Source: Parafilimonas terrae
Lineage (GTDB): Bacteria; Bacteroidota; Bacteroidia; Chitinophagales; Chitinophagaceae
Length of the DNA stretch: 64,000 bases
Direction: 5' to 3'
NCBI RefSeq assembly: GCF_900115755.1
Contig: NZ_FOXQ01000004.1
Coordinates: forward strand, 248,001 to 312,000
Below, piece after piece: positions 1 through 64,000 of the stretch. Each line of letters starts with the position of its first letter. Position 1 is the stretch's first letter. Position numbers and translations under genes: made by a program. The notes beneath the pieces were generated by a model. That model had not been told where the DNA came from. It was given only the letters and a program-made list of their open reading frames with translations, and made no database searches.

Positions 1-1122
1 CATAAAGCCAAAAATAAAGTTGTTACTAAAAACAAGAATAAAACAAAATCAAAAACCGGCGAAAAAGTAAAAACAGAACTTACACCAAGAGGCCAGTTAC
101 ACAAAGAAACCGTGTATGGAAAATATCATTATTATGAAAGTAAAGAAGTAAAAATAGGAACTGGTTTTGATCAGGCAACAACAGCAATGGTTGCCAATCC
201 TATTTACAAAAAACTTTTACTTAAACGGCTTTCCGAAAATAATAATGACCCTAAAAAAGCATTTGGCGGCAAAAACGCCTTAAACAAAAACCCGATTTAT
301 TTGGATGAGGCTAAAAAAGAAGTATTGCCCGAAAAGGTAAAACTGGTATGGCTTGAAAGCGATTATTCCATTCGTAAAGATGTAACGCCGGAAAACTTTA
401 AGGATGCAAAAACAATCGAAAAAATATTAGATGCAGGAATAAAACGCATAATGCTGAAGAGGCTGGAAGATTATGGCAATGACCCTAAAAAAGCATTCAG
501 CGATTTAGAAAAAATTCCTATATGGTTGAACGAAGCTAAAGGCATAGCAATAAAAAGAGTAACGATAAGTGGCGTAAAGAATGCAGAGCCGTTGCATTAT
601 AAAAAAGATCATTTGGGTAATTTTATTTTGGATGAACAAGGTAAGCAAATGCCTGTAGATTTTGTAAGCACTGGAAACAATCATCATGTTGCTATTTATC
701 ACGATGCTGAAGGGAATTTGCAGGAAAGGGTTGTATCCTTATTCGACGCAATAAGGCTGGTAAATGCCGGTGAACCAGTTATAGATAAAACCTATAATGA
801 GGGAATCGGCTGGCAATTCTTATTTACCATGAAACAAAATGAAATGTTTGTCTTTCCAAATGAGAAAACAGGTTTTAATCCAAAAGAGATTAATTTGTTA
901 GATCCAAAGAATAGAAAGGCAATAAGCCCGAATTTGTTTAGGGTGCAAAAATTAGCAACTAAAAATTATATGTTTCGTCATCATTTAGAAACAAATGTTG
1001 ATGAAAAAAAAGAGCTTGTAAATTCAGCTTATATCAATATTAGAAGCACTTCTCCTTTGAATAGAATTATAAAAGTTCGAATTAATCACATTGGGCAAAT
1101 AATTTCAATAGGAGAGTATTAA
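1..1122 (+). CDS. cas9: CRISPR-associated endonuclease Cas9 (type II-C), C-terminal part
   Basis: RNA-guided DNA endonuclease, of which only the last 373 codons lie in the window; the frame is open from base 1. The part seen starts just before the conserved PRGQLHKETVYG segment that follows RuvC-III, so it covers the wedge and PAM-interacting region and not the HNH or RuvC catalytic residues. The motif NDPKKAF followed by PI(Y/W)L appears twice (about residues 80 and 163 of the fragment), which I recall as normal for Bacteroidota Cas9. Other family marks are TGNNHHVAIY and the ending VRINHIGQI near the stop. cas1 and cas2 follow on the same strand. Subtype II-C is inferred from the absence of cas4 or csn2 and from the long repeat. 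An internal ATG at 112 is not a real start. Confidence 0.95.
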   Translation, partial: HKAKNKVVTKNKNKTKSKTGEKVKTELTPRGQLHKETVYGKYHYYESKEVKIGTGFDQATTAMVANPIYKKLLLKRLSENNNDPKKAFGGKNALNKNPIYLDEAKKEVLPEKVKLVWLESDYSIRKDVTPENFKDAKTIEKILDAGIKRIMLKRLEDYGNDPKKAFSDLEKIPIWLNEAKGIAIKRVTISGVKNAEPLHYKKDHLGNFILDEQGKQMPVDFVSTGNNHHVAIYHDAEGNLQERVVSLFDAIRLVNAGEPVIDKTYNEGIGWQFLFTMKQNEMFVFPNEKTGFNPKEINLLDPKNRKAISPNLFRVQKLATKNYMFRHHLETNVDEKKELVNSAYINIRSTSPLNRIIKVRINHIGQIISIGEY

Positions 1123-1146
1123 GCTAATTTAAAGATAAGCCGAAAC

Positions 1147-1179
1147 AAACCCCGAGGGTTTTAAAAACCCTCGGGGTTT
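1147..1179. terminator. Long perfect hairpin between cas9 and cas1
   Basis: Two 16-base arms (AAACCCCGAGGGTTTT at 1147-1162 and its exact complement at 1164-1179) are separated by one base. The T-run inside the stem and the symmetry would allow termination in both directions. Similar CCCCGAGGG hairpins are, from memory, common in Bacteroidota intergenic DNA, so it may be a dispersed palindrome rather than a dedicated terminator. It lies 21 bases before the cas1 start and could lower cas1 expression relative to cas9. Confidence 0.6.
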
Positions 1180-1200
1180 ACAACACCAAATAAAACGTTT

Positions 1201-2121
1201 ATGATTAAACGCACCATCTGCATAGAAAACCCTTGCCATCTTAAATGCCGCAATATGCAGATGGTGGTGAATTATGAACATATAAAAGGTTATGAAAACC
1301 TTTCCGAAAAAACAGTGCCGATTGAAGACATCGGCATACTGGTGCTGGAGCATCAGCAAATTACCATCAGCCATTATTTACTGGATAAACTGGTAGCTAA
1401 CAATGCCGCCGTTATTACCTGCAACGAAACGCATCATCCCAGCGGCATGATGCTGCCGCTGGAAAGCAACAGCATTCAAAGCGAAAGGTTCAGGGCACAG
1501 ATAGAAGCCACCGGGCCGCTGAAAAAACAACTCTGGCAGCAAACCATAAAAGCCAAGCTCAGCAACCAGGCCGCTGTTTTAAAAAAATGGGGCATCCGGC
1601 ATAATTATCTCACCAAACTGGCGCAGGATGTAAAAAGCGGCGATGCCGGCAACAACGAAGCCAAAGGTGCTGCGTATTACTGGAGTCATTTATTCCCGGA
1701 TGCCTGGCAGTTTTTCCGCAAACGCGAAGGCCCGCCGCCTAATAATTTATTAAACTATGGTTATGCTATTTTAAGGGCTACAATGGCAAGGGCGATAACA
1801 GGTGCCGGCTTGTTACCGGCGCTGGGCATATTTCACCGCAACCGTTATAACGCCTACTGCCTGGCAGATGATATGATGGAACCTTACCGCCCTTTTGTGG
1901 ATGTGATTGTAAGAAGCATTATAGATAAAACATCGTCGGTGGAAAACTTAACACAGGAGCTGAAAGTGCAGTTGCTGAAACTTCCAACCATAGATGTATT
2001 ATTAGGCGATGAAACCAGCCCGCTGATGATTGCCACGCAAAGAACAGCAGCATCGCTGGCAAGGTGTTATACAGGTGAACAACGGAAACTGTTGTATCCT
2101 GAAATGGTTGATAATGGGTAA
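1201..2121 (+). CDS. cas1: CRISPR-associated integrase Cas1 (type II-C)
   Basis: Catalytic subunit of the Cas1-Cas2 integrase that inserts new spacers at the leader end of the array. At 306 residues it has the usual type II length. The C-terminal helical domain shows the expected metal-binding set: a Glu in EAKGAAYYW (about residue 153), the His of GIFHRNRYN (about 212), and the acidic cluster LADDMMEP (about 222-227). The segment YAILRATMARAITGAGL between them is typical. The ATG at 1201 gives the family N-terminus MIKRTICIENP. The gene is separated from cas9 by a strong hairpin and from cas2 by a damaged four-helix-bundle gene, whereas cas1 and cas2 are usually adjacent in this subtype. Confidence 0.95.
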   Translation: MIKRTICIENPCHLKCRNMQMVVNYEHIKGYENLSEKTVPIEDIGILVLEHQQITISHYLLDKLVANNAAVITCNETHHPSGMMLPLESNSIQSERFRAQIEATGPLKKQLWQQTIKAKLSNQAAVLKKWGIRHNYLTKLAQDVKSGDAGNNEAKGAAYYWSHLFPDAWQFFRKREGPPPNNLLNYGYAILRATMARAITGAGLLPALGIFHRNRYNAYCLADDMMEPYRPFVDVIVRSIIDKTSSVENLTQELKVQLLKLPTIDVLLGDETSPLMIATQRTAASLARCYTGEQRKLLYPEMVDNG

Positions 2122-2151
2122 TGGATAATTGAGAATTGACAAACCCTTTTT

Positions 2152-2509
2152 ATGAAAGAGAATATAGTTAAACAGAAAAGCTATGCTTTTGCCATCAACA
2201 TTGTCCTTTTGTGTAAAGATTTACAACAAACCCAAAAAGAATTCATTCTCAGCAAACAGTTGCTGCGTTCAGGAACAGCAGTAGGTGCGTTGATACGGGA
2301 AGCAGTGCTGGCAGAAAGCAAGGCAGGTTTCATACATAAATTATCTATTGTATTAAAAGAAGGAAATGAAACGGGATATTGGTTATACCTGTTTAAAAGA
2401 TACGGGATACATTATCCCGGCAGGCTTCAATTTAATAATAACGGGTATAAAGGAATTGTTCCAGTTATTGACAAGCATAATTAAAACCGCAAAACTCAGT
2501 TCCAAATAA
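2152..2509 (+). pseudogene. Four-helix-bundle (bS23/IVP-like) protein gene with a frameshift, between cas1 and cas2
   Basis: The 5' part encodes a clear four-helix-bundle protein of the S23/23S rRNA intervening-sequence family: FILSKQLLRSGT, GALIREA, SKAGFIHKLSIVLKE and ETGYWLYL. After that the frame gives a non-family tail ending at 2484. In the +1 frame the family C-terminus continues at once as LKDTGYI and later [15 protein letters not shown], ending at 2507-2509. One extra T in CTGTTTAAA (about 2389-2397) explains the break. The restored length would be about 118 residues, normal for the family. The function of these small proteins is unsettled; the Avd protein of diversity-generating retroelements has the same fold. 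Its position inside the adaptation genes is unusual. It may be a pseudogene, or the T may be a sequencing error. Confidence 0.75.
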
Positions 2510-2556
2510 TTGCCAATTATCCATTGTCAATTATAAATTGTCAATTGTCAATTAAA

Positions 2557-2895
2557 GTGAAATCCAATCGCCTAAATGCATATCGTATTATGTGGGTATT
2601 AGTTTTTTTTGACCTGCCTACAGAAACCAAAAAAGAGCGGAAGATATACGCCGATTTCCGCAAAAAGATCCTGCAGGACGGGTTTGCCATGTTCCAGTTC
2701 AGCATTTACCTGCGGCATTGCAGCAGCATGCAAAATGCAGAAGTGCATATAAAACGGGTAAAGAAAATTTTACCTGAAAAGGGCCATATAGGCATTATGA
2801 CCATTACCGATAAGCAGTTTGGGATGATGGAAGTTTTTTATGGGAAGAAACTGGCTGAACCTCAAAATAGCCCCCAACAATTAGAACTATTTTAA
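2557..2895 (+). CDS. cas2: CRISPR-associated protein Cas2
   Basis: Small ferredoxin-fold partner of Cas1 in spacer integration. The core [32 protein letters not shown] and the C-terminal GKKLAEPQ segment are typical of type II Cas2, with the conserved Asp in FFDLP. I place the start at GTG 2557 because the family usually has a short segment like NAYRIMW before the first strand; ATG 2590 is the next choice and would begin at MWVLV. A longer reading from TTG 2524 only adds translated AT-rich repeat (TTGTCAATT units). The stop codon lies within a 9-bp direct repeat that flanks the MITE-like element starting at 2896, so the last codons abut an insertion. Confidence 0.93.
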
Positions 2896-3236
2896 CGTGA
2901 GTTCGGGATAAGAAATATTTAAACCTGAATTACCAAATTAAAGATGACTGCAAATATAAAACGCTTCGAACGTCATTTCGACGATAGGAGAAATCTCCTG
3001 AGATTTAGAGGGTTTGAATAATATCTTAAAATTTTTCAATTTCTACATATTCACCCAAATTTAGATTTATTGAATTGATCAATTTTTCTTTCTTTAACCT
3101 GTCCACTTTTTTATTTGTTTTCTTTCAGGATTGCTTCTTCTATTGAAAAAGTTTTTATAATACACACAATATTCAAGGTCGTATTCAATGCTCCTTCGAA
3201 ATGACGGTCACTGACTAATCTTATCCCGAGCTCACG
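2896..3236. mobile_element. MITE-like element (341 bp) inserted directly after cas2
   Basis: Terminal inverted repeats of 17 bases match with one difference: CGTGAGTTCGGGATAAG at 2896-2912 and the complement of CGTGAGCTCGGGATAAG at 3220-3236. They are flanked by CTATTTTAA (2887-2895) and CTATTTTTAA (3237-3246), which read as a target-site duplication. Subterminal CGTCATTTCGA (2971-2981) recurs in inverted orientation at 3195-3205. No coding frame is visible inside, so movement would need a transposase supplied elsewhere. I do not know the parent family. A CGTCATTTCGACGA unit like the internal one is found again at 49341. Confidence 0.65.
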
Positions 3237-3292
3237 CTATTTTTAAGTAAATTATTGCAAGGCACGGAGTAACCGGGATGCTTAGGAAAGTA

Positions 3293-3327
3293 AAAACCCT
3301 GTGAACTCAAACTGCCCACAGGGTTTT
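3293..3327 (-). terminator. Hairpin terminator, probably ending the minus-strand pre-crRNA
   Basis: Arms AAAACCCTGTG (3293-3303) and CACAGGGTTTT (3317-3327) form an 11-bp stem with a 13-base loop. On the minus strand the stem ends in a run of five T, as expected for an intrinsic terminator; on the plus strand the run is four T and then A. It lies 65 bases beyond the last repeat in the direction I infer for array transcription. It could also be bidirectional and close the cas operon. Confidence 0.55.
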
Positions 3328-3392
3328 AAACTCATTTTTTCATTCCTGTTTTTCTTTGAAACCCTTTATGGGTAAGGCTTTCGGCTTAAACT

Positions 3393-4435
3393 GTTGTATT
3401 CAAAGATCACAAGAATAAAGTTTGAAAGCAAATCACAACAGGGGCTTGTGCCGGTGTGCTTATATACATGTTGTATTCAAAGATCACAAGAATAAAGTTT
3501 GAAAGCAAATCACAACTTTCGCCTAACGTCTCAACCAGCTTCTGCAGTTGTATTCAAAGATCACAAGAATAAAGTTTGAAAGCAAATCACAACATGACAA
3601 ATATGTGGACGTTCCTTCGATTAGTTGTATTCAAAGATCACAAGAATAAAGTTTGAAAGCAAATCACAACATAAAACGGGCGCTAAAACTTCTTTTAACG
3701 TTGTATTCAAAGATCACAAGAATAAAGTTTGAAAGCAAATCACAACCCTTGCTTCGGCCTGCTTTCCTCTAAATCGTTGTATTCAAAGATCACAAGAATA
3801 AAGTTTGAAAGCAAATCACAACTGGTTGCTCTGGCTGGGAAATATTACCTGGTTGTATTCAAAGATCACAAGAATAAAGTTTGAAAGCAAATCACAACGC
3901 CGGTGTTTTCGTCTATATCCTGGAAGATGTTGTATTCAAAGATCACAAGAATAAAGTTTGAAAGCAAATCACAACGGCTTTCTATTTCGTTGGCAGCTTC
4001 TTTGGTTGTATTCAAAGATCACAAGAATAAAGTTTGAAAGCAAATCACAACTGGAAAAACCAATGGGCCAAACGTGATGAAGTTGTATTCAAAGATCACA
4101 AGAATAAAGTTTGAAAGCAAATCACAACGCAATTGCTGATTTGGTTGAAAGCGGCATAGTTGTATTCAAAGATCACAAGAATAAAGTTTGAAAGCAAATC
4201 ACAACGGTGAGTATGCTTACTGTCTTTTCTGTTGGTTGTATTCAAAGATCACAAGAATAAAGTTTGAAAGCAAATCACAACATCTTTATTGCAAATGTTT
4301 TTTCTGTGTATGTTGTATTCAAAGATCACAAGAATAAAGTTTGAAAGCAAATCACAACATCGTATGTCGGGTTAAACGCAAAGCATTTGTTGTATTCAAA
4401 GATCACAAGAATAAAGTTTGAAAGCAAATCACAAC
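3393..4435 (-). CRISPR. CRISPR array: 14 identical 47-bp repeats, 13 spacers of 29-30 bp
   Basis: Repeats start at 3393, 3470, 3547, 3624, 3700, 3776, 3852, 3929, 4005, 4082, 4159, 4235, 4312 and 4389. On the plus strand each begins GTTGTATTCAAAGATCAC and ends GAAAGCAAATCACAAC, and I found no variation among the 14 copies. Spacers are all different and 29 or 30 bp long. Read on the minus strand the repeat begins GTTGTGATTTGCTTTCAAAC, which resembles the crRNA-sense start of Bacteroidota type II-C repeats, so I assign minus-strand transcription with the leader side at 4436. No degenerate end repeat is present to confirm this. No second copy of the repeat ends, as expected for a tracrRNA anti-repeat, was noticed in the window; it may lie upstream of cas9. 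Confidence 0.97.
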
Positions 4436-4683
4436 TCCATCCTACAGGCTCCTTTTCTTCCGGTTAGGAAAACATCCTCCGGCGAAAAATTATCAGGCCC
4501 CGATACAGGCAGGAATTCATTTATCCGCAACACAGCCAAAAATTGAACGCTGAAAATGACAGCCTTATAAAATAAATAAGCGCCGTTTGCATACTGCTTC
4601 AGTACCACCATAATATCTCCCGGCATTTCCTTCAATAAAATAATCTGCCGATTAAATGAAAGCCATATTTTTGATGCCTTTGT
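4436..4683. promoter_or_regulatory. Probable CRISPR leader and divergent ruvA upstream region
   Basis: This 248-base gap separates the array from ruvA. If the array is transcribed leftwards, its leader must lie here. For ruvA, TATTTTTG at 4666-4673 fits the Bacteroidota -7 box TAnnTTTG and would give a very short 5' UTR. A minus-strand reading frame crosses the whole gap and ends at a TGA inside the last repeat (4429-4431). It overlaps the ruvA start and I do not treat it as a gene. Confidence 0.4.
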
Positions 4684-5265
4684 ATGATAGCATTTGTAAA
4701 AGGAAATTTTGTAACCAAACTGCCCTCGCAGGTAATTGTTGATGTAAACGGCGTTGGCTACGATTTGCAGATAAGCCTGAACACCTATTCGGCTATTGCA
4801 AATAAAGAAAGCGGGAAATTGTTTACTTACCTGCACATTACTGAAAATGCGCACACATTATATGGCTTTAATGATGTGGAAGAAAAAGAGCTTTTTTTAC
4901 AGCTCATAAGCGTTTCCGGCGTGGGCGCTTCCACGGCAAGAATGATGCTGAGCGGGCTGAAACCGGAGGAGATCATCAGGTCGATAGCAAATGCTAATAC
5001 TAAACAATTGGAAAGCATTAAAGGCATTGGCAAAAAAACAGCCGAACGCATTGTATTGGAACTGAAAGATAAATTAAACCGCCTGCAAACCAATTTACCA
5101 CAATCTGCGTATTCACTTAATACAGTTGAGTCTGATGCCCTGAATGCACTTGTAGCTTTGGGGATTCAAAAAAATATTGCTGAAACAGCCATAAAAAAGG
5201 TACTTTCATCCGCCAATAACCTTTCAGTGGAAAACATTATTAAACTTGCACTCAAAAACTTATAG
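4684..5265 (+). CDS. ruvA: Holliday junction branch migration protein RuvA
   Basis: DNA-junction-binding subunit that loads the RuvB motor during recombination and fork repair. The 193 residues cover the three RuvA domains: an N-terminal OB fold (residues 1-64, starting MIAFVKGNFV), two helix-hairpin-helix motifs (LISVSGVGASTARMML around 76-91, and SIKGIGKKTAERIVLEL around 107-123), and a C-terminal RuvB-contacting domain (about 145-193, DALNALVALGI). The ATG at 4684 gives the standard family start. sprA follows 38 bases downstream on the same strand, an arrangement I recall as frequent in Bacteroidota, so the two may be cotranscribed. Confidence 0.95.
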   Translation: MIAFVKGNFVTKLPSQVIVDVNGVGYDLQISLNTYSAIANKESGKLFTYLHITENAHTLYGFNDVEEKELFLQLISVSGVGASTARMMLSGLKPEEIIRSIANANTKQLESIKGIGKKTAERIVLELKDKLNRLQTNLPQSAYSLNTVESDALNALVALGIQKNIAETAIKKVLSSANNLSVENIIKLALKNL

Positions 5266-5303
5266 CTTATAGAGCAATTTTACCTAACCAGGCTACATAG
5301 AAA

Positions 5304-8300
5304 TTGACAAAACTTCGCATTGCTGATAAACTCTTACTGATAATACTGCTGGTATTTTGCTTTTGCAACATGGCTGCTGCACAGGTTAAAGATACCACAG
5401 GTTATTCGCTGCACGACAGCCTGCATTATCCTTTGCAGGACAGGCGCGGCGACAGGTTTTCGTGGGACTATGCGAACCCTTTTGATATAAGAGATACTTC
5501 TTTCATTAAACAAAATATTGAATATGACCCCATTACCAATCAATATTATCTAACGGAAAAGATTGGTGATATTATTTACCGCAAACCCACTTACCTCACT
5601 TTTGATGAAATGTACCGCCTGCAAAGCCAAAAGCAGGAGAATGATTATTTTAACCGGCGCGGCCAGGCATTGCTCGATCTTAACCGTAAAATTTCACGCC
5701 CGGCGCCCCGTGTTTACGACAAACTTTTCGACAGGATGTTTGGCCTTGGCCCCAACGGTCTCAGGGTTGATATAAAACCGCAGGGCACCGTTGACCTCAC
5801 CATGGGTTACCAGGGCCAGGTAATTAAAAATCCAACCTTGCCGGAAAATGCCCGCAGGAATGGCGGTTTGGATTTTGACATGAATACCAACCTGAACATT
5901 AATGCCAGCATCGGCGACAAACTTAAACTGCCCATCAGCTATAACACACTTGCCAATTTTGATTATGAAAACCAGTTAAAGCTCGATTATAAGGGTATGG
6001 ATGATGAAATATTAAAATCGGTGGAGGCCGGCAATATTTCATTCCAAACCAAAAGCACTTTAATGACGAGCCCGCAAAGCCTGTTTGGCATAAAAACGCA
6101 GCTTCAGTTTGGGAAATTATTTATTACCGCCGCGCTGGCCAGCCAGAAATCGCAGCAGCAATCCGTGGCCTTGTCAGGGGGCGGTTTAAGCCAGACCATC
6201 AAGAAAAAGCTGGATGATTATGATGAAAACCGGCATTTTTTGCTGGCGCAATATTTCAGGAAAAATTATAATAATGCCATGAGCAACCTGCCGGTGGTAA
6301 ACAGCCAGGTGCAGGTTATGCGCATGGAAGTTTGGGTTACCAACCGCACCGGCGCCACCACTAATACAAGAAGCATTGTTGGCTTCGCCGATTTAGGCGA
6401 AAGCGAACCTGCCAACAGTAATATTCATACCATAACCAATGATGTTTTGCCGCAAAACAATACCAACGACTTGTACACAACGCTGCTGGAAAATGCCAAT
6501 TTCAGGGATCCTTCGCTGGTAAACAGTTTATTGATTGCAAGGGGCCTGGCGCCGGTGAATGATTTTGAAAAAACATTTGCCCGCAAGCTCGACTCTACGG
6601 AATATTACTACAATCCGCAGGTCGGCTTCCTTTCGCTGAACGTGCAGTTGCAGCCCGATGAAGTGCTGGGCGTAGCTTATCAATATACTTACAACGGCAA
6701 AGTTTACCAGGTGGGGGAATTTTCACAGGATGTTACAGTTGATTCAACACAGGGTGTACAAAAAGTGCTTTTTCTGAAACTGTTAAAAGCCACATCGCAG
6801 CGCGTGAACCTGCCTATCTGGCAATTAATGATGAAAAACGTTTACTCTATTGATGTAATGGGCATGCAGCAGGGCGATTGCAAACTCAACGTTTTATACC
6901 AGGAACCCAGCGGCGGTTTAAAAAGATACCTGCCGGTAAGTGATCCTGCAGTAGCAGGCCAGCCGCTTATCCAGATACTCCGTGCAGACCGGTTAAATAA
7001 CCGCAACGACCCCCAGCCGGATGGTTTGTATGATTTTGTGGATGGCTTTACCGTTATTTCACAACAGGGTAAAATTATCTTTCCCGTTTTGGAACCTTTC
7101 GGGCAAGACCTGGCTGATCTCGCTTTCCAGGGCGTTGACCAGGATACTGTTAAGAAATACGTTTACTTCCAGTTATACGATTCCATAAAAGCAATAGCGC
7201 AAACCTATGCCAATCTTAACCGGTACGAATTGCAGGGAACGGTCAAAGGCAGTTCTAATACCGATATCTATCTCGGCGCATTTAATATTCCGAGAGGCTC
7301 GGTAACCGTAACGGCCGGGGGGCAGGTATTAACAGAAAACACGGATTATATTATCGACTATAACCTCGGCACATTAAAAGTCATTAACCAGGCGATCATT
7401 AATTCCGGGGTACCTGTAAATGTTCAGTTTGAAAACAATGCCACTTTTGGTACGCAGCAACGCAGCTTCATGGGATTGCGGCTTGACTACGTGGCTAATA
7501 AACATCTTTCTATTGGCGGCACTTTGGAGCGGCTGGCAGAAAGGCCTTATTTCACCAAGGTTAATTATGGCGAAGACCCGATACGCAACAGCATGTACGG
7601 TGTTGATTTCAGTTATCAGAATGAATTGCCGGGATTAACAAGACTGATCAATAAACTGCCTTTCTATAATTCAGATGCCACAAGCTCAATCACTGCTTAT
7701 GGTGAAGCCGCCGTATTAAAACCCGGCCATCCTTCGCAAATTGGCAAAGGCAGCAGCGGGCTTGTTTATATTGATGATTTTGAAGGCGCTACCAGCAGCG
7801 TTGACCTTCGTTATCCTTTTATTTCGTGGACACTTGCTTCCACGCCAAGCTCATTCCCGGAAAGCCAGTTGATCAATAACCTGGATTATGGTAAGAACCG
7901 CGCCAAGCTTGCCTGGTATAATATTGAACCTATCCTTCAGGATAAATCGAGCCCCAATAATCCTTTGCGCGGTAATTTGAAGGAATTAAGCGATCCGCGT
8001 GTAAGGCAGGTTTATACCAATGAATTATTTCCCAACCGCACAACCAATATTACTGATGTAATTGCTTCAACATTCGATCTTGCTTATTATCCAACCGATC
8101 GTGGCCCTTACAATTTTGCTGATGATAAAGCCAATGTTGATGCCAATGGCAAGCTGCTTAACCCGCGCCAGCGCTGGGGTGGTATTATGCGCAGCCTCGA
8201 CCAGACCGATTTTGAAACCGGCAATATTGAATACATTGAGTTCTGGGTACAAGACCCTTTCATTAAAGACCCTGCCAGCACCGGTGGTAAACTGTACATC

Positions 8301-11300
8301 AATCTCGGTAATATAAGCGAGGATATTTTGAAAGACGGGCGGCGGTTTTATGAAAATGGTTTGCCAACACCATCAATCCCTGCTATTACAGATTATTCAA
8401 CATGGGCCAGGACGCCGGTGAATCCCATTCAGCTTACGCAGGCTTTCAGCAATGACCCCGACGACAGGAAATACCAGGATGTGGGCTTTGACGGCGAAGC
8501 AAATGATTCTGAAAGAGTGCAGCGCAGCACATATCTTGCTAATATCGCCAGCAATTTTGGCGCAGGTTCCCGTATTTACCAGGAAGCCGATGCCGATCCT
8601 GCCAACGACGATTACAAATGGTACCGCGATGCCGGCTATGATGCAGCCGGAACAGGCATTTTGGGCAGGTATAAAAATTATAATAATCCACAGGGCAACT
8701 CTCCTATCTATACCGGCACATCACAGTTTTCCCCGGCAGCCACTTTATACCCGGATAATGAAGACCTGAACAGGGATAATACGCTGAATGAAACGGAAGA
8801 ATATTATGAATACGAAGTTGACCTGAAACCAGGCATGGCAGTAGGCAGCACTAAATATGTTACCGATAAAAAAACGGTAAACCCACGTTTAGCCGATGGG
8901 TCTTCAGCGCCGGAAGACTGGTATTTATTCCGTGTGCCGGTAAAAGATTTTACGAATAAAGTAGGCCAGATACCGGATTTTAAATCTATCCGCTTTATGC
9001 GCATGTACCTTTCCGGTTTTGAAGATTCCGTTGTACTGCGCTTTGCCACGCTTGATATGGTGCGTAATCAATGGCGTTCATTTACATACAACGTAGATAC
9101 AACAGGCAGCTACACGCAAATTCCTTCCAACTCTCCCACTGTTATGAATCTATTGGCCGTGAACGTGGAAGAAAACAGCAACCGCCAGCCCATACCGTAT
9201 GTTATACCGCCCGGCATTGAACGGGTACAGGAATTAAGCAATAACGGCGTAAACCTTTTGCAGAATGAACAAGCCATGAGCTTAAAGATCAATAACCTGC
9301 AAAAGAATGATTCAAGGGCTGTATTCAAAACGCTTAACCTCGACCTGCGGCAATACGGCCAGGTGGATATGTTCATTCATGCTGAATCGGGCTTAACGCA
9401 GCAGCCCGCATTGGCGAACGGGCAAATTGCGGCAGTTATACGCATTGGCCAGGATTTCCTGGACAACTATTATGAAGTAAAAATTCCTTTGCAAATCACA
9501 TCATTTGGCAGCACAACCGCCCAGCAAATATGGCCCGATTCCAATAACCTTAAACTCATTTTAAATGATTTGGTTCAGCTTAAAATAAGAAGGAATGCAG
9601 CATCCAATAATATAACCCAATATTATTCTGAACAGGTGGGTTCAAGAAGATATGGCATTAAAGGCAATCCTAACCTTGGCGAAGTGGAAGGCATTTTAAT
9701 CGCTATTGAAAATGAAACTGCTAATACTATCAGCACGGAAGTTTGGGTGAATGAATTAAGGCTTTCAAAGATTGATGAAAAAGGTGGTTATGCTGCATTA
9801 GGCAGGGTTGATATGCAACTGGCCGACCTGGGTACACTGTCGCTTTCGGCCAATACTTATTCTTATGGTTTTGGAAGCATTGACCAGCAGGTAAACCAGC
9901 GGGCCCGTGATAATATGTTCCAGTATGATGCGGCTTTAAATATTGATGCAGGCAAGCTATTACCGCAATCCGTGGGTTTATCCATCCCCGTTTATGCAAG
10001 CATCAATAAAACTATTTTAACGCCAGAATACGACCCCTACGATCTTGATATTCTTTATAAAGATAAGCTGAAAATGGCAGGCAACAGGAGGGATTCAATA
10101 AGAAAAGCTGCTGCTGATATTACCACTATTAAAACCATCAACTTTACCAATGTGCGGTTTGCACAGCGCGGAACAACAACAAAACTCTGGAGCCCAAGCA
10201 ATTTTGATTTCAGTTATTCTTATACCGAATATGATCAGACCAATCCAACTATATCGCTTAACAATATAAAAACTTACCGCGCAGGTATTGGTTATACATT
10301 TAGCAATGCATCGAAATTCAAAGAGCCTTTTAAAAATCTCATTAAAAATAAAAGTGCATGGCTGGCGCCAGTAAAAGATTTCAATTTTAATTATATACCA
10401 TCTTTATTAAGTGTTCGCTACGATATTAACCGGCAGTTTGGCATGTACGTGCCGCGCATTGTGAACACTTACGATTCCAAAGTAGAAAAGGTGGATACCA
10501 CGTATGATAAGTATTTCACTTTCGACAGGTATTATAACCTGCGCTGGGATTTTACGCGGAGCCTCAACCTGGATTTTTCTGCCATAGCTTATGCAAGGGT
10601 GGATGAACCGTTTGGCAGGCTTAATACAAAAGCCAAGAAAGATACGGTGCGGCAAAACTTTTTTCATGCAGGCAGAAATACTTTATACCAGCAGCGGGCC
10701 ACGTTAAGTTATAATATTCCTTTTGCAAAGCTTCCGCTTACGGACTGGATCAATGGACGCTACAGCTATGCCACTACATATAACTGGATAGGCGCCAGCT
10801 TACTGGCCACCAGTCTTGGCAACACCATTGAAAACTCGCAGCAAAACAGCCTTACAGCAGAGTTTGATTTAACAAGATTATATTCCAAATCAAAATTTCT
10901 TACTGCCGTAAGCCAGGTGGATGATAATACAGATACGGAAGCAAATCCCAATGACAGCATTCAGCCTCCAAAACCAAGGGCGGAAGTAATAACAGATTCT
11001 TCCGGCAATAAATTAAGAGGCATTGAAAAAAGGCATGCCTTGCAAAAATGGCGTCAGCAAAAGAGGGATTACCGTAAACAACAGCGGAAGAACAGGCAAA
11101 CTACAGGACCAGCCGGTGCTGTAAAGGCTGTAGGCCACCTGGTAACCATGATTAAGCATGCGTCCATAAATTATAATGAAAATTATAACAGCCGTGTGCC
11201 GGGCATAACAAGCGGAACAGGATATTTGGGGCAGGACCAAAAAGCCAGCCAGCCTGGCTATGCCTATATTTTTGGCAAGCAGCCGGATACCAGTTGGCTG

Positions 11301-12563
11301 AATAAAAAAGCGCGGGAAGGCGTAATTTCAAAAGACACATTATTCAACCTGCTGTACACGCAGGATTACCAGCAGCAGCTGAATTTTTCGGCACAACTTG
11401 AGCCGCTCAGGGAATTTAATATCGACCTGAATATTCAAAAAACATTCTCCAAAAATTATTCTGAGTTATTTAAAAATCTTCCCACCGTGGCAGGCGGTGA
11501 AGAATTCAATCACTTAAGTCCGCTGGCAGGCGGTGGCTTCTCTGTCTCTTATATCAGTTTCCAGACATTATTTAAAAAGTCAAACCCGAACCAGATATCC
11601 AACACGTTTAAGAAGTTCCAGGATAACCGTTTGATAGTAGCCGGCAGGCTTGCCAAAGCAAACCCATACTGGGACCAAACTTACCAGGCCGATGGTTTTC
11701 CAACCGGTTATGGGCGTTATCAGCAGGATGTTTTACTGCCATCGTTTATTGCAGCTTACACAGGCAAGGATGCCGGTTCGGTTTCTTTGATCAATGAAAA
11801 TAATTCAACCATAAAATCAAACCCGTTCAGCGGCGTACGCGCATTACCTAACTGGCGTATAACTTATACCGGGTTAACGAGAATTCCATCTCTGGCCAAT
11901 ACATTCAGCAATATTACCCTTACGCACGGTTATACCAGCACTTTCAGCATGAACAGCTTTACCAGCGCATTATTATATTATGATCCGCTGCATCTTGGCC
12001 AGCCTGCTTTCAAAGACACCGTTTCCGGGAATTACATTCCCTATTTCCTTATTCCTAATTTAACCATACAGGAGCAGTTTGCACCATTGATTGGTTTTGA
12101 TATTACCACCAACGAGCAAACGTCATTAAGGTTTGAATATGCAAAAAGCAGAACGCTGAGTTTGAGTTTATATGATTACCAGTTGAGTGAAGTAAACAGC
12201 AGTTCATTTTCGTTTGGCGGCACCTTCCGGCAAAAGGGTGTGAACATGCCGTTTAAATTGCCTTTTATAAAAGCTGATCCGGATAAAACAGATCTTAATA
12301 TAAGCCTTGATTTATCGTTCAGGAATGACCTGCAAACCAACAGCAGGCTTGACCAGCCGGCGGCCTACAGTACGGGCGGGCAAAAAACAATCAGCATACA
12401 ACCTAATATTGATTATTTAATTAATAACCGCATTGATCTTAAATTGTATTTTGAACAGCAGCGCATTATTCCATACATATCCACATCGGCGCCGATTATT
12501 AATACCAGGGCAGGTATTGAAATACGTATATCAATAGCGCCAGGTAATAATACAGGCAATTAA
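5304..12563 (+). CDS. sprA: Type IX secretion translocon protein SprA
   Basis: Very large outer-membrane beta-barrel that forms the type IX secretion channel and is needed for gliding in motile Bacteroidota. The 2419 residues match the usual 2300-2500. The start is the TTG at 5304: an in-frame TAG lies two codons upstream, and TTG gives a basic N-terminus plus hydrophobic stretch LLLIILLVFCFCNMAAAQ, a proper signal peptide that the next ATG would remove. Family marks include RFSWDYANPFDI near the N-terminus, the Plug/beta-strand-rich body with many alternating aromatic segments, and a C-terminus ending in strand-like IEIRISIAP. A Lys/Arg-rich insert lies around residues 1910-1935. No other T9SS genes lie nearby. 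The intact frame over 7.2 kb argues against general sequence error. Confidence 0.95.
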   Translation: MTKLRIADKLLLIILLVFCFCNMAAAQVKDTTGYSLHDSLHYPLQDRRGDRFSWDYANPFDIRDTSFIKQNIEYDPITNQYYLTEKIGDIIYRKPTYLTFDEMYRLQSQKQENDYFNRRGQALLDLNRKISRPAPRVYDKLFDRMFGLGPNGLRVDIKPQGTVDLTMGYQGQVIKNPTLPENARRNGGLDFDMNTNLNINASIGDKLKLPISYNTLANFDYENQLKLDYKGMDDEILKSVEAGNISFQTKSTLMTSPQSLFGIKTQLQFGKLFITAALASQKSQQQSVALSGGGLSQTIKKKLDDYDENRHFLLAQYFRKNYNNAMSNLPVVNSQVQVMRMEVWVTNRTGATTNTRSIVGFADLGESEPANSNIHTITNDVLPQNNTNDLYTTLLENANFRDPSLVNSLLIARGLAPVNDFEKTFARKLDSTEYYYNPQVGFLSLNVQLQPDEVLGVAYQYTYNGKVYQVGEFSQDVTVDSTQGVQKVLFLKLLKATSQRVNLPIWQLMMKNVYSIDVMGMQQGDCKLNVLYQEPSGGLKRYLPVSDPAVAGQPLIQILRADRLNNRNDPQPDGLYDFVDGFTVISQQGKIIFPVLEPFGQDLADLAFQGVDQDTVKKYVYFQLYDSIKAIAQTYANLNRYELQGTVKGSSNTDIYLGAFNIPRGSVTVTAGGQVLTENTDYIIDYNLGTLKVINQAIINSGVPVNVQFENNATFGTQQRSFMGLRLDYVANKHLSIGGTLERLAERPYFTKVNYGEDPIRNSMYGVDFSYQNELPGLTRLINKLPFYNSDATSSITAYGEAAVLKPGHPSQIGKGSSGLVYIDDFEGATSSVDLRYPFISWTLASTPSSFPESQLINNLDYGKNRAKLAWYNIEPILQDKSSPNNPLRGNLKELSDPRVRQVYTNELFPNRTTNITDVIASTFDLAYYPTDRGPYNFADDKANVDANGKLLNPRQRWGGIMRSLDQTDFETGNIEYIEFWVQDPFIKDPASTGGKLYINLGNISEDILKDGRRFYENGLPTPSIPAITDYSTWARTPVNPIQLTQAFSNDPDDRKYQDVGFDGEANDSERVQRSTYLANIASNFGAGSRIYQEADADPANDDYKWYRDAGYDAAGTGILGRYKNYNNPQGNSPIYTGTSQFSPAATLYPDNEDLNRDNTLNETEEYYEYEVDLKPGMAVGSTKYVTDKKTVNPRLADGSSAPEDWYLFRVPVKDFTNKVGQIPDFKSIRFMRMYLSGFEDSVVLRFATLDMVRNQWRSFTYNVDTTGSYTQIPSNSPTVMNLLAVNVEENSNRQPIPYVIPPGIERVQELSNNGVNLLQNEQAMSLKINNLQKNDSRAVFKTLNLDLRQYGQVDMFIHAESGLTQQPALANGQIAAVIRIGQDFLDNYYEVKIPLQITSFGSTTAQQIWPDSNNLKLILNDLVQLKIRRNAASNNITQYYSEQVGSRRYGIKGNPNLGEVEGILIAIENETANTISTEVWVNELRLSKIDEKGGYAALGRVDMQLADLGTLSLSANTYSYGFGSIDQQVNQRARDNMFQYDAALNIDAGKLLPQSVGLSIPVYASINKTILTPEYDPYDLDILYKDKLKMAGNRRDSIRKAAADITTIKTINFTNVRFAQRGTTTKLWSPSNFDFSYSYTEYDQTNPTISLNNIKTYRAGIGYTFSNASKFKEPFKNLIKNKSAWLAPVKDFNFNYIPSLLSVRYDINRQFGMYVPRIVNTYDSKVEKVDTTYDKYFTFDRYYNLRWDFTRSLNLDFSAIAYARVDEPFGRLNTKAKKDTVRQNFFHAGRNTLYQQRATLSYNIPFAKLPLTDWINGRYSYATTYNWIGASLLATSLGNTIENSQQNSLTAEFDLTRLYSKSKFLTAVSQVDDNTDTEANPNDSIQPPKPRAEVITDSSGNKLRGIEKRHALQKWRQQKRDYRKQQRKNRQTTGPAGAVKAVGHLVTMIKHASINYNENYNSRVPGITSGTGYLGQDQKASQPGYAYIFGKQPDTSWLNKKAREGVISKDTLFNLLYTQDYQQQLNFSAQLEPLREFNIDLNIQKTFSKNYSELFKNLPTVAGGEEFNHLSPLAGGGFSVSYISFQTLFKKSNPNQISNTFKKFQDNRLIVAGRLAKANPYWDQTYQADGFPTGYGRYQQDVLLPSFIAAYTGKDAGSVSLINENNSTIKSNPFSGVRALPNWRITYTGLTRIPSLANTFSNITLTHGYTSTFSMNSFTSALLYYDPLHLGQPAFKDTVSGNYIPYFLIPNLTIQEQFAPLIGFDITTNEQTSLRFEYAKSRTLSLSLYDYQLSEVNSSSFSFGGTFRQKGVNMPFKLPFIKADPDKTDLNISLDLSFRNDLQTNSRLDQPAAYSTGGQKTISIQPNIDYLINNRIDLKLYFEQQRIIPYISTSAPIINTRAGIEIRISIAPGNNTGN

Positions 12564-12585
12564 TAGGGTTACTTTTAAAAATTAC

Positions 12586-13407
12586 CTATAAAAATAAATC
12601 GGGATATAAAGGGCCACCGGGGTTAACGGCATACGTTGATAAATCCGTTATGTTTTCGGCTTCCAATACTTTTTCATCAATAAAATTATTACCGGTGCAT
12701 ACCGCGGCCGCTTTGCTTAAAATATAAAAAGCGGCATCAGCCACTATTTCAGGTTTGCGGCTCATTTGTATTAATGTATCACCTCCCAATAAATTCTTAA
12801 CCGCAGCCGTGGCAATGGTAGTAGCCGGCCAAAGCGTATTGGATGCGATATTATACTTCCTGAATTCTGCAGCCCATCCCATTGCCAGCATGGTCATATT
12901 GTATTTGCTTATGGTGTATGCAATATGTTTATCCAGCCATTTTTCATCCATGTTTATTGGTGGCGATAATGTAAGTATATGTGCATTGGCTGATTTTTTT
13001 AAATAAGGAAGACAATGTTTGGTCACAAGAAAAGTACCGCGAACATTTATATTAAACATTAAATCAAAACGCTTTGCTTCGGTCTTTTCTGTATCGGTTA
13101 ATTGTATGGCCGATGCATTATTTATAACTATATCAATACCGTTAAAAGTTTTTACTGCTTCTTCAACGGCCTGTCTTATTTGTTCCTCATCACGAATGTC
13201 AACTTTTACGGGCAGCGCATTGCCGCCGGCCGCTTCTATTTCTTTTGCCGCCGTATAAATAGTGCCGCCAAGCCGTGCATCTTCTTCAACCGTTTTTGCT
13301 GCCACAATAATATTAGCGCCGCTTTCAGCAAGTTTTAAAGCAATGGCTTTTCCAATGCCCCGGCTTGCGCCGGTAATGAATATGGTTTTGTTTTTGAATG
13401 ATGGCAT
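12586..13407 (-). CDS. Short-chain dehydrogenase/reductase (HSDL2-like)
   Basis: NAD(P)-dependent oxidoreductase of 273 residues. The cofactor motif TGASRGIG is at residues 12-19, NNAS at 96-99, and the catalytic Tyr-x3-Lys is YTISK at 164-168 with a Ser at about 148 (LTLSPP). The set resembles the HSDL2-type group of classical SDRs, whose substrate is usually unknown in bacteria. I start at the ATG whose complement lies at 13405-13407, giving MPSFKNKTIFITG; a longer frame to 13572 adds an implausible N-terminus and overlaps the divergent gene at 13460. The 3' end converges on sprA with a gap of only 22 bases. Confidence 0.88.
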   Translation of the reverse strand: MPSFKNKTIFITGASRGIGKAIALKLAESGANIIVAAKTVEEDARLGGTIYTAAKEIEAAGGNALPVKVDIRDEEQIRQAVEEAVKTFNGIDIVINNASAIQLTDTEKTEAKRFDLMFNINVRGTFLVTKHCLPYLKKSANAHILTLSPPINMDEKWLDKHIAYTISKYNMTMLAMGWAAEFRKYNIASNTLWPATTIATAAVKNLLGGDTLIQMSRKPEIVADAAFYILSKAAAVCTGNNFIDEKVLEAENITDLSTYAVNPGGPLYPDLFL

Positions 13408-13459
13408 ACATTTTAATTGACCATAAAAATAAAGATTTATAATTCCGTAAATTAGCAGT

Positions 13460-13993
13460 ATGGAAAGTATGTTGCACCCGCCGAGAACAGCGTTGGAATT
13501 ATTTAAAATACTTCCCGAAGGAACCCGTTGCCAATTAATAGACGACCATATAATTATGTCACCCTCCCCCATTTGGAAGCACCAGGATATTGTTAAGATT
13601 ATCCTCTTCCGTATAGAAAGCTACTTGAGAAAAAATCCTGCAGGGAAAGTATTAAGCGATGTTGATATTTATATCAACGAAAAAAATGTTTACCGCCCTG
13701 ATATATTTTTTGTGGCGGAAGAACAAATGGATATTTTGGGTGATGACGGCTATGTGCATGGCGCGCCGCACCTGGTGATTGAAGTTTTATCACCGGGCAC
13801 ATCCAAATATGACAAAACAAAGAAGAAAGAAATTTATGCAGAATATGGTGTAAAGGAATACTGGCTTATCGATCCACAAACGCTGCAATGCACTGGTTTT
13901 GTAAATGAAGGCACATCTTTCAAATCGCTTCCATCTTCACAGGGTTCTTTTACTATTGCTTTACTTGACATTGCAGTGAACCTACAATCCTAA
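13460..13993 (+). CDS. Uma2 family (DUF820) PD-(D/E)XK-like protein
   Basis: Protein of 177 residues in the Uma2 family, a restriction-endonuclease-fold group very abundant in cyanobacteria and present in Bacteroidota, with no proven role. The fold's signature is visible: VLSDVDIYI, YRPDIFFV (acidic residue of the active site), HLVIEVLSPGTSKYDKTKKKEIY (E-x-K-like part) and YGVKEYWLIDP. It stands divergent to the SDR gene (52 bases between starts) and its last 12 bases overlap the 3' end of gmk on the other strand. Confidence 0.85.
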   Translation: MESMLHPPRTALELFKILPEGTRCQLIDDHIIMSPSPIWKHQDIVKIILFRIESYLRKNPAGKVLSDVDIYINEKNVYRPDIFFVAEEQMDILGDDGYVHGAPHLVIEVLSPGTSKYDKTKKKEIYAEYGVKEYWLIDPQTLQCTGFVNEGTSFKSLPSSQGSFTIALLDIAVNLQS

Positions 13994-14557
13994 AAAATTT
14001 TTCACAGCGGCTTCAGCTTCTTTACAGGCATCTTCCAGCTTATCATTAATAATTATTTTATTGAATTGTTGTTTAAAGCTCAATTCAAACACAGCTTTAT
14101 TTAAACGTGTTTGCAGGCTTTCCAGGCTTTCCGTACCGCGGGAACTCAATCTTCTTTTCAATTCTTCAACAGATGGCGGCTCAATAAAAATGGTAAGGCA
14201 ATTTTCATCAAACTGTTCAAACACATGTATGGCGCCTTTTACATCAATATCAAGCAACGGTACTTTGTTTTCATTCCACATACGCCCCAGCTCGCTTCTG
14301 AAGGTGCCATAAAACTTTCCTTCATACACCATTTCCCATTCCAGAAAATCATCATCCTGTATTTTATTATGAAAGTCTTCCTCAGTAATAAAATAGTAAT
14401 CAACGCCATTGGTTTCATTGCTGCGTGGCTTTCGCGTGGTGGCCGAAACCGAGAAGGCAAGCTGTGGAATTTTATCCAGTAAATATTTAGTGACTGAAGT
14501 TTTGCCGGCGCCGGATGGCGCTGTTATGATTATTAATTTGCCTGTGTATTCAGCCAT
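13982..14557 (-). CDS. gmk: Guanylate kinase
   Basis: Phosphorylates GMP and dGMP with ATP in purine nucleotide synthesis; cytoplasmic and normally essential. The 191 residues have the P-loop APSGAGKTS at 13-21, the GMP-binding region around TTRKPRSNETNGVDYYF, and the conserved EMVYEGKFYGT and LLDIDVKGA. C-terminal residues follow the standard family pattern with RLSSRGTESLESLQTRL in the lid region. The start codon gives MAEYTGKLIIITAPSG. It lies upstream of, and divergent from, the tRNA-Lys gene; its last codons overlap the Uma2-like gene by 12 bases in convergent orientation. Confidence 0.95.
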   Translation of the reverse strand: MAEYTGKLIIITAPSGAGKTSVTKYLLDKIPQLAFSVSATTRKPRSNETNGVDYYFITEEDFHNKIQDDDFLEWEMVYEGKFYGTFRSELGRMWNENKVPLLDIDVKGAIHVFEQFDENCLTIFIEPPSVEELKRRLSSRGTESLESLQTRLNKAVFELSFKQQFNKIIINDKLEDACKEAEAAVKNFLGL

Positions 14558-14633
14558 AAAAAAAATTGGCGTGCAAAATACGCTAAACAGTTATTTTTGC
14601 AGCCCATTAATCTATAACCCTTTATAAAAATTT

Positions 14634-14706
<73 letters not shown>

Positions 14707-14716
14707 CCGGAAAATC

Positions 14717-14743
14717 AAAGGTCGCTGAACAGCGGCCTTTTTT
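14717..14743 (+). terminator. Rho-independent terminator after tRNA-Lys
   Basis: AAAGGTCGCT (14717-14726) pairs with AGCGGCCTTT (14731-14740) with one G-U and a GAAC loop, followed by more T. It sits 10 bases past the tRNA and clearly serves it. Confidence 0.8.
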
Positions 14744-14826
14744 ATTTAGCCCAAATAACTGTCCTGATTTTTAAACGTATTCCAGGTGATTATCAATTTG
14801 TTATAAAGTCGTTTCACAGCAGGCTT

Positions 14827-15075
14827 TCATTCCGGCGCTTCCAATTTTTTTTGCTGACCAATTTTTGAGTGCTGCTGCCTGCCCTTCTTTGATGATGAAT
14901 TTAACTTTGAAGCTTGTTTTAACCGTTCTACCTGGTGCAAAGCCTCCGCATAAGAGATTTCTTGCTGCGAGCAAATTACCTGTAGCGCCAGGGATGACCT
15001 TTCCTGAAATGATGCAGAAGTATTTATGGCAAAATATACTTTTTTAAGACGGTATTGCCGGCAATGCCAAACCAT
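14827..15075 (-). CDS. Small hypothetical protein, doubtful
   Basis: An 82-residue frame with no family I recognise. The middle (FQERSSLALQVICSQQEISYAEAL) could form amphipathic helices and the C-terminus is Lys/Gln-rich. The N-terminal part (MVWHCRQYRL) looks less protein-like. It fills most of an otherwise empty 390-base gap between the tRNA terminator and the luciferase-like gene. It may be a decayed remnant. Confidence 0.25.
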   Translation of the reverse strand: MVWHCRQYRLKKVYFAINTSASFQERSSLALQVICSQQEISYAEALHQVERLKQASKLNSSSKKGRQQHSKIGQQKKLEAPE

Positions 15076-15134
15076 ACCTCCTAAAAATTATTTAAGGGAT
15101 AGCCGTGCAAACTTTTCCACTGCTCATCAAAAAT

Positions 15135-16157
15135 TTAACGCCAGCCTAAGCCCGGTGCCACATACTTTAAAATGGAAGACAGTACATGTATATTGTAATC
15201 AACGCCTAATGTATTGGGTATGGTTAAAAGCAGCGTGTCTGCCTCCCGGATGGCTTCATCTTCCGCCAGCTCTTTTATAAGCTGATCTGGTTCCGCAGCA
15301 TAACTTCTTCCAAAAATAGCCCGCTTGTCTTGCTCAATCATTCCGATTGTATCGGCCCTTTTCGCCTCTTGCCCAAAGAAATAACGGTCCTGGTCTGTTA
15401 CCAATGCGAAAACAGAACGGCTTACAGACACCCTTGGCTCACGCTGGTGCCCTGCTTTTTTCCACGCTTCTTTATACAACCTTATCTGCTCAGCCTGCTG
15501 TACATGAAAAGGTTTTCCGCTTTCATCATATTTCAACGTGGAGCTTTGAAGGTTCATTCCATTTTCGGCTGCCCAAACAGCAGTAGCATTAGAAGCCGCT
15601 CCCCACCAGATACGCTCCCGCAATCCTTCTGAGTATGGCTCCAGCCTTAGCAGTCCCGGCGGGTTTGGAAACATTGGATATGGATTAGGTTGGGCAAAAC
15701 CAATGCCTTTCAGCTTATCCAGAAATTCCAGGGCTTTACGGCGTCCCATATCAGCATCGGTTTCTCCGGCTGCCAATTCATATCCGAAATAACGCCATCC
15801 ATCAATTACCTGTTCCGGCGACCCCCTGCTAATACCCAATTGCAGCCTTCCCCGAGATATTAAATCGGCAGCGCCGGCATCTTCCACCATATAAAGCGGA
15901 TTTTCATAACGCATATCAATAACACCTGTTCCAATTTCTATTTTGCTTGTTTTAGCGCCAATAGCAGCAAGCAAAGGAAACGGAGAGCCTAACTGCGCTG
16001 CAAAATGATGTACCCGGAAATAAGCGCCGTCCAGCCCGATTTCTTCGGCAGCTACCGCCAGATCAATAGACTGAAGCAATGTATCACTTGCGCTACGGGT
16101 TTTATAAGCTGGATGGTTAGCCCAATGCCCAAACGATAAAAATCCTATTTTCTTCAT
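15135..16157 (-). CDS. LLM-class flavin-dependent oxidoreductase
   Basis: Luciferase-like monooxygenase of 340 residues, using reduced FMN or F420-type flavin; substrate unknown. Family features are the N-terminal strand MKKIGFLSFGHW, the AEEIGLDGAYFRVHHF segment with the His of the flavin pocket, SPFPLLAAIGAKTSKIEIGTGV, DLISRGRLQLGISRGSP and a C-terminal LLLTIPNTLGVDYN barrel strand. The standard length and complete frame suggest a working enzyme. It is monocistronic, divergent to the sigma-54 activator gene with 227 bases between starts, so shared control is possible but unproven. Confidence 0.88.
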   Translation of the reverse strand: MKKIGFLSFGHWANHPAYKTRSASDTLLQSIDLAVAAEEIGLDGAYFRVHHFAAQLGSPFPLLAAIGAKTSKIEIGTGVIDMRYENPLYMVEDAGAADLISRGRLQLGISRGSPEQVIDGWRYFGYELAAGETDADMGRRKALEFLDKLKGIGFAQPNPYPMFPNPPGLLRLEPYSEGLRERIWWGAASNATAVWAAENGMNLQSSTLKYDESGKPFHVQQAEQIRLYKEAWKKAGHQREPRVSVSRSVFALVTDQDRYFFGQEAKRADTIGMIEQDKRAIFGRSYAAEPDQLIKELAEDEAIREADTLLLTIPNTLGVDYNIHVLSSILKYVAPGLGWR

Positions 16158-16384
16158 ACCTTTTTTGCATCCTTATTTTTGAGACAAACATGAAATGTAA
16201 ATATAGTTCTTACAAGATTTACAAATGCGCCGGGTAAACTGCTGGCAAACGTTTAATTGCCGCTGCATACAATTTAAATAGACTGCAAAAAGATTTTAAA
16301 TTGTATTAAATTCGTGAGATTTAAATGAATTAATATTCATCTATTCCTAAGCCTGTAACAGAAATAAAAACCGATTACTGCAAA

Positions 16385-19300
16385 ATGCCTTCAATAAAAA
16401 GTTCAGGCGGGAAGGCCGGTGTGGGAGTAAAAGTTGCGAAGAAAGATGCTGTAGAAAAACATTCGCTCCGGCAGCAAATTGAATATTATAAAACAGAAAG
16501 GGAGATACTGCTGGCCTTAAGCAATGATATTACAAAGGTTCGCGGAAAGGATGACCTTATCAAAGTATTTTCATCAAGGCTTAAGCAATATTTTTATTTT
16601 ACACACGCCGTTATTTCGCTTATTAATCACCAGAAAAAAACGTATTATCCTTTTCTTATAGACAGGGAATCTATGCCCATCAGGCACCGTACAGAACTGC
16701 CTTCTTTGCTTAAAATGGAATTTGTTATCACCGACCCATTCCTTACGCAGGTAAAAAGCCCAAACACGTCAGCAGCTTTCCTTTTAGACGATATTATTAA
16801 CGAACCGGGCATTCCCGGTTTTTTGAAAGTGAATTATGAATGCGGTATAAGAAAGGCGATGATTGTGGAGTTGAAAAATAAAATGGAAACCTTCGGCCAT
16901 GTATTGATGTACTCAGATAAAACGGACAGTTTTCCTGATGACTTTAAAGATGTGCTGGAAGGCATTGCGCCGCATCTGTCAAATGCCGTTACCAATATCA
17001 TTATCAACCAGGAAATGTCGCAGAAGGATAATGACAAATCATTTCTCATTGATTTTAGCCACGATATAGCTTTAACACGTACAAAAAATGAATTGAACCT
17101 GGCCATTCATCAATCCCTCAAAAAGCTGGCGCAGATAAAAACTTATTTTATACGTACGCTGGATGATAACGGTATTACGCTAAGCCCATTTATGCACGAT
17201 GAAAAAGTGTTTTACGAAAACGACCCCGGGTTTAAACATCTTTATCAAACTAAAATGAGAAAAGATGAAGGCATCACAGGCAGGGTATTAAGCGGCAATG
17301 CACCGGTACAAATTGATTTTGCTAAAGAAGTGAAACAAGGTAATACCGATTATTATATTGAGTTCTGGAAAAGCCTTGGCCCGGAAAAAGCGGGCTTTCA
17401 AAAAATGGTAGGCGTTCCGCTTAAAACCGGCACTGCCATGCTGGGCGTATTGTGGGTGATAACACAAAAGATAAACCTGGAACTGCTGGAAGGCATAAGC
17501 GCGCAAATATCTATCGCTATTTCAAACATCAGGTCAAATGAAGAAATTGCCGAAAGGGAAGCGGAAAAATCTGCTTTGCTTTCTTTAAGTGAAGAAATAG
17601 CTGCTTTGAAAAAAAAGGAAGATTTGCAGGAAGTAGTAAATAAGCAATTCAAAACTTTATTCTCTATTGAAGATTTTGGGTTCCTGCAGATAAATGAAGA
17701 CCATACTTACAGTTCATTTATGCTTGATCTTGGAAACCGTATAAAGGCAGAACCAGGCTATGATGAAATAACCTCAGAAAAGTTCCCGGTTGGCGATCCT
17801 GTTTTTGAACAAATGATGAACTCGGAAAACCCTGTTGTATTTGAAGTAGATAAACTGGCTGCGCACACCGGCATGCCTTCTTATGTTTATTTCTGGAAAA
17901 AACTTGGCGTTAAAAGAATATTAGGAACAGCATTGCGGGTGGGCGGAAAAAATATTGGCTGCGCTTTTCTGCATATTGATACAAATAAGAGCGGGAAACT
18001 AAAAATCAATTTGCTAAAAGCTGTTTGCGCCCATATATCCGTAGCTGTTTCCAATATTATTTCTACGGAGCAAATCTACAAAAAACACAAGGAGCAAACC
18101 TTTCTGCTGGAATTCAGCAATGATATTGCCCGCGTAAGAACCAAGGCAGAATTGCAGGCTGCTATTTTTAAAGTGCTGGAAAAAACCATGCACATACAAT
18201 TAGCCATGATACAGGTGATTGACGAAGATGGCTTTAACCTCAGCCCGTTTATGTATGATACCACTTTATATGATAAATCAAGATCGAAATCTTTTTTTGA
18301 TGAAATGGTAGCCAGGCGGGTTACCATTAATGAATATTATACAACTAAAGTGCTTGCCAGTGATGAAGGTGTTGTTTTGAATGTGGATGATGAAGCCGCA
18401 ACAGGCAACCCTTATGCAAGGTTATGGCAAACTACCGGGTTTAAACATACGTATGCTTTGCCGTTGCGAACGGGCAGTAAAAACCTCGGCACAATCTGGC
18501 TGCATGCCAACCACGTGAGCGAATTGATGGTAAAAGGCATTTGTGCGCAAATATCTATTGCCATTGCCAATATACAGGCCAATGAAAAATTACTGGCATA
18601 TAAAAAACAACTGGAGGTAGAAAACGATTACCTGCGGGAGCAGATAAGTACGCTCTATAATTTTTCTGATATTATTGGCAGCGGGCCTGAGATGCAAAAA
18701 GTATATCACCTTATGTCGCTTGTTGCTGAATCTAATTCCACCGTTCTGTTGTTGGGCGAAACAGGCACCGGCAAAGAGCTGATAGCCCGCGCCATTCACA
18801 ATGCATCTCCCAGGAAGGATAAACTGATGGTAAAAGTGAATTGCGCCGCATTGCCGCCTAACCTTATAGAAAGCGAATTATTCGGCCATGAAAAAGGCGC
18901 TTTTACCGGTGCTATTGAAAGACGTATTGGCAAGTTTGAGCTGGCCAATAACAGCACTTTATTCCTTGATGAAATTGGTGAAATGCCACTTGAAACCCAG
19001 GTGAAATTATTGCGCGTTTTGCAGGAACGCGAGTTGGAGCGGGTGGGCGGAAAAACTACTATTAAAGTAGATGTAAGAATAATTGCAGCTACTAACCGTA
19101 ACCTGGAAAGTGAAGTAAAATCCGGGCGCTTCAGGTCTGACCTCTTTTATCGTTTGAACGTATTTCCCATTACATTGCCTCCGCTAAGAAACCGTATAGA
19201 AGATATTGAAGCATTGGCTGTATTTTTTCTTGCCCGGTATTGTAAAAATTCAGGAAAGAATATAACATCCATATCTGCAAAATGCCTTCGTGAATTAAAA

Positions 19301-19612
19301 GGCTATGCCTGGCCCGGTAATGTGCGGGAGCTGGAACATTTAATTGAGCGGAGTATTCTTTTAACGCAGGGAAATGTGCTGAACGAAATACAATTGCCAA
19401 AGGCATTTGGTAATGAAGACAATGATTATGCGGATGCTTCAAATAAAACACTTGAAGAACTGGAGCGTAATTATATTATCGAAGTTCTTAAAAAATGCAG
19501 CGGTAAAATATCAGGCAGCGGCGGCGCTGCCGGTGCATTGGGCATTCCTTCCACAACCCTGCATTCTAAAATGAAAAAGCTGAACATTATGAAAGGAGAT
19601 TATTTTCAATAA
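16385..19612 (+). CDS. Sigma-54 interacting regulator with four GAF-like modules
   Basis: Bacterial enhancer-binding protein of 1075 residues. The first ~750 residues contain four related sensor modules spaced about 178 residues apart, each opened by a signature like FS-DIA-RTK-EL (near residues 46, 224, 401 and 577) and followed by GAF-type segments ending GVPL-TG or ALRVGG. The AAA+ domain starts near 762 (IIGSGPEM), with Walker A GETGTGKE at about 790, the sigma-54-contacting GAFTGA loop at about 837, and Walker [11 protein letters not shown] Fis-type helix-turn-helix with [17 protein letters not shown] closes the protein. Signal unknown; GAF domains commonly bind small ligands. A candidate target promoter lies 0.3 kb downstream of its stop, so it may control the hydrolase run. 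Confidence 0.92.
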
Positions 19613-19820
19613 CTCCAAATACCTGAAAAATAAAACTGTTAAGGTTAAAGTGTAAACATGCATACTTTCTTAATCGTAATATCTGTCATGCAACCTTAAA
19701 TATTGTGCTGTTATATTATTGAGTAAGATAATTAATACAGGCATCTGCTTAACTGCTGCAATTACATATAATCATACTTATAGCCTTTAATATCTGCGCA
19801 AAGAAATAAATTGTACACAC

Positions 19821-19880
19821 CAATTTACGATATACAGTGTGCTGCTTCGCCAATTGACGGAATATAGTGTAATCCTTCCC
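19821..19880 (+). promoter_or_regulatory. Tandem 30-bp repeats, candidate enhancer sites
   Basis: Two 30-base units starting CAATTTACG (19821) and CAATTGACG (19851) match at 22 of 30 positions, sharing CAATT, ACG, ATA and AGTGT. They stand about 45-105 bases upstream of a sigma-54-like site, the usual place for activator binding. They are inside an otherwise gene-free gap of 417 bases (19613-20029). Confidence 0.45.
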
Positions 19881-19923
19881 GTCTTCCTGTTTATAACATA
19901 TTGATTATTAAATAACTGTGCAA

Positions 19924-19939
19924 TGGCATGGCTATTGTT
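19924..19939 (+). promoter_or_regulatory. Candidate sigma-54 (-24/-12) promoter
   Basis: TGGCATG-N4-TTGT resembles the consensus TGGCACG-N4-TTGC, with C to T in the -24 box and C to T in the -12 box, so the GG-N10-GC spacing holds with GT at the end. It lies about 90 bases before the hydrolase start at 20030 and next to a sigma-54 activator gene. Match by eye only. Confidence 0.4.
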
Positions 19940-20029
19940 TTTCCCACTGCCGATGAATGAAAAAAATGAAGGACATGCAGGCAGAAACAGATGCTTAAAC
20001 TAAAATAATACGCACTAAAATAATGGCTC

Positions 20030-20914
20030 ATGAAATATGAATACACAAGGGCAGCATTTGGCCGCCACTCATTTATTGAAGTTGAAAAAAATGTAAAACT
20101 GCATATATCAGACCTTGGCAAGGGTGAGCCCATTGTGTTCATACATGGCCTGCCATTTAACAATACCATGTTTGAATACCAGCATCAGTTCTTTGTTAAA
20201 ACAGGCTATCGCGTTATAAGCATAAGTCTTCGCGGGTTTGGCTTTTCAGATAAGCCATATGGAAAATATAATTACAATGTGTTTGCTGATGATATAAAAA
20301 TAATACTGGAAACGCTTGAAGTGGATAACGCTATGCTGGTGGGTTTTTCAACAGGTGCCGCGGCTGCCATACGATATGCATCAAGGTATAACGGCGCTCA
20401 TATTAACAAGCTGGTTTTATGCAGCGCGGCAGTGCCTTTCCTGGCCGAAAAATATGAACCTATGTCCATTGCTTTAAACCAAAATATTGAGGAGCTCATC
20501 AGGCTGATCAATTCAGACCACCCGGCTTTTTTCAAAAAATTCGCAGGGCTTTGCGCCGGCAATAACCAGTTTGTATTATCGAATATAATCCCATGGTTCG
20601 ATAATATTTATACACAGGCCTCACCTTACGCAATAGAGCAGGGTTTGCTGTTGCTGCGCGATGCTGCGCTTTATACTGATCTTAAAGAAACAACCTTGCC
20701 TGCAGCCATTTTTCATGGAAAAAAAGATGAGGTATTCCCGTTTGATTTGGCAGAGCGCCTGTACGATCTTATTCCGCATGCATGGTTTGTTCCTTTTGAA
20801 AACAGCGGCCATGCATTATTTCTCGAAGAAATGGAAAAATTCAATTTATCACTGATGAAGTTTATGCGGCTGGGTATTGCTAAACAAGCGGCAGCCGCAT
20901 CATTATATTATTAA
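20030..20914 (+). CDS. Alpha/beta hydrolase
   Basis: Cytoplasmic alpha/beta-hydrolase-fold enzyme of 294 residues without a signal peptide. The oxyanion segment FIHGLPFNNTMF is near residue 38, the nucleophile elbow GFSTGAA near 104-110, a probable acid in HGKKDEVFPFD near 230, and the catalytic His in NSGHALFLEEM near 262. The first 20 residues precede the usual fold start. Substrate is not evident; haloperoxidase- or epoxide-hydrolase-like relatives are possible. It is the first gene of a same-strand run reaching 25681 and sits just behind the candidate sigma-54 promoter. Confidence 0.85.
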   Translation: MKYEYTRAAFGRHSFIEVEKNVKLHISDLGKGEPIVFIHGLPFNNTMFEYQHQFFVKTGYRVISISLRGFGFSDKPYGKYNYNVFADDIKIILETLEVDNAMLVGFSTGAAAAIRYASRYNGAHINKLVLCSAAVPFLAEKYEPMSIALNQNIEELIRLINSDHPAFFKKFAGLCAGNNQFVLSNIIPWFDNIYTQASPYAIEQGLLLLRDAALYTDLKETTLPAAIFHGKKDEVFPFDLAERLYDLIPHAWFVPFENSGHALFLEEMEKFNLSLMKFMRLGIAKQAAAASLYY

Positions 20915-20923
20915 TAAAAATGC

Positions 20924-21247
20924 ATGAACATGAAAAATTATAATTCCCTCAACGATGCTTTAAAAGACCTCAGGCAAAGAGGTTATACGGCAAATTTTAA
21001 AACGCAAAAGGTTTGCCTTTACTGTGGCGACCTGGATATGCGGCTCGATCCGCAGGATTTTAATGTGGATGAATCATACAGGTTTCCTGAAAATATAAAT
21101 GGGGTAAGCTGCCTGCTGCTGGCCATCACCAGTTCAGGCGGTTTAAAAGGCACTTTGTTAGACGATTATAACACCGGCCCTGCAAACATAAATGAAGCAA
21201 TGATGGAAAAATTAAACGCACATATTCAGCATGCAATAAGCGGTTAA
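20924..21247 (+). CDS. Conserved small protein of Bacteroidota, function unknown
   Basis: A 107-residue acidic protein that begins 9 bases after the hydrolase stop, so probably cotranscribed. ATG 20924 and ATG 20930 are equally possible starts. Visible features are YNSLNDALKDLRQRGYT at the N-terminus, a single Cys pair CLYCGDL near residue 30, RLDPQDFNVDESYRF, and a small beta-rich middle. I recall similar short Bacteroidota proteins carrying the label phosphoribosylpyrophosphate synthetase, but it lacks any such domain and the label should not be trusted. Confidence 0.75.
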   Translation: MNMKNYNSLNDALKDLRQRGYTANFKTQKVCLYCGDLDMRLDPQDFNVDESYRFPENINGVSCLLLAITSSGGLKGTLLDDYNTGPANINEAMMEKLNAHIQHAISG

Positions 21248-21325
21248 TAATTCAGCATAAAAAGCCAACCAAGAAAAGCACCATTTTAAAAACAGTTTTA
21301 TTTCTTATACATAAATACATTAGTT

Positions 21326-22330
21326 ATGTCACAAATTAACAAACCTGCAAAAGCAGAAAACGACCCCCGCATATTCAAAGAAGTAAGGGCATTTCTTGAA
21401 GTGCTTAATTCAGGAACAGGCAAGCCTATTGAACAGCTTAGCCCGGCAGACGCCAGGAAAGTATTGATTGATGCACAATCTTCCGTTCCGGTTAATTATG
21501 CCGGTATTGAAGAGGCTGAAAGAACAATAACACAAGACGGTGAACAGGTAAAGGTACATATTGTAAAACCTGTGGGTGTGCAACCGGCGGCGCCCGTATT
21601 CATTTTCATTCATGGGGGCGGATGGGTACTGGGCGATTATCAAACACATAAACGGCTGGTAAGAGACCTTGTGGTGAAAAGCGGCGCTGTAGCTGTTTTT
21701 CCCGACTATACACCCTCGCCGGAAGCATATTATCCTGTTGCTGTTTATCAAATTTATGCTGTGCTTAAATGGGTGGCCGAACATGGAGATGAAATAGGCG
21801 TTGATGGCAAAAACCTTGCTGTGGTGGGTAATAGCGTTGGCGGTAATATGACGGCGGCCATAGCATTAATGGCTAAGGAGAAAAATGGCCCGGCAATAAA
21901 ACTCCAGGTTATGCTTTGGCCCGTAACCGATGCCAATTTTGAAACAGGCTCTTATAAAGAATTGGGCGAAGGAAGATTTCTTACAAGAAACATGATGATA
22001 TGGTTTTGGGATAATTACCTGCCAGATAAAAAAGCCCGTAAAGACATATATGCTACCCCGCTAAATGCCGGTTTGGAACAATTAAAGGGCTTGCCGCCGG
22101 CACTTATTCAAACGGCTGAAAATGATGTGCTGCGCGATGAAGGCGAAGCTTATGCACACAAACTGAACGAAGCCGGCGTAAAAGTAACGCTTACACGGTA
22201 TGGCGGGTTGATTCACGATTATGGCTTATTAAACGCTTTGGCAGAAGTGCCTGCCGTTAAAGTGGCGCTTTTGCAGGCAGCAGCAGCCATAAAACAGGCA
22301 TTAACGCCAAACGATACTATTGTAAAATAA
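21326..22330 (+). CDS. Alpha/beta hydrolase, HSL/esterase type
   Basis: Esterase or lipase of the hormone-sensitive-lipase group, 334 residues. The hallmark HGGGW oxyanion motif is at about residues 94-98, followed by the nucleophile elbow GNSVGGN (Ser near 170), the acid in AENDVLRDEG (near 265) and His in LIHDYG (near 294). The ~80-residue N-terminal cap has the usual length. There is no signal peptide. It follows the small protein at 20924 by 78 bases on the same strand. Confidence 0.9.
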   Translation: MSQINKPAKAENDPRIFKEVRAFLEVLNSGTGKPIEQLSPADARKVLIDAQSSVPVNYAGIEEAERTITQDGEQVKVHIVKPVGVQPAAPVFIFIHGGGWVLGDYQTHKRLVRDLVVKSGAVAVFPDYTPSPEAYYPVAVYQIYAVLKWVAEHGDEIGVDGKNLAVVGNSVGGNMTAAIALMAKEKNGPAIKLQVMLWPVTDANFETGSYKELGEGRFLTRNMMIWFWDNYLPDKKARKDIYATPLNAGLEQLKGLPPALIQTAENDVLRDEGEAYAHKLNEAGVKVTLTRYGGLIHDYGLLNALAEVPAVKVALLQAAAAIKQALTPNDTIVK

Positions 22331-22519
22331 AAAATGTTTTGTGGTGAGCAACAATGCTGGTGCTATGAATATTCTTAGCCGGTGCATGACAATGCACTTC
22401 AATAAAGCAATTTGGTGTCACGCAGTCCTATCATTCAACAGCATCAGCATTTCCTTTAAAAATCATCGCATCAAAATTTAAGATATCAATCTTATCATAA
22501 AATCTAAAAAAGAACAATC

Positions 22520-23275
22520 ATGAAAATTGTAGTCATCGGCGGAACCGGCCTTATTGGTTCAAACCTTGTAAAAAAGCTTGGGCAGAGCGGTCATACTGCA
22601 ATTGCAGCTTCGCCATCTTCAGGCGTTAATACCATTACCGGCGAAGGTTTACCTGAAATATTGAAGGGTGCAGATGTTGTTGTAGATGTTTCCAATTCAC
22701 CTTCTTTTGAAGATGAGGCTGTTTGGAATTTTTTCAGAACATCTACTTCAAGGCTTTTGGAAGCAGAAGCGCATGCAGGTGTTAAACATCATGTAGCCAT
22801 GTCGATAGTTGGCGCCGACCGCCTTCCGGATAGTGGTTATCTCCGCGCAAAAGTAGCGCAGGAAGAACTCATTAGAGCATCAAGCATGCATTATAGCATA
22901 TTGCGTTCTACACAATTTTTTGAATTTGCCGGCGGCATAGCCAATGCTGCTACTGTTGGCGATGAAGTGCATATATCCCCTGCGCTATTTCAGCCTGTAG
23001 CATCTGAAGAAGTGGTGGAAGTGCTGGCAGATATTGTAACAGGCAACCCGCTTAACGGCATTGCAGAAGTGGCCGGGCCGGTGCGTATGCCCATGAGCGA
23101 ATTTATACGTTATTACCTGGATGCAACAAAAGACAGCCGGAAACTAATAGTAGATGAGCACGCTAAATATTTCGGCACCGAATTAAATGATGATTCACTG
23201 GTTTCGGATGCCAGCCCACGCCTCGGAAAAATTAAATATGAAGATTGGTTTAAGCAGCAATTAGTAAAAGCATAG
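22520..23275 (+). CDS. NAD(P)-binding protein, NmrA/atypical SDR type
   Basis: A 251-residue Rossmann-fold protein with the glycine-rich motif GGTGLIGSNL at 7-16. LKGADVVVDVSNSPSFED, VKHHVAMSIVGADRLP and LRSTQFFEF are typical of the NmrA-like or atypical SDR group, often quinone- or NADPH-sensing reductases. The Tyr-x3-Lys of classical SDRs appears as YLRAK near 111-115. Substrate unknown. It lies in the same-strand run of hydrolases and thiol enzymes, 189 bases after the esterase, which suggests a detoxification context but does not prove it. Confidence 0.85.
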   Translation: MKIVVIGGTGLIGSNLVKKLGQSGHTAIAASPSSGVNTITGEGLPEILKGADVVVDVSNSPSFEDEAVWNFFRTSTSRLLEAEAHAGVKHHVAMSIVGADRLPDSGYLRAKVAQEELIRASSMHYSILRSTQFFEFAGGIANAATVGDEVHISPALFQPVASEEVVEVLADIVTGNPLNGIAEVAGPVRMPMSEFIRYYLDATKDSRKLIVDEHAKYFGTELNDDSLVSDASPRLGKIKYEDWFKQQLVKA

Positions 23276-23319
23276 GCTCCCCGGTATTATTTAATTTTTT
23301 TCAATAACTGCCTTTCGAA

Positions 23320-23425
23320 ACGAAGATGACGGGTGTCAGTTCGTTGAGGCGGCTGTAAAGGGCATGCACTTTCCACCCGTTCGTGCATGAGACAAACCCA
23401 CGCCGGCGCGGCGTCTCCGCAAAAG
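23320..23425. other. GC-rich structured intergenic element with two hairpins
   Basis: This stretch is visibly richer in G+C than its surroundings. It holds CATGCAC/GTGCATG (23363-23369 and 23383-23389) and ACGCCG-GCG-CGGCGT (23400-23414). A minus-strand 62-residue frame covers it but resembles no protein I know. It could be a structured RNA or a dispersed repeat; I cannot tell which. Confidence 0.4.
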
Positions 23426-23492
23426 CTGGTCAGCCACACAATGAAACGAATGGCAGCATGCTGTTTTTTCTTCAAACAATAAATGTTTTCTT

Positions 23493-23681
23493 ATGAAGCT
23501 GGTTCTTTTACCTCAAAAGTCCGGGCATGGCAATATGCGTGCCTCATCAGAAACATTCCAGGAAAGCATATATCCTTATCTCCGCGAAACAAACATTACA
23601 GATGGCGGTGAGTTTCTGGACGATTTCAAACGGTTGGGTGATCAGCCAGCCGGTGAAATACTTGCAGAAGATGATGAATGA
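23493..23681 (+). CDS. Small acidic hypothetical protein, doubtful
   Basis: A 62-residue frame between the structured element and the exported hydrolase. From Met15 on it looks protein-like, with SSETFQESIYPYLRET and an acidic end, but I recognise no family and see no promoter. It may be real or a remnant. Confidence 0.3.
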   Translation: MKLVLLPQKSGHGNMRASSETFQESIYPYLRETNITDGGEFLDDFKRLGDQPAGEILAEDDE

Positions 23682-23730
23682 TCTTTTGCCGGTATGATAC
23701 ACTATTTATTAATCAACAAAAACAAATTTT

Positions 23731-24507
23731 ATGTTTACAGTTACACAACTTACAGCAGGTGCATTACTGGCAGCGGGCGTTCTTTTTGCCACGCCGCAAA
23801 ATGCAGATGCACAAACCAATATTAAAGGGGTAAAAAATATTGTATTGGTACATGGCGCCTTTGCCGATGGGTCAAGCTGGGCGAAAGTTATTCCTTTATT
23901 ACAGGCCAAAGGCCTGCATGTAATAGCCGTGCAAAACCCGCTTACTTCGTTTAAAGACGATGTGGAAGCCACCAAAAGAGCAATTGCAGAAGCAGACGGC
24001 CCGGTGCTTTTGGTTGGGCACTCTTATGGCGGCATGGTAATTTCAGAAGCAGGAAAAGACCCTAAAGTAGCCGGCCTGGTTTACGTGGCTGCGCTTGTAC
24101 CGGAAGAAGGCCAGAACGTGAACGATGTTAATGCGGCTATGGCTCCAACAGCGGTAGGCCCTGAGCTCAGGCTTAGTGCAGCAGGCTTTTTGTCTTTATC
24201 ATTAAAAGGCATCAACGAATTTTTTGCTCAGGATTTACCCGCCGGTGAAAGAAAGGTGATTTACGCAACACAGGTACCCTGGGCTGCATCTGCCACTGAA
24301 GAGAAAGTATATAACCCTGCCTGGAAGAGCAAACCTTCGTGGTATGTGGTTGCTTCAAAAGATGGTATGATTAACCCCGACCTGGAACGTTTTAAAGCAA
24401 AGCTGATAAATGCTGTTACGCTTGAACTTCCAAGCAGCCATATCCCTATGGTATCCCAGCCGGATAAGGTTGCCGCCTTCATTATAAAAGCCGCAGAACA
24501 TTTATAA
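23731..24507 (+). CDS. Exported alpha/beta hydrolase
   Basis: A 258-residue alpha/beta-hydrolase with an N-terminal export signal: hydrophobic residues 5-20 (TQLTAGALLAAGVLFA) and a likely cleavage after NADAQ. The mature protein begins VKNIVLVHGAFADGSSW (oxyanion), with the nucleophile elbow GHSYGG (Ser near 98), a catalytic acid in SKDGMINPD (near 211) and His in SSHIPM (near 235). It belongs to the esterase group with members in plants (methylesterase-like) and bacteria; substrate unknown. It probably acts in the periplasm. It is the last hydrolase of the same-strand run. Confidence 0.88.
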   Translation: MFTVTQLTAGALLAAGVLFATPQNADAQTNIKGVKNIVLVHGAFADGSSWAKVIPLLQAKGLHVIAVQNPLTSFKDDVEATKRAIAEADGPVLLVGHSYGGMVISEAGKDPKVAGLVYVAALVPEEGQNVNDVNAAMAPTAVGPELRLSAAGFLSLSLKGINEFFAQDLPAGERKVIYATQVPWAASATEEKVYNPAWKSKPSWYVVASKDGMINPDLERFKAKLINAVTLELPSSHIPMVSQPDKVAAFIIKAAEHL

Positions 24508-24546
24508 AAAACAATGAATGAAGCATGATTAAAAGCTGTGGCAATC

Positions 24547-24591
24547 GCTAACGTTGGGCACAATATACAGTCACGATTGTTCAACGTTAGC
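24547..24591. repeat. Perfect 10-bp inverted repeat with extended stem
   Basis: GCTAACGTTG (24547-24556) pairs exactly with CAACGTTAGC (24582-24591), and ACAAT/ATTGT inside extends the stem. The GTTGGGC within it resembles one attC core box, but the partner boxes do not fit. I read it as an intergenic hairpin or dispersed palindrome. It lies 40 bases after the exported hydrolase and could act as its terminator, although a T-run is lacking. Confidence 0.5.
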
Positions 24592-24641
24592 TGATTTAAT
24601 ACAGCAGAAAAAAATAAATAATAACCGATAAACAGAGTTAC

Positions 24642-25100
24642 ATGTTAGCAACAGGAACAAAGGCGCCGGAGTTCGAATTGTATTCCTCGCCATATCAAAA
24701 AATAAAACTGAGTGAATTAAAAGGCAAGAAAATTATTCTCGCATTTTATCCTGCAGACTGGAGCCCTGTATGTGGTGACCAGATGAGCCTTTACAATGAA
24801 ATGGAAAAATATTTCGACCGGCATAATGCCAGAATAGTAGGCATATCGGTTGACAGCAGGTGGTGCCACCTGGCATTTAGCCAGCATAATAATTTTCATT
24901 TTCCATTGCTCGCAGATTTTGAGCCCAAAGGCGAAGTGGCCAGCTTGTACAAAGTGTATAATAATGAAACAGGAGAATGCCAGCGGGCATTATATGTTTT
25001 GGATGAAAACGGAATAATCCGCTGGAGTTATTTATCGCCTGTTGGTATAAATCCCGGTGCTGATGGAATATTAAGTGCACTGGAACAATTAGATAATTAA
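24642..25100 (+). CDS. Peroxiredoxin (AhpC/TSA family)
   Basis: Thiol peroxidase of 152 residues reducing hydroperoxides. The thioredoxin-like fold is intact: GTKAPEFEL at the N-terminus, KIILAFYPADWSPVCGDQM with the peroxidatic Cys near 44 (the usual T before it is replaced by S-P-V), and FPLLADFEPKGEVASLYKVY. Further Cys at about 69 and 108 are candidates for resolving thiols. It starts 50 bases after the perfect inverted repeat and lies 14 bases before the DsbA-like gene, so the two are almost certainly one transcript devoted to thiol chemistry. Confidence 0.9.
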   Translation: MLATGTKAPEFELYSSPYQKIKLSELKGKKIILAFYPADWSPVCGDQMSLYNEMEKYFDRHNARIVGISVDSRWCHLAFSQHNNFHFPLLADFEPKGEVASLYKVYNNETGECQRALYVLDENGIIRWSYLSPVGINPGADGILSALEQLDN

Positions 25101-25114
25101 AAAAAAGTAAACAA

Positions 25115-25681
25115 ATGAAACAACTAATACCGGTAATAAACAGCAACGATCATATTTATGGCAATGAAAAAGCGCTGATTGAGCTGGTTGAATACGGAGA
25201 CTATCAATGCCCGTATTGCGGCCTTGCTTATCCAATTGTAAAAAATATTCAGCAGGAACTGGGTGCTGATTTAAAATTTGTGTTCAGGAATTTTCCACTT
25301 TCAAAAGTTCATCCGTTTGCTTTTGCAGCCGCTGTGGCTACAGAGGCTGCGGCCCTGCAAAATAAATTTTGGGAAATGCATGACATTATTTTTGAAAACC
25401 AGGAAAGGCTAAACATTGAAAATATCATTGTATTTGCTGAAAACATTGGGCTTGACCTTCAGCAATTCAAATATAATATCCAGCAAAAAGAACAGTCCGT
25501 TAAAGTAGAGCGTGATTTTGAAAGCGGCCTTCGAAGCGGTGTAAATAGAACACCATCTTTTTATATCAATGGCAATAAATATGAAGGTGAGTGGCGGGAA
25601 AGTGAATTGCTGCAGTATATGCAAGGCCTGTTAATAGCTGCGCCTGAAACTGCTCAATATGCAATGCTCAATAATCAATAA
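25115..25681 (+). CDS. DsbA-family thioredoxin-fold protein
   Basis: Protein of 188 residues with the active site CPYC (in YGDYQCPYCGLAYP, near residues 33-36) of DsbA/DsbG-type thiol-disulfide enzymes. The inserted helical domain (FAAAVATEAAALQNKFWEMHD) and cis-proline loop RTPSFYINGN (about 150) are typical. No signal peptide is visible, so unlike classical DsbA it seems cytoplasmic; it may partner the peroxiredoxin encoded 14 bases upstream. The C-terminus extends about 20 residues past the fold. Confidence 0.88.
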   Translation: MKQLIPVINSNDHIYGNEKALIELVEYGDYQCPYCGLAYPIVKNIQQELGADLKFVFRNFPLSKVHPFAFAAAVATEAAALQNKFWEMHDIIFENQERLNIENIIVFAENIGLDLQQFKYNIQQKEQSVKVERDFESGLRSGVNRTPSFYINGNKYEGEWRESELLQYMQGLLIAAPETAQYAMLNNQ

Positions 25682-25748
25682 TAATTTTACCGCTATTTTC
25701 AGTTTAAGCATTGCATATTTATTTTATTAGCGTTGCGCTTAGGCTTTA

Positions 25749-25971
25749 TTAAGAAGCTGTTTGCGTTAATAGTTGAAAAAAGTTTATGCGGATAAGTTCA
25801 TAAAAAGTGTAGTATTAATCATGAAAGTTGATGGAAAGTATTTATGTAAAAAATATTTCCTCCACCAACTTTCAGGGGCAAACAATAGAAGTTTACTTTG
25901 CTGTAAACGAAAATCAAAATGTGAATTAAGAGGAACTTTTTCAAATTTAATTAACCTGAACAGCTTCTTAG
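25749..25971. mobile_element. Fold-back / MITE-like element (223 bp)
   Basis: The ends are imperfect 22-base inverted repeats sharing TAAGAAGCTGTT (left 25749-25770, right 25950-25971), with TA at both outer edges. Inside, TGAAAGTTGATGG (25822-25834) pairs with CCACCAACTTTCA (25862-25874) with one mismatch, and AAAGTATTT with AAATATTT continues the stem. The whole could fold into one long hairpin. Short frames on both strands are by-products of the palindrome. It occupies most of the 388-base gap before the M13 peptidase gene. Confidence 0.6.
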
Positions 25972-26069
25972 CGTAACATTTCAACTAATCAACTAATCAA
26001 CTCAATCAACTTCTCTTTACCCGTAAGCGGTCATTTTTATTTCTCTTATTTTGCACAAAAATTTTTTAT

Positions 26070-28103
26070 ATGAAGCGATTAGGTGCACTCATTTTCTCCG
26101 CTGGTATCATTACCCTTACAAATACTGCAATGGCACAAACCACATCAAAGAATTTTAAGTTTATTAATCCTACCAATATGAATATGCAGGTAAAACCGGG
26201 CGATAATTTTTATTTATATGCAAACGGAAGCTGGATAAAAAATAACCCGGTCCCTTCTTCCAAAACACGCTGGGGCAGTTTTGATGAACTGCGCCAGGCA
26301 AGCTTAGACAGGCTGAAACTGCTTTGCGAAGAAGCGGCCAAAAACGCATCGAAAAATGATTTATACCAGCGTGTTGGCGATCTCTATGCAGCAGCAATGG
26401 ATAGCGCAGCTATTGAAAAATCAGGTTATACACCTATAAAACCTGAGTTGGAAAGATTAAATGCATTATCAACGCAGGAACAGGTGCTGAATGAAATTGC
26501 CACTTTGCGCACAAAAGGCGTTGGAGGTTTATTATATGGTTTTTCTGTTGGCCAGGATGATAAAAATGTGAATGAATATATTCCTGAATTAAGGCAGGGC
26601 GGCACTTCTTTGCCAGACCGTGATTATTATCTAAAAAATGATGCACGCAGTGAAAATATTCGCAATGAATATGTAAAGTATATAACAGATATGTTTAAGC
26701 TGGTGGGCGATGATGAAACCACAGCTCAACAAAAGGCTCAATATATTTTAAACCTCGAAACAGCATTGGCAAAAGCACAGTTAAGCCGTGTTGAAATGAG
26801 AGACCCTGTTAAAACATACAACAAATTTTCTGTTGATGATTTCAGTAAATTAACGTCCGGGCTGGATTGGAAAAACCTGTTTGCTTCGATGAAGGTAACC
26901 GGCGCCGACAGTTTGCTTTGCAATAATCCGGCCTTCTTTAAAACCATTAATTCTTTATTAACCGCTGTGCCGGTTAATGTTTGGAAAGCTTACCTGCAAT
27001 GGGCTGTTATTAAAAATTCAGCAGCATATTTAAGCAGCGATTTTGTAAACAGGCAGTTTCAGTTCAGCCAGGTATTAACCGGCCAGAAACAAATTACGCC
27101 ACGCTGGCAACGCATGAGTGCCTTGGTTGACCGCAATCTTGGTGAATTGCTTGGCCAGTTATATGTGCAGCAATATTTTAATGATGCCGCCAAACAGCGC
27201 ATGCTGGCACTGGTAAAGAATGTACAGCAAACTTTTGCAGACAGAATTAACCGGGTTGACTGGATGAGTGACAGCACAAAACAACAAGCCATTATAAAAC
27301 TAACAGCCATCGTAAACAAAATTGGTTTTCCAGATAAATGGGAAACATATCCAGGCGTTGTTATAAACAGGAATGATCTTATCGGCAGCCTGCGCAGTAT
27401 TGATGAATGGGCATATAATGATAATGTTAGCCGCATGGGCAAACCGGTTGATAAAACAAAATGGGGCATGACGCCGCCAACCATCAACGCTTATTATAAC
27501 CCGTCCAATAATGAAATTGCTTTCCCTGCAGGCATTTTACAGTTCCCGTTCTTTGATGAAAAAGCTGATGATGCCGTGAATTATGGTGGCATTGCCGCTG
27601 TTATTGGCCATGAATTAACACATGGTTTTGATGACCAGGGCAGGCAATATGCTGCAGATGGCAATTTAAAAGACTGGTGGACTGCTGCTGATGCAAAGAA
27701 ATTTACAGAACGTGCAGATAAGGTTGTTGACCAATACAATGCTTTTACTGTGAACGACAGCCTTCATGTGAACGGCAAACTTACGCTGGGTGAAAATCTT
27801 GCAGACCTTGGCGGGCTTAATATTGCTTATGAGGCTTTCAAAAAAACAGAAGAAGGCAAGAGCAATAAAAAGATTGATGGTTTTACACCCGACCAGCGTT
27901 TCTTCTTAAGCTGGGCGCAGGTTTGGAGATTAAACATCTTACCTGATTTTGCAGCACAACTGATATTAACCGATCCGCATTCACCAGGCATGTACCGTTG
28001 CAACGGGCCAGTAAGCAACATAGATGCCTGGTACACGGCCTTCGATGTGAAACCGGGAGATAAAATGTATAAGCCGGAAAACGAAAGAATTAAAGTGTGG
28101 TAA
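26070..28103 (+). CDS. M13 family zinc metallopeptidase (neprilysin/PepO-like)
   Basis: Exported zinc endopeptidase of 677 residues. Residues 1-22 form a signal peptide (hydrophobic core then TAMAQ). The N-terminal helical domain begins VKPGDNFYLYANGSWIKNNPVP, a family signature. The catalytic HELTH is at 514-518 (in VIGHELTHGFDDQG), the third zinc ligand in GENLADLGGL near 574, and the NAYY and C-terminal MYRCNGPVSN...W motif are in place. Normal length and intact frame. It probably acts in the periplasm on small peptides. A strong symmetrical terminator follows directly. Confidence 0.95.
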   Translation: MKRLGALIFSAGIITLTNTAMAQTTSKNFKFINPTNMNMQVKPGDNFYLYANGSWIKNNPVPSSKTRWGSFDELRQASLDRLKLLCEEAAKNASKNDLYQRVGDLYAAAMDSAAIEKSGYTPIKPELERLNALSTQEQVLNEIATLRTKGVGGLLYGFSVGQDDKNVNEYIPELRQGGTSLPDRDYYLKNDARSENIRNEYVKYITDMFKLVGDDETTAQQKAQYILNLETALAKAQLSRVEMRDPVKTYNKFSVDDFSKLTSGLDWKNLFASMKVTGADSLLCNNPAFFKTINSLLTAVPVNVWKAYLQWAVIKNSAAYLSSDFVNRQFQFSQVLTGQKQITPRWQRMSALVDRNLGELLGQLYVQQYFNDAAKQRMLALVKNVQQTFADRINRVDWMSDSTKQQAIIKLTAIVNKIGFPDKWETYPGVVINRNDLIGSLRSIDEWAYNDNVSRMGKPVDKTKWGMTPPTINAYYNPSNNEIAFPAGILQFPFFDEKADDAVNYGGIAAVIGHELTHGFDDQGRQYAADGNLKDWWTAADAKKFTERADKVVDQYNAFTVNDSLHVNGKLTLGENLADLGGLNIAYEAFKKTEEGKSNKKIDGFTPDQRFFLSWAQVWRLNILPDFAAQLILTDPHSPGMYRCNGPVSNIDAWYTAFDVKPGDKMYKPENERIKVW

Positions 28104-28104
28104 C

Positions 28105-28146
28105 ACTGATAAAAAAAGCAGCCCTGGAGCTGCTTTTTTTATCAGT
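28105..28146. terminator. Strong bidirectional terminator after the M13 peptidase
   Basis: Two perfect 18-base arms, ACTGATAAAAAAAGCAGC and its complement, enclose a CCTGGA loop. Seven T follow the GC core on either strand, so it works in both directions. The stem begins right after the stop codon. Confidence 0.9.
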
Positions 28147-28276
28147 AAATATTAGCCCGGATAGCAAAGAAAATTTATTTTTAACTACATAAAACCGTAT
28201 TGCAAACCGGTAAAAAAATATCTTCATTATATTTTATAATCAATGAAATATTCTTATAAAAAATAAAACTATACTA

Positions 28277-29110
28277 ATGAAAAACATTCTTATCCCAACT
28301 GATTTTTCTGATGCTTCCTATCATACAATATCTTACGGAATTGCATTGTCAAAATCATTAAATGCTGAAAAGATTATTATATACAATGCTTATCAGCCTT
28401 ATATTTCAGAGGACCCCGAATTCAAGCCGGTGCTGTTAAATGAAATAGATATGTATAAAGAGGTGAGTGAACAGGCCATGCAAAAATTAAAGGATACATT
28501 CCGGGAAAAAATTTCTCCCGGTACACAATTAATTTGTGAAGTGGATTATAACGTTGTTGAAGGCGGCATTATAGATGTAAGTGAAAAGTATAATGCCGAT
28601 CTTATTGTTATGAATGTAAGCTCAACGGGTGCACTGGAAAATCTTCTGTTTGGAAGCACTGCAGTAAGTTTATCAAAGCATAGTAAAATACCGGTGCTCA
28701 TTGTTCCTGCTGAAGCAAAATTCACAAAGCTGGATAAGATATTACTGGCCATTGATCTTAAAAATACAAAAACAACTGCGCCTGTCGATCATATTAAAAA
28801 GATACTGGACATTACCAACGCGAAATTAGATGCGCTGCATGTTTTGGTTCGCGAAAAGGATACGGATAATGTGAAAGAAGAAGAGATTGAATTTCTAAAA
28901 ACAAATTTCGCAGGGTATAACACGGAATATTATATTGAGCAGGCGCATAGCCTTACAGAAGGCATAAATGATTTTGCCGGCAAACATCAATCAGATGTTA
29001 TAATAATGATACCCAAAAAACGCGGGTGGCTGGAAAGCATTTTCAGGCGCAGCGAAAGCAAAGCCGTAGTGTTTCATAGCCATATTCCCGTGCTGGCTAT
29101 TCGTGAATGA
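28277..29110 (+). CDS. Universal stress protein, two UspA domains
   Basis: A 277-residue tandem UspA protein. Domain 1 begins MKNILIPTDFSDASYHTISYGIALSKS and carries the ATP-loop-like GSTAVSLSKHSKIPVLIVP near 127-145. Domain 2 starts at KLDKILLAIDLKNTK (about 151) and ends HSHIPVLAI; its nucleotide loop G-x2-G-x9-G is less clear. Such proteins respond to starvation, oxidants or low oxygen. The aldehyde dehydrogenase gene starts 16 bases downstream, suggesting a two-gene operon. Confidence 0.92.
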   Translation: MKNILIPTDFSDASYHTISYGIALSKSLNAEKIIIYNAYQPYISEDPEFKPVLLNEIDMYKEVSEQAMQKLKDTFREKISPGTQLICEVDYNVVEGGIIDVSEKYNADLIVMNVSSTGALENLLFGSTAVSLSKHSKIPVLIVPAEAKFTKLDKILLAIDLKNTKTTAPVDHIKKILDITNAKLDALHVLVREKDTDNVKEEEIEFLKTNFAGYNTEYYIEQAHSLTEGINDFAGKHQSDVIIMIPKKRGWLESIFRRSESKAVVFHSHIPVLAIRE

Positions 29111-29126
29111 TCATCAATTTCATTAA

Positions 29127-30521
29127 ATGCCCGAAATATTAAACAATACAAAGCTGAAAGACAGGTTAGAGGCCATAAAAAGTTTTTATAACAGTGGTGT
29201 CACGAAAACTTATCCATTCAGGAAACAGCAGCTATTAAAACTTAAAAAAACTATTCTTGAGCACGAGGAAGAATTATATAAGTGCTTATATATCGATCTT
29301 AAAAAAAATAAAGAAGAGACCTGGGTTACAGAAATTGGTTTTGTAATAGCAGAAATAAACGCAGCACTAAAAAACCTGCATAAATGGATGCGCAAAGAAA
29401 AAGTGCCAACCAATCTTGTTAACCTTCCATCAGCGAGTTATATTATTCCGGAACCTCTCGGTGTTGTATTAATTATAGGCCCGTGGAATTATCCTTTGCA
29501 GCTTTTGTTTTCACCGCTTATTGGCGCGATTGCCGCAGGTAATTGCATTGTATTAAAACCAAGTGAATTGGCGCCTGCAACAGCATCAGTTATGAAAAAA
29601 ATAATTGAAGCCTGCTTTCCTGCGCAATACGTTTTTTATATAGAAGGCGATGGCTCTGTTGTGGTGCCGCAATTAATGCAGGAATTTATATTTGATCATG
29701 TTTTTTTTACAGGCAGTACGATTACGGGCAAAGCTGTTTATAAGCTTGCGGCTGAAAATTTAGTGCCGGTAACATTAGAGCTTGGCGGCAAGTCGCCCTG
29801 TATTATAGAAAGCGATGCAGATATAAAGGTTGCAGCCAAACGTATTGCTGTTACAAAATTTTCTAATGCCGGGCAAATGTGCGTGGCGCCCGATTATTTG
29901 CTACTCCACGAAAGCATTAAAGAACCATTTTTAAAAACGCTTATTAACACGATTGAAAAGTTTTATACAACAGACGCATCAGGCAGTGAAGATTATGGAA
30001 AAATCATCAATGAAAAACAGTTTAACCGCTTAATAAAATACTTTGAAGAAGGAAAAATTATTTACGGCGGAAATCATGATAAAGAAAATCTATTTGTTCA
30101 GCCAACCATTATAGAACATATCGATACCAATGATGCTTTAATGCAGGATGAAATATTCGGGCCCATTCTTCCTGTAATTACTTTCAGCAATAATGAAGAA
30201 GCAAAAGCCATCATTCAGAATAATACAAATCCGCTGGCTTTTTACGTGTTCACATCCTCTAAGCAGAAAGAAAATTACTGGCTTGAAAACATTGCATTTG
30301 GCGGCGGCTGTATTAACAATACAAGCTGGCACTTAACCAACCACAACCTTCCTTTTGGCGGCAGGGGTAAAAGCGGTATGGGAAAATATCATGGTAAATA
30401 TTCTTTTGACACTTTCAGCCATTTTAAAGCTGTAATGAAAACGCCAACATGGTTCGACCCTTCATTGCGTTATCCTCCTTTTAAAGGCAAGTTGAATTTG
30501 TTTAAAAAAATAATTCGCTGA
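29127..30521 (+). CDS. Aldehyde dehydrogenase family protein
   Basis: NAD(P)-dependent aldehyde dehydrogenase of 464 residues, of the shorter class-3-like group that oxidises fatty or aromatic aldehydes. Key motifs are IGPWNYPLQLLFSPLIGAIAAGN (cofactor site near 115), FTGSTITGKAV, the general base Glu in LELGGKSPC (near 218), the catalytic Cys in NAGQMCVAPDY (near 252), and EIFGPILPV. The ending (TPTWFDPSLRYPP-F) is typical of the group, whose C-terminus can contact membranes. It likely shares a transcript with the upstream universal stress gene. Its stop codon touches the stop of the convergent glycosyltransferase gene with no base between. Confidence 0.93.
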   Translation: MPEILNNTKLKDRLEAIKSFYNSGVTKTYPFRKQQLLKLKKTILEHEEELYKCLYIDLKKNKEETWVTEIGFVIAEINAALKNLHKWMRKEKVPTNLVNLPSASYIIPEPLGVVLIIGPWNYPLQLLFSPLIGAIAAGNCIVLKPSELAPATASVMKKIIEACFPAQYVFYIEGDGSVVVPQLMQEFIFDHVFFTGSTITGKAVYKLAAENLVPVTLELGGKSPCIIESDADIKVAAKRIAVTKFSNAGQMCVAPDYLLLHESIKEPFLKTLINTIEKFYTTDASGSEDYGKIINEKQFNRLIKYFEEGKIIYGGNHDKENLFVQPTIIEHIDTNDALMQDEIFGPILPVITFSNNEEAKAIIQNNTNPLAFYVFTSSKQKENYWLENIAFGGGCINNTSWHLTNHNLPFGGRGKSGMGKYHGKYSFDTFSHFKAVMKTPTWFDPSLRYPPFKGKLNLFKKIIR

Positions 30522-31607
30522 TTACAACCTCTTAACAAAATCGTTTAGCACTTCTTTGTATTGCCCGGCATTTATTTCAGGCAGCTTATAATTGAATGAA
30601 ACTGCTTCTCTAAGCTGCATTTCAAAATCATCTTCCTGGTTAAAGGTATAACACCATTTTTGTGCAAATAAATGTTGTGCAAGATATTCCTGCTCGGTTT
30701 GGCCGGGCGTAGGAATAAAAACCGCTTTCTTTTGAAGCGATAAAACTTCCATCACTGTTGTATAACCACAGCGGCTTATTACAAACTCACTCTGTGCAAT
30801 GGCAGCCTGCATTTCTTCAGTGTTCAAATGGTTGAAGATGGCGCAATTGGGTGATATAAAATTCTCCTCGTTTTCGCCGGGCAGCCCGCGAACAATAATA
30901 AATTTATCAGGCATTTTGGATGCCAGCTCAAAAATTTTCTTTTCAAAAATTGATCTTTGTGGTTCAGGCCCTGAAATAATTGCAATCCATTTATAGTTTA
31001 ATATTGTTGTATCCATTTTTTTTAATCTCGAAAGCGGGCCAATATATTTTGAAGGAATAGCAGGTAATTTTTGTGGATGTGAGAGCGCACCTGCAATATT
31101 TAACGTTCCGTTTAAATCAGGTATCCAGCATTCATTAAAACGGTTAATGAAACGGTAATTATACTGCTGCAGCATCCTGTCAAGCCATGTAATATTCGTT
31201 TGTATGCAAAGCTGGTGGGTTATAAAAACACTGGTTGTTGCTGTTGTGTAAAACCCATAACGGTTATCTGAAATAACAGCATCAAAACCATATTTGTGAT
31301 GTGCTTCATGCAGCCAATTACGTTCAAACCTTATTATTTTTAAAATTTTAGGGATTTGCAATAAAATTTTAATGACTAAATAACGTTTGTTTTTTGAATA
31401 AGAAATTTCATATCCGGGCAGGTGTAAGAACATAATTCCGGGAAACTCGTTCTCTAATAATTTTTTTATTTTTCCTGATGCAGCAATAGTAACAGCACAC
31501 CCGAGTTTCTGCAAAAATCTAATGAGAACAATGCACCTGGTTGCATGGCCAAGGCCCCAATCAAGCGGCGCAATTAAAATTTTTTTTATGTGCAGATCTT
31601 TGTTCAA
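30522..31607 (-). CDS. Glycosyltransferase, GT28/MGT-like (MurG-type fold)
   Basis: Predicted nucleotide-sugar transferase of 361 residues. The N-terminus KKILIAPLDWGLGHATRC is the hallmark of a Bacteroidota group with a GT-B fold; the C-terminal donor domain holds FVISRCGYTTVMEVLSLQKKAVFIPTPGQTEQEYLA. I put the start at TTG (complement at 31605-31607), since the frame upstream to 31745 adds a non-family tail that overlaps a small lipoprotein gene on the other strand. A later start nearer KKILIAP is also possible. Acceptor unknown. Confidence 0.82.
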   Translation of the reverse strand: MNKDLHIKKILIAPLDWGLGHATRCIVLIRFLQKLGCAVTIAASGKIKKLLENEFPGIMFLHLPGYEISYSKNKRYLVIKILLQIPKILKIIRFERNWLHEAHHKYGFDAVISDNRYGFYTTATTSVFITHQLCIQTNITWLDRMLQQYNYRFINRFNECWIPDLNGTLNIAGALSHPQKLPAIPSKYIGPLSRLKKMDTTILNYKWIAIISGPEPQRSIFEKKIFELASKMPDKFIIVRGLPGENEENFISPNCAIFNHLNTEEMQAAIAQSEFVISRCGYTTVMEVLSLQKKAVFIPTPGQTEQEYLAQHLFAQKWCYTFNQEDDFEMQLREAVSFNYKLPEINAGQYKEVLNDFVKRL

Positions 31608-31659
31608 AAAAAAATTGTTGGTTTGCTTAAAAACTGTGTAATTTAGAAATTGCAAAATA

Positions 31660-31782
31660 ATGAAGAGGGAATATAAACTGGGTTTTTTTGTTATGATGTT
31701 AACGATTGTATTTGCTTTATCTTGCAGCCCAAGCAGCCGTACCAAATGTGGTTGCCCTCCCGTAAGACGAAGTGTTGGGTAA
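31660..31782 (+). CDS. Tiny predicted lipoprotein (40 aa)
   Basis: A 40-residue frame from ATG 31660 to TAA 31780. After MKREYKLGFF it has a hydrophobic stretch VMMLTIVFALSC ending in a lipobox (ALSC; Cys near 22), then a short Cys- and Arg-containing tail (KCGCPPVRR). This design, signal plus lipobox plus a tail of under 20 residues, is what I would expect of a small Bacteroidota lipoprotein. It stands divergent to the glycosyltransferase and 32 bases before the next small gene, so they probably share a promoter. TTTG at 31622 and TAATTTAG at 31639 are weak candidate promoter boxes. Confidence 0.6.
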   Translation: MKREYKLGFFVMMLTIVFALSCSPSSRTKCGCPPVRRSVG

Positions 31783-31814
31783 AAAAATTTTTAAAATGTA
31801 AACTCAGGTAAACT

Positions 31815-32063
31815 ATGAACCCCCGCAATAGAGACCTGCTAGTACTTACAAAAAAAGAAAAATTAAATCAGCAAGAGCTTGAGCAGGAAATTGCGCTTTT
31901 GAATGATTTATTTTTCCGGGTAGAAAGCTCGGAGGCTTATTTTATTGCCAATGAAGTGATCGATGTAAATCGTTATAAACTGATTACAAAACTTCATAAG
32001 GTGAAGCAAATTTTAAAAGAGCAGAATCATAAGCCTTTTGTATTTATCAGCAATAAAAATTAG
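31815..32063 (+). CDS. Small conserved-looking hypothetical protein
   Basis: An 82-residue, helix-rich protein with no family I can name. Residues 12-40 (TKKEKLNQQELEQEIALLND) look like an alpha-helical hairpin, and the region after it is Lys-rich (RYKLITKLHKVKQILKEQ). There is no signal peptide or transmembrane segment. It lies 32 bases after the tiny lipoprotein and is convergent with the aminotransferase gene. Confidence 0.6.
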   Translation: MNPRNRDLLVLTKKEKLNQQELEQEIALLNDLFFRVESSEAYFIANEVIDVNRYKLITKLHKVKQILKEQNHKPFVFISNKN

Positions 32064-32088
32064 AAACTATCCATTCTTTTCAATAAAT

Positions 32089-33345
32089 CTATTCCAGCCT
32101 TAGCAGTGCTTGTTTCAGTTCAGCCAAAAAAGGTTCTATATCTTCTATTTTGCAGGTGCCAATACTTAGCCTGTACCAGGGAGAATCGGCGGCCGCCCCA
32201 AAAGCATAAAACGGAACCACGGCAAGTTTGGCTTTCCCTAATAAATATTCCGTTACGTCTGCCTGTGTTTTCAATACACCTTCTGTTGTTTTCCTGCCTG
32301 CAAGATCAAATTTTACCGTTAAATAAATGGCAGCCTGCGGCGCTATAACATCAACATTAAAGCCCTCATTCTTTAAAGTAATCAATCCTTCATAAATTTT
32401 TCTCAGCCTTAATTCCAGTTGTGCTTTAAAGCTGCTGAAATGCTGCTGCACTAAATTCTTTTGTGGCAAATATTTCGCCGTGGCATGTTGCTCGGCCATA
32501 GGCGCCCATGCACCGATATGGCTTAAAAAAGCTTTCATCTTGGCAAGCACCGCAACAGGGCCAAACGCCCAGCCAACGCGAACACCTGTTGCTGCAAAGG
32601 CTTTTGAAATCCCATCAATAAATATAGTATAGGCACGCATTTCCGGGTACAACGTCACCGGGTTATAATGCTTAATATCACCATAGGTGAGTGTCCAATA
32701 CATCTGGTCAAACATTAAATACAGCTTCTTTTCATCAGCGCCTCTCCTTTTATTTTCTTCAACAATAAGCCGGCATATTTCCGAAAGCGATTCTTTTGTA
32801 AGCGTTGTGCCAGTGGGGTTTTGCGGCGTGCATAAACAAACCAGCGCAGCATCTTTAATATGAGGAGCAATGTCTTCAGCAGTGGGCATAAAATTATTTT
32901 CCGGCGTGGCTTCAATCACGCAATGCCGGCCTTTATGCAGGTTAGTATAATGGTTATTATTCCAGGAAGGCGCAGCGTAAATAACCTTATCTCCTTCATC
33001 AACCACTGTTTTAAATACAGTATAGATCAACGGCCTGCCACCGGAAGCAATCAATACTTCCGAAGCTGCATAATCAAGCTGGCCCCATTCTTTCAGAAAG
33101 ATGGAAACAGCTTCACGCAGTTCAATAATGCCATCTGCCGGCGGATAATTAGTATAATGATTTTTGTAAGATTCGATGATAAGTTCTTCCAGCGGCTTAG
33201 GTATTGGAAAAACGGCAGGATCAAAATCGCCTATCGTAAAATTGAAAATTTTTTCTCCCTTTCTTTTGCGTTCATTTATTTCGTTTCCAAGGCGAACAAT
33301 TTCACTGCCTATCATATTTTCTGCAAGCCTGCTTAATTTTTCCAT
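32089..33345 (-). CDS. PLP-dependent aminotransferase, class I/II
   Basis: Aspartate-aminotransferase-fold enzyme of 418 residues. Present are the substrate loop NFTIGDFDP, NYPPADGIIELREA, the cofactor residues CTPQNPTGT (Asn near 177) and MFDQMYWTL (Asp 213), the PLP-binding Lys248 in DGISKAFAATGVRVGW, and the C-terminal RLSIGT (Arg that holds the substrate carboxylate). Substrate is not certain; aspartate or aromatic amino acids are likely. No signal peptide. It is convergent with the small gene ending at 32063 and stands alone. Confidence 0.92.
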   Translation of the reverse strand: MEKLSRLAENMIGSEIVRLGNEINERKRKGEKIFNFTIGDFDPAVFPIPKPLEELIIESYKNHYTNYPPADGIIELREAVSIFLKEWGQLDYAASEVLIASGGRPLIYTVFKTVVDEGDKVIYAAPSWNNNHYTNLHKGRHCVIEATPENNFMPTAEDIAPHIKDAALVCLCTPQNPTGTTLTKESLSEICRLIVEENKRRGADEKKLYLMFDQMYWTLTYGDIKHYNPVTLYPEMRAYTIFIDGISKAFAATGVRVGWAFGPVAVLAKMKAFLSHIGAWAPMAEQHATAKYLPQKNLVQQHFSSFKAQLELRLRKIYEGLITLKNEGFNVDVIAPQAAIYLTVKFDLAGRKTTEGVLKTQADVTEYLLGKAKLAVVPFYAFGAAADSPWYRLSIGTCKIEDIEPFLAELKQALLRLE

Positions 33346-33483
33346 TATGCAAAAATAAGGTTTGAAAAAAAAGTGGCCTGACTGCGTAAATTTTCACGCT
33401 CTGAAATAAGTAAGGATTGATCATTTGCGGGCACATTTTGGCATTGCGAACCTACTCACCATTCACTACACACAACTCATCTA

Positions 33484-34284
33484 TTAATTGGAAGATTGCT
33501 TTTCCTTCGCTGCCATTTTTTGTTTAAACTGTTCAATGGCAATTTTACTAAAGTCACTTAAAATAAGCCTGCCGCTGATGGCAGCGCGTTCATGCAAGAA
33601 TTCGTCCCAATGTTCTGTGCCTTTCCAGAAACCTTTTTTCAGCACCGCCACAGCCTGGGGATTGGCATGTGTGAGAAAGGTAGATAGCTTTAATACCGCT
33701 TCATCCAAACTTGCTATATCAGGATGCAGCTCTGCATATAAATTTCTTCGCTTTGCCCAGTCGCAACTGCGCCATGATATGGCATCAATTGCTAACTGGC
33801 TAAAAGCCGACATATTTATTTTCCGTTCAATAATGGGTCCCACCACAAATGGCCCAATACCGATGGCAAGCTCACTCAACTTTACGTCGGCGCCCGAAAC
33901 CGCAATAGCATAATCGCAGGCCGCAACCAAACCAACGCCTCCGCCAATGCATTTGCCATGAACCCTTGCAATAACTATTTTAGGGCACTTGCGCATGGCA
34001 TTAATGATATTTGCAAAGCCACTGAAAAAATGAGTGCCCTCGGCTTCTGTTTTAATGGCAGCAAGCTCATTAAAAGAAGCGCCTGAACAAAATATATTGC
34101 TGCCGGCACTGCGTATCACAATCACTTTACAGTCATCATCATGGCCGGCAATATGAATGGATTTGGCAAGTTCATCTAAAATTTTATATGGAAGGGAATT
34201 GCCTTGCGGATGAAAAAACTCTATAGTTGTAATGCCCCGGTGCGTTTCGGTTTTTACATAACCTTCCTGTATTTCGTGTATCAT
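33484..34284 (-). CDS. Enoyl-CoA hydratase/isomerase family protein
   Basis: Crotonase-fold enzyme of 266 residues acting on CoA thioesters. Characteristic segments are IEFFHPQGNSLP, IRSAGSNIFCSGASFNEL (oxyanion hole), VIARVHGKCIGGGVGLVAACDYAIA and KLSELAIGIGPFVVGP. The second acidic catalytic residue usual in true hydratases is not obvious (ELAIGIGPF in place of E-x3-G), so the reaction is uncertain; branched-chain degradation (methylglutaconyl-CoA type) is one possibility. It is separated from tldE by a terminator and probably has its own promoter. Confidence 0.85.
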   Translation of the reverse strand: MIHEIQEGYVKTETHRGITTIEFFHPQGNSLPYKILDELAKSIHIAGHDDDCKVIVIRSAGSNIFCSGASFNELAAIKTEAEGTHFFSGFANIINAMRKCPKIVIARVHGKCIGGGVGLVAACDYAIAVSGADVKLSELAIGIGPFVVGPIIERKINMSAFSQLAIDAISWRSCDWAKRRNLYAELHPDIASLDEAVLKLSTFLTHANPQAVAVLKKGFWKGTEHWDEFLHERAAISGRLILSDFSKIAIEQFKQKMAAKEKQSSN

Positions 34285-34381
34285 AATGGCAATAATTTAA
34301 AGTAGTAAAGTAAGAAAAAATACTATACGCAAGTGTTATTAATTAAAGATGAAACGTAAAACTTCATGCTTTGCCGCCAAC

Positions 34382-34411
34382 AAAAAAGCCGCAAAAATTT
34401 TGCAGCTTTTT
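34382..34411 (-). terminator. Terminator after the tldE-like gene
   Basis: AAAAAAGC-C-GCAAAA and TTTTGC-A-GCTTTTT form a long stem with one C-A mismatch, with T-runs on both strands. It lies 21 bases past the tldE stop on the minus strand and can serve that transcript. Confidence 0.75.
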
Positions 34412-34432
34412 ATGTTGAAAAATGAATTGAAA

Positions 34433-35770
34433 TTATACCGCATCAGATAAAGAGCTGAACGTAAAGTCTCTTATTTTCATTGGCGGTATCAGGGCATGAA
34501 TGCCAGATTCACCGCTCACCGTTCTTTCAGGCACACCCAGCGCTTCAATATTATTAAGCATTATGATGGGGCTTTCGTTAAACCTGAAATTTTTTACAGG
34601 ATATTTTACCTGCCCGTTTTCAATATAAAAAGTACCATCTCTTGTAAGCCCGGTTTGCAATACGGTTTGCGGATCCACTTCGCGTATATACCAAAGCCGT
34701 GTAACGAGTATGCCCTTTTCTGTGCCTTTAATTAATTCTTCCAGCGATTGGGTGCCGCCTTCCATTATAACCGCATCAGGCTGCGGCACTGCTTTCACCC
34801 CTTGTTTCTGCGCCCAGTAACGCGAATAAAATAAGTTCTTCATTACACCTTTATCCACCCAGGTTATTTTTTCCTGGGGCCTGCCATCTCCGGCCCATGT
34901 GCTTGTGGGAAGATCGGGATTCCACGGGTCTGAATAAATGGTTACACGTTCATCCACCAGTTTTTCCCCAAGCCTCGTACCGCCGCCTGCTTTGCTCATA
35001 AAACTCCTGCCTTCATCGGCGCTTCTTCCATCCATATTAAAAAACATGGTTTCGAGCAAAACAATAGCCGCTGTTGGTTCAAGTATCACGGTATATTTTC
35101 CGGGCTCCAGCGCTTTGGCATCAACTGAACCTGCCGCTTTCTTTGCCGCCACTGTGGTAAGGCTTTTTACATCCAGCTTTGAAACATCATTATACCCCTT
35201 TGAAGCATAGCCGGAGCCTTTGCCATCCTGCGTGCGTAATGTGAGATTAAAATTTATATTGGTGGCAGTGTTATAAGCAAACAAACCTTTTGAGTTCATC
35301 ATGGCAGAATAACCTGCGCTGTTTTCCAAAAAACCTGCGGCAATTAAATTATTGTCTTTTGAAATTTGCAGGCTGTCTCCAACCGCATCAGTCCTGAATT
35401 TGGGATCGATGGCGGCTGTTGTTTCTACATAAGTTTTTGAGGGCGCAGTATATTGCTGAGGCCCGAGAATTGAAACATATTCAGGGTTTTCCGGTGCAAG
35501 CTGTGCCAGCTCTTCAGAACGCCTTACCACTTTTTCCAGCGAAGCATCATCAAACTCATTAATAGTTGCCACACCAAGTTTTTTTCCGTAAGCAGAACTT
35601 ACAACAAGCGTACTTTGCGTAATGCCGCCGCTTGTTGATACGGCGTTGCGTGCATAACGGATATTACCCCCATCGCTGCTGCCGATATTTACCTCACACT
35701 CATCTGCTTTTGAATAGCTTAATACTTTTTGTAAAAGTGTTTTTGCTTCCTGTTCTGTAAGTATTGCCAT
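34433..35770 (-). CDS. tldE: TldE/PmbA family protein
   Basis: Subunit of the TldD/TldE protease, which processes small peptides such as modified microcins and toxins. The 445 residues start MAILTEQEAKTLLQKVLSYSKADE and show the family's NSAGYSAMMNSKGLFAYNT and GGTRLGEKLVDERVTIYSDP segments and the C-terminal GIHALIPPMKIRDF. It lacks the HExxH metal site, as expected of TldE/PmbA, which belongs to the partner TldD. It lies 129 bases downstream of the tldD-like gene on the same strand, in the usual order. Confidence 0.92.
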   Translation of the reverse strand: MAILTEQEAKTLLQKVLSYSKADECEVNIGSSDGGNIRYARNAVSTSGGITQSTLVVSSAYGKKLGVATINEFDDASLEKVVRRSEELAQLAPENPEYVSILGPQQYTAPSKTYVETTAAIDPKFRTDAVGDSLQISKDNNLIAAGFLENSAGYSAMMNSKGLFAYNTATNINFNLTLRTQDGKGSGYASKGYNDVSKLDVKSLTTVAAKKAAGSVDAKALEPGKYTVILEPTAAIVLLETMFFNMDGRSADEGRSFMSKAGGGTRLGEKLVDERVTIYSDPWNPDLPTSTWAGDGRPQEKITWVDKGVMKNLFYSRYWAQKQGVKAVPQPDAVIMEGGTQSLEELIKGTEKGILVTRLWYIREVDPQTVLQTGLTRDGTFYIENGQVKYPVKNFRFNESPIIMLNNIEALGVPERTVSGESGIHALIPPMKIRDFTFSSLSDAV

Positions 35771-35899
35771 ATTAAAATGTTTTGTCCCCGTAAAAATTTA
35801 TCTCGTACAGGGATATACATAAATTTTGTTTGTTGAATTTCTAATTCCATTCTTTACATTTCAACTTATCAACCTGTCAACTAATCAACTTCATCCCTG

Positions 35900-37534
35900 C
35901 TATATCTTCCTCGCCGTATTAATTACGTTCACGCCGTTAAACCTTGCAGTGGATGCGCCATGCGATACGGCGCTTGATTGCGGTGGCTGGCCTTTACCAT
36001 CAAAGAAAGACCCGCCAAGGCGATAATCCTTTTCATCGGCAACAGCTACGCATGAATTCCAGAATTCCTGCGTGTTGCTTTGATAAGCTACATCTTTCAG
36101 CATGCCCGCAATTTTTCCATCTTTTATTTCATAAAACAACTGGCCGCCAAACTGGAAATTGTAGCGCTGCTGATCAATAGAAAAAGAGCCATCGCCAATT
36201 ATATAAATGCCTTTCTCTACATTTTTTATCATATCGGCAACAGCCAGCGGCGATTTGCCGGGAGCAAGTGATACATTGGGCATACGCTGAAACTGAACAG
36301 AACTCCAGTTGTCTGCATAACAACAACCCTGTGATGCATTCAGGCCAAGTATATGCGCCTGGTCGCGTATGGTTTGATAATTTACAAGAACACCTTCTTT
36401 TATCAAATCCCATTCCTGGGTGGCTACACCTTCATCATCATAACCAACAGCGCCAAGGGAGCCGGGTTGTTTTTTATCTGCAAAAATATTTACGTTATTA
36501 CTGCCGAATTTAAAGTTCTTCGATTGCCATTTATCCAATGTAAGAAAGCTTGTTCCTGCAAAGTTGGCTTCATAACCCAGCACACGGTCAAGCTCTGTGG
36601 GATGGCCAACAGATTCATGAATGGTTAGCCATAAGTGTGAAGGATCGAGAATAAGGTCATATTTGCCGGCTTCAACAGATTTTGCTTTTATTTTTTCGCC
36701 AGCCTGCTGACCGCCAAGCTTTGCATCTTCAATCATATCATACCTGTTACGGTATAAAGTGGTTTGGCTGCTGATCTTTTCTGCCGCTGACGGCATCACG
36801 TATTCATAGCCCATGCCCCGCGGCGCACTTAATGCATTGCGGGTTTCAAACTTACCGGTTGTTGCATCAATCTTTGTGATAAAAAATGTTGGCCATATAC
36901 GGTGAATATCCTGGTCTATATAACTGCCATCTGTTGATGCAAAATATTTCTGTTCGTTTACCAAAAACAAAATAGAGTTGATGTAGTTAGCTCCTGCCTG
37001 CATTGCTGCCGAATTCACGCCCATTAGCAAATCAACTTTTTCTTTAACCGGCACTTCAAATGCATTTTTTTCAATCGGCGTTTTCCAGCTTACTTCACCA
37101 AAACCTTTTTGCGGTGCAAGCTGCACAGGTTCGGTAAGCAACCTTGCATTTTCTTTTGCGATGGACACTGCAAGCTCTGCTGCTTTGGCAATGCTGTCTT
37201 TATCCATATTATCCGTAGCGGCAAAGCCCCAGCTCCCGTTAGCAATAACACGAACGCCAATGCCATACGACTCAGTGTTTACAATGTTCTGCACCTTGTC
37301 TTCGCGGGTTACCACAAACTGGTTAAGATAACGGCCAATGCGCACATCTGTATAGGTGGCGCCTTTGCTGCGGGCTGCATTTAATGCAACGTCGGCCAGT
37401 TGTTTTTTGAGCGCCACATCGCCCGGGTCCCATGGCCTGTCGAGTGGTACCGCATTACCGACTATAGGTATGTTGGCAAGCATAGAAGCTCCAACACCCA
37501 TGCCGGCAATCTGTAAAAAATTTCTGCGTTTCAA
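35900..37534 (-). CDS. tldD: TldD family metalloprotease with a Tat-type signal
   Basis: Catalytic subunit of TldD/TldE, 544 residues. The zinc motif HESVGHPTE is at 306-314, with family segments VRVIANGSWGFAATDNM and YEANFAGTSFLTL. Unlike the cytoplasmic enzyme of E. coli, this one begins KRRNFLQIAGMGVGASML, a twin-arginine export signal, which points to a periplasmic place; such exported TldD versions are known in Bacteroidota as far as I recall. The TldE partner downstream shows no signal, which leaves open how the pair would meet. A short gap with AACTAATCAAC-type repeats lies between the two genes. Confidence 0.92.
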   Translation of the reverse strand: MKRRNFLQIAGMGVGASMLANIPIVGNAVPLDRPWDPGDVALKKQLADVALNAARSKGATYTDVRIGRYLNQFVVTREDKVQNIVNTESYGIGVRVIANGSWGFAATDNMDKDSIAKAAELAVSIAKENARLLTEPVQLAPQKGFGEVSWKTPIEKNAFEVPVKEKVDLLMGVNSAAMQAGANYINSILFLVNEQKYFASTDGSYIDQDIHRIWPTFFITKIDATTGKFETRNALSAPRGMGYEYVMPSAAEKISSQTTLYRNRYDMIEDAKLGGQQAGEKIKAKSVEAGKYDLILDPSHLWLTIHESVGHPTELDRVLGYEANFAGTSFLTLDKWQSKNFKFGSNNVNIFADKKQPGSLGAVGYDDEGVATQEWDLIKEGVLVNYQTIRDQAHILGLNASQGCCYADNWSSVQFQRMPNVSLAPGKSPLAVADMIKNVEKGIYIIGDGSFSIDQQRYNFQFGGQLFYEIKDGKIAGMLKDVAYQSNTQEFWNSCVAVADEKDYRLGGSFFDGKGQPPQSSAVSHGASTARFNGVNVINTARKI

Positions 37535-37727
37535 GTGGAATTATTTTGAGGTGAAAAATAGTTATGTCTCTTTAGCTGTAAGTTTTAATGATAGCAATTT
37601 AAGCAGGGATTAATATTATCACTAAAATTTTTGATGAAAGGTTGCTGACTTATTTTTTGGGGCGAGGAACCAGCTGCTGTAATAAAAGTTGTCATTTTCT
37701 TACAGATCCAAACTTAAAATAATTAAA

Positions 37728-37753
37728 AAAGAAGCCCATATAAAGGCTTCTTT
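37728..37753 (-). terminator. Terminator after the acetate transporter gene
   Basis: AAAGAAGCC and GGCTTCTTT form a 9-bp stem around an 8-base loop; on the minus strand the stem is followed by six T. It lies 20 bases past the stop of the transporter gene. Confidence 0.8.
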
Positions 37754-37773
37754 ATAGCAAAAGAAATTTTGTA

Positions 37774-38370
37774 TTACAGCGGAAAAACCTTCCTGCCATG
37801 CACTTCGTTTATAACCTGCGCAACGCAACCATAGAATGCAGCGCCACCGCATACAATACCTTCGTAACCAGCAATTGTGTGCAAAGATTTATTGCCGGTA
37901 AAATCGCCCAAAGCCAGCAGGAAAAACAATATGGTAAGTGTAAAGAAAACCACCTGCAATAAACGGTTAAGTTTTAATGTGCCGATAAACATAAAAAGCG
38001 TGAAGATGCCCCATAATAATAAATACCATGCAACTGCCGTTTCGCTGGATTTGTATTCCGCACCAAAAGATGTTTTAGGTATAAGCCATAAAGCAACCAG
38101 CGATAACCAGAAAGCGCCATAAGCTGTAAATGCCGTTGCGCCAAATGTGTTGTTCTTTTTCCATTCCTGCAGGCCTGCGAATATTTGTGCAATGCCACCC
38201 ATAAAAATGCCCATACCCATTATCATGCTGTCAAGCTCGTAAATGCCCGCATTATGAATGTTGAGTAAAATAGTAGTCATGCCAAAGCCAAGAAGGCCAA
38301 GCGGCGCAGGATTGCCTGTTGTGTCTTTAATGATAATTGTTTTTGGAGAAACATCGTTAGTTGAATTCAT
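37774..38370 (-). CDS. Acetate/succinate uptake transporter, SatP (GPR1/FUN34/YaaH) family
   Basis: Inner-membrane protein of 198 residues with six predicted transmembrane helices. The hallmark [14 protein letters not shown] lies at the N-terminus near residues 20-33, followed by helix 2 with [16 protein letters not shown], then [12 protein letters not shown] and three further hydrophobic segments. Members move acetate or succinate across the membrane by proton coupling or as channels. The next gene upstream is the Crp/Fnr regulator, divergent, 362 bases away, but no operator is visible in the gap. Confidence 0.92.
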
Positions 38371-38732
38371 GCAGCAAGTTTAAAAGATTAAAAATAAAGG
38401 TTTAAAAATAACGAGGAAGTTTAAAATTGAGCATCATCAGCCAAACAACTTAAAAAATATTTGTGGAATGTGGTATGCATTTATTTTAAACTGAAGTAAT
38501 GAACGTTTAAAAACGCGGCAATTTAAGCCTTGTGGCATGTTTGGCATTTCTCACCTGCTATTCATCAAAATAATTCGGAATAAACTTTGGTAATAAGAAA
38601 TAGAAACTACTTTGAATAACTGAGGCTTAGCAGTGCTGAGATTAAAGCTGGGTAAGGGTTTAGGCAAACCATTTAATTGCTTATAAAGCTTGCACTACTG
38701 TTTAAGCAACTAACTAAACTGTAAAGATTGAC
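38371..38732. other. Gene-free gap between satP-like and crp/fnr-like genes
   Basis: AT-rich DNA with no reading frame worth reporting and no palindrome of the CTTAAC type found downstream. It must hold the divergent promoters of both genes; I cannot place them. Confidence 0.4.
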
Positions 38733-39308
38733 ATGTTTGAAAATTTAATTAAAAACCTTAACAGCTATCTGAATTTTACTGATGAAGAATTAACCTTTTT
38801 CCTTTCACTTTTCGTATACAAAAAGGTGAAAAAGTATGATTATATTATAAAAGCCGGAGAAATTTGCCACTATGTTGCTTATGTGAATAAAGGATTGTTC
38901 CGTTATTATTTTACAGCGGGCAATAAAGAGCATACCACACGCATATTTTTAGAGGATTCATGGACGGGCGATTATGTTTCATTCTTATGCCGCAGGGAAT
39001 CTGTGGTTAACATTGAAGCGCTTGAAGATTCCGAACTATTCATGCTGAATTATGAATCCATCCAAAGGGCCTATGATAAGGCTAAAACCTTTGAACGCTT
39101 TGGCAGGCTGATAGCCGAATCACTGTTTATTGATATCGTTAGCAGGAATACGAACTTCCTGAGGAAAACACCAGAAGAACGATACCTTGATATGCTGGAA
39201 CAAACGCCACAAATATTCAACAGGGTTTCTCTTAAATACATAGCGTCTATCATTGGTATTGAACCTGAAAGCCTCAGCCGCATAAGAAAAAGAACAGCCG
39301 GCAGATAA
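38733..39308 (+). CDS. Crp/Fnr family transcriptional regulator
   Basis: A 191-residue regulator with an N-terminal cupin/cNMP-binding-type barrel (YIIKAGEICHYVAYVNKGLFRYYF near 37-60; EDSELFMLNYESIQRA near 100) and a C-terminal helix-turn-helix (SLKYIASIIGIEPESLSRIRKR near 164-186). The phosphate-binding cassette of true CRP is not evident, and no Cys cluster of FNR is present, so the effector is unknown. Four symmetrical CTTAAC-type sites lie directly downstream, and the first overlaps the region of its stop codon by two bases, so it may bind there itself. Confidence 0.9.
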   Translation: MFENLIKNLNSYLNFTDEELTFFLSLFVYKKVKKYDYIIKAGEICHYVAYVNKGLFRYYFTAGNKEHTTRIFLEDSWTGDYVSFLCRRESVVNIEALEDSELFMLNYESIQRAYDKAKTFERFGRLIAESLFIDIVSRNTNFLRKTPEERYLDMLEQTPQIFNRVSLKYIASIIGIEPESLSRIRKRTAGR

Positions 39309-39309
39309 T

Positions 39310-39356
39310 CTTAACCAACATCAATATTTCCGGTTTATTTCTTAACCAACGTTAAG
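39310..39356. promoter_or_regulatory. Operator pair A: CTTAAC-N4-GTTAAG-type palindromes
   Basis: An imperfect copy (CTTAACCAACATCAAT, 39310-39325) and a perfect one (CTTAACCAACGTTAAG, 39341-39356) are 31 bases apart. A -7-like box TACATTTG follows at 39380, which would place the sites near -42 and -73, the geometry of an activator of the Crp/Fnr class. Confidence 0.6.
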
Positions 39357-39379
39357 TGCAAAACAACGCTTTGCATTTT

Positions 39380-39387
39380 ACATTTGT
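39380..39387 (+). promoter_or_regulatory. Bacteroidota-type -7 promoter box
   Basis: TACATTTG fits TAnnTTTG exactly. The -33 element is poor, as expected for an activator-dependent promoter. A transcript from here would run into the 560-base gap before the YkuK-like gene at 39953. Confidence 0.4.
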
Positions 39388-39562
39388 GTTACCTATTTAT
39401 ACGGCCAGGACATTAAGTAATAATATAAGGTTTATTATTACTCCCGTTTTTAAATCCGTTCCCCTGCTGGTCATACTGCCTTGTTGCAAGCAATTAATAA
39501 ACTCTAACTAAAAGTTATGTGGAATCAATTACACGGAATCTAACAGCAGCAAGGTTTTCAGG

Positions 39563-39609
39563 CTTAACACAGGTTAAGTTTTGAAATTTATTTCTTAACA
39601 AACATCAAG
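39563..39609. promoter_or_regulatory. Operator pair B: CTTAAC-N4-GTTAAG-type palindromes
   Basis: A perfect copy (CTTAACACAGGTTAAG, 39563-39578) and an imperfect one (CTTAACAAACATCAAG, 39594-39609) have the same 31-base spacing as pair A, in mirrored order. The gap 39309-39952 is otherwise without a recognisable gene, and I see no clear -7 box for this pair. Confidence 0.55.
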
Positions 39610-39952
39610 AAACATTCAATTACGTTAATGAATTTATCAAATTAAAAACAGCCATCCTTATCAACAATATTCTATCAGAAAAAAAATCTTTAAAGGCCGT
39701 TGCAACATTATAGTCCCCGAAATCACCTGCCATTTTCTTACTGTTTATGCATGCTGCATATACATTAACAGCATTCAAAACTGTCCATTATAATTGGTAC
39801 TTATAATGCTTCAATGCCTAAACCCTTTTTATATATCACAGGCGCAAAAATTAAATCATCTACGCCGCGTTCCAGCCTTTTTCCACCTGTGTTCATAATC
39901 TTATAATAGTACATATAATTTTCTGTTTGTAAATTGGGACAAACATATTTAT

Positions 39953-40426
39953 ATGCGATGGAGAAGATTTAACGGCGAAACCATTCACATGCCTATTAAA
40001 TCGGCTGTGGAAGATGCCATCAAGCGCGAGCACGACAAAGGCGTGCATTTAAAAGTTTGCATTGGCACCGACAGCCAGGTAAAAGGCAGTGAAACGGAGT
40101 TTGCAACCGTAATTGTTTTTCTACGGGAACACAGCGGTGGCTTTATGTTTATTCATAATGAAAAAACAAAGCAACGCTATAATATTAAAGAGCGCATGCT
40201 GGTTGAAGTGGCCAAAAGCATTGAAGTGGCTTATGAGCTTTGCAATCTTTTTATTCAGTATGATGTTGACATGGAAGTGCATGCTGACATTAATACCAAT
40301 CCTCATTTTAAAAGCAATGATGCATTGCGTGAAGCTATGGGTTATATTATGGGGATGGGCTTCGCTTTTAAAGCAAAGCCTGAAGCATTTGCCAGTAGCT
40401 GCTGCGCAGATAAAGCCTGCAACTGA
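39953..40426 (+). CDS. YkuK-family (DUF458) RNase H-like protein
   Basis: A 157-residue protein with a ribonuclease-H-like fold, function not established. The start MRWRRFNGETIHMPIK is the family's usual N-terminus. LKVCIGTDSQVKGSETEFATVIVF holds the first acidic residue (Asp near 45) of the fold, and VDMEVHADINTNPHFKSN a further acidic pair; GYIMGMGFAFKAKPEAFAS and a Cys-rich end (CCADKAC) close the protein. It stands alone between the operator-rich gap and a convergent lipoprotein gene. Confidence 0.85.
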   Translation: MRWRRFNGETIHMPIKSAVEDAIKREHDKGVHLKVCIGTDSQVKGSETEFATVIVFLREHSGGFMFIHNEKTKQRYNIKERMLVEVAKSIEVAYELCNLFIQYDVDMEVHADINTNPHFKSNDALREAMGYIMGMGFAFKAKPEAFASSCCADKACN

Positions 40427-40629
40427 TCATCTTTTCGTGCAATAAAGCACTGCAATAAATTACTTCACGTCTCCGGATGTTTTCCGGGGCTAATAATTCC
40501 TACGCCGCCAATTTCCTAAATCTATACAGCCTTATCCGCTTTCTTTATCAAATAATCACTGAATATTAAGCATTGATTATTGCTTGTTTAAAACAATTAT
40601 ACTTCGCCTGAAAAATACCGGATGTAACG

Positions 40630-42057
40630 CTATAAATTTATCTCACCTTCATTATCCCAGTTCTTCTTCACCGTTAATTTGCGCGGGAGGCGTATTACTA
40701 TTTCAGGCTGGCGTTTAAGTTCAAAGCTGCCGGGCGTCCATGTAAGGTTTTTATCCTCATCATATAAAATGCGCAGTTCATAATCGCCGGGCTTGTATAG
40801 CTTGCGGTAAAACTCGGTGCTGGTTAATGCAGCCGAATCAACTACTTTATCATTTTGTGTAAACTGCAATACAGGGTTAAGGCTCAAATCAATTGTAGGG
40901 AAACGCAAACGCACACTTCCATATTCACTTTCTGCTGCAGTTTGAAATTTAATGGTATCTGTTTTGGCCAGCATTTTACCGCTGCTGTCAACAAAAGCAT
41001 CCGGCTGAATTACCAGCCTGAAATACTCCCCTTCTTTCCACGGATATTCTACCGTGAATTTTTTAAATGAAGTATCTGCAACAATCCTGTAATTACTAAG
41101 CGGTTTAAAATTACTATCGGCCAAAATAATTTTAGACGAATCAAATGTAGCCAGCTTCTCCTGGAAATTTATATCAAGGTTGCTTAACAAATCCTGTCGC
41201 CCGTTTTCCATTGCCACAGCATATTTTAGGGTTGTATCATTTCCTTTTTTTCTTGGTGGCTGGTTAGTTGATTGCTGTTGCCCAAAACCTTCGTTTTCTT
41301 TACCGGGCCTGTATTCATTATAGGCATATAACATAACAGGCTCCGCTGAAGTAACGCTATCGATTGTAACCGGTTCATCCAAAAAAGCAAACAGTTTCGT
41401 GCTGTCATCGTAACGCTTGGTATAATCGTTGGGCAAAACATATACGGCATATTTGCCATAAGCCACATATTTAAAATTAAAACGGCCTGCACTATCGAGC
41501 GTGGTATAGTAATCAGGCCTGAGTTTTTTAACAGCAGAATCATTGAGGTTGCTATGCAGCACAACAATAAGCGTGGAATCAGATTTCCCTGTTTCAGCAA
41601 GCTGTACTTTGCCGCTTAACCGCCCATCTATAATATGATCACCGGTGGAAAAAACGTAAGTGAAATTTTTAGCAATATTGCCTTCGTTATTATCTTTTAA
41701 AGCCTTGCCAAAATTGATGGAATAAGTGGTGTTTGGCTTAAGCGAATCTTTCAGCCGTATATTAATATCCTTTAAATGCGCCATTATAATCGGCGCTATT
41801 TCTGGATTTGGCGATACTACCAGGCTCGTTTGCACCGCCTGGTTATCTAACTGAATATATTCATTAAACGTAAGCGTTATCCTGTTGTTTTTAAAATTAA
41901 GCGCTGAATCTTTAGGCGTTGCAGCAACCAATACCGGCGGCAATGAATCCCTTGGTCCGCCCGTTGGCGGAATAATGTTGGCACAGGATGTTAATGTCTG
42001 AACCTGGATTTGTAGGATGGATAAGATTATAAGGAAACTTAAAAAATTTCTTTTCAT
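40630..42057 (-). CDS. Lipoprotein with Ig-like (SbsA-type) domain, Bacteroidota-conserved
   Basis: A 475-residue surface or periplasmic lipoprotein. The N-terminus has a hydrophobic segment and lipobox TLTSC (Cys near 25), followed by the family phrase IPPTGGPRDSLPPVLVAATPKDSALNF and LTFNEYIQLD, which begin a bacterial Ig-like domain. A second beta-rich region (GRLSGKVQLAETGKSD, about 160-260) resembles a carboxypeptidase-regulatory-like fold, and a third domain closes near 460 (ELKRQPEIVIRLPRKL). The role is unknown; it is common in the phylum. It is divergent to the addA-like gene. Confidence 0.85.
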   Translation of the reverse strand: MKRNFLSFLIILSILQIQVQTLTSCANIIPPTGGPRDSLPPVLVAATPKDSALNFKNNRITLTFNEYIQLDNQAVQTSLVVSPNPEIAPIIMAHLKDINIRLKDSLKPNTTYSINFGKALKDNNEGNIAKNFTYVFSTGDHIIDGRLSGKVQLAETGKSDSTLIVVLHSNLNDSAVKKLRPDYYTTLDSAGRFNFKYVAYGKYAVYVLPNDYTKRYDDSTKLFAFLDEPVTIDSVTSAEPVMLYAYNEYRPGKENEGFGQQQSTNQPPRKKGNDTTLKYAVAMENGRQDLLSNLDINFQEKLATFDSSKIILADSNFKPLSNYRIVADTSFKKFTVEYPWKEGEYFRLVIQPDAFVDSSGKMLAKTDTIKFQTAAESEYGSVRLRFPTIDLSLNPVLQFTQNDKVVDSAALTSTEFYRKLYKPGDYELRILYDEDKNLTWTPGSFELKRQPEIVIRLPRKLTVKKNWDNEGEINL

Positions 42058-42238
42058 GTGATTGCTGAAAATACAAACATAGGATGTTTAAAATTGCAAG
42101 CTTCCTAATAATCCGATAAATTGTCTGAACCGGGATTAATGGGATTTAGGGATTAACCGGATTATAACGATGCTTTCATTGTAATCCTGCAAATCTTATA
42201 ATTTATAAAAATCCCGGTTCAGACTATTTTTACACTTC

Positions 42239-45200
42239 ATGCAAAAGCCACTTAAAATATTACAGGCGTCTGCAGGTTCCGGAAAAACCTTCAGCCTTGC
42301 CGCCCATTATCTTACCTTATTATTCAGCGGTGAAAATAAATACCGCGAACTGCTGGCGGTAACTTTTACAAACAAAGCCACCGGGGAAATGAAGACCCGC
42401 ATACTGGAAGTGCTGGAAGGCCTCGCCAAAGGCGATGAAAGCGTGAACAGTTATCGCAGCATTATTTTAAAAACACATCCGCACCTGGCAGGCGAAACAT
42501 TGAAAGAAAAAGCGGATAAAATATACAGGAAGATATTGCATGACTACAGCCGGTTTGCCGTAAGCACGATTGATGGTTTTGTGCAGAAAGTGATACGAGG
42601 TTTTGCATTTGAGCTTGGCTTGAGTTCTGATTATGCGCTGGAGATGAATTATGATAAAGTGAAAGATGAACTGGTGCAAAAAATGGATGCTTCGCTTGAC
42701 AATAATAAGCAGTTGCTCGAATGGATAATTACGCTTGCGCTGGAACGCATCAGCGATAATAAAAACTGGGATTATAAATTTGAATTAGGCAGCCTTATTA
42801 ACGAAATATTCAAAGAAAGCTTTGAAGTATTTGAGCAGGCCCTTGCCACTATCGGCACAGAAAATATTGATGCGCTTTTTAAACGTTATAATCAAATAAC
42901 AAAACAGGAAATTGATGCGTATGAAAAACAACTTTCCGAATATGGAAAGCAGGCGGTGACTGTGTTTGAGCGGTATAATTTAGATAAAGCGCATTTTGTG
43001 CAAGGCAGCAGAAACTGGTTATTCAAGCTACAAGCATTCATCAATAACGACCAGGATAAATTTGCTAAAATATTTGCATTGATTGATAACCCGGATGCAT
43101 GGTTTAAACCAGACAAGGGCGACGGCAGCATGTACCAGCAGCTAAATGCATTACTAAAAACCATACAATCATTTTACGAAGAAAAAGTTGGCTCGTATGA
43201 ACTGGCCATAGCTTTTAAAAAGAATTTATATTATTTAAGGTTGATGCAGGAAGTGGTAACACTGTTATCAGCTTATCGCAATGAACACGACAACCTGCTG
43301 ATAAGCGATGCGCAAAAACTCATTACCGGCATTACCGGCGATGCAGGCGGCAACCCTTCTTTTATATGGGAAAAAGTGGGCGCCCGCTACCGAAATTTTT
43401 TGTTTGATGAATTCCAGGATACTTCCGTTAATCAATGGAAAAGTTTCAGGATGTTACTCGCCAATGCATTGGCGTCAGCCGAAGGAAAATATATAGACAA
43501 TTTAATTGTGGGCGATACCAAGCAAAGCATTTACCGCTGGCGTAATGGCGACTGGAATATATTGCACCAGCAGGCAAAAAAAGATATAGGTGAATTATAT
43601 ATTTTAGAAGAAAGCCTATCAGAAAATTACCGCAGCACTGCCAACATCATCGATTTTAATAACCATCTGTACCAACTGTTACCGGCATTATTGCAATCAT
43701 ATTTAAACAATACCGTGCAGGAACAACCGGCGGCTATTAATGAATGGTGGAACAGCAATGGTTTTAATGAAGTAATTACATCAGTATATGCAGGCGCAGC
43801 GCAATCCAAAGCGCTATCTACAAAACCCGGCGGTGCTATAAAAGTTAAACGCTTCAGCAAAGCTGAAGATGAAACAGCGCGTTATACCGAAACAGTTTTC
43901 CGGGAGCAGGCATTGAATGATGTGCTTGAAGAAATCAAGGTACTGATACACGAAAAAAATTATGCACGTAAAGACATAGCCATTTTAGTGCGTTCTAATT
44001 TTGAAGCAACAGCCTGTGTTGAAAAGCTTATGGAACATAACATCCCTGTTATAAGCGGCGATGCATTGCTCATTAGTAATAACCTTGCAGTTGATCTTAT
44101 TATCAATACACTAAAAGTTATAACCGGCATTGATGAACAAACAGCTTTGTATAAAGCTAACTGCATTGCTTTATATCATGCGGTGCATCAAAACCAGGCA
44201 GGGCCCCACCTCTATTGCGACTTGAATGAAAAATCTTTATCACAATTAGATAATGTATTGCCCGCTTCCTTATGCAACAACTGGCAGCAATGGCTGCAAT
44301 TGCCGCTGGCTGAATTAGCAGAGAATTTAATTACAAGTTACCAGCTTAATCATCTTCAGCAACACATTCCTTATTTGCTGGCCTTTCGCGATTTAATTGG
44401 CAACGCCACAAAGCCGGGCGAGAAAGGCATTGGCGCTTTTTTAGAATGGTGGGAAGAAGAGGGTTGCAAAAAATCATTGCCTTCTCCTGATGGTGCAGAT
44501 GCAGTGCAGGTAATTACCATCCATAAATCAAAAGGGCTTGCATTCAGGGCGGTGTTTGTGCCATTTTGTATATGGGACAATGAAACAAAAGCCAACTCCG
44601 TATTCTGGGTTCCGGCACAGGATACCATGTATCATGAATTAGGTAATATGCCTTTGCGCTTCAGCAAAGCGCTTGCACGCACTTCGGTTGCCAAAGCCTA
44701 TTTCAAAGAAGTGTTGTACAGCAATATGGACAGCCTGAATATGCTGTATGTAGCCACTACCCGTGCTAAAGATTTTTTATACCTCGCCACCATGTTTAAA
44801 AAAGAAGCGGATAAATTATCTAACATTGGCGATGCAATTAATACGGCAATGCAGCAGTTTAACCCGGAGTTTGCAAAAGATAATTTGTATGAAAAAGCAG
44901 AAGACATATTAACCGCGGCCGCACCACAGCAACGTTCATGTATTACATTGGAAGATTATCCCACTTCGCAAAGGCTTTCAGAACTGTATGTGGAAATAGA
45001 AGATAAACATATTGTTCATTTGCTGAACAGGGAAAAATCGGGTCGCAGAGGTTCACTCGCACATGATGTTTTAGCCAATGCGTCTAACGAAGATGAAACC
45101 AATGCTTATTTAGAAAAACTATTATCGGAAGGCGTGATTCAGGAAGAAGAATTGCAACCTTTAAAACAGGCTGTAATGGATGTGTTGCAGCATCCTGAAC

Positions 45201-45463
45201 TGAGTAAGTTGTTGCATCAATCAGGCCACAGCATTATTGAGAGGAACATTATTGATATTAACGGCCGCATACAACGTCCCGACAGAATATTAATAAAAGA
45301 CGACAGTGTGCTACTGCTGGATTATAAGTTCACATTAGAGCAAAGTGATAAACATGTTGAACAGATTTTAAAGTATAAAGATTTATTAAAGCAAATGGGT
45401 TATGTTAATGTGCAGCCTTATTTGTTTTATGCAGTGAGGAAGGAGCTGAAAAAAGTGGGGTGA
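42239..45463 (+). CDS. addA: UvrD-like helicase/nuclease, AddA-type (RecB-like)
   Basis: Large subunit of a predicted AddAB/RecBCD-type double-strand-break resection enzyme, 1074 residues. Walker A ASAGSGKTFSLA is at residues 10-21; motif Ia AVTFTNKATGEMKTRI near 40; motif II FLFDEFQDTSVNQW near 386; motif III VGDTKQSIYRWRNGD; motif V VQVITIHKSKGLAFRAVFVP near 757; motif VI LYVATTRAKD. The C-terminal nuclease domain has GSLAHDVLA and PDRILIKDDSVLLLDYKF. The AddB-like gene lies downstream but is separated by a reverse-strand toxin-antitoxin pair. Confidence 0.93.
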   Translation: MQKPLKILQASAGSGKTFSLAAHYLTLLFSGENKYRELLAVTFTNKATGEMKTRILEVLEGLAKGDESVNSYRSIILKTHPHLAGETLKEKADKIYRKILHDYSRFAVSTIDGFVQKVIRGFAFELGLSSDYALEMNYDKVKDELVQKMDASLDNNKQLLEWIITLALERISDNKNWDYKFELGSLINEIFKESFEVFEQALATIGTENIDALFKRYNQITKQEIDAYEKQLSEYGKQAVTVFERYNLDKAHFVQGSRNWLFKLQAFINNDQDKFAKIFALIDNPDAWFKPDKGDGSMYQQLNALLKTIQSFYEEKVGSYELAIAFKKNLYYLRLMQEVVTLLSAYRNEHDNLLISDAQKLITGITGDAGGNPSFIWEKVGARYRNFLFDEFQDTSVNQWKSFRMLLANALASAEGKYIDNLIVGDTKQSIYRWRNGDWNILHQQAKKDIGELYILEESLSENYRSTANIIDFNNHLYQLLPALLQSYLNNTVQEQPAAINEWWNSNGFNEVITSVYAGAAQSKALSTKPGGAIKVKRFSKAEDETARYTETVFREQALNDVLEEIKVLIHEKNYARKDIAILVRSNFEATACVEKLMEHNIPVISGDALLISNNLAVDLIINTLKVITGIDEQTALYKANCIALYHAVHQNQAGPHLYCDLNEKSLSQLDNVLPASLCNNWQQWLQLPLAELAENLITSYQLNHLQQHIPYLLAFRDLIGNATKPGEKGIGAFLEWWEEEGCKKSLPSPDGADAVQVITIHKSKGLAFRAVFVPFCIWDNETKANSVFWVPAQDTMYHELGNMPLRFSKALARTSVAKAYFKEVLYSNMDSLNMLYVATTRAKDFLYLATMFKKEADKLSNIGDAINTAMQQFNPEFAKDNLYEKAEDILTAAAPQQRSCITLEDYPTSQRLSELYVEIEDKHIVHLLNREKSGRRGSLAHDVLANASNEDETNAYLEKLLSEGVIQEEELQPLKQAVMDVLQHPELSKLLHQSGHSIIERNIIDINGRIQRPDRILIKDDSVLLLDYKFTLEQSDKHVEQILKYKDLLKQMGYVNVQPYLFYAVRKELKKVG

Positions 45464-45473
45464 TTAGGAACCG

Positions 45474-45773
45474 TTACAAATAGATACTTTTCCTTGGGTG
45501 GCGCCTTGTATCGTACATGTTCAGCACTTCGATGGTATCGTCTTTAATCCGGTAATACAACCTGTTATGCTTCGTTATCAAAATGCTCCGTACAGGCTTA
45601 ATTACAGAAGAAGGCGCACCGATATAAGGTTGTTTAGATAAAGTTTGAAGTCTTTTTTGTAGACGGATAATAAATTCATCAGCAACTTCTTCACCCCATG
45701 CTGATTTTAGATAGTCAAGCAGTTTAAAGAGCCTTTTCTGAAATCGTTTTTTGTAAATTATTTTGTACGCCAT
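45474..45773 (-). CDS. RelE/ParE family toxin (TA pair 1)
   Basis: A 99-residue toxin of the RelE/ParE fold, starting MAYKIIYKKRFQKRLFKLLDYL. The core HNRLYYRIKDDTIEVLNMYDTRRHPRK is typical of the family's C-terminal strands with basic residues near the end. ParE members poison gyrase and RelE members cut mRNA on ribosomes; the sequence does not decide which applies. The start overlaps the 3' end of the antitoxin gene by 16 bases, the normal TA arrangement. The pair lies on the minus strand between the addA- and addB-like genes. Confidence 0.85.
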   Translation of the reverse strand: MAYKIIYKKRFQKRLFKLLDYLKSAWGEEVADEFIIRLQKRLQTLSKQPYIGAPSSVIKPVRSILITKHNRLYYRIKDDTIEVLNMYDTRRHPRKSIYL

Positions 45774-46000
45774 TGCCTGATTGCTTCATCCAGTTCCTGT
45801 TGGGAAATAGCATCAAATCCAAAAGGCTCGTTAACAAGGTTGATTAACTCCTCTTTGTCTTCTTCTGATAATTCATCAGTTACATCTTTGCCTTCGTTTT
45901 GTGTAAAAAATTCATAATCTGTTTTAAGTAACAGCAATAAATTTTGGTCTTCAGTAGAAGATATTTTATTAATAAGGTCTTGTTTTATATCGTTGGTCAT
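45758..46000 (-). CDS. Antitoxin of TA pair 1
   Basis: An acidic 80-residue protein upstream of the toxin, with helix-rich segments (QDLINKISSTEDQNLLLLLKTDYEF and ELSEEDKEELINLV) and a C-terminal tail likely to wrap the toxin (DELDEAIRQW-like). I see no recognisable DNA-binding domain, though such antitoxins often bind DNA through their N-terminus. Assigned from position and overlap with the toxin gene. Confidence 0.75.
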   Translation of the reverse strand: MTNDIKQDLINKISSTEDQNLLLLLKTDYEFFTQNEGKDVTDELSEEDKEELINLVNEPFGFDAISQQELDEAIRQWRTK

Positions 46001-46268
46001 AATTCTAATTTAAATTCTTATGAAAAGGGTAATTGTGGAAAATCAACCTTATCAAATTTATACCATTTTATTATTTAAATTAACAAGCTGCAGTCATGAT
46101 TAACAAACTGTAATTTAGCCCGGCAGTAAGATTATTGCTGCACAATGATATGCAGTACAAGGGAGTGCCACAACCGTGACGCCACCTGTTCAATAGCTGG
46201 CAACCCAAATAAAAACAATCAATTTAAACTGCAGGTTTAAACAAAACTTATATTGATATTTTTATAGT

Positions 46269-49142
46269 ATGAAGCCGTTTTTAAAAGAAGTAGCAGAAGA
46301 TTTAATTAAAAAGTTTGGATTGAATATTCAGCATTGTGCCATTGTGTTTAATAATAAACGGCCGGCTGTGTACTTGCAAAAGTACCTGGCGGATATTATT
46401 CAAAAACCTCTCTTCAGTCCTTCTGTATTTACCATACAGGAATTTTTTGATGAAGCTGTGCAGGAAAAACCCGCCGATTTTTATATGCAGTTTTTTACGC
46501 TGCTGGATATTTATAACCAACTGCTGGCGGAAGAAGGTTTGCCCACCATAAAAAGCAGCCAGTTCTTTGGCCTTGCCAGGATTATACTCGCCGATTTTAA
46601 CCAGGTGGATAGTGATCTCGTTGATGCAGACAAGCTTTATAAAGAACTGGAAGATATTGCTGCCATCAATCTTGAATTTGATTACCTAACGCCGGAACAA
46701 TATGCATTCTTATCACAGTTTTGGCAATCATATTCTGAAGGAAAACATAAACGGCAGCAGGAATTGTTTATACAAATGTGGCGCAGGATGCCACAGCTTT
46801 ATCATCGCTTTCATGCAGCGCTGGCAGCAAAAAAACATATTACGCATGGCGGCGCTTACCGCAGGCTGGCAGGCATGGACATAGCGGAAATGGGCTATTT
46901 AAAAAAGTTTGAAAAAGGCAAGGTCATATTTGTTGGCTTTAATGTATTAAGCCGTGCCGAAGCACAACTTTTTACCAAACTGCAACAAGCAGGTAAGGCT
47001 TTATTTTATTTTGATGCAGATGAATATTATTTGAACGATACATTGCAGGAAGCAGGTTTGTTTTTGCGCAGGAACATACATGAACTGCATTTAAAAAACG
47101 AGTTTGCAGCGCCGGTTAATTTAATGAAAACAGCAACGCATAATGTTGATGTATATAAAGTACAAGGCCAGGCGGCGCAGGCTAAAATACTTAATCATAT
47201 TCTTGGCAATGACTACAAACAACAAACGGAAGTAGATGCCGTGGCCGTTGTATTAGCCGATGAAACTTTATTGTTGCCTGCGTTGCAAACCATTCCATCG
47301 CAGGCAGACGAAAAACCAATAAACCTGAATGTAACCATGGGATTTCCACTGGGCATTTCTTCGGTGTTTGGGCTGGCAGATTTATGGTTAAGCTGCCAGT
47401 TAGAAATGTTCAACAACACCAATATATTAAAGTCTTCATCAACGCATATTACCTACCAGCAGCTTGAGTCTTTCCTCACACACCCGCTTACGGGATTGAG
47501 TGAGAAAATGAAGAATAAAATAAGAAAGGCATTGATTGATGAGAACATTGTACATGTAGAACAAAACCGTTTGATACGGCAGGGCGGTATGCTGCAAAAA
47601 TTCTTTACACATATACATCAACCCAAACAGTTAATAGCAGCCTTGCTGGATGTATTGAATTTTGTGCTGAATAATCTTTCGCAACAAAAGCAGTTAAAGA
47701 ATATAGATGCAGAGTTGTTTGTAAAAACCATTCATGAGCTCAACCGGCTTAACGATAACATTAAAGATTACCTGGAAAATGAAGAGCTGCCTTTTGTAAT
47801 AACGCTTATACAAAAAGCATTGCAAAACATTAATGTGCCGTTAAGCGGCGACCCCTTGCAGGGAATCCAGCTAATGGGTTTACTCGAAACGCGGAACCTT
47901 AATTTTAATAAAGTTGTATTCCTTGGTTTTAATGAAGGCATCATTCCAAAAACGTCTATTGGCAATAGTTTTATACCCGACAGTTTGCGCAGGGTTTATG
48001 GCCTGCCGGTGTTGGAAAACCTTGATGCCATTTCTTCCTACATGGTGTATCGTTTGTTGCAACGGGCCGAAGATATTTCCATCGTCTATAACAACCTTAC
48101 TGATGAAACTACCAGCGGCGAACCCAGCCGTATTTTAAAACAACTGGAATATGAAAGTGGTTTCAACTTTAATTATTATGAACTGGATTTACCGGTGCAG
48201 ACAGCGGAAAAACAAACAATAGAAATTGATAAAAAGAACCCGATGGTAAGGCAACGTTTGCAGCGCTATCTTAGCCAGGAAAAAACCTTGTCGCCTTCTG
48301 CCCTCACCACGTATATCGCTAACCCCATTGATTTCTTTTTTAGTTATGTGGCCAACATAAAAGAGCCGAAAGAAGTAACGCCTGTAGTGGAAGCCAATGA
48401 AATTGGTTCTATACTGCATGCGGCAATGGAAAATTTTTATCGCCCTATGTTAAAACAGGAAGTAACGAAAGAATGGATACAGGAACGCCTTCAACAAAAA
48501 GATGCACTTATAAAAAAAGCGTTTGCCAAAGTGCGCAATATGCCGGATGCAGATACGTATGAATTCTCCGGCATGCAGCAGGTGGTGCTGGCAATAGTGG
48601 ATGCTTACATCAATATTATTACCGAACGCGATATGGAAGATGCGCCGTTTACCATTATGGCGCTGGAAGAAAAGATAAATGCAGCAATTCCTTTTCAGCT
48701 AAAAGGCAAAAAGGAAAGCATTAAAATATTTGGTATTGTTGACCGTATTGATGTTAAGAATGGCGTAACAAGAATTGTGGATTATAAAACCGGCAAAGAT
48801 GAACTCAGTTTCAATGCCATTGATAAACTTTTTGATACGAATGATAAATACATTAACAAGGCGCTAATACAAACTATGATTTATGCTGATGCGTATGAGA
48901 AAAAATCACGCAGCCGGCATGTACAACCGGTATTGTATGTGGTGCGGACCATGAAAGAAAAAGGCATTGTTTTTTCATCGAACCGCAAACAACTGGAAGG
49001 GCCTTTTCTCGCCGAACTGAAACCTGCATTTCTTGCAGGGCTTGAAAACAAACTGGCGGAATTGTTTGATGAAGATATTCCTTTCAAAGCCAGCGAAGTG
49101 GCGGATAACTATATGTATTCTATTTATACAACGCTGTTTTAG
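46269..49142 (+). CDS. addB: PD-(D/E)XK nuclease family protein, AddB-like
   Basis: Predicted second subunit of the AddAB-type enzyme, 957 residues. The N-terminal half resembles an inactive helicase (VFNNKRPAVYLQKYLADII; FVGFNVLSRAEAQLF) and the middle keeps a phrase like VVFLGFNEGIIPKTSIGNSFIPDSLR. The C-terminal nuclease domain starts with LSPSALTTYIANPIDFFFSYV, continues GSILHAAMENFY, and ends with the active-site strand FGIVDRIDVKNGVTRIVDYKTGKDE. It follows addA with a 0.8 kb interval that holds TA pair 1 on the opposite strand. No fusion or frameshift is visible. Confidence 0.9.
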   Translation: MKPFLKEVAEDLIKKFGLNIQHCAIVFNNKRPAVYLQKYLADIIQKPLFSPSVFTIQEFFDEAVQEKPADFYMQFFTLLDIYNQLLAEEGLPTIKSSQFFGLARIILADFNQVDSDLVDADKLYKELEDIAAINLEFDYLTPEQYAFLSQFWQSYSEGKHKRQQELFIQMWRRMPQLYHRFHAALAAKKHITHGGAYRRLAGMDIAEMGYLKKFEKGKVIFVGFNVLSRAEAQLFTKLQQAGKALFYFDADEYYLNDTLQEAGLFLRRNIHELHLKNEFAAPVNLMKTATHNVDVYKVQGQAAQAKILNHILGNDYKQQTEVDAVAVVLADETLLLPALQTIPSQADEKPINLNVTMGFPLGISSVFGLADLWLSCQLEMFNNTNILKSSSTHITYQQLESFLTHPLTGLSEKMKNKIRKALIDENIVHVEQNRLIRQGGMLQKFFTHIHQPKQLIAALLDVLNFVLNNLSQQKQLKNIDAELFVKTIHELNRLNDNIKDYLENEELPFVITLIQKALQNINVPLSGDPLQGIQLMGLLETRNLNFNKVVFLGFNEGIIPKTSIGNSFIPDSLRRVYGLPVLENLDAISSYMVYRLLQRAEDISIVYNNLTDETTSGEPSRILKQLEYESGFNFNYYELDLPVQTAEKQTIEIDKKNPMVRQRLQRYLSQEKTLSPSALTTYIANPIDFFFSYVANIKEPKEVTPVVEANEIGSILHAAMENFYRPMLKQEVTKEWIQERLQQKDALIKKAFAKVRNMPDADTYEFSGMQQVVLAIVDAYINIITERDMEDAPFTIMALEEKINAAIPFQLKGKKESIKIFGIVDRIDVKNGVTRIVDYKTGKDELSFNAIDKLFDTNDKYINKALIQTMIYADAYEKKSRSRHVQPVLYVVRTMKEKGIVFSSNRKQLEGPFLAELKPAFLAGLENKLAELFDEDIPFKASEVADNYMYSIYTTLF

Positions 49143-49266
49143 GACATGCTTGCTTTCGTCACTCTATACAGCAAGATCAGTAACGGATGATACTTACTCA
49201 GGTTTATGTTTATTTTATTTGTGCTTGCGGAGCTCCTTCGCTTGTTTCAGCAGTTTTTTATTCGCC

Positions 49267-49362
49267 TTGATTGAGCTTTTGCAGTGCAGATTTTTTAAGC
49301 AGTTGAACACGATATTGCAAGAAGAAATAAAGTTCTTGCGCGTCATTTCGACGACAGGAGAA
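49267..49362. repeat. Dispersed intergenic repeat, copy 1, with CGTCATTTCGACGA tail
   Basis: The first 60 bases (TGATTGAGC... to ATATTGCAAGAA) match a second copy at 50851-50915 at about 80 percent. It is followed by CGTCATTTCGACGACAGG (49341-49358), which also occurs inside the MITE-like element after cas2. No protein is encoded. It fills most of the 311-base gap behind the AddB-like gene. Confidence 0.6.
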
Positions 49363-49431
49363 TGCGTAGCTTCATTGATGCAATTAAAATAGTTATGAGC
49401 GAAGCGTGTAAACAATAAAGATTCAATTTTG

Positions 49432-49439
49432 TATCTTTG
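49432..49439 (+). promoter_or_regulatory. -7 promoter box of TA pair 2
   Basis: TATCTTTG matches TAnnTTTG and lies 14 bases before the antitoxin ATG, so the transcript would have nearly no leader. A good -33 element is not visible. Confidence 0.4.
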
Positions 49440-49453
49440 ATAAAAAGATTAAA

Positions 49454-49672
49454 ATGTCTTATAATAAAAAGGAATTAATGTCTTTGCCTGCAGATGAAAA
49501 ACTTGAGCTTGCAGAAGAATTATGGAGCAGTGTGGAAGAAAGCCTAATGCCTATAACAAATGAGGAGCTTGCTTTTGCAGAAGAACGCCTGAAATTGCAC
49601 GAAGCCAATCCCACTGAGGGTATGAGCCTTGAGCAACTTAAAAAATATTTTGCCGGCAAGTATGGTTTTTAA
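49454..49672 (+). CDS. Addiction-module antitoxin (TA pair 2)
   Basis: A 72-residue protein of the addiction-module antitoxin group that partners RelE/ParE toxins: LMSLPADEKLELAEELWSSVEESL near the N-terminus, then EELAFAEERLKLHEANPTEGMSLEQLKKYF. The toxin gene starts 11 bases before its stop. It lies directly behind a -7 box and the dispersed repeat. Confidence 0.85.
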   Translation: MSYNKKELMSLPADEKLELAEELWSSVEESLMPITNEELAFAEERLKLHEANPTEGMSLEQLKKYFAGKYGF

Positions 49673-49970
49673 ACTTATAATAAAACCAATTGCTTTTACT
49701 GATGCAGATGAAGCAGTTACTTATTATGAAAAAAAATTGAAAGGTTTAGGCAATCGTTTTTATAACAGCTTACTTGTATCCCTGGAAGAAATTCAAGCAA
49801 ATCCTTTTTACTATTCATTTATTAAACAACCTGTAAGACGACATATTATTTCAAAATTTCCTTACAAAATTTATTACCTGGTTTCAGAAGAAATGATCTA
49901 TATAATTGGTATTTCACATGCAAAAAGAAGTAATGCATTTGTGAAAAGAAGATTGAAATTATTGGAATAG
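49662..49970 (+). CDS. RelE/ParE family toxin (TA pair 2)
   Basis: A 102-residue RelE/ParE-fold toxin. The start is ATG 49662, giving MVFKLIIKPIAFTDADEAVTYYEKK; a frame reaching upstream to 49629 lies within the antitoxin and is not used. LGNRFYNSLLVSLEEIQANPFYYSFI and VRRHIISKFPYKIYYLV are family features; the end HAKRSNAFVKRR carries the basic residues expected near the active or gyrase-contacting site. Its start overlaps the antitoxin stop by 11 bases. Confidence 0.88.
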   Translation: MVFKLIIKPIAFTDADEAVTYYEKKLKGLGNRFYNSLLVSLEEIQANPFYYSFIKQPVRRHIISKFPYKIYYLVSEEMIYIIGISHAKRSNAFVKRRLKLLE

Positions 49971-50146
49971 GGCCAAAAGATTTGGTTTGTTTCAACACGA
50001 GCCAAGGCAAGGCTGCGGTTCCGGCTATCCGTTACAAATGCGATAGCATTCATCGAGATAATTGAAAAATATAGTGAAAGAGATAAGTCCTCACTACACT
50101 GCGTGCTTTCCACTTCGATTACGGCAGCCTTTGAGCGTATACAACC

Positions 50147-50461
50147 CTATTCATCTGATAAATCCCTGAAAGTGTCATTGTTCTCAAGCAAACGAGCTGA
50201 ATGGTGCACAGTGATTATATAGATCTTATCATTTTCAATTCTGTAAATGATTCTGTATTTCTTAAAAAGTATTTGCTTGTAATTTGATTGAGGTAATTCA
50301 CGAATCGTCCCACCAATTTCAGGAAAACGTTCAAGCTTAAGGGTCGCGTCAATTAATTTTCTTACAAATTGCTTTGCATAAAATTCAGAGTCTTTGCTGA
50401 TGTACGAAGCAATGTTGTCAATATCATTTAAAGCGTTTTCCGTCCAGGTTATTGAAGCCAT
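50147..50461 (-). CDS. RelE/ParE family toxin (TA pair 3)
   Basis: A 104-residue ParE-like toxin: MASITWTENALNDIDNIASYISKDS is the classic N-terminus, with YAKQFVRKLIDATLKLERFPEIGGTIREL and QILFKKYRIIYRIENDKIYIITVHHSARLL. The last 20 residues extend a little beyond the usual end. It overlaps the antitoxin gene by 13 bases and is convergent with TA pair 2, with 176 bases between. Confidence 0.9.
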   Translation of the reverse strand: MASITWTENALNDIDNIASYISKDSEFYAKQFVRKLIDATLKLERFPEIGGTIRELPQSNYKQILFKKYRIIYRIENDKIYIITVHHSARLLENNDTFRDLSDE

Positions 50462-50640
50462 TTTGATAGCTTTTCTTTAGCTTCCTCTGTTGTATATGTT
50501 TTGCCTTCATCAATATTCTTTTCCCCAGCTTCAATTTTGTTCAACAACATAATACGTTCAAGCAACACATCAATATCCACAAACTCTTCTTCAGGCATCG
50601 CATTGATTGATTCTATTACCTTTTTTTTTGAAACTGCCAT
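50449..50640 (-). CDS. Antitoxin of TA pair 3
   Basis: A 63-residue protein with a basic N-terminus (MAVSKKKVIESINAMPEEEFVDID), then a helix and a tail TTEEAKEKLSKW common in antitoxins of RelE/ParE toxins. Assigned from position, size and the 13-base overlap with its toxin. Confidence 0.78.
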   Translation of the reverse strand: MAVSKKKVIESINAMPEEEFVDIDVLLERIMLLNKIEAGEKNIDEGKTYTTEEAKEKLSKWLQ

Positions 50641-50850
50641 AGCTTATTTCTTTTTTCAAACTTACTAATTTGTTTTATTTAAAAATTATGCATTGTGACT
50701 TAATATAATGTAAATTATAACCAGTTCGCCATCCTTTCTGCGAAAGCAAGGATTTCATAATTGCGTTGCTTATAATAATTGTTCTGCTCTTTTTCTTGAC
50801 AAAAAGAACCAAAAAGTTAAAAGAGATATTCAACGCTTTTTTTCATTCTA

Positions 50851-50915
50851 TGATTGAGATTTTTTTGTGCAGATTTTTGAGCAGTTGAGCGTTGATATTG
50901 CATGAATTTTCTTAC
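50851..50915. repeat. Dispersed intergenic repeat, copy 2
   Basis: TGATTGAGA... GTGCAGATTTTTGAGCAG ... ATATTGCATGAA corresponds over about 60 bases to copy 1 at 49267 in the same orientation. It lacks the CGTCATTTCGACGA tail of copy 1. Confidence 0.55.
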
Positions 50916-51005
50916 TTTCCTTTTAGGTACGGGGTTTTGAGCTGTAAGCATTGTACCGAAATAAAAAAATTTTATTTGGAATAATATCCATTCTTTTTAG
51001 TTTTT

Positions 51006-51074
51006 GGGTACATAGGAAAAGCTATATGTACCCGTTTTTGCACTTTTGGGTACATATCAAAGCGCTTATGTACC
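51006..51074. promoter_or_regulatory. Two GGGTACATA inverted pairs, possible operators
   Basis: GGGTACATA at 51006 faces TATGTACCC at 51025, and GGGTACATA at 51048 faces TATGTACC at 51067. The equal design (half-sites of 8-9 bases, 10-base gaps) suggests binding sites of one dimeric regulator or paired hairpins. No regulator gene is adjacent. Confidence 0.4.
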
Positions 51075-51105
51075 TGATCTTAATTTTTTTGCGCCAGTTG
51101 CTTGT

Positions 51106-51457
51106 TTAGTAATAGCTGCTATCAGCTCTACAGATGGGACGTTGGAACACCTTCATACTTACTTTATCATAAAATTTATTTACATCGAAAAAAGCGCAAG
51201 CCAAAAAATTACAATTGCCGAAATATTGTATTTCGATTCGCTGCGCTCTTTCAGCTTCACGCATAATTACATTGCCATCAAAACGCTCTCGCCATCTCTT
51301 GCTGTTGGATCCTTCAGTTCAATAAAAAAAGTGATTTACCATTTTTATTTTTAAGCGTTATATCAGCGCAACGCTCTTCCAATGATGTATAGGGATGAAT
51401 GCGGTTTCCTAAACCTTTTTCTTTTATAAGTTCAGTAAAACAGTATTTAAAGTTCAT
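51106..51457 (-). pseudogene. Broken PD-(D/E)XK-like protein gene, two frameshifts
   Basis: Read on the minus strand from ATG at 51455-51457, one frame gives MNFKYCFTELIKEKGLGNRI, then YTSLEERCADITLKNKNGKS; a second frame gives FIELKDPTARDGESV; a third gives FDGNVIMREAERAQRI followed by QYFGNCNFLACAFFDVNKFYDK and a stop near 51106. Joined, these form one continuous protein. The acidic residue of ADITLK followed by IELKD is the D...E-x-K pattern of restriction-type nucleases. Each break fits the loss of one T (in T7 and in T4). The downstream part is missing, so even if repaired only about 115 residues remain. It is probably a remnant of a restriction or defence gene. Confidence 0.65.
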
Positions 51458-51514
51458 TGCAGTTGCCGTTTAATAGCTAACCACCAAACTGTTTCATTTT
51501 TATAAAAAATTTGT

Positions 51515-52435
51515 ATGGCTGATAAAGGCTTGCTTTTTATTCCCGACATAAGCGGCTTTACAAAATTTGTACACGAAAACGAAATTGAACATAGCCGCAT
51601 CATAATTGAAGAACTGCTGGAAAACATCATCAACTCCAATCAAATGGGATTGAAAATTTCTGAAGTGGAAGGGGATGCAGTATTATTTTATCGTTTTGGC
51701 AACAGCCCGTCTTTTGAAGAGATATACGGCCAGGTTGAAAAAATGTTCTGCAATTTTCAAAAGCAATTAAAAAACTATGAGAAAACACGCTTGTGCATTT
51801 GCGCTGCCTGCAAAAGCGCCGTAAACCTGAGCCTGAAAATAATAACACATTATGGCGAATTCTCTTCTTACACCGTAAAAGATTTTAATAAGCTTATTGG
51901 GAAAGACGTGATTATTGCCCACCAGTTATTAAAAAATGATATAAACCTGCATGAGTACTGGCTTGATACCAATACTTCACCAGCCGGGCAGGAAAGCAAC
52001 CAACTGTTTCCGGAGTGGATGCAATGGCAACATGGTATAAAACAAACAGAAAATGGCAATATTGATTTTACCTATTGCATGCTTACTAACCTGAAACAAA
52101 AAATAGAGGCCGATCCGCCGGAAGATAAAACAATAGGCAGGCAAAAGATAAAAGTGCTGAGGGCTGAAAAGACAATAGATGCAGGCCTGGTGACGGTTTT
52201 AAGCGTCATGGGGAATTTATCTTTGAGAAATAAATGGCAGGACGGCGTGATAAAAGTGGACAACATTAATCATCCTATTTATCATTTAGGCATCAAATTC
52301 AGAGTTGTTACAAGACAAGGCAGTACTGTTTTTTATTCAAGTTCTTTTGAAGATATGGGCGATGTTTTTTGTTTAAGTGAAACGGATGAGCGCAAAACAC
52401 AAAGTTTGTTTATAACATTAAAATCAATCGCTTAA
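51515..52435 (+). CDS. DUF2652 protein, class III nucleotide-cyclase-like
   Basis: A 306-residue protein whose N-terminus resembles class III adenylate/guanylate cyclases: LLFIPDISGFTKFV with the metal-binding Asp11, and SEVEGDAVLFYRFG with the second Asp (residue 54). The cyclase-like domain extends to about 130, and the C-terminal half (LSVMGNLSLRNKWQDGVIKVDN) looks like an SRPBCC-type ligand-binding fold. DUF2652 proteins are common in Bacteroidota and their activity is unknown. It is convergent with the TIR gene, with 295 bases between stops, so the two are not an operon. Confidence 0.85.
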   Translation: MADKGLLFIPDISGFTKFVHENEIEHSRIIIEELLENIINSNQMGLKISEVEGDAVLFYRFGNSPSFEEIYGQVEKMFCNFQKQLKNYEKTRLCICAACKSAVNLSLKIITHYGEFSSYTVKDFNKLIGKDVIIAHQLLKNDINLHEYWLDTNTSPAGQESNQLFPEWMQWQHGIKQTENGNIDFTYCMLTNLKQKIEADPPEDKTIGRQKIKVLRAEKTIDAGLVTVLSVMGNLSLRNKWQDGVIKVDNINHPIYHLGIKFRVVTRQGSTVFYSSSFEDMGDVFCLSETDERKTQSLFITLKSIA

Positions 52436-52730
52436 AATAAAACGCTGGTTGCATTTGATCTGTATCTGCGTGATAAGTTCATCAATCGTATTGTATTCCC
52501 TTTTTTGTTTAAAAAGAAGCTTGCCAATAGTTTTAATACTTCTTTAAATAATCTTGCAACATTGCTTGCAAGCGGGAAAATTGATAGTATATAAACCTTC
52601 GGAAAGTCAGGTTTTGAACATCCGTAATCTTTCAGCCGCTTGTTTAAAACAAAAACAAAACAATCACCGCTGGAATTTAGAAGCAGCTTTAGTTGAACAC
52701 TTTTATCTCAGTTCCTTCAGCATAATTTAC
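52436..52730. other. Gap between convergent DUF2652 and TIR genes
   Basis: The gap has no complete gene. A minus-strand stretch (about 52440-52530) gives a short protein-like run with EYNTIDELITQIQIKCN, without a start, which may be a remnant. I do not recognise it. Confidence 0.25.
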
Positions 52731-54428
52731 TTACTCAGTTGCCGCCTCATTATCAAACCGTTTAAGCTCTGTTACGCTGCCATCTATAAATGTGAGCTTT
52801 ACAGCAATATATTTTGTTGAAGAAGGTGCTTCAATATAAATATGCTCCTGCATTTCCGGTATGCCGCCTTTCGTCCAGGGCTGAACCGGAAATGTTTGAG
52901 ATAATGATTCGTTGTTTAGAGAATAATTAATTGCTTTAATCACATCCCTGTCGCTTAACAGCGAAGTAAAATAAACAAGCAGCTTGTTGTCATACTTTTG
53001 AAAGCTTACCCAATTCATTTGTGCAAGATTTTTCTTTACACTTATCATCCTTTCTTTCTGCGTGTCAAGCATAAAACTAAATGGCCCCTGCTCCTGCCCT
53101 TTCATGTCAATATATTTTACACTTACCGGGTATTGCCCGTTTTTTAAACGGCCAACAAACATATCCGGGTCTGGGACCTCTCTTCCTGAACGCTGATAAC
53201 CGGCTAAGCCCGTGGCACGATAGCCGGTGTCGTTATTAAATTTATAATAGATCTTCGTTGCCGGTTCGCCAATGTTTGTGTATAAATGCCAGCCATCATT
53301 TGCCAGCATATAGATCATTTCAACCTGGTTTTTTAATGCTGCTGTTGTATAATCTGCCTGCTTTAATCTTGTAACAGCATCTTTAGTTTGTTGTACAGCA
53401 ATTGCTTTATCTATATAATACTTTTGATTATCACCCAGCGAATCCAGGTGAAGAAATTCGGTTAAGTAAGTTCGCTCCAGCGATTTTTCTGTTAAAGATC
53501 TTTCCCCCAGTTTATCCTGCGAATATTCATTGCCTAACTCGTAAAATGCCGGTGCAAAATCAGGATATTGTTTTACCAGTTGCAGCAGGTTTTTAATGGC
53601 AATCTCCCTGTCAGCCAGCAAAGCATTTGCAAACGTTGTTACAGCCGTTGCATTTGTTGAAAGCAACGCTTTATATTCCTGGCGCGCTGCATTTATACCT
53701 TCCTGTGATTTAAGCATGGACTGGTAACTTAAATGCGGATCAATATAAGGCAGGTTGAATTTAAGGTATTGCTTATACGATTTTTGTGCGTTTGCAAAGT
53801 CTCCGCTTAATTCAAACATTTTAGCGCTGCTGTAATAGTCCTTTGGTGTTGAAGGATGCGTAATATTTCCATTTGAATTTTTTTTCCAGATACCAAAAGC
53901 TATAACCGCCGACAACACCAGCAATAGCGGCAATGCCAGTTTACGGTTAAAAACAAAAAGCTTTTTACGCAGGTTGATAGATTTGATCAGCCTTTCAACA
54001 TCAAACTTCCATCGCGAATCTGTAATTTCTATTGCCTGCCATTTACATAAATCTTTTATATCATCGGGCAATGCACTGGCATCAGGCATGCGTGTGCCCT
54101 CAAGCAATACAGGAATTAATTTTACTTTTCTTTTAATGGCAAGGCTTATTTCTTTGCGCACAAAATCATCAGCATTTTCTAATCGCCTGTTGCCTGCACT
54201 GTCTTTACAATTAAGCCAGGTATTACCAATCAGTATAAGCAGGTAACGAGACTGGTCTAATGCCTGTGTAATTACTTCTGTGAAATCTGAACCGGTATTA
54301 ATTTTCGTTACATCAATAAATATATTATCCTCTCCAAATTCTGATGCAAGCGCATCAGCTATCCGGCCTGCGTAGCCGCTTGTATCCTCCCGCCTGTAGT
54401 TAATAAATATTTTAGAGGAGTCTTTCAT
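52731..54428 (-). CDS. TIR domain - transmembrane - TPR-like protein
   Basis: A 565-residue protein. The N-terminal TIR domain starts KIFINYRREDTSGYAGRIADAL (residues 6-27); LLILIGNTWL and DDFVRKEISLAI (likely holding the catalytic Glu near 93) are the other strands. Bacterial TIR domains commonly cleave NAD+ in defence. A single transmembrane helix (KLALPLLLVLSAVIAFGIW, about 167-185) follows, then a helical TPR-like region (YYSSAKMFELSGDFANAQKSYKQYL from about 200) and a beta-rich C-terminus. If the TIR is cytoplasmic, the rest faces the periplasm. Effector or sensor role is unknown. Confidence 0.88.
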   Translation of the reverse strand: MKDSSKIFINYRREDTSGYAGRIADALASEFGEDNIFIDVTKINTGSDFTEVITQALDQSRYLLILIGNTWLNCKDSAGNRRLENADDFVRKEISLAIKRKVKLIPVLLEGTRMPDASALPDDIKDLCKWQAIEITDSRWKFDVERLIKSINLRKKLFVFNRKLALPLLLVLSAVIAFGIWKKNSNGNITHPSTPKDYYSSAKMFELSGDFANAQKSYKQYLKFNLPYIDPHLSYQSMLKSQEGINAARQEYKALLSTNATAVTTFANALLADREIAIKNLLQLVKQYPDFAPAFYELGNEYSQDKLGERSLTEKSLERTYLTEFLHLDSLGDNQKYYIDKAIAVQQTKDAVTRLKQADYTTAALKNQVEMIYMLANDGWHLYTNIGEPATKIYYKFNNDTGYRATGLAGYQRSGREVPDPDMFVGRLKNGQYPVSVKYIDMKGQEQGPFSFMLDTQKERMISVKKNLAQMNWVSFQKYDNKLLVYFTSLLSDRDVIKAINYSLNNESLSQTFPVQPWTKGGIPEMQEHIYIEAPSSTKYIAVKLTFIDGSVTELKRFDNEAATE

Positions 54429-54723
54429 ACTATTTAAACGAAAGCAATTTTATACGGTTATATTTTCCATAAAGCACAACAGCAATACGTGTGAAGCATA
54501 GGTTATACTTCAAAGGTAATTACACCGTAATAAACATAACTATAAACAATTAATTGTTTTTACTGCAGCGCATAATATCTACATCTGTAAGCTGCTGATC
54601 ATTTGAATTATTGGGTTTTATGTTTGTCAGCTTACAGCCCAAAATGAAACCACGATTTTAACCTGATTATACTGATTGACTGATTAAAAATTATAATCAG
54701 CGCAATCAGACAAATCCTATAAA

Positions 54724-56172
54724 TCATGGTTCTGAATTCTTCCTGGTACGGTTAGTTTCGGCGCCGCACATCTTTACAATCTTTGGCGTGAACTTGCCCA
54801 CCACATCCACCAACGCTTTCTGATGTTGCATCACCACTTCAATATCCTTGTACGCAAATGGCGCTTCATCCAAACCGCCGCCGAGCAATTTTACATTGTG
54901 CCTGGCAAGCTCTTCTTTCAATGCATTATGCGTAATGTTTGCCATGGCTTGTGTGCGGCTCATCTTTCTGCCGGCGCCATGCGATGCGGAGTTGATGCTA
55001 GCTTCTTCGCCTTTGCCTTTTACAATAAAGCCGGGCGCTGTCATGCTGCCGGGAATAATACCCAACACATTTTTACCGGCAGGCGTGGCACCTTTACGAT
55101 GCACAATCACTTCTTTGTTATCATACATTTCTTTCCATGCAAAGTTGTGGTGATTCTCCACCATCTTCATGGGCTTGCGACCTAACTGCTTCGCAATTTT
55201 TGCATGTATCACATGGTGACAAGCACTTGCATAATCACCCGCAAGGTTCATGGCCAGCCAATATTCCGTGCCTTCAGCTTCATCTAATGAAAGCCATGCA
55301 AGGTTTGCAGCTTCCTGCGGCAATCTTCTTTTCTGTTTTGCAATTTTTGTATAATGCTGCGCAATGTTTGCGCCCAATGCACGTGAACCACTGTGCGTTA
55401 AGAAACCGACATACATGCCTGCAGAAACATTCAGCGTGGCATCTGTTGCAGGCACCTCAATAATACCAAACTCTGCAAAGTGGTTACCGCTTCCTGATGA
55501 ACCCAATTGTTTCCATGCACGGCCATGCAAATTTTTTAGCAACGGCATTTCATAAAACAATTTATTGTCCATCACTTCATGTTCTTCTGCACGTTGAAAC
55601 TGTGCACCGCTGCCAAACAAAGTAGCTTCACCGAGTTCACGTGTAAAGAATGCTTCACGTTGCGTAAGGTCTTTTACATCAATATCAAAAATGCTTAAAC
55701 ACATGCGGCAGCCGATGTCAACACCAACGCCATACGGTATCACCGCATTCTCTGTTGCCAGCACACCACCGATGGGCAAACCATAACCATGATGCGCATC
55801 GGGCATTAATGCACCGGCAACTGCCACCGGCAATTTTGATGCGGCATACATTTGATGCATGGCACCTTCTTCAATTTCATCTCTTCCGAAAATATTGAAG
55901 TGAATGCCTTCTTTGTTTAAAGAGACCTCACCCCCAACCCCCTCTCCAAAGGGAGAGGGGGCTTTAGGCAGCAGCTTCTCTGCAATTGGTTGCAGTGTTT
56001 CATGCGTTGCATATTCTTTCGGAGATTGTAATACCGCTTTTAAAATATCAAACGCTTCTTCTTTTGTGTGATGTTTAAAATGTTTTTCCATCACGTTCAT
56101 CGCTACCGGAATTACAGGGCTTTCGGGATAACCGAGAGCACGTAATTCTTTGGCGGATATTTTTAATTTCAT
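54724..56172 (-). CDS. rtcB: RtcB-family RNA ligase
   Basis: GTP- and metal-dependent ligase that joins 2',3'-cyclic phosphate RNA ends with 5'-OH, 482 residues from ATG at 56170-56172 (MKLKISAKELRALGYPE). The frame also allows a start at 56193, which adds seven residues. Metal-binding motifs DAHHGYGLPIGGV, GVDIGCRMC, GSGNHFAEFG and THSGSRALG and the nucleotidylated His in SHGAGRKMSRTQA are all present. Residues around 85 carry an extra APSPFGEGVGGEV segment encoded by an intergenic-type palindromic repeat (55924-55962) inserted in frame; the rest is intact, so the enzyme may still work. Upstream is a GCCACGAAGGCACGGAGACA-type repeat that is frequent in the phylum. Confidence 0.92.
   Translation of the reverse strand: MKLKISAKELRALGYPESPVIPVAMNVMEKHFKHHTKEEAFDILKAVLQSPKEYATHETLQPIAEKLLPKAPSPFGEGVGGEVSLNKEGIHFNIFGRDEIEEGAMHQMYAASKLPVAVAGALMPDAHHGYGLPIGGVLATENAVIPYGVGVDIGCRMCLSIFDIDVKDLTQREAFFTRELGEATLFGSGAQFQRAEEHEVMDNKLFYEMPLLKNLHGRAWKQLGSSGSGNHFAEFGIIEVPATDATLNVSAGMYVGFLTHSGSRALGANIAQHYTKIAKQKRRLPQEAANLAWLSLDEAEGTEYWLAMNLAGDYASACHHVIHAKIAKQLGRKPMKMVENHHNFAWKEMYDNKEVIVHRKGATPAGKNVLGIIPGSMTAPGFIVKGKGEEASINSASHGAGRKMSRTQAMANITHNALKEELARHNVKLLGGGLDEAPFAYKDIEVVMQHQKALVDVVGKFTPKIVKMCGAETNRTRKNSEP
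55924..55962 (-). repeat. Palindromic C/G-rich repeat inside the rtcB coding region
   Basis: GACCTCACCCCCAACCCCC-TCTCC-AAA-GGGAGAGGGGGC forms a hairpin and codes in frame for APSPFGEGVGGEV of RtcB. The same element, in the opposite orientation, lies at 62218-62253 before the MFS gene. Confidence 0.75.
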
Positions 56173-56387
56173 GTTGTTTGTTTTTGCTGCCACGAAGGCA
56201 CGGAGACACGAAGTCTTTGTGATGTTTTGAGCCTTTGTGACTTTGTGGTTTGCTTTTATCTATTGTAGTGATGCATTATGATTATATCACTCGCTGTACT
56301 ACAGAACTTGAGTGACAATATCCGTACTAAAGTTTATCATGTATTTTGTAAATTGCATATACTATAAAGTTTAATTATTTTTTGATT

Positions 56388-56624
56388 ATGATAAACTCTG
56401 AAATACGCGACCAAATTCATAAACTGATTGATAAAGCCAGCGACACTCAACTTGATGCTGTACTACAGATTCTTGAATCTTCATCTATTAATAATAAATA
56501 TTCAAAAGAAGACCTTGATTCGTTTTATGAGCGCATACAAATGTTTGAAGACAGCAGCAGCAATGGATATTCAGTTGAAGAATCTCATGCAATGATTCGC
56601 AACAAACACAAACATGGCGCATAA
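56388..56624 (+). CDS. Antitoxin of TA pair 4
   Basis: A 78-residue protein beginning MINSEIRDQIHKLIDKASDTQLDAV at ATG 56388 (TTG at 56382 is in frame but less likely). The rest is acidic with a C-terminal helix SVEESHAMIRNKHKH. It overlaps the toxin gene by 11 bases and therefore should be its antitoxin; no separate DNA-binding domain is visible. Confidence 0.78.
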   Translation: MINSEIRDQIHKLIDKASDTQLDAVLQILESSSINNKYSKEDLDSFYERIQMFEDSSSNGYSVEESHAMIRNKHKHGA

Positions 56625-56916
56625 ACTTATAATCACTCCATTTGCGCACAACGATGAAGACGAAGCGTACGCATGGTATGAAAAACAATGCATCGGTCTC
56701 GGTGAAGAATTATTAAAAGAACTTGAAACTGCCTATCAAAAAATCGCTAACAATCCTGAACATTACAGCTTTATTGATGAAAGAAAAGAACTCAGAGATT
56801 TTTTAATTCATCGTTTTCCTTATCTCATTGTTTATCGAATTAAAGTTGATGTTATTGAAATCATTGCTGTTCATCATGCTAAAAAACATCCGTTGAAAAA
56901 GTATGGTGGTAAATAA
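56614..56916 (+). CDS. RelE/ParE family toxin (TA pair 4)
   Basis: A 100-residue RelE/ParE-fold toxin: MAHKLIITPFAHNDEDEAYAWYEKQ and GLGEELLKELETAYQKIANNPEHYSFID, then LRDFLIHRFPYLIVYRIKVDVIEIIAVHHAKKHPLK. Its pattern resembles the toxin of pair 2 (the FPYxIxY strand and the H-A-K end), suggesting the two pairs share an origin. Translation overlaps the antitoxin by 11 bases. Confidence 0.88.
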   Translation: MAHKLIITPFAHNDEDEAYAWYEKQCIGLGEELLKELETAYQKIANNPEHYSFIDERKELRDFLIHRFPYLIVYRIKVDVIEIIAVHHAKKHPLKKYGGK

Positions 56917-56929
56917 TTTGCAAAGTTGA

Positions 56930-57162
56930 ATATTGGCGCCATACATCAAAACAAAACCTATTCATACTTCGCAAAAAATTATTGAAGAGCGCAAAGGCGG
57001 AATTGTTTTTGCATTGATGTTATACCCAACTTTGAACTGGAACGTGAGCTGATCGGTTTTGGCGAAGGTCTAAAAATTATATCACCAAATAGTTTCATGC
57101 GCCGCATCAGGAGAAAGGTTCGCCTGATGCATGAAGCGTATTTTGGAATACTTGAAGAATAA
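56930..57162 (+). pseudogene. WYL-domain regulator, C-terminal fragment with a frameshift
   Basis: One frame gives APYIKTKPIHTSQKIIEERK and GGIVFA, and the next frame continues IDVIPNFELERELIGFGEGL, then KIISPNSFMRRIRRK and a stop at 57160-57162. Together this is the end of a WYL-domain protein (RELxxxGxxxxVLSP-type segment), of which DNA-binding and N-terminal parts are missing. The shift fits loss of one A near 57010. It lies directly behind TA pair 4. Confidence 0.75.
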
Positions 57163-57361
57163 TAAACCATTCAATACACAACGTTCTTTTTCCTGCTTTT
57201 CAATTGACAGCTTTTTAATGCAGCGATATGTAATTAAGTAAAGCATAGCGTCATTAATAAAGAAATCTGCAAAATGTAACCCGGCAGGTAAAAGTTTTCG
57301 CATTTTTGAGAAAGACATAATGCTAAACCTTCTGCACAGCAGTTGTGTTTCTTTTCACACC

Positions 57362-57369
57362 TAACTTTG
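57362..57369 (+). promoter_or_regulatory. Bacteroidota-type promoter of the gene at 57391
   Basis: TAACTTTG matches TAnnTTTG, with TTG at 57343-57345 as a possible -33 box (16 bases apart). It lies 21 bases before the ATG at 57391, supporting that start rather than the later ATG at 57558. Confidence 0.5.
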
Positions 57370-57390
57370 CCGCTGAATATAAAAACATTC

Positions 57391-58841
57391 ATGGCAACAA
57401 CTCCTCCGCAAAGCAGTAACATAGGCACCAAGCAAAAAGCACTCGAAATAAATCTTGACCCGAAGATATATGGCACTTTTGCCGAAATAGGCGCCGGGCA
57501 GGATGTGGCAGCCAATTTCTTTAAAGCAGCGCATCATCGGGTACCATTGCCAAAACCATGTCGGCTTACGACATGATTTTTTCAGACGAAATCTACGGCG
57601 CCGATGCAAAAAAACGTTACGTAAGCGAGAGCAGGCTTATAAAGATGCTCGACAAAGAATATGAGCTGCTGATTGAGCGTCTTGAAAAACAACGTGGCCC
57701 TTCTTCCACTTTCTTTGCTTATGCCAATACGATTGCAGCGCTTAACTATCATAAAACAAATGTGGGCCATGGATGGATGGGCGTACGTTTTCAACTGGAA
57801 CCCGGCGGCGCTTATAATGATGTGGTGCTGCATGTAAAACTTTTAGATAATGATAATAACCTGCAGCAGCAGGCCGTGGGTATATTGGGCGTGAACCTTA
57901 TTTATGCCTGCTTCCGGTATTATCAAAACCCAACCTTGTTTTTGCTTTCATTAAGGGATGACCTCTCGAAAGACCGTATTCAGATTGATATGATCCGTTT
58001 TGAAGGCCCCGGCTTTATAAAGGTTGATAACCGGCTGATGAGCCTTCACCTCGTTAAGCTTGAGTTTTCCGATGCGGCTGTTTTTGGTCCCGATGGCAAA
58101 AACCTGCAGCCAAGCGAAGTGCTGTATAAAAAACATATAATGGTGGTACGTGGCCGTTTCAGGCCGGTTATTAATGTGCACATCGATATGCTTAAGACCG
58201 GCATAAAACAGCTTCTTGAAGAACCGGATGTTGACTCAAACAATGTGGTGGTAGTTACAGAACTCACCTTGCAGGCTTTACAAGAACGCAATTCAAATGA
58301 ACTGGATGCCGATATTGATGAAAAGGATTTTCTTGACCGCGTTGATATTTTATGTTCACTTGGCCAAACGGTAATGATTTCCAATTTTCACGAATATTAT
58401 AAGCTGGTATCATATCTCTCTACCATTACCAAATTGAAGATGGGCGTAGTGCTGGGCTATCCCAACCTCGAATATATTTTTTCCGAAGAACATTACACTG
58501 CCCTGCCGGGCGGAATCCTGGAATCGTTTGCAAGGTTATTCAGCCGTAATGTAAAGCTGTTTATTTATCCCACTATGCGCAACGGTGTTATTCAAACATG
58601 CCAGCAGTTTCAGCTTCCGCCACATTTAATAGATCTTTATCATTATCTCCTTGCCAACAATAAGATCGAAGACATTCCTGACTACAACAAAGACAACCTG
58701 AATGTTCAGCCGGATAAGGTGCTTGAGCTGATAAAAGCCGGCGCTTCCGGCTGGGAAGAATTTGTACCGGATGAAGTGGCTGCAATAATAAAAAGCCGCT
58801 GCCTGTTTGGCTATCCGTGTGAAGTGAAGACAGAAGCTTAA
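57391..58841 (+). CDS. Conserved Bacteroidota protein of unknown function, frameshifted near the N-terminus
   Basis: The first 46 codons (MATTPPQSSNIGTKQK, ... FAEIGAGQDVAANFFKA) are in one frame, and the continuation ASSGTIAKTMSAYDMIFSD is in another. Adding one G near 57528 (GCA-GC to GCA-GGC) joins them into about 484 residues. The remaining long frame alone starts at ATG 57558 and codes for 427 residues. I recall this as a Bacteroidota protein sometimes labelled nicotinate-nucleotide adenylyltransferase, but I see no motif that supports that. It may be a pseudogene, or carry a sequencing error; the 427-residue frame itself is undamaged. Confidence 0.7.
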
Positions 58842-58949
58842 ATGTTTACAGGTGCACAAGTTCACGGGCCCACTTGTTATAAAACATTTTTGTAAGTCAA
58901 ATTAACTTGTAAACATGTAAACACATAAACTCACACAAATTTGGTTTAG

Positions 58950-59400
58950 GTGGCTGGCGGCACCAGCCTTGCTTTAGTATTAGGCCACAGAGTTTCAATA
59001 GATCTTGATTTCTTTACAAATACAGCTTTCGATATTTCACAGGTTTTTCAGGTTATTACCAAATCATTTCCATCAGCATCATTACTGTTCGAACAAAATC
59101 AAATGATGATGTTTAGCATCAATGCGATAAAAGTTGATTTTGTTTTATATCCTTTTACCTGGCTAAAACCTTTTTCAACAGTTGAAAATATAAAATTGAT
59201 AAGTATTGAGGATATTATACCCATGAAGTTACAGGCTGTACGGTTATATACAAAAAGCCTGTTGTAGCAGCTAATGTTTGCAAACGTGCAAGACATTTAT
59301 TTTCTGCTAAATAATCTCAATTATTATTCTTCAATATTAAGTTTTCTCCCCAATTTATGCAATCGGTTGATTTTTTTGGGCGAATTGCCCTTTTCTATTT
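58950..59400 (+). pseudogene. AbiEii/AbiGii-type nucleotidyltransferase toxin, remnant
   Basis: The frame from GTG 58950 gives AGGTSLALVLGHRVSIDLDFF, the nucleotidyltransferase motif of the AbiEii family (GG-S and D-D), then ISIEDIIPMKLQAV, after which the reading breaks. A family-like part (VQDIYFLLNNLNYYSSIL) reappears in another frame near 59285. The usual N-terminal residues before the motif are lacking. The AbiEi antitoxin is not visible. It is a decayed abortive-infection gene. Confidence 0.65.
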
Positions 59401-59452
59401 AAAAATTCCTTTACTTTAAAGCCTATAAATATTTACTAACTAAAGCCATACG

Positions 59453-60373
59453 ATGAAAAAAACGATTTGCCTTGCATTGCTTGCTGCTTTCATTTCTTAC
59501 ACGCATGCCCAACAAATTACACCAACGCCGGAACAGGTAAAAATGCTTACTTCAAAATGGACAGGTGAACGCTTTGCAGACGGCCGCCCCAAAACATCAG
59601 ACCGCCTGCTGGAACGCCTAAAAAATGTGTCGCTCGAAGAAGCCTGGGGATACCTGCGCAACAAAGGCTACCAAAACCAGTTTGAAGGCGACTGGATGGT
59701 TATTCGCCCCGACAGTGTTATGACAGGCCGTGTTGTTACAGCCCAGTACATGCCGCTTCGCCCGGATTTTGACAGTTCCGTTAAAGCAAACGGCAAAGCC
59801 GAAGGCCGTATAGGAGCGCCCAATTCATGGCCGATTGATGTATTGCAAAACGGCGATGTTTATGTGGCCGACAGCTACGGAAAAATTGTTGACGGCACCT
59901 TAATTGGCGATAACCTTGGCAATGCCATTTATGCAAAATCGCACCGCGGTGTAATATTCTACGGCTCTGTACGCGATGTGGAAGGCCTCGAAGAAATACA
60001 GGGATTTAATGGCTGGATAAAAGGCTATGACCCTTCTTACATTCAGCAGATGATGCTGGCCGGCATTAATGTGCCCATCCGCATTGGCCGCGCCACCGTA
60101 ATGCCCGGCGATGTAGTGCTGGCAAAGAAAGGCGGCATTGTATTTATACCGGCACAATACCTTGCAGACCTCGTATTGAACTCCGAATTTGTAATGCTGC
60201 GGGACGATTTCGGCCATCAGCGTTTGCGTGAAGGCAAATACACGCCGGGCCAAATAGACCAGCAATGGACAGATGATATTAAAAAAGATTTCCTGCAATG
60301 GCTGGGTACACAAAAAGACCTTCCAATGACGAAGAAAGAATTGGATGATTATATGAAGGAACGGAACTGGTGA
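59453..60373 (+). CDS. RraA-like protein, exported
   Basis: A 306-residue protein of the RraA/demethylmenaquinone-methyltransferase-like fold, many members of which are oxaloacetate decarboxylases or hydroxy-oxoacid aldolases. Residues 1-19 are a signal peptide (LALLAAFISYTHAQ). LENV-like LKNVSLEEAWGYLRNKGY, DVLQNGDVYVADSYGKIVDGTLIGDNLGN and GVIFYGSVRDVEGLEEI contain the usual metal and substrate residues (G-D-N-L-G). The next genes are an enolase-superfamily enzyme and an MFS transporter, which together suggest a sugar-acid route that begins in the periplasm. Confidence 0.88.
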   Translation: MKKTICLALLAAFISYTHAQQITPTPEQVKMLTSKWTGERFADGRPKTSDRLLERLKNVSLEEAWGYLRNKGYQNQFEGDWMVIRPDSVMTGRVVTAQYMPLRPDFDSSVKANGKAEGRIGAPNSWPIDVLQNGDVYVADSYGKIVDGTLIGDNLGNAIYAKSHRGVIFYGSVRDVEGLEEIQGFNGWIKGYDPSYIQQMMLAGINVPIRIGRATVMPGDVVLAKKGGIVFIPAQYLADLVLNSEFVMLRDDFGHQRLREGKYTPGQIDQQWTDDIKKDFLQWLGTQKDLPMTKKELDDYMKERNW

Positions 60374-60638
60374 GTAAACACTTACCGCTCAATCATTCAC
60401 TATTTAATGTCTTTGCTAAGAAAAATACTCAATATTTCCCGCCTGACCGAATCAATCGGGCAGGAACAAAACAATACTCAATGTTCAATTGTAAACGCCA
60501 GCAAAATGATTATTGAATATTGAGCATTGATTATTGATTATTCAAGAATTAAATCTTAAGTAACCGGCATTAATTCATCACCATTCACAACAACACTACT
60601 CACAAATATTTGCTTACCATAAAACCACAATTACCAAT

Positions 60639-62135
60639 ATGACTCCTGCACAAAAAATTTTAACGAAGCTTGGTTTAAAAGAACCTGAAAGCAATGAAGC
60701 AGCTATTCAGAAAGAACTGCAGCAACATGAAAATTCACGCCGCTCTTTTTTTAAAAAGACAGCCATGAGCGGTATTGCCCTCGGCGGCGCTTTTATGCTC
60801 TCTCCGGTAGAAGACCTGGTAGCGCAAAGCACCCAGAAAGTAAACCGGAATTCAGCGCCATCTGACCTGAAAATAACCGATATGCGTTATTGCGTTACTA
60901 CGGTTTTGGGCAGAACAGCTATCATCCGCATAGATACCAACCAGGGTATTTATGGTTTAGGCGAAGTGCGCGATGGCGCCGATGAACGCTATGCCCTCAT
61001 GCTCAAAAGCCGCATACTCGGCATGAACCCGTGTAATGTGGAACAGATATTCAAATTCATTAAACAATTTGGCGGACAAAGCCGGCAGGCAGGCGGCGTT
61101 TGCGCAGTTGAAATGGCATTGTGGGATATAGTTGGTAAAGCCTATAACGTGCCCGCATGGCAATTGCTGGGCGGAAGGTATCGCGATAAAATCCGTTTGT
61201 ACGCCGATACGCCGGAAGCAGGCTCGCCGGAAGAACAGAAAAAATTAATTGATTACAGGCTGCATGAACAAGGCTATACCTGGCTGAAGATGGATTTAAG
61301 CATTAACGAACTGAAAGGCGTTGAAGGCGCGGTGGTAAATAATAAATTCTGGGAGAACAGCCGGGGCGATTTACAACAGTGGGGCGATATGAGCAACCCG
61401 ATGTCGTATGCCAATACAGCGCATCCTTTCACGCAAATACAAATAACAGATAAAGGCCTGGATGAACTGGCCAAACTGGTTGAAAATGTTCGTGCCATGG
61501 TGGGTTATGAAATTCCGTTATCAACAGACCATTATGGGCACTTTGATGTAAACAACGGCATACGTTTAGGCAAACGCATGGAAAAATACAGGCTGGCCTG
61601 GCTGGAAGATGTGATTTCCTGGGAATATACTGATCAGTGGAAATCTTTATCCGATGCACTGGAAATACCCTGCGCAACCGGTGAAGACATTTACCTGCTG
61701 AAAAGTTTTAAACCGCTGATAGATATTCATGCAGTTGATATCGTGCATCCTGACCTCGCTTCATCAGGTGGCCTGCTGGAAACAAAACGCATTGGTGATT
61801 ATGCTGAAGAACATGGCGTTGCTATGGCGATGCACCAGGCCGGAACGCCTATCTCTTTTATGGCAAATGTGCATTGCGCCGCCGCCACGCAAAACTTTTT
61901 AGCGCTTGAACATCATTCCATTGATTTGCCCTGGTGGGAAAGCCTGGTTAAAACCACCGATGGAAGGCCGCTTATTACAAAAGGCTTTGCCAACCTGCCG
62001 CTTACAGCACCGGGCCTGGGTATTGAACTGAATGAAGAAGTAGTGAAACAGCATCTGCATCCAAAGGATAAAAGTTATTTTGAACCTACTCCGCAGTGGG
62101 ATGATAAACGTTCGCACGACAGGATATTCAGTTAG
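60639..62135 (+). CDS. Enolase-superfamily dehydratase (mandelate racemase/muconate lactonizing type)
   Basis: A 498-residue enzyme with a Tat-type signal (SRRSFFKKTAMSGIALGGAFML near residues 32-53). The capping domain and barrel are typical: GGVCAVEMALWDIVGKAYNVP, TWLKMDLSI (first catalytic Lys), STDHYGHFD and LEDVISWEY and ATGEDIYLL as the three acidic metal ligands, HPDLASSGGLLETKRIGDYAEEHG, and MHQAGTPI (the general acid-base His). Members act on sugar acids such as gluconate or fuconate. The export signal is notable for the family. It lies between the RraA-like and MFS genes. Confidence 0.9.
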   Translation: MTPAQKILTKLGLKEPESNEAAIQKELQQHENSRRSFFKKTAMSGIALGGAFMLSPVEDLVAQSTQKVNRNSAPSDLKITDMRYCVTTVLGRTAIIRIDTNQGIYGLGEVRDGADERYALMLKSRILGMNPCNVEQIFKFIKQFGGQSRQAGGVCAVEMALWDIVGKAYNVPAWQLLGGRYRDKIRLYADTPEAGSPEEQKKLIDYRLHEQGYTWLKMDLSINELKGVEGAVVNNKFWENSRGDLQQWGDMSNPMSYANTAHPFTQIQITDKGLDELAKLVENVRAMVGYEIPLSTDHYGHFDVNNGIRLGKRMEKYRLAWLEDVISWEYTDQWKSLSDALEIPCATGEDIYLLKSFKPLIDIHAVDIVHPDLASSGGLLETKRIGDYAEEHGVAMAMHQAGTPISFMANVHCAAATQNFLALEHHSIDLPWWESLVKTTDGRPLITKGFANLPLTAPGLGIELNEEVVKQHLHPKDKSYFEPTPQWDDKRSHDRIFS

Positions 62136-62217
62136 GTTCAAATTTCCCCGCCGTTAAGGGAAAAGTTTGGTAAGGCCCGGAATATTTAAACTATAATTTA
62201 ATTACAAAGCCTTCCTG

Positions 62218-62253
62218 CCCCTCTCTTTTGGAGAGGGGTTGGGGGGTGAGGTC
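62218..62253 (+). repeat. Palindromic C/G-rich repeat before the MFS gene
   Basis: CCCCTCTC-TTTT-GGAGAGGGG and the following TTGGGGGGTGAGGTC match the element inside rtcB (55924-55962) in opposite orientation. It ends six bases before the MFS start codon, so it lies in the untranslated leader. Confidence 0.75.
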
Positions 62254-62258
62254 AACAC

Positions 62259-63503
62259 ATGAACAATACAATTGCGCCATCACGATGGTACCGTTTAATT
62301 CCCGTAGCATTTATTACTTATAGCTTAGCATATTTAGACAGGGCTAATTTTGGTTTTGCAGCCGCCGGCGAAATGGCTCATGACCTGGGTATTACCGCAG
62401 CCACATCTTCTTTATTAGGTTCGCTTTTCTTTCTGGGTTATTTCTTTTTTCAAATTCCCGGAGCGCATTATGCAGCCAATAAAAGTGCAAAGAAATTAAT
62501 ATTCTGGTCGCTGATAGCCTGGGGCGCCCTCGCTGCCGCAACAGGTTTGGTAAGTAATGTTACCGTTCTCATCGTTATAAGGTTTATGCTCGGTGTTGTA
62601 GAAAGCGCTGTAATGCCGGCCATGATAATTTTATTAAGCCGCTGGTTTACCAAACAGGAGCGATCAAGGGCCAATACATTTTTAATACTGGGCAACCCTG
62701 TTACCGTTTTATGGATGTCGATTTTATCAGGTTATTTAATTCATTCGCTGGGCTGGCGCTGGATGTTTATACTGGAAGGATTGCCTGCCATTATCTGGGC
62801 TTTCTTCTGGTGGAAGCTGGTAAATGATAAGCCGGCTAATGCAAACTGGCTTACGGATGAAGAAAAACAGGCTGTTGAATCGGCCCTGCAAAAAGAACAG
62901 CAGGCTATAAAGCCTGTAAAAAATTACGCAGCTGCATTCAAATCGAAAGCTGTAATTCTATTAAGCCTGCAATACGCATTATGGAGCATTGGTGTATATG
63001 GTTTTGTAATATGGCTGCCTTCTATCATTAAAGCAGCACCGCACATGAGCATGATAGAAACCGGCTGGTTATCTTCATTGCCTTATGCTTTTGCCGTAAT
63101 AGGCATGATAACAGTTTCTTATTTTTCTGATAAAACCCTCAACCGTAAAATATTTATATGGCCTTGTTTGCTTATAGCCTCGCTGGCTTTTTATGGTTCA
63201 TATTTAATCGGCACCAGCAACTTCTGGATGTCATTCACCCTGCTGGTAATTGCCGGCATGATGATGTATGCGCCTTACGGCCCTTTCTTCGCTATCATAA
63301 CTGAAATATTACCGGCTAATGTCACGGCGGGCGCCATTGCCTTAATCAACAGTTTTGGCGCTTTGGGTTCTTTTGTGGGTTCCTATATTGTTGGCTATCT
63401 CAACGGTACTACGGGCGGTTTTGGCGCATCATATATTTTTATGGCTGGTTCTTTATTTATATCTGCGATTGTTACAATTATTGCAATAAAAAAGAAAGAA
63501 TAA
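62259..63503 (+). CDS. MFS transporter, probable sugar-acid (hexuronate/glucarate-type) permease
   Basis: Inner-membrane transporter of 414 residues with the usual 12 helices. SLAYLDRANFGFAA near residues 21-34 and LFFLGYFFFQIPGAHYA are hallmarks of the anion:cation symporter family, in which YLDR-x-N marks hexuronate, glucarate and related carriers; LILGNPVTVLWMSILSG and LPANVTAGAIALINSFGALGSFVGSYIVG are the second half. It begins after the palindromic element and follows the dehydratase gene by 123 bases. Confidence 0.9.
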   Translation: MNNTIAPSRWYRLIPVAFITYSLAYLDRANFGFAAAGEMAHDLGITAATSSLLGSLFFLGYFFFQIPGAHYAANKSAKKLIFWSLIAWGALAAATGLVSNVTVLIVIRFMLGVVESAVMPAMIILLSRWFTKQERSRANTFLILGNPVTVLWMSILSGYLIHSLGWRWMFILEGLPAIIWAFFWWKLVNDKPANANWLTDEEKQAVESALQKEQQAIKPVKNYAAAFKSKAVILLSLQYALWSIGVYGFVIWLPSIIKAAPHMSMIETGWLSSLPYAFAVIGMITVSYFSDKTLNRKIFIWPCLLIASLAFYGSYLIGTSNFWMSFTLLVIAGMMMYAPYGPFFAIITEILPANVTAGAIALINSFGALGSFVGSYIVGYLNGTTGGFGASYIFMAGSLFISAIVTIIAIKKKE

Positions 63504-63624
63504 TTAAAGAAGTTATAATAACTATCAACCCGGAAAAGCCGGCCTGATGCGTGCCATTTTAAATGGCATCCCTCAAACCTTACTAGACATTGAAACAACT
63601 TGATAAATTGACACATCCATTCGT

Positions 63625-64000
63625 ATGACGCAAAATGCAGATTTAGAAATTAAGGTTATCAAAAAATTCGTCGAGAAGGCAAAACAAGATCGTTATATTC
63701 AGTTTATTTCATCAGCTAAAAACCGACACAAATTTATCAGTGACCTTTCTCACTTCAATTTTTTCAAGTGGAACTTGTTTGACACAATCAAGAAGGATGA
63801 AGAATATGCAATATTTCAAGCACTCCTTAAAAACGGAATAGCTAACAAGACTTGCTACATTATTAGTGAAAACGCTAACATTGACACCAAGACATTAGAT
63901 ACTAAACAAGCAATCAGTGAAACAGTTGGTTACGGTATGGGAACAATTCTTGTTTTCGGTGATGCTGACATGATTTACTTTGAAAATGAGACGATGAACA
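63625..64000 (+). CDS. Hypothetical protein, 5' part only
   Basis: Open frame from ATG 63625 to the edge of the window, 125 codons seen. It starts MTQNADLEIKVIKKFVEKAK, then DRYIQFISSAKNRHKFISDL and HFNFFKWNLFD, and includes CYIISENANIDTKTLDT and GYGMGTILVFGDADMIYFE. It looks like a complete small cytoplasmic domain; I recall similar short unknown proteins but no function. No signal peptide is present. Confidence 0.75.
   Translation, partial: MTQNADLEIKVIKKFVEKAKQDRYIQFISSAKNRHKFISDLSHFNFFKWNLFDTIKKDEEYAIFQALLKNGIANKTCYIISENANIDTKTLDTKQAISETVGYGMGTILVFGDADMIYFENETMN

Follow-up and report, generated by a model that had tools for sequence, protein, structure and literature searches.

The gene of a Crp/Fnr-family regulator in the genome of Parafilimonas terrae (Bacteroidota, Chitinophagaceae) is followed by four 16-base sites, each made of two half-sites separated by four bases. 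The locus raises the questions of which protein reads these sites and what is transcribed from them. We analysed a stretch of 64,000 nucleotides (NZ_FOXQ01000004.1, positions 248,001 to 312,000 of the forward strand), further referred to as the window; all coordinates are positions in it. The preliminary description of this DNA reported two perfect and two imperfect palindromes next to the Crp/Fnr gene, and their positions and sequences proved to be as claimed:

39310–39325, + strand: box A1, CTTAACCAACATCAAT, predicted upstream activator site, centre at about −73.5
39341–39356, + strand: box A2, perfect palindrome CTTAACCAACGTTAAG, predicted promoter-proximal (class II) site, centre at about −42.5
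39563–39578, + strand: box B1, perfect palindrome CTTAACACAGGTTAAG
39594–39609, + strand: box B2, CTTAACAAACATCAAG

The spacing of 31 bp originally given for both pairs holds as the distance from start to start; the gap between the 16-mers, for which the same figure had been stated, is 15 bases. Likewise, the pairs are mirrored in the order of their sites (imperfect–perfect and perfect–imperfect) and not in sequence. Pairs A and B are 47-bp direct repeats, identical in 33 of 47 positions when aligned directly versus 25 of 47 when mirrored. An arrangement of pairs facing one another is therefore not supported; moreover, the −7 promoter box described below lies at the right distance from pair A only.

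The perfect palindrome CTTAAC-N4-GTTAAG occurs in two places of the whole genome (4,985,410 bases), 222 bp apart and both at this locus, whereas its reversed control has no genome matches. The genome scan for the motif that had been suggested earlier thus confines the exact palindrome to this locus. When the region 39309–39952 was dinucleotide-shuffled 20,000 times, two of the shuffles contained one perfect palindrome and none contained two. The box consensus CTTAACNNNNRTYAA, which covers all four sites, appeared once in 82 of the 20,000 shuffles of this region and twice or more in none, versus four observed boxes; this test is partly circular, as the consensus was written from the same sites, and the test with the perfect palindrome is less so. 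The four sites are beyond chance. At three mismatches the number of sites in the window is ordinary (34 versus 31.4 expected).

In its own genome the CTTAACNNNNRTYAA box shows no genome-wide excess (16 exact rows versus 14 in the control), and the four sites described here account for six of the 16 rows. An own-genome regulon was rejected on these counts. All ten other exact matches were inspected in context. Open frames of more than 200 codons enclose seven of them, the L181 box is situated where a 129-codon frame ends, and those of L179 and L182 are outside frames of 100 codons. The L179 box precedes a 205-codon frame resembling a secreted protein, with no exact −7 box at 21–23 nt.

The candidate promoter next to pair A, referred to as promoter A, consists of the following elements:

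39379–39386, + strand: −7 box TACATTTG, matching the Bacteroidota sigma-A element TAnnTTTG, 22 nt past A2
about 39391, + strand: predicted transcription start, from the −12 to −5 placement of the −7 box
39357–39375, + strand: inverted repeat TGCAAA-N7-TTTGCA, taking up the greater part of the spacer that separates A2 from the −7 box

Within 38371–39952, TAnnTTTG is found once per strand, at 39379 on the + strand and at 39947 on the − strand. PMC9723704 locates this element at −12 to −5 in Flavobacterium psychrophilum; with this placement a gap of 21 nt gives a box centre of −41.5, and a gap of 22 nt gives −42.5. If +1 is set at 39391, A2 is centred at −42.5, that is, near the −41.5 position of a class II operator beside a core promoter, and A1 is centred at −73.5 with the same assumed start.

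We searched 296 Bacteroidota genomes for CTTAACNNNNRTYAA followed by TAnnTTTG, leaving the gap free between 8 and 38 nt. The search yielded 66 places, 47 of them with gaps of 21–23 nt (24 at 21 nt, 18 at 22 nt and 5 at 23 nt) and the remaining 19 spread over 28 other gaps. Summed over the 31 gaps, matches of the reversed control outnumbered those of the real pattern (approximately 94 by hand tally versus 66), and therefore only the peak at 21–23 nt counts as evidence. When the gap was fixed at 21–23 nt, 58 matches were found in 45 of 394 Bacteroidota genomes, versus 13 matches of the reversed control, as tallied by hand. The sole match in the genome studied here is A2 with TACATTTG. These scans indicate that the CTTAACNNNNRTYAA box is part of a promoter design also present in other Bacteroidota. 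They also lend comparative support to the earlier remark that the −7 box stands at an activator-like distance from pair A, the gap being 22 nt.

Frames behind the box promoters were surveyed in the fetched loci, with a −7 box [TC]AnnTTTG accepted at 19–25 nt (38 rows, two sites being present twice). In 36 of the 38 rows an ATG-opened frame of at least 50 codons opens 5–122 nt past the −7 box, given that not every such frame need be a true start. The two rows without an ATG-opened 50-codon frame within 250 nt are the window locus and L163. Box and TAnnTTTG promoters were observed 18–51 nt before pirin-like genes (L143, L149–L152, L154, L157, L164), YceI-like genes (L165–L167) and phosphoglycerate-mutase-like genes (L138, L139) of several Bacteroidota, these names being read from protein starts by eye.

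Upstream of the boxes there are two genes:

38733–39308, + strand: Crp/Fnr-family regulator P0001, 191 aa, with a cyclic-nucleotide-binding-like domain and a C-terminal helix-turn-helix
37774–38370, − strand: GPR1/FUN34/YaaH (acetate-transporter-like) gene, divergent from the regulator gene

The intergenic region between these two genes contains no exact box. The N-terminal domain of the Crp/Fnr family is represented in P0001 by PF00027 (E 1.6e-9, above the cut-off). The Pfam domain HTH_Crp_2 was not detected in P0001 and was seen, below the cut-off, in the relatives L097 and L101 only. The P0001 profile was aligned with solved structures: 3dn7 over profile positions 1–188, DNR (3dkw) to 190 and E. 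coli CRP to 191, and these alignments include the C-terminal Crp-type helix-turn-helix. The AlphaFold model of P0001 is weak, with a mean pLDDT of 47.6; its blocks in 141–190 score 63–78, with two closing helices. The best relatives of P0001 in other genomes are 34–40% identical (59 genomes, the own one included).

The recognition helix of P0001 is GIEPESLSRIRKR, of the EPESLSR type. Crp-like matches in the same genome number 13, P0001 included, and up to 26 were counted in one relative. The helices of seven further own paralogues were read as TPEHLSR, KPQSLSR, SQETLSR, TPESLSR, TPETLSR, TPEYLSE and SRETLSR; among the eight of 13 own Crp genes with the helix read, the [KQER]PES[LF]SR type is found in P0001 only.

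The link between boxes and regulators was assessed in 58 Crp-centred loci (two sets of 29, with the duplicates L021 = L133 and L013 = L114). Eleven exact boxes were found around the 58 Crp genes, in ten loci, versus none in the control, and in 8 of the 58 loci a box lies within 300 bp of the Crp gene. The [KQER]PES[LF]SR helix is carried by 7 of these 8 loci versus 1 of the 50 loci without such a box (Fisher 2e-7), and by 7 of 8 versus 1 of 48 when duplicates are removed (Fisher 3e-7); the helix class was fixed after the rows had been inspected, and the Fisher values ignore phylogeny. Conversely, when loci were selected by the box, a P0001 homologue was present within 300 bp in 11 of 30, a count that includes the window locus, the near-identical L160 and L161, and the weak L159 (26%). 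The box-first loci carry mixed helices, TPES, TPQA and TPEG also being present, which suggests that other Crp/Fnr paralogues may bind such boxes as well. The L119 regulator, 42.5% identical to P0001 and with the helix ERESLSR, has no adjacent exact box, and the same holds for L109 and L110 (helix TPEALSR), which match the profile best; these loci speak against a simple rule. Adjacency of boxes and regulators in other genomes supports the view, already put forward, that the sites are Crp/Fnr-type operators, and the neighbouring gene, proposed at the same time, is the best candidate for the predicted binding.

A collection-wide scan of species genomes for two boxes 30–32 bp apart found 13 stretches. 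Five of them, from Cytophagales-type records (L097, L099, L100, L101 and L107), precede protein starts that look secreted or outer-membrane-like by eye; Pfam detected a CarboxypepD_reg-like domain in L101 and nothing in L097. In L097, L100 and L101 a Crp gene 42–44% identical to P0001 is present in the same stretch (at most 8 kb), and the tandem boxes are 31 or 32 bp apart. The boxes of L097 are found 90 bp past the regulator gene and are followed, after 22 nt, by CACCTTTG; those of the window start 1 bp past the regulator gene. In L100 and L101 the regulator is encoded approximately 2.5 kb downstream, beyond the target gene. An exact [TC]AnnTTTG follows the second box in two of the five stretches, L097 and L101, both at 22 nt. 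L100 has GAATTTTG at 22 nt past the second box, and after the second box of L099 and L107 no exact −7 box was seen by eye. The other eight stretches comprise L104 and L105, upstream of proS-like genes, L106 from Prevotellaceae, and L096, L098, L102, L103 and L108, which are repeats or likely chance matches. In L104 (6502–6547) and L105 (1402–1448), both Bacteroidota MAGs, the paired CTTAAC-N4-GTTAA motifs stand at a distance of 31 or 32 bp from each other ahead of a gene resembling prolyl-tRNA synthetase by eye, and they possibly belong to another regulator with a similar site. A PmbA/TldD-like gene (by eye) is located near the Crp gene both in L097 (223–1584) and in the window (34433–37534); this proximity may be chance or old linkage.

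The tandem arrangement was rejected as a rule of wider validity: 3 of 29 box-first loci had a further box 31–32 bp upstream (score at least 8 of 11), with no clear peak. Among 291 genomes of another order the tandem pattern occurs in one (control 1), where sequence and position are the same as in L097. In 147 genomes of the family, with at most two mismatches allowed, the pair is found in four, including the own one, and exactly in the own one only; the reversed control gave 6. The pair pattern has no matches in viral contigs.

The region into which promoter A would direct transcription contains the following features:

39392–39562, + strand: predicted first part of the promoter-A transcript, with no frame of at least 60 aa and with ordinary folding energy
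39877–39952, + strand: conserved block upstream of ykuK, the last 76 bases before it, with a DNA match in four of seven other same-genus genomes
39953–40426, + strand: ykuK-like RNase H-like gene (PF04308), the next gene downstream, 566 nt past the −7 box

The box promoters of relatives usually open a frame 5–122 nt further on, whereas no 60-codon frame starts within 560 nt downstream of promoter A. The folding of the predicted transcript is ordinary (z −0.36), and the terminator scan predicted no terminator downstream of promoter A. Rfam gave three matches, all below the gathering scores; Pfam found nothing in the five small frames downstream, and a tblastn comparison of the stretch with genes found behind such promoters yielded no good match (best E 0.06). 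An A+T-rich hairpin followed by CCCGTTTTT is located at 39416–39451, 25–60 nt past the predicted start; unflagged by the terminator scan, it is a possible weak terminator.

The regulator gene and the ykuK-like gene are separated by 644 bases. The conserved block 39877–39952, which contains TTTTCCACCTGTGTT and TATAATC-like parts, is likely the promoter region of ykuK itself. The preceding part, 39309–39876, has no DNA match in the seven other genomes of the genus. Six of these seven genomes contain ykuK; in none of the six was a match to P0001 found within 1.5 kb of it, and the sites are absent beside it, hence there is no close conservation. The hidden transcript between the pairs, considered possible in the preliminary description, may exist, with a predicted start near 39391 and a course of 560 nt in which no gene begins; against it speak the ordinary folding, the absence of a predicted terminator and the absence of a match in the genus. 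The explanation may be an orphan transcript, a lost gene or a long ykuK leader.

For pair B, no TAnnTTTG was found at the matching distance on either strand. Lacking its own promoter, this pair would offer a second binding platform like pair A, either as its duplicate or as an auxiliary operator downstream of it. Its offset from pair A is 253 bp, or approximately 24 turns of 10.5 bp, which on this arithmetic would allow looping.

From the boxes, the spacing rule, the regulator family and the link between boxes and regulators, all of them obtained by computation, we infer that pair A and TACATTTG probably form a tandem-site promoter of class II type activated by a Crp/Fnr protein, most likely the product of 38733–39308. 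A regulator dimer on A2 (about −42.5) would contact the sigma-A RNA polymerase, and a second dimer on A1 (−73.5, about three turns upstream) would contribute either cooperativity or a further contact. Transcription to the right would begin near 39391. Since no gene begins within 560 nt, the transcript may be non-coding, may be what is left of a gene since lost, or may serve as a long leader of ykuK. Against this reading stand the missing downstream gene, present in nearly all relatives, the ordinary number of boxes in the own genome, and the absence of regulator and sites beside ykuK in the six same-genus genomes. A more elaborate version seems distinctly unlikely. In it the regulator switches a non-coding RNA encoded in the 3’ flank of its own gene: the tandem class II sites of pair A start this RNA near 39391, pair B lets the same regulator loop the DNA or block the transcript, and the resulting self-contained switch takes the place of the usual protein target.

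Compatible with this reading of the sites is a relic, in which a former Crp-regulated gene was lost by deletion and its duplicated promoter persists as A and B, regulatory DNA without present function. We regard this as a tentative possibility. In its favour, promoters of this design are normally followed by a frame within about 120 nt but this one is not, no counterpart of the stretch was found in the genus, and the two pairs are direct repeats with 70% identity. On the other hand, A2 is a perfect palindrome whose gap and −7 box conform to the rule derived from other genomes, which points to selection or to a recent loss; moreover, the stretch lacks good similarity to genes behind such promoters, as the tblastn comparison showed. 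That the boxes are operators of another own Crp/Fnr paralogue, with the neighbouring gene being there by coincidence, is unlikely. Against it speak the adjacency, also observed in L097 and in the eight Crp-centred loci (of 58) whose box is no more than 300 bp away, and the helix class, matched by P0001 only among the eight of 13 own genes whose helix was read. In favour of another paralogue are the 13 Crp-like matches in the genome, one own paralogue with TPESLSR, and the loci L160, L161, L147 and L115, where boxes adjoin regulators with other helices.

It is very improbable that the palindromes serve an unrelated regulator, e.g. of the TetR or LytTR type, or are the ends of a small mobile element. 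Palindromes of 16 bp are generic and the 300-bp segment does have repeated ends, but the box and the spacing rule are tied to Crp/Fnr genes, and no LytTR or TetR gene was noticed by eye among the ORFs of 34000–45000. The mobile element was rejected, the segment having no second copy in the genome.

The preferred reading, a Crp/Fnr-activated promoter at pair A, has a wider meaning, as Crp/Fnr paralogues are numerous in Bacteroidota genomes (13 matches here and up to 26 in a relative). The rule CTTAACNNNNRTYAA, 21–22 nt, TAnnTTTG, often beside regulators with the PESLSR helix, may serve as a testable recognition code. It predicts pirin-like, YceI-like and outer-membrane-type genes as targets, and the window locus would be a case of the same promoter standing without a protein gene. 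Our literature searches brought up no description of this rule or of sites for this Crp/Fnr subgroup, which may still be published.

In class II Crp-dependent promoters of E. coli the site is located at −41.5, and class III arrangements include a tandem upstream site. The spacing of 21–22 nt sets the Bacteroidota box at −41.5 or −42.5, as in E. coli class II, and the tandem site A1 is class III-like; unlike E. coli class II, the core promoter has the sigma-A box TAnnTTTG and, in the window, no gene directly downstream. The PrfA box TTAACANNTGTTAA, bound by an activator of the Crp/Fnr family, has the core TTAAC-N4-GTTAA. The window boxes share this core and differ in the outer C/G and in the Bacteroidota −7 element; no relation is claimed. 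The E..SR pattern of the P0001 helix resembles that of FNR.

PMC1274295 gives the sites of HcpR2, also of the Crp/Fnr family, as GTAACnnnnGTTAC in Bacteroides and others. Compared with this description, the window boxes have the same two halves with a 4-base gap and TAAC-N4-GTTA in common, but the flanking bases differ, and HcpR2 controls hcp while the next gene in the window is ykuK. With sites CTTAAC-N4-GTTAAG or -RTYAA followed by ykuK and not hcp, the locus does not match the HcpR2 regulon as described there. The same source gives the DNR and FNR boxes as CTTGATnnnnATCAAG. These have the same length and N4 layout, and the ATCAA half also occurs in A1 and B2; unlike them, all four window sites have the left half CTTAAC. 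Judging by the HcpR2 and DNR sites in PMC1274295, the layout of the window boxes belongs to the Crp/Fnr family.
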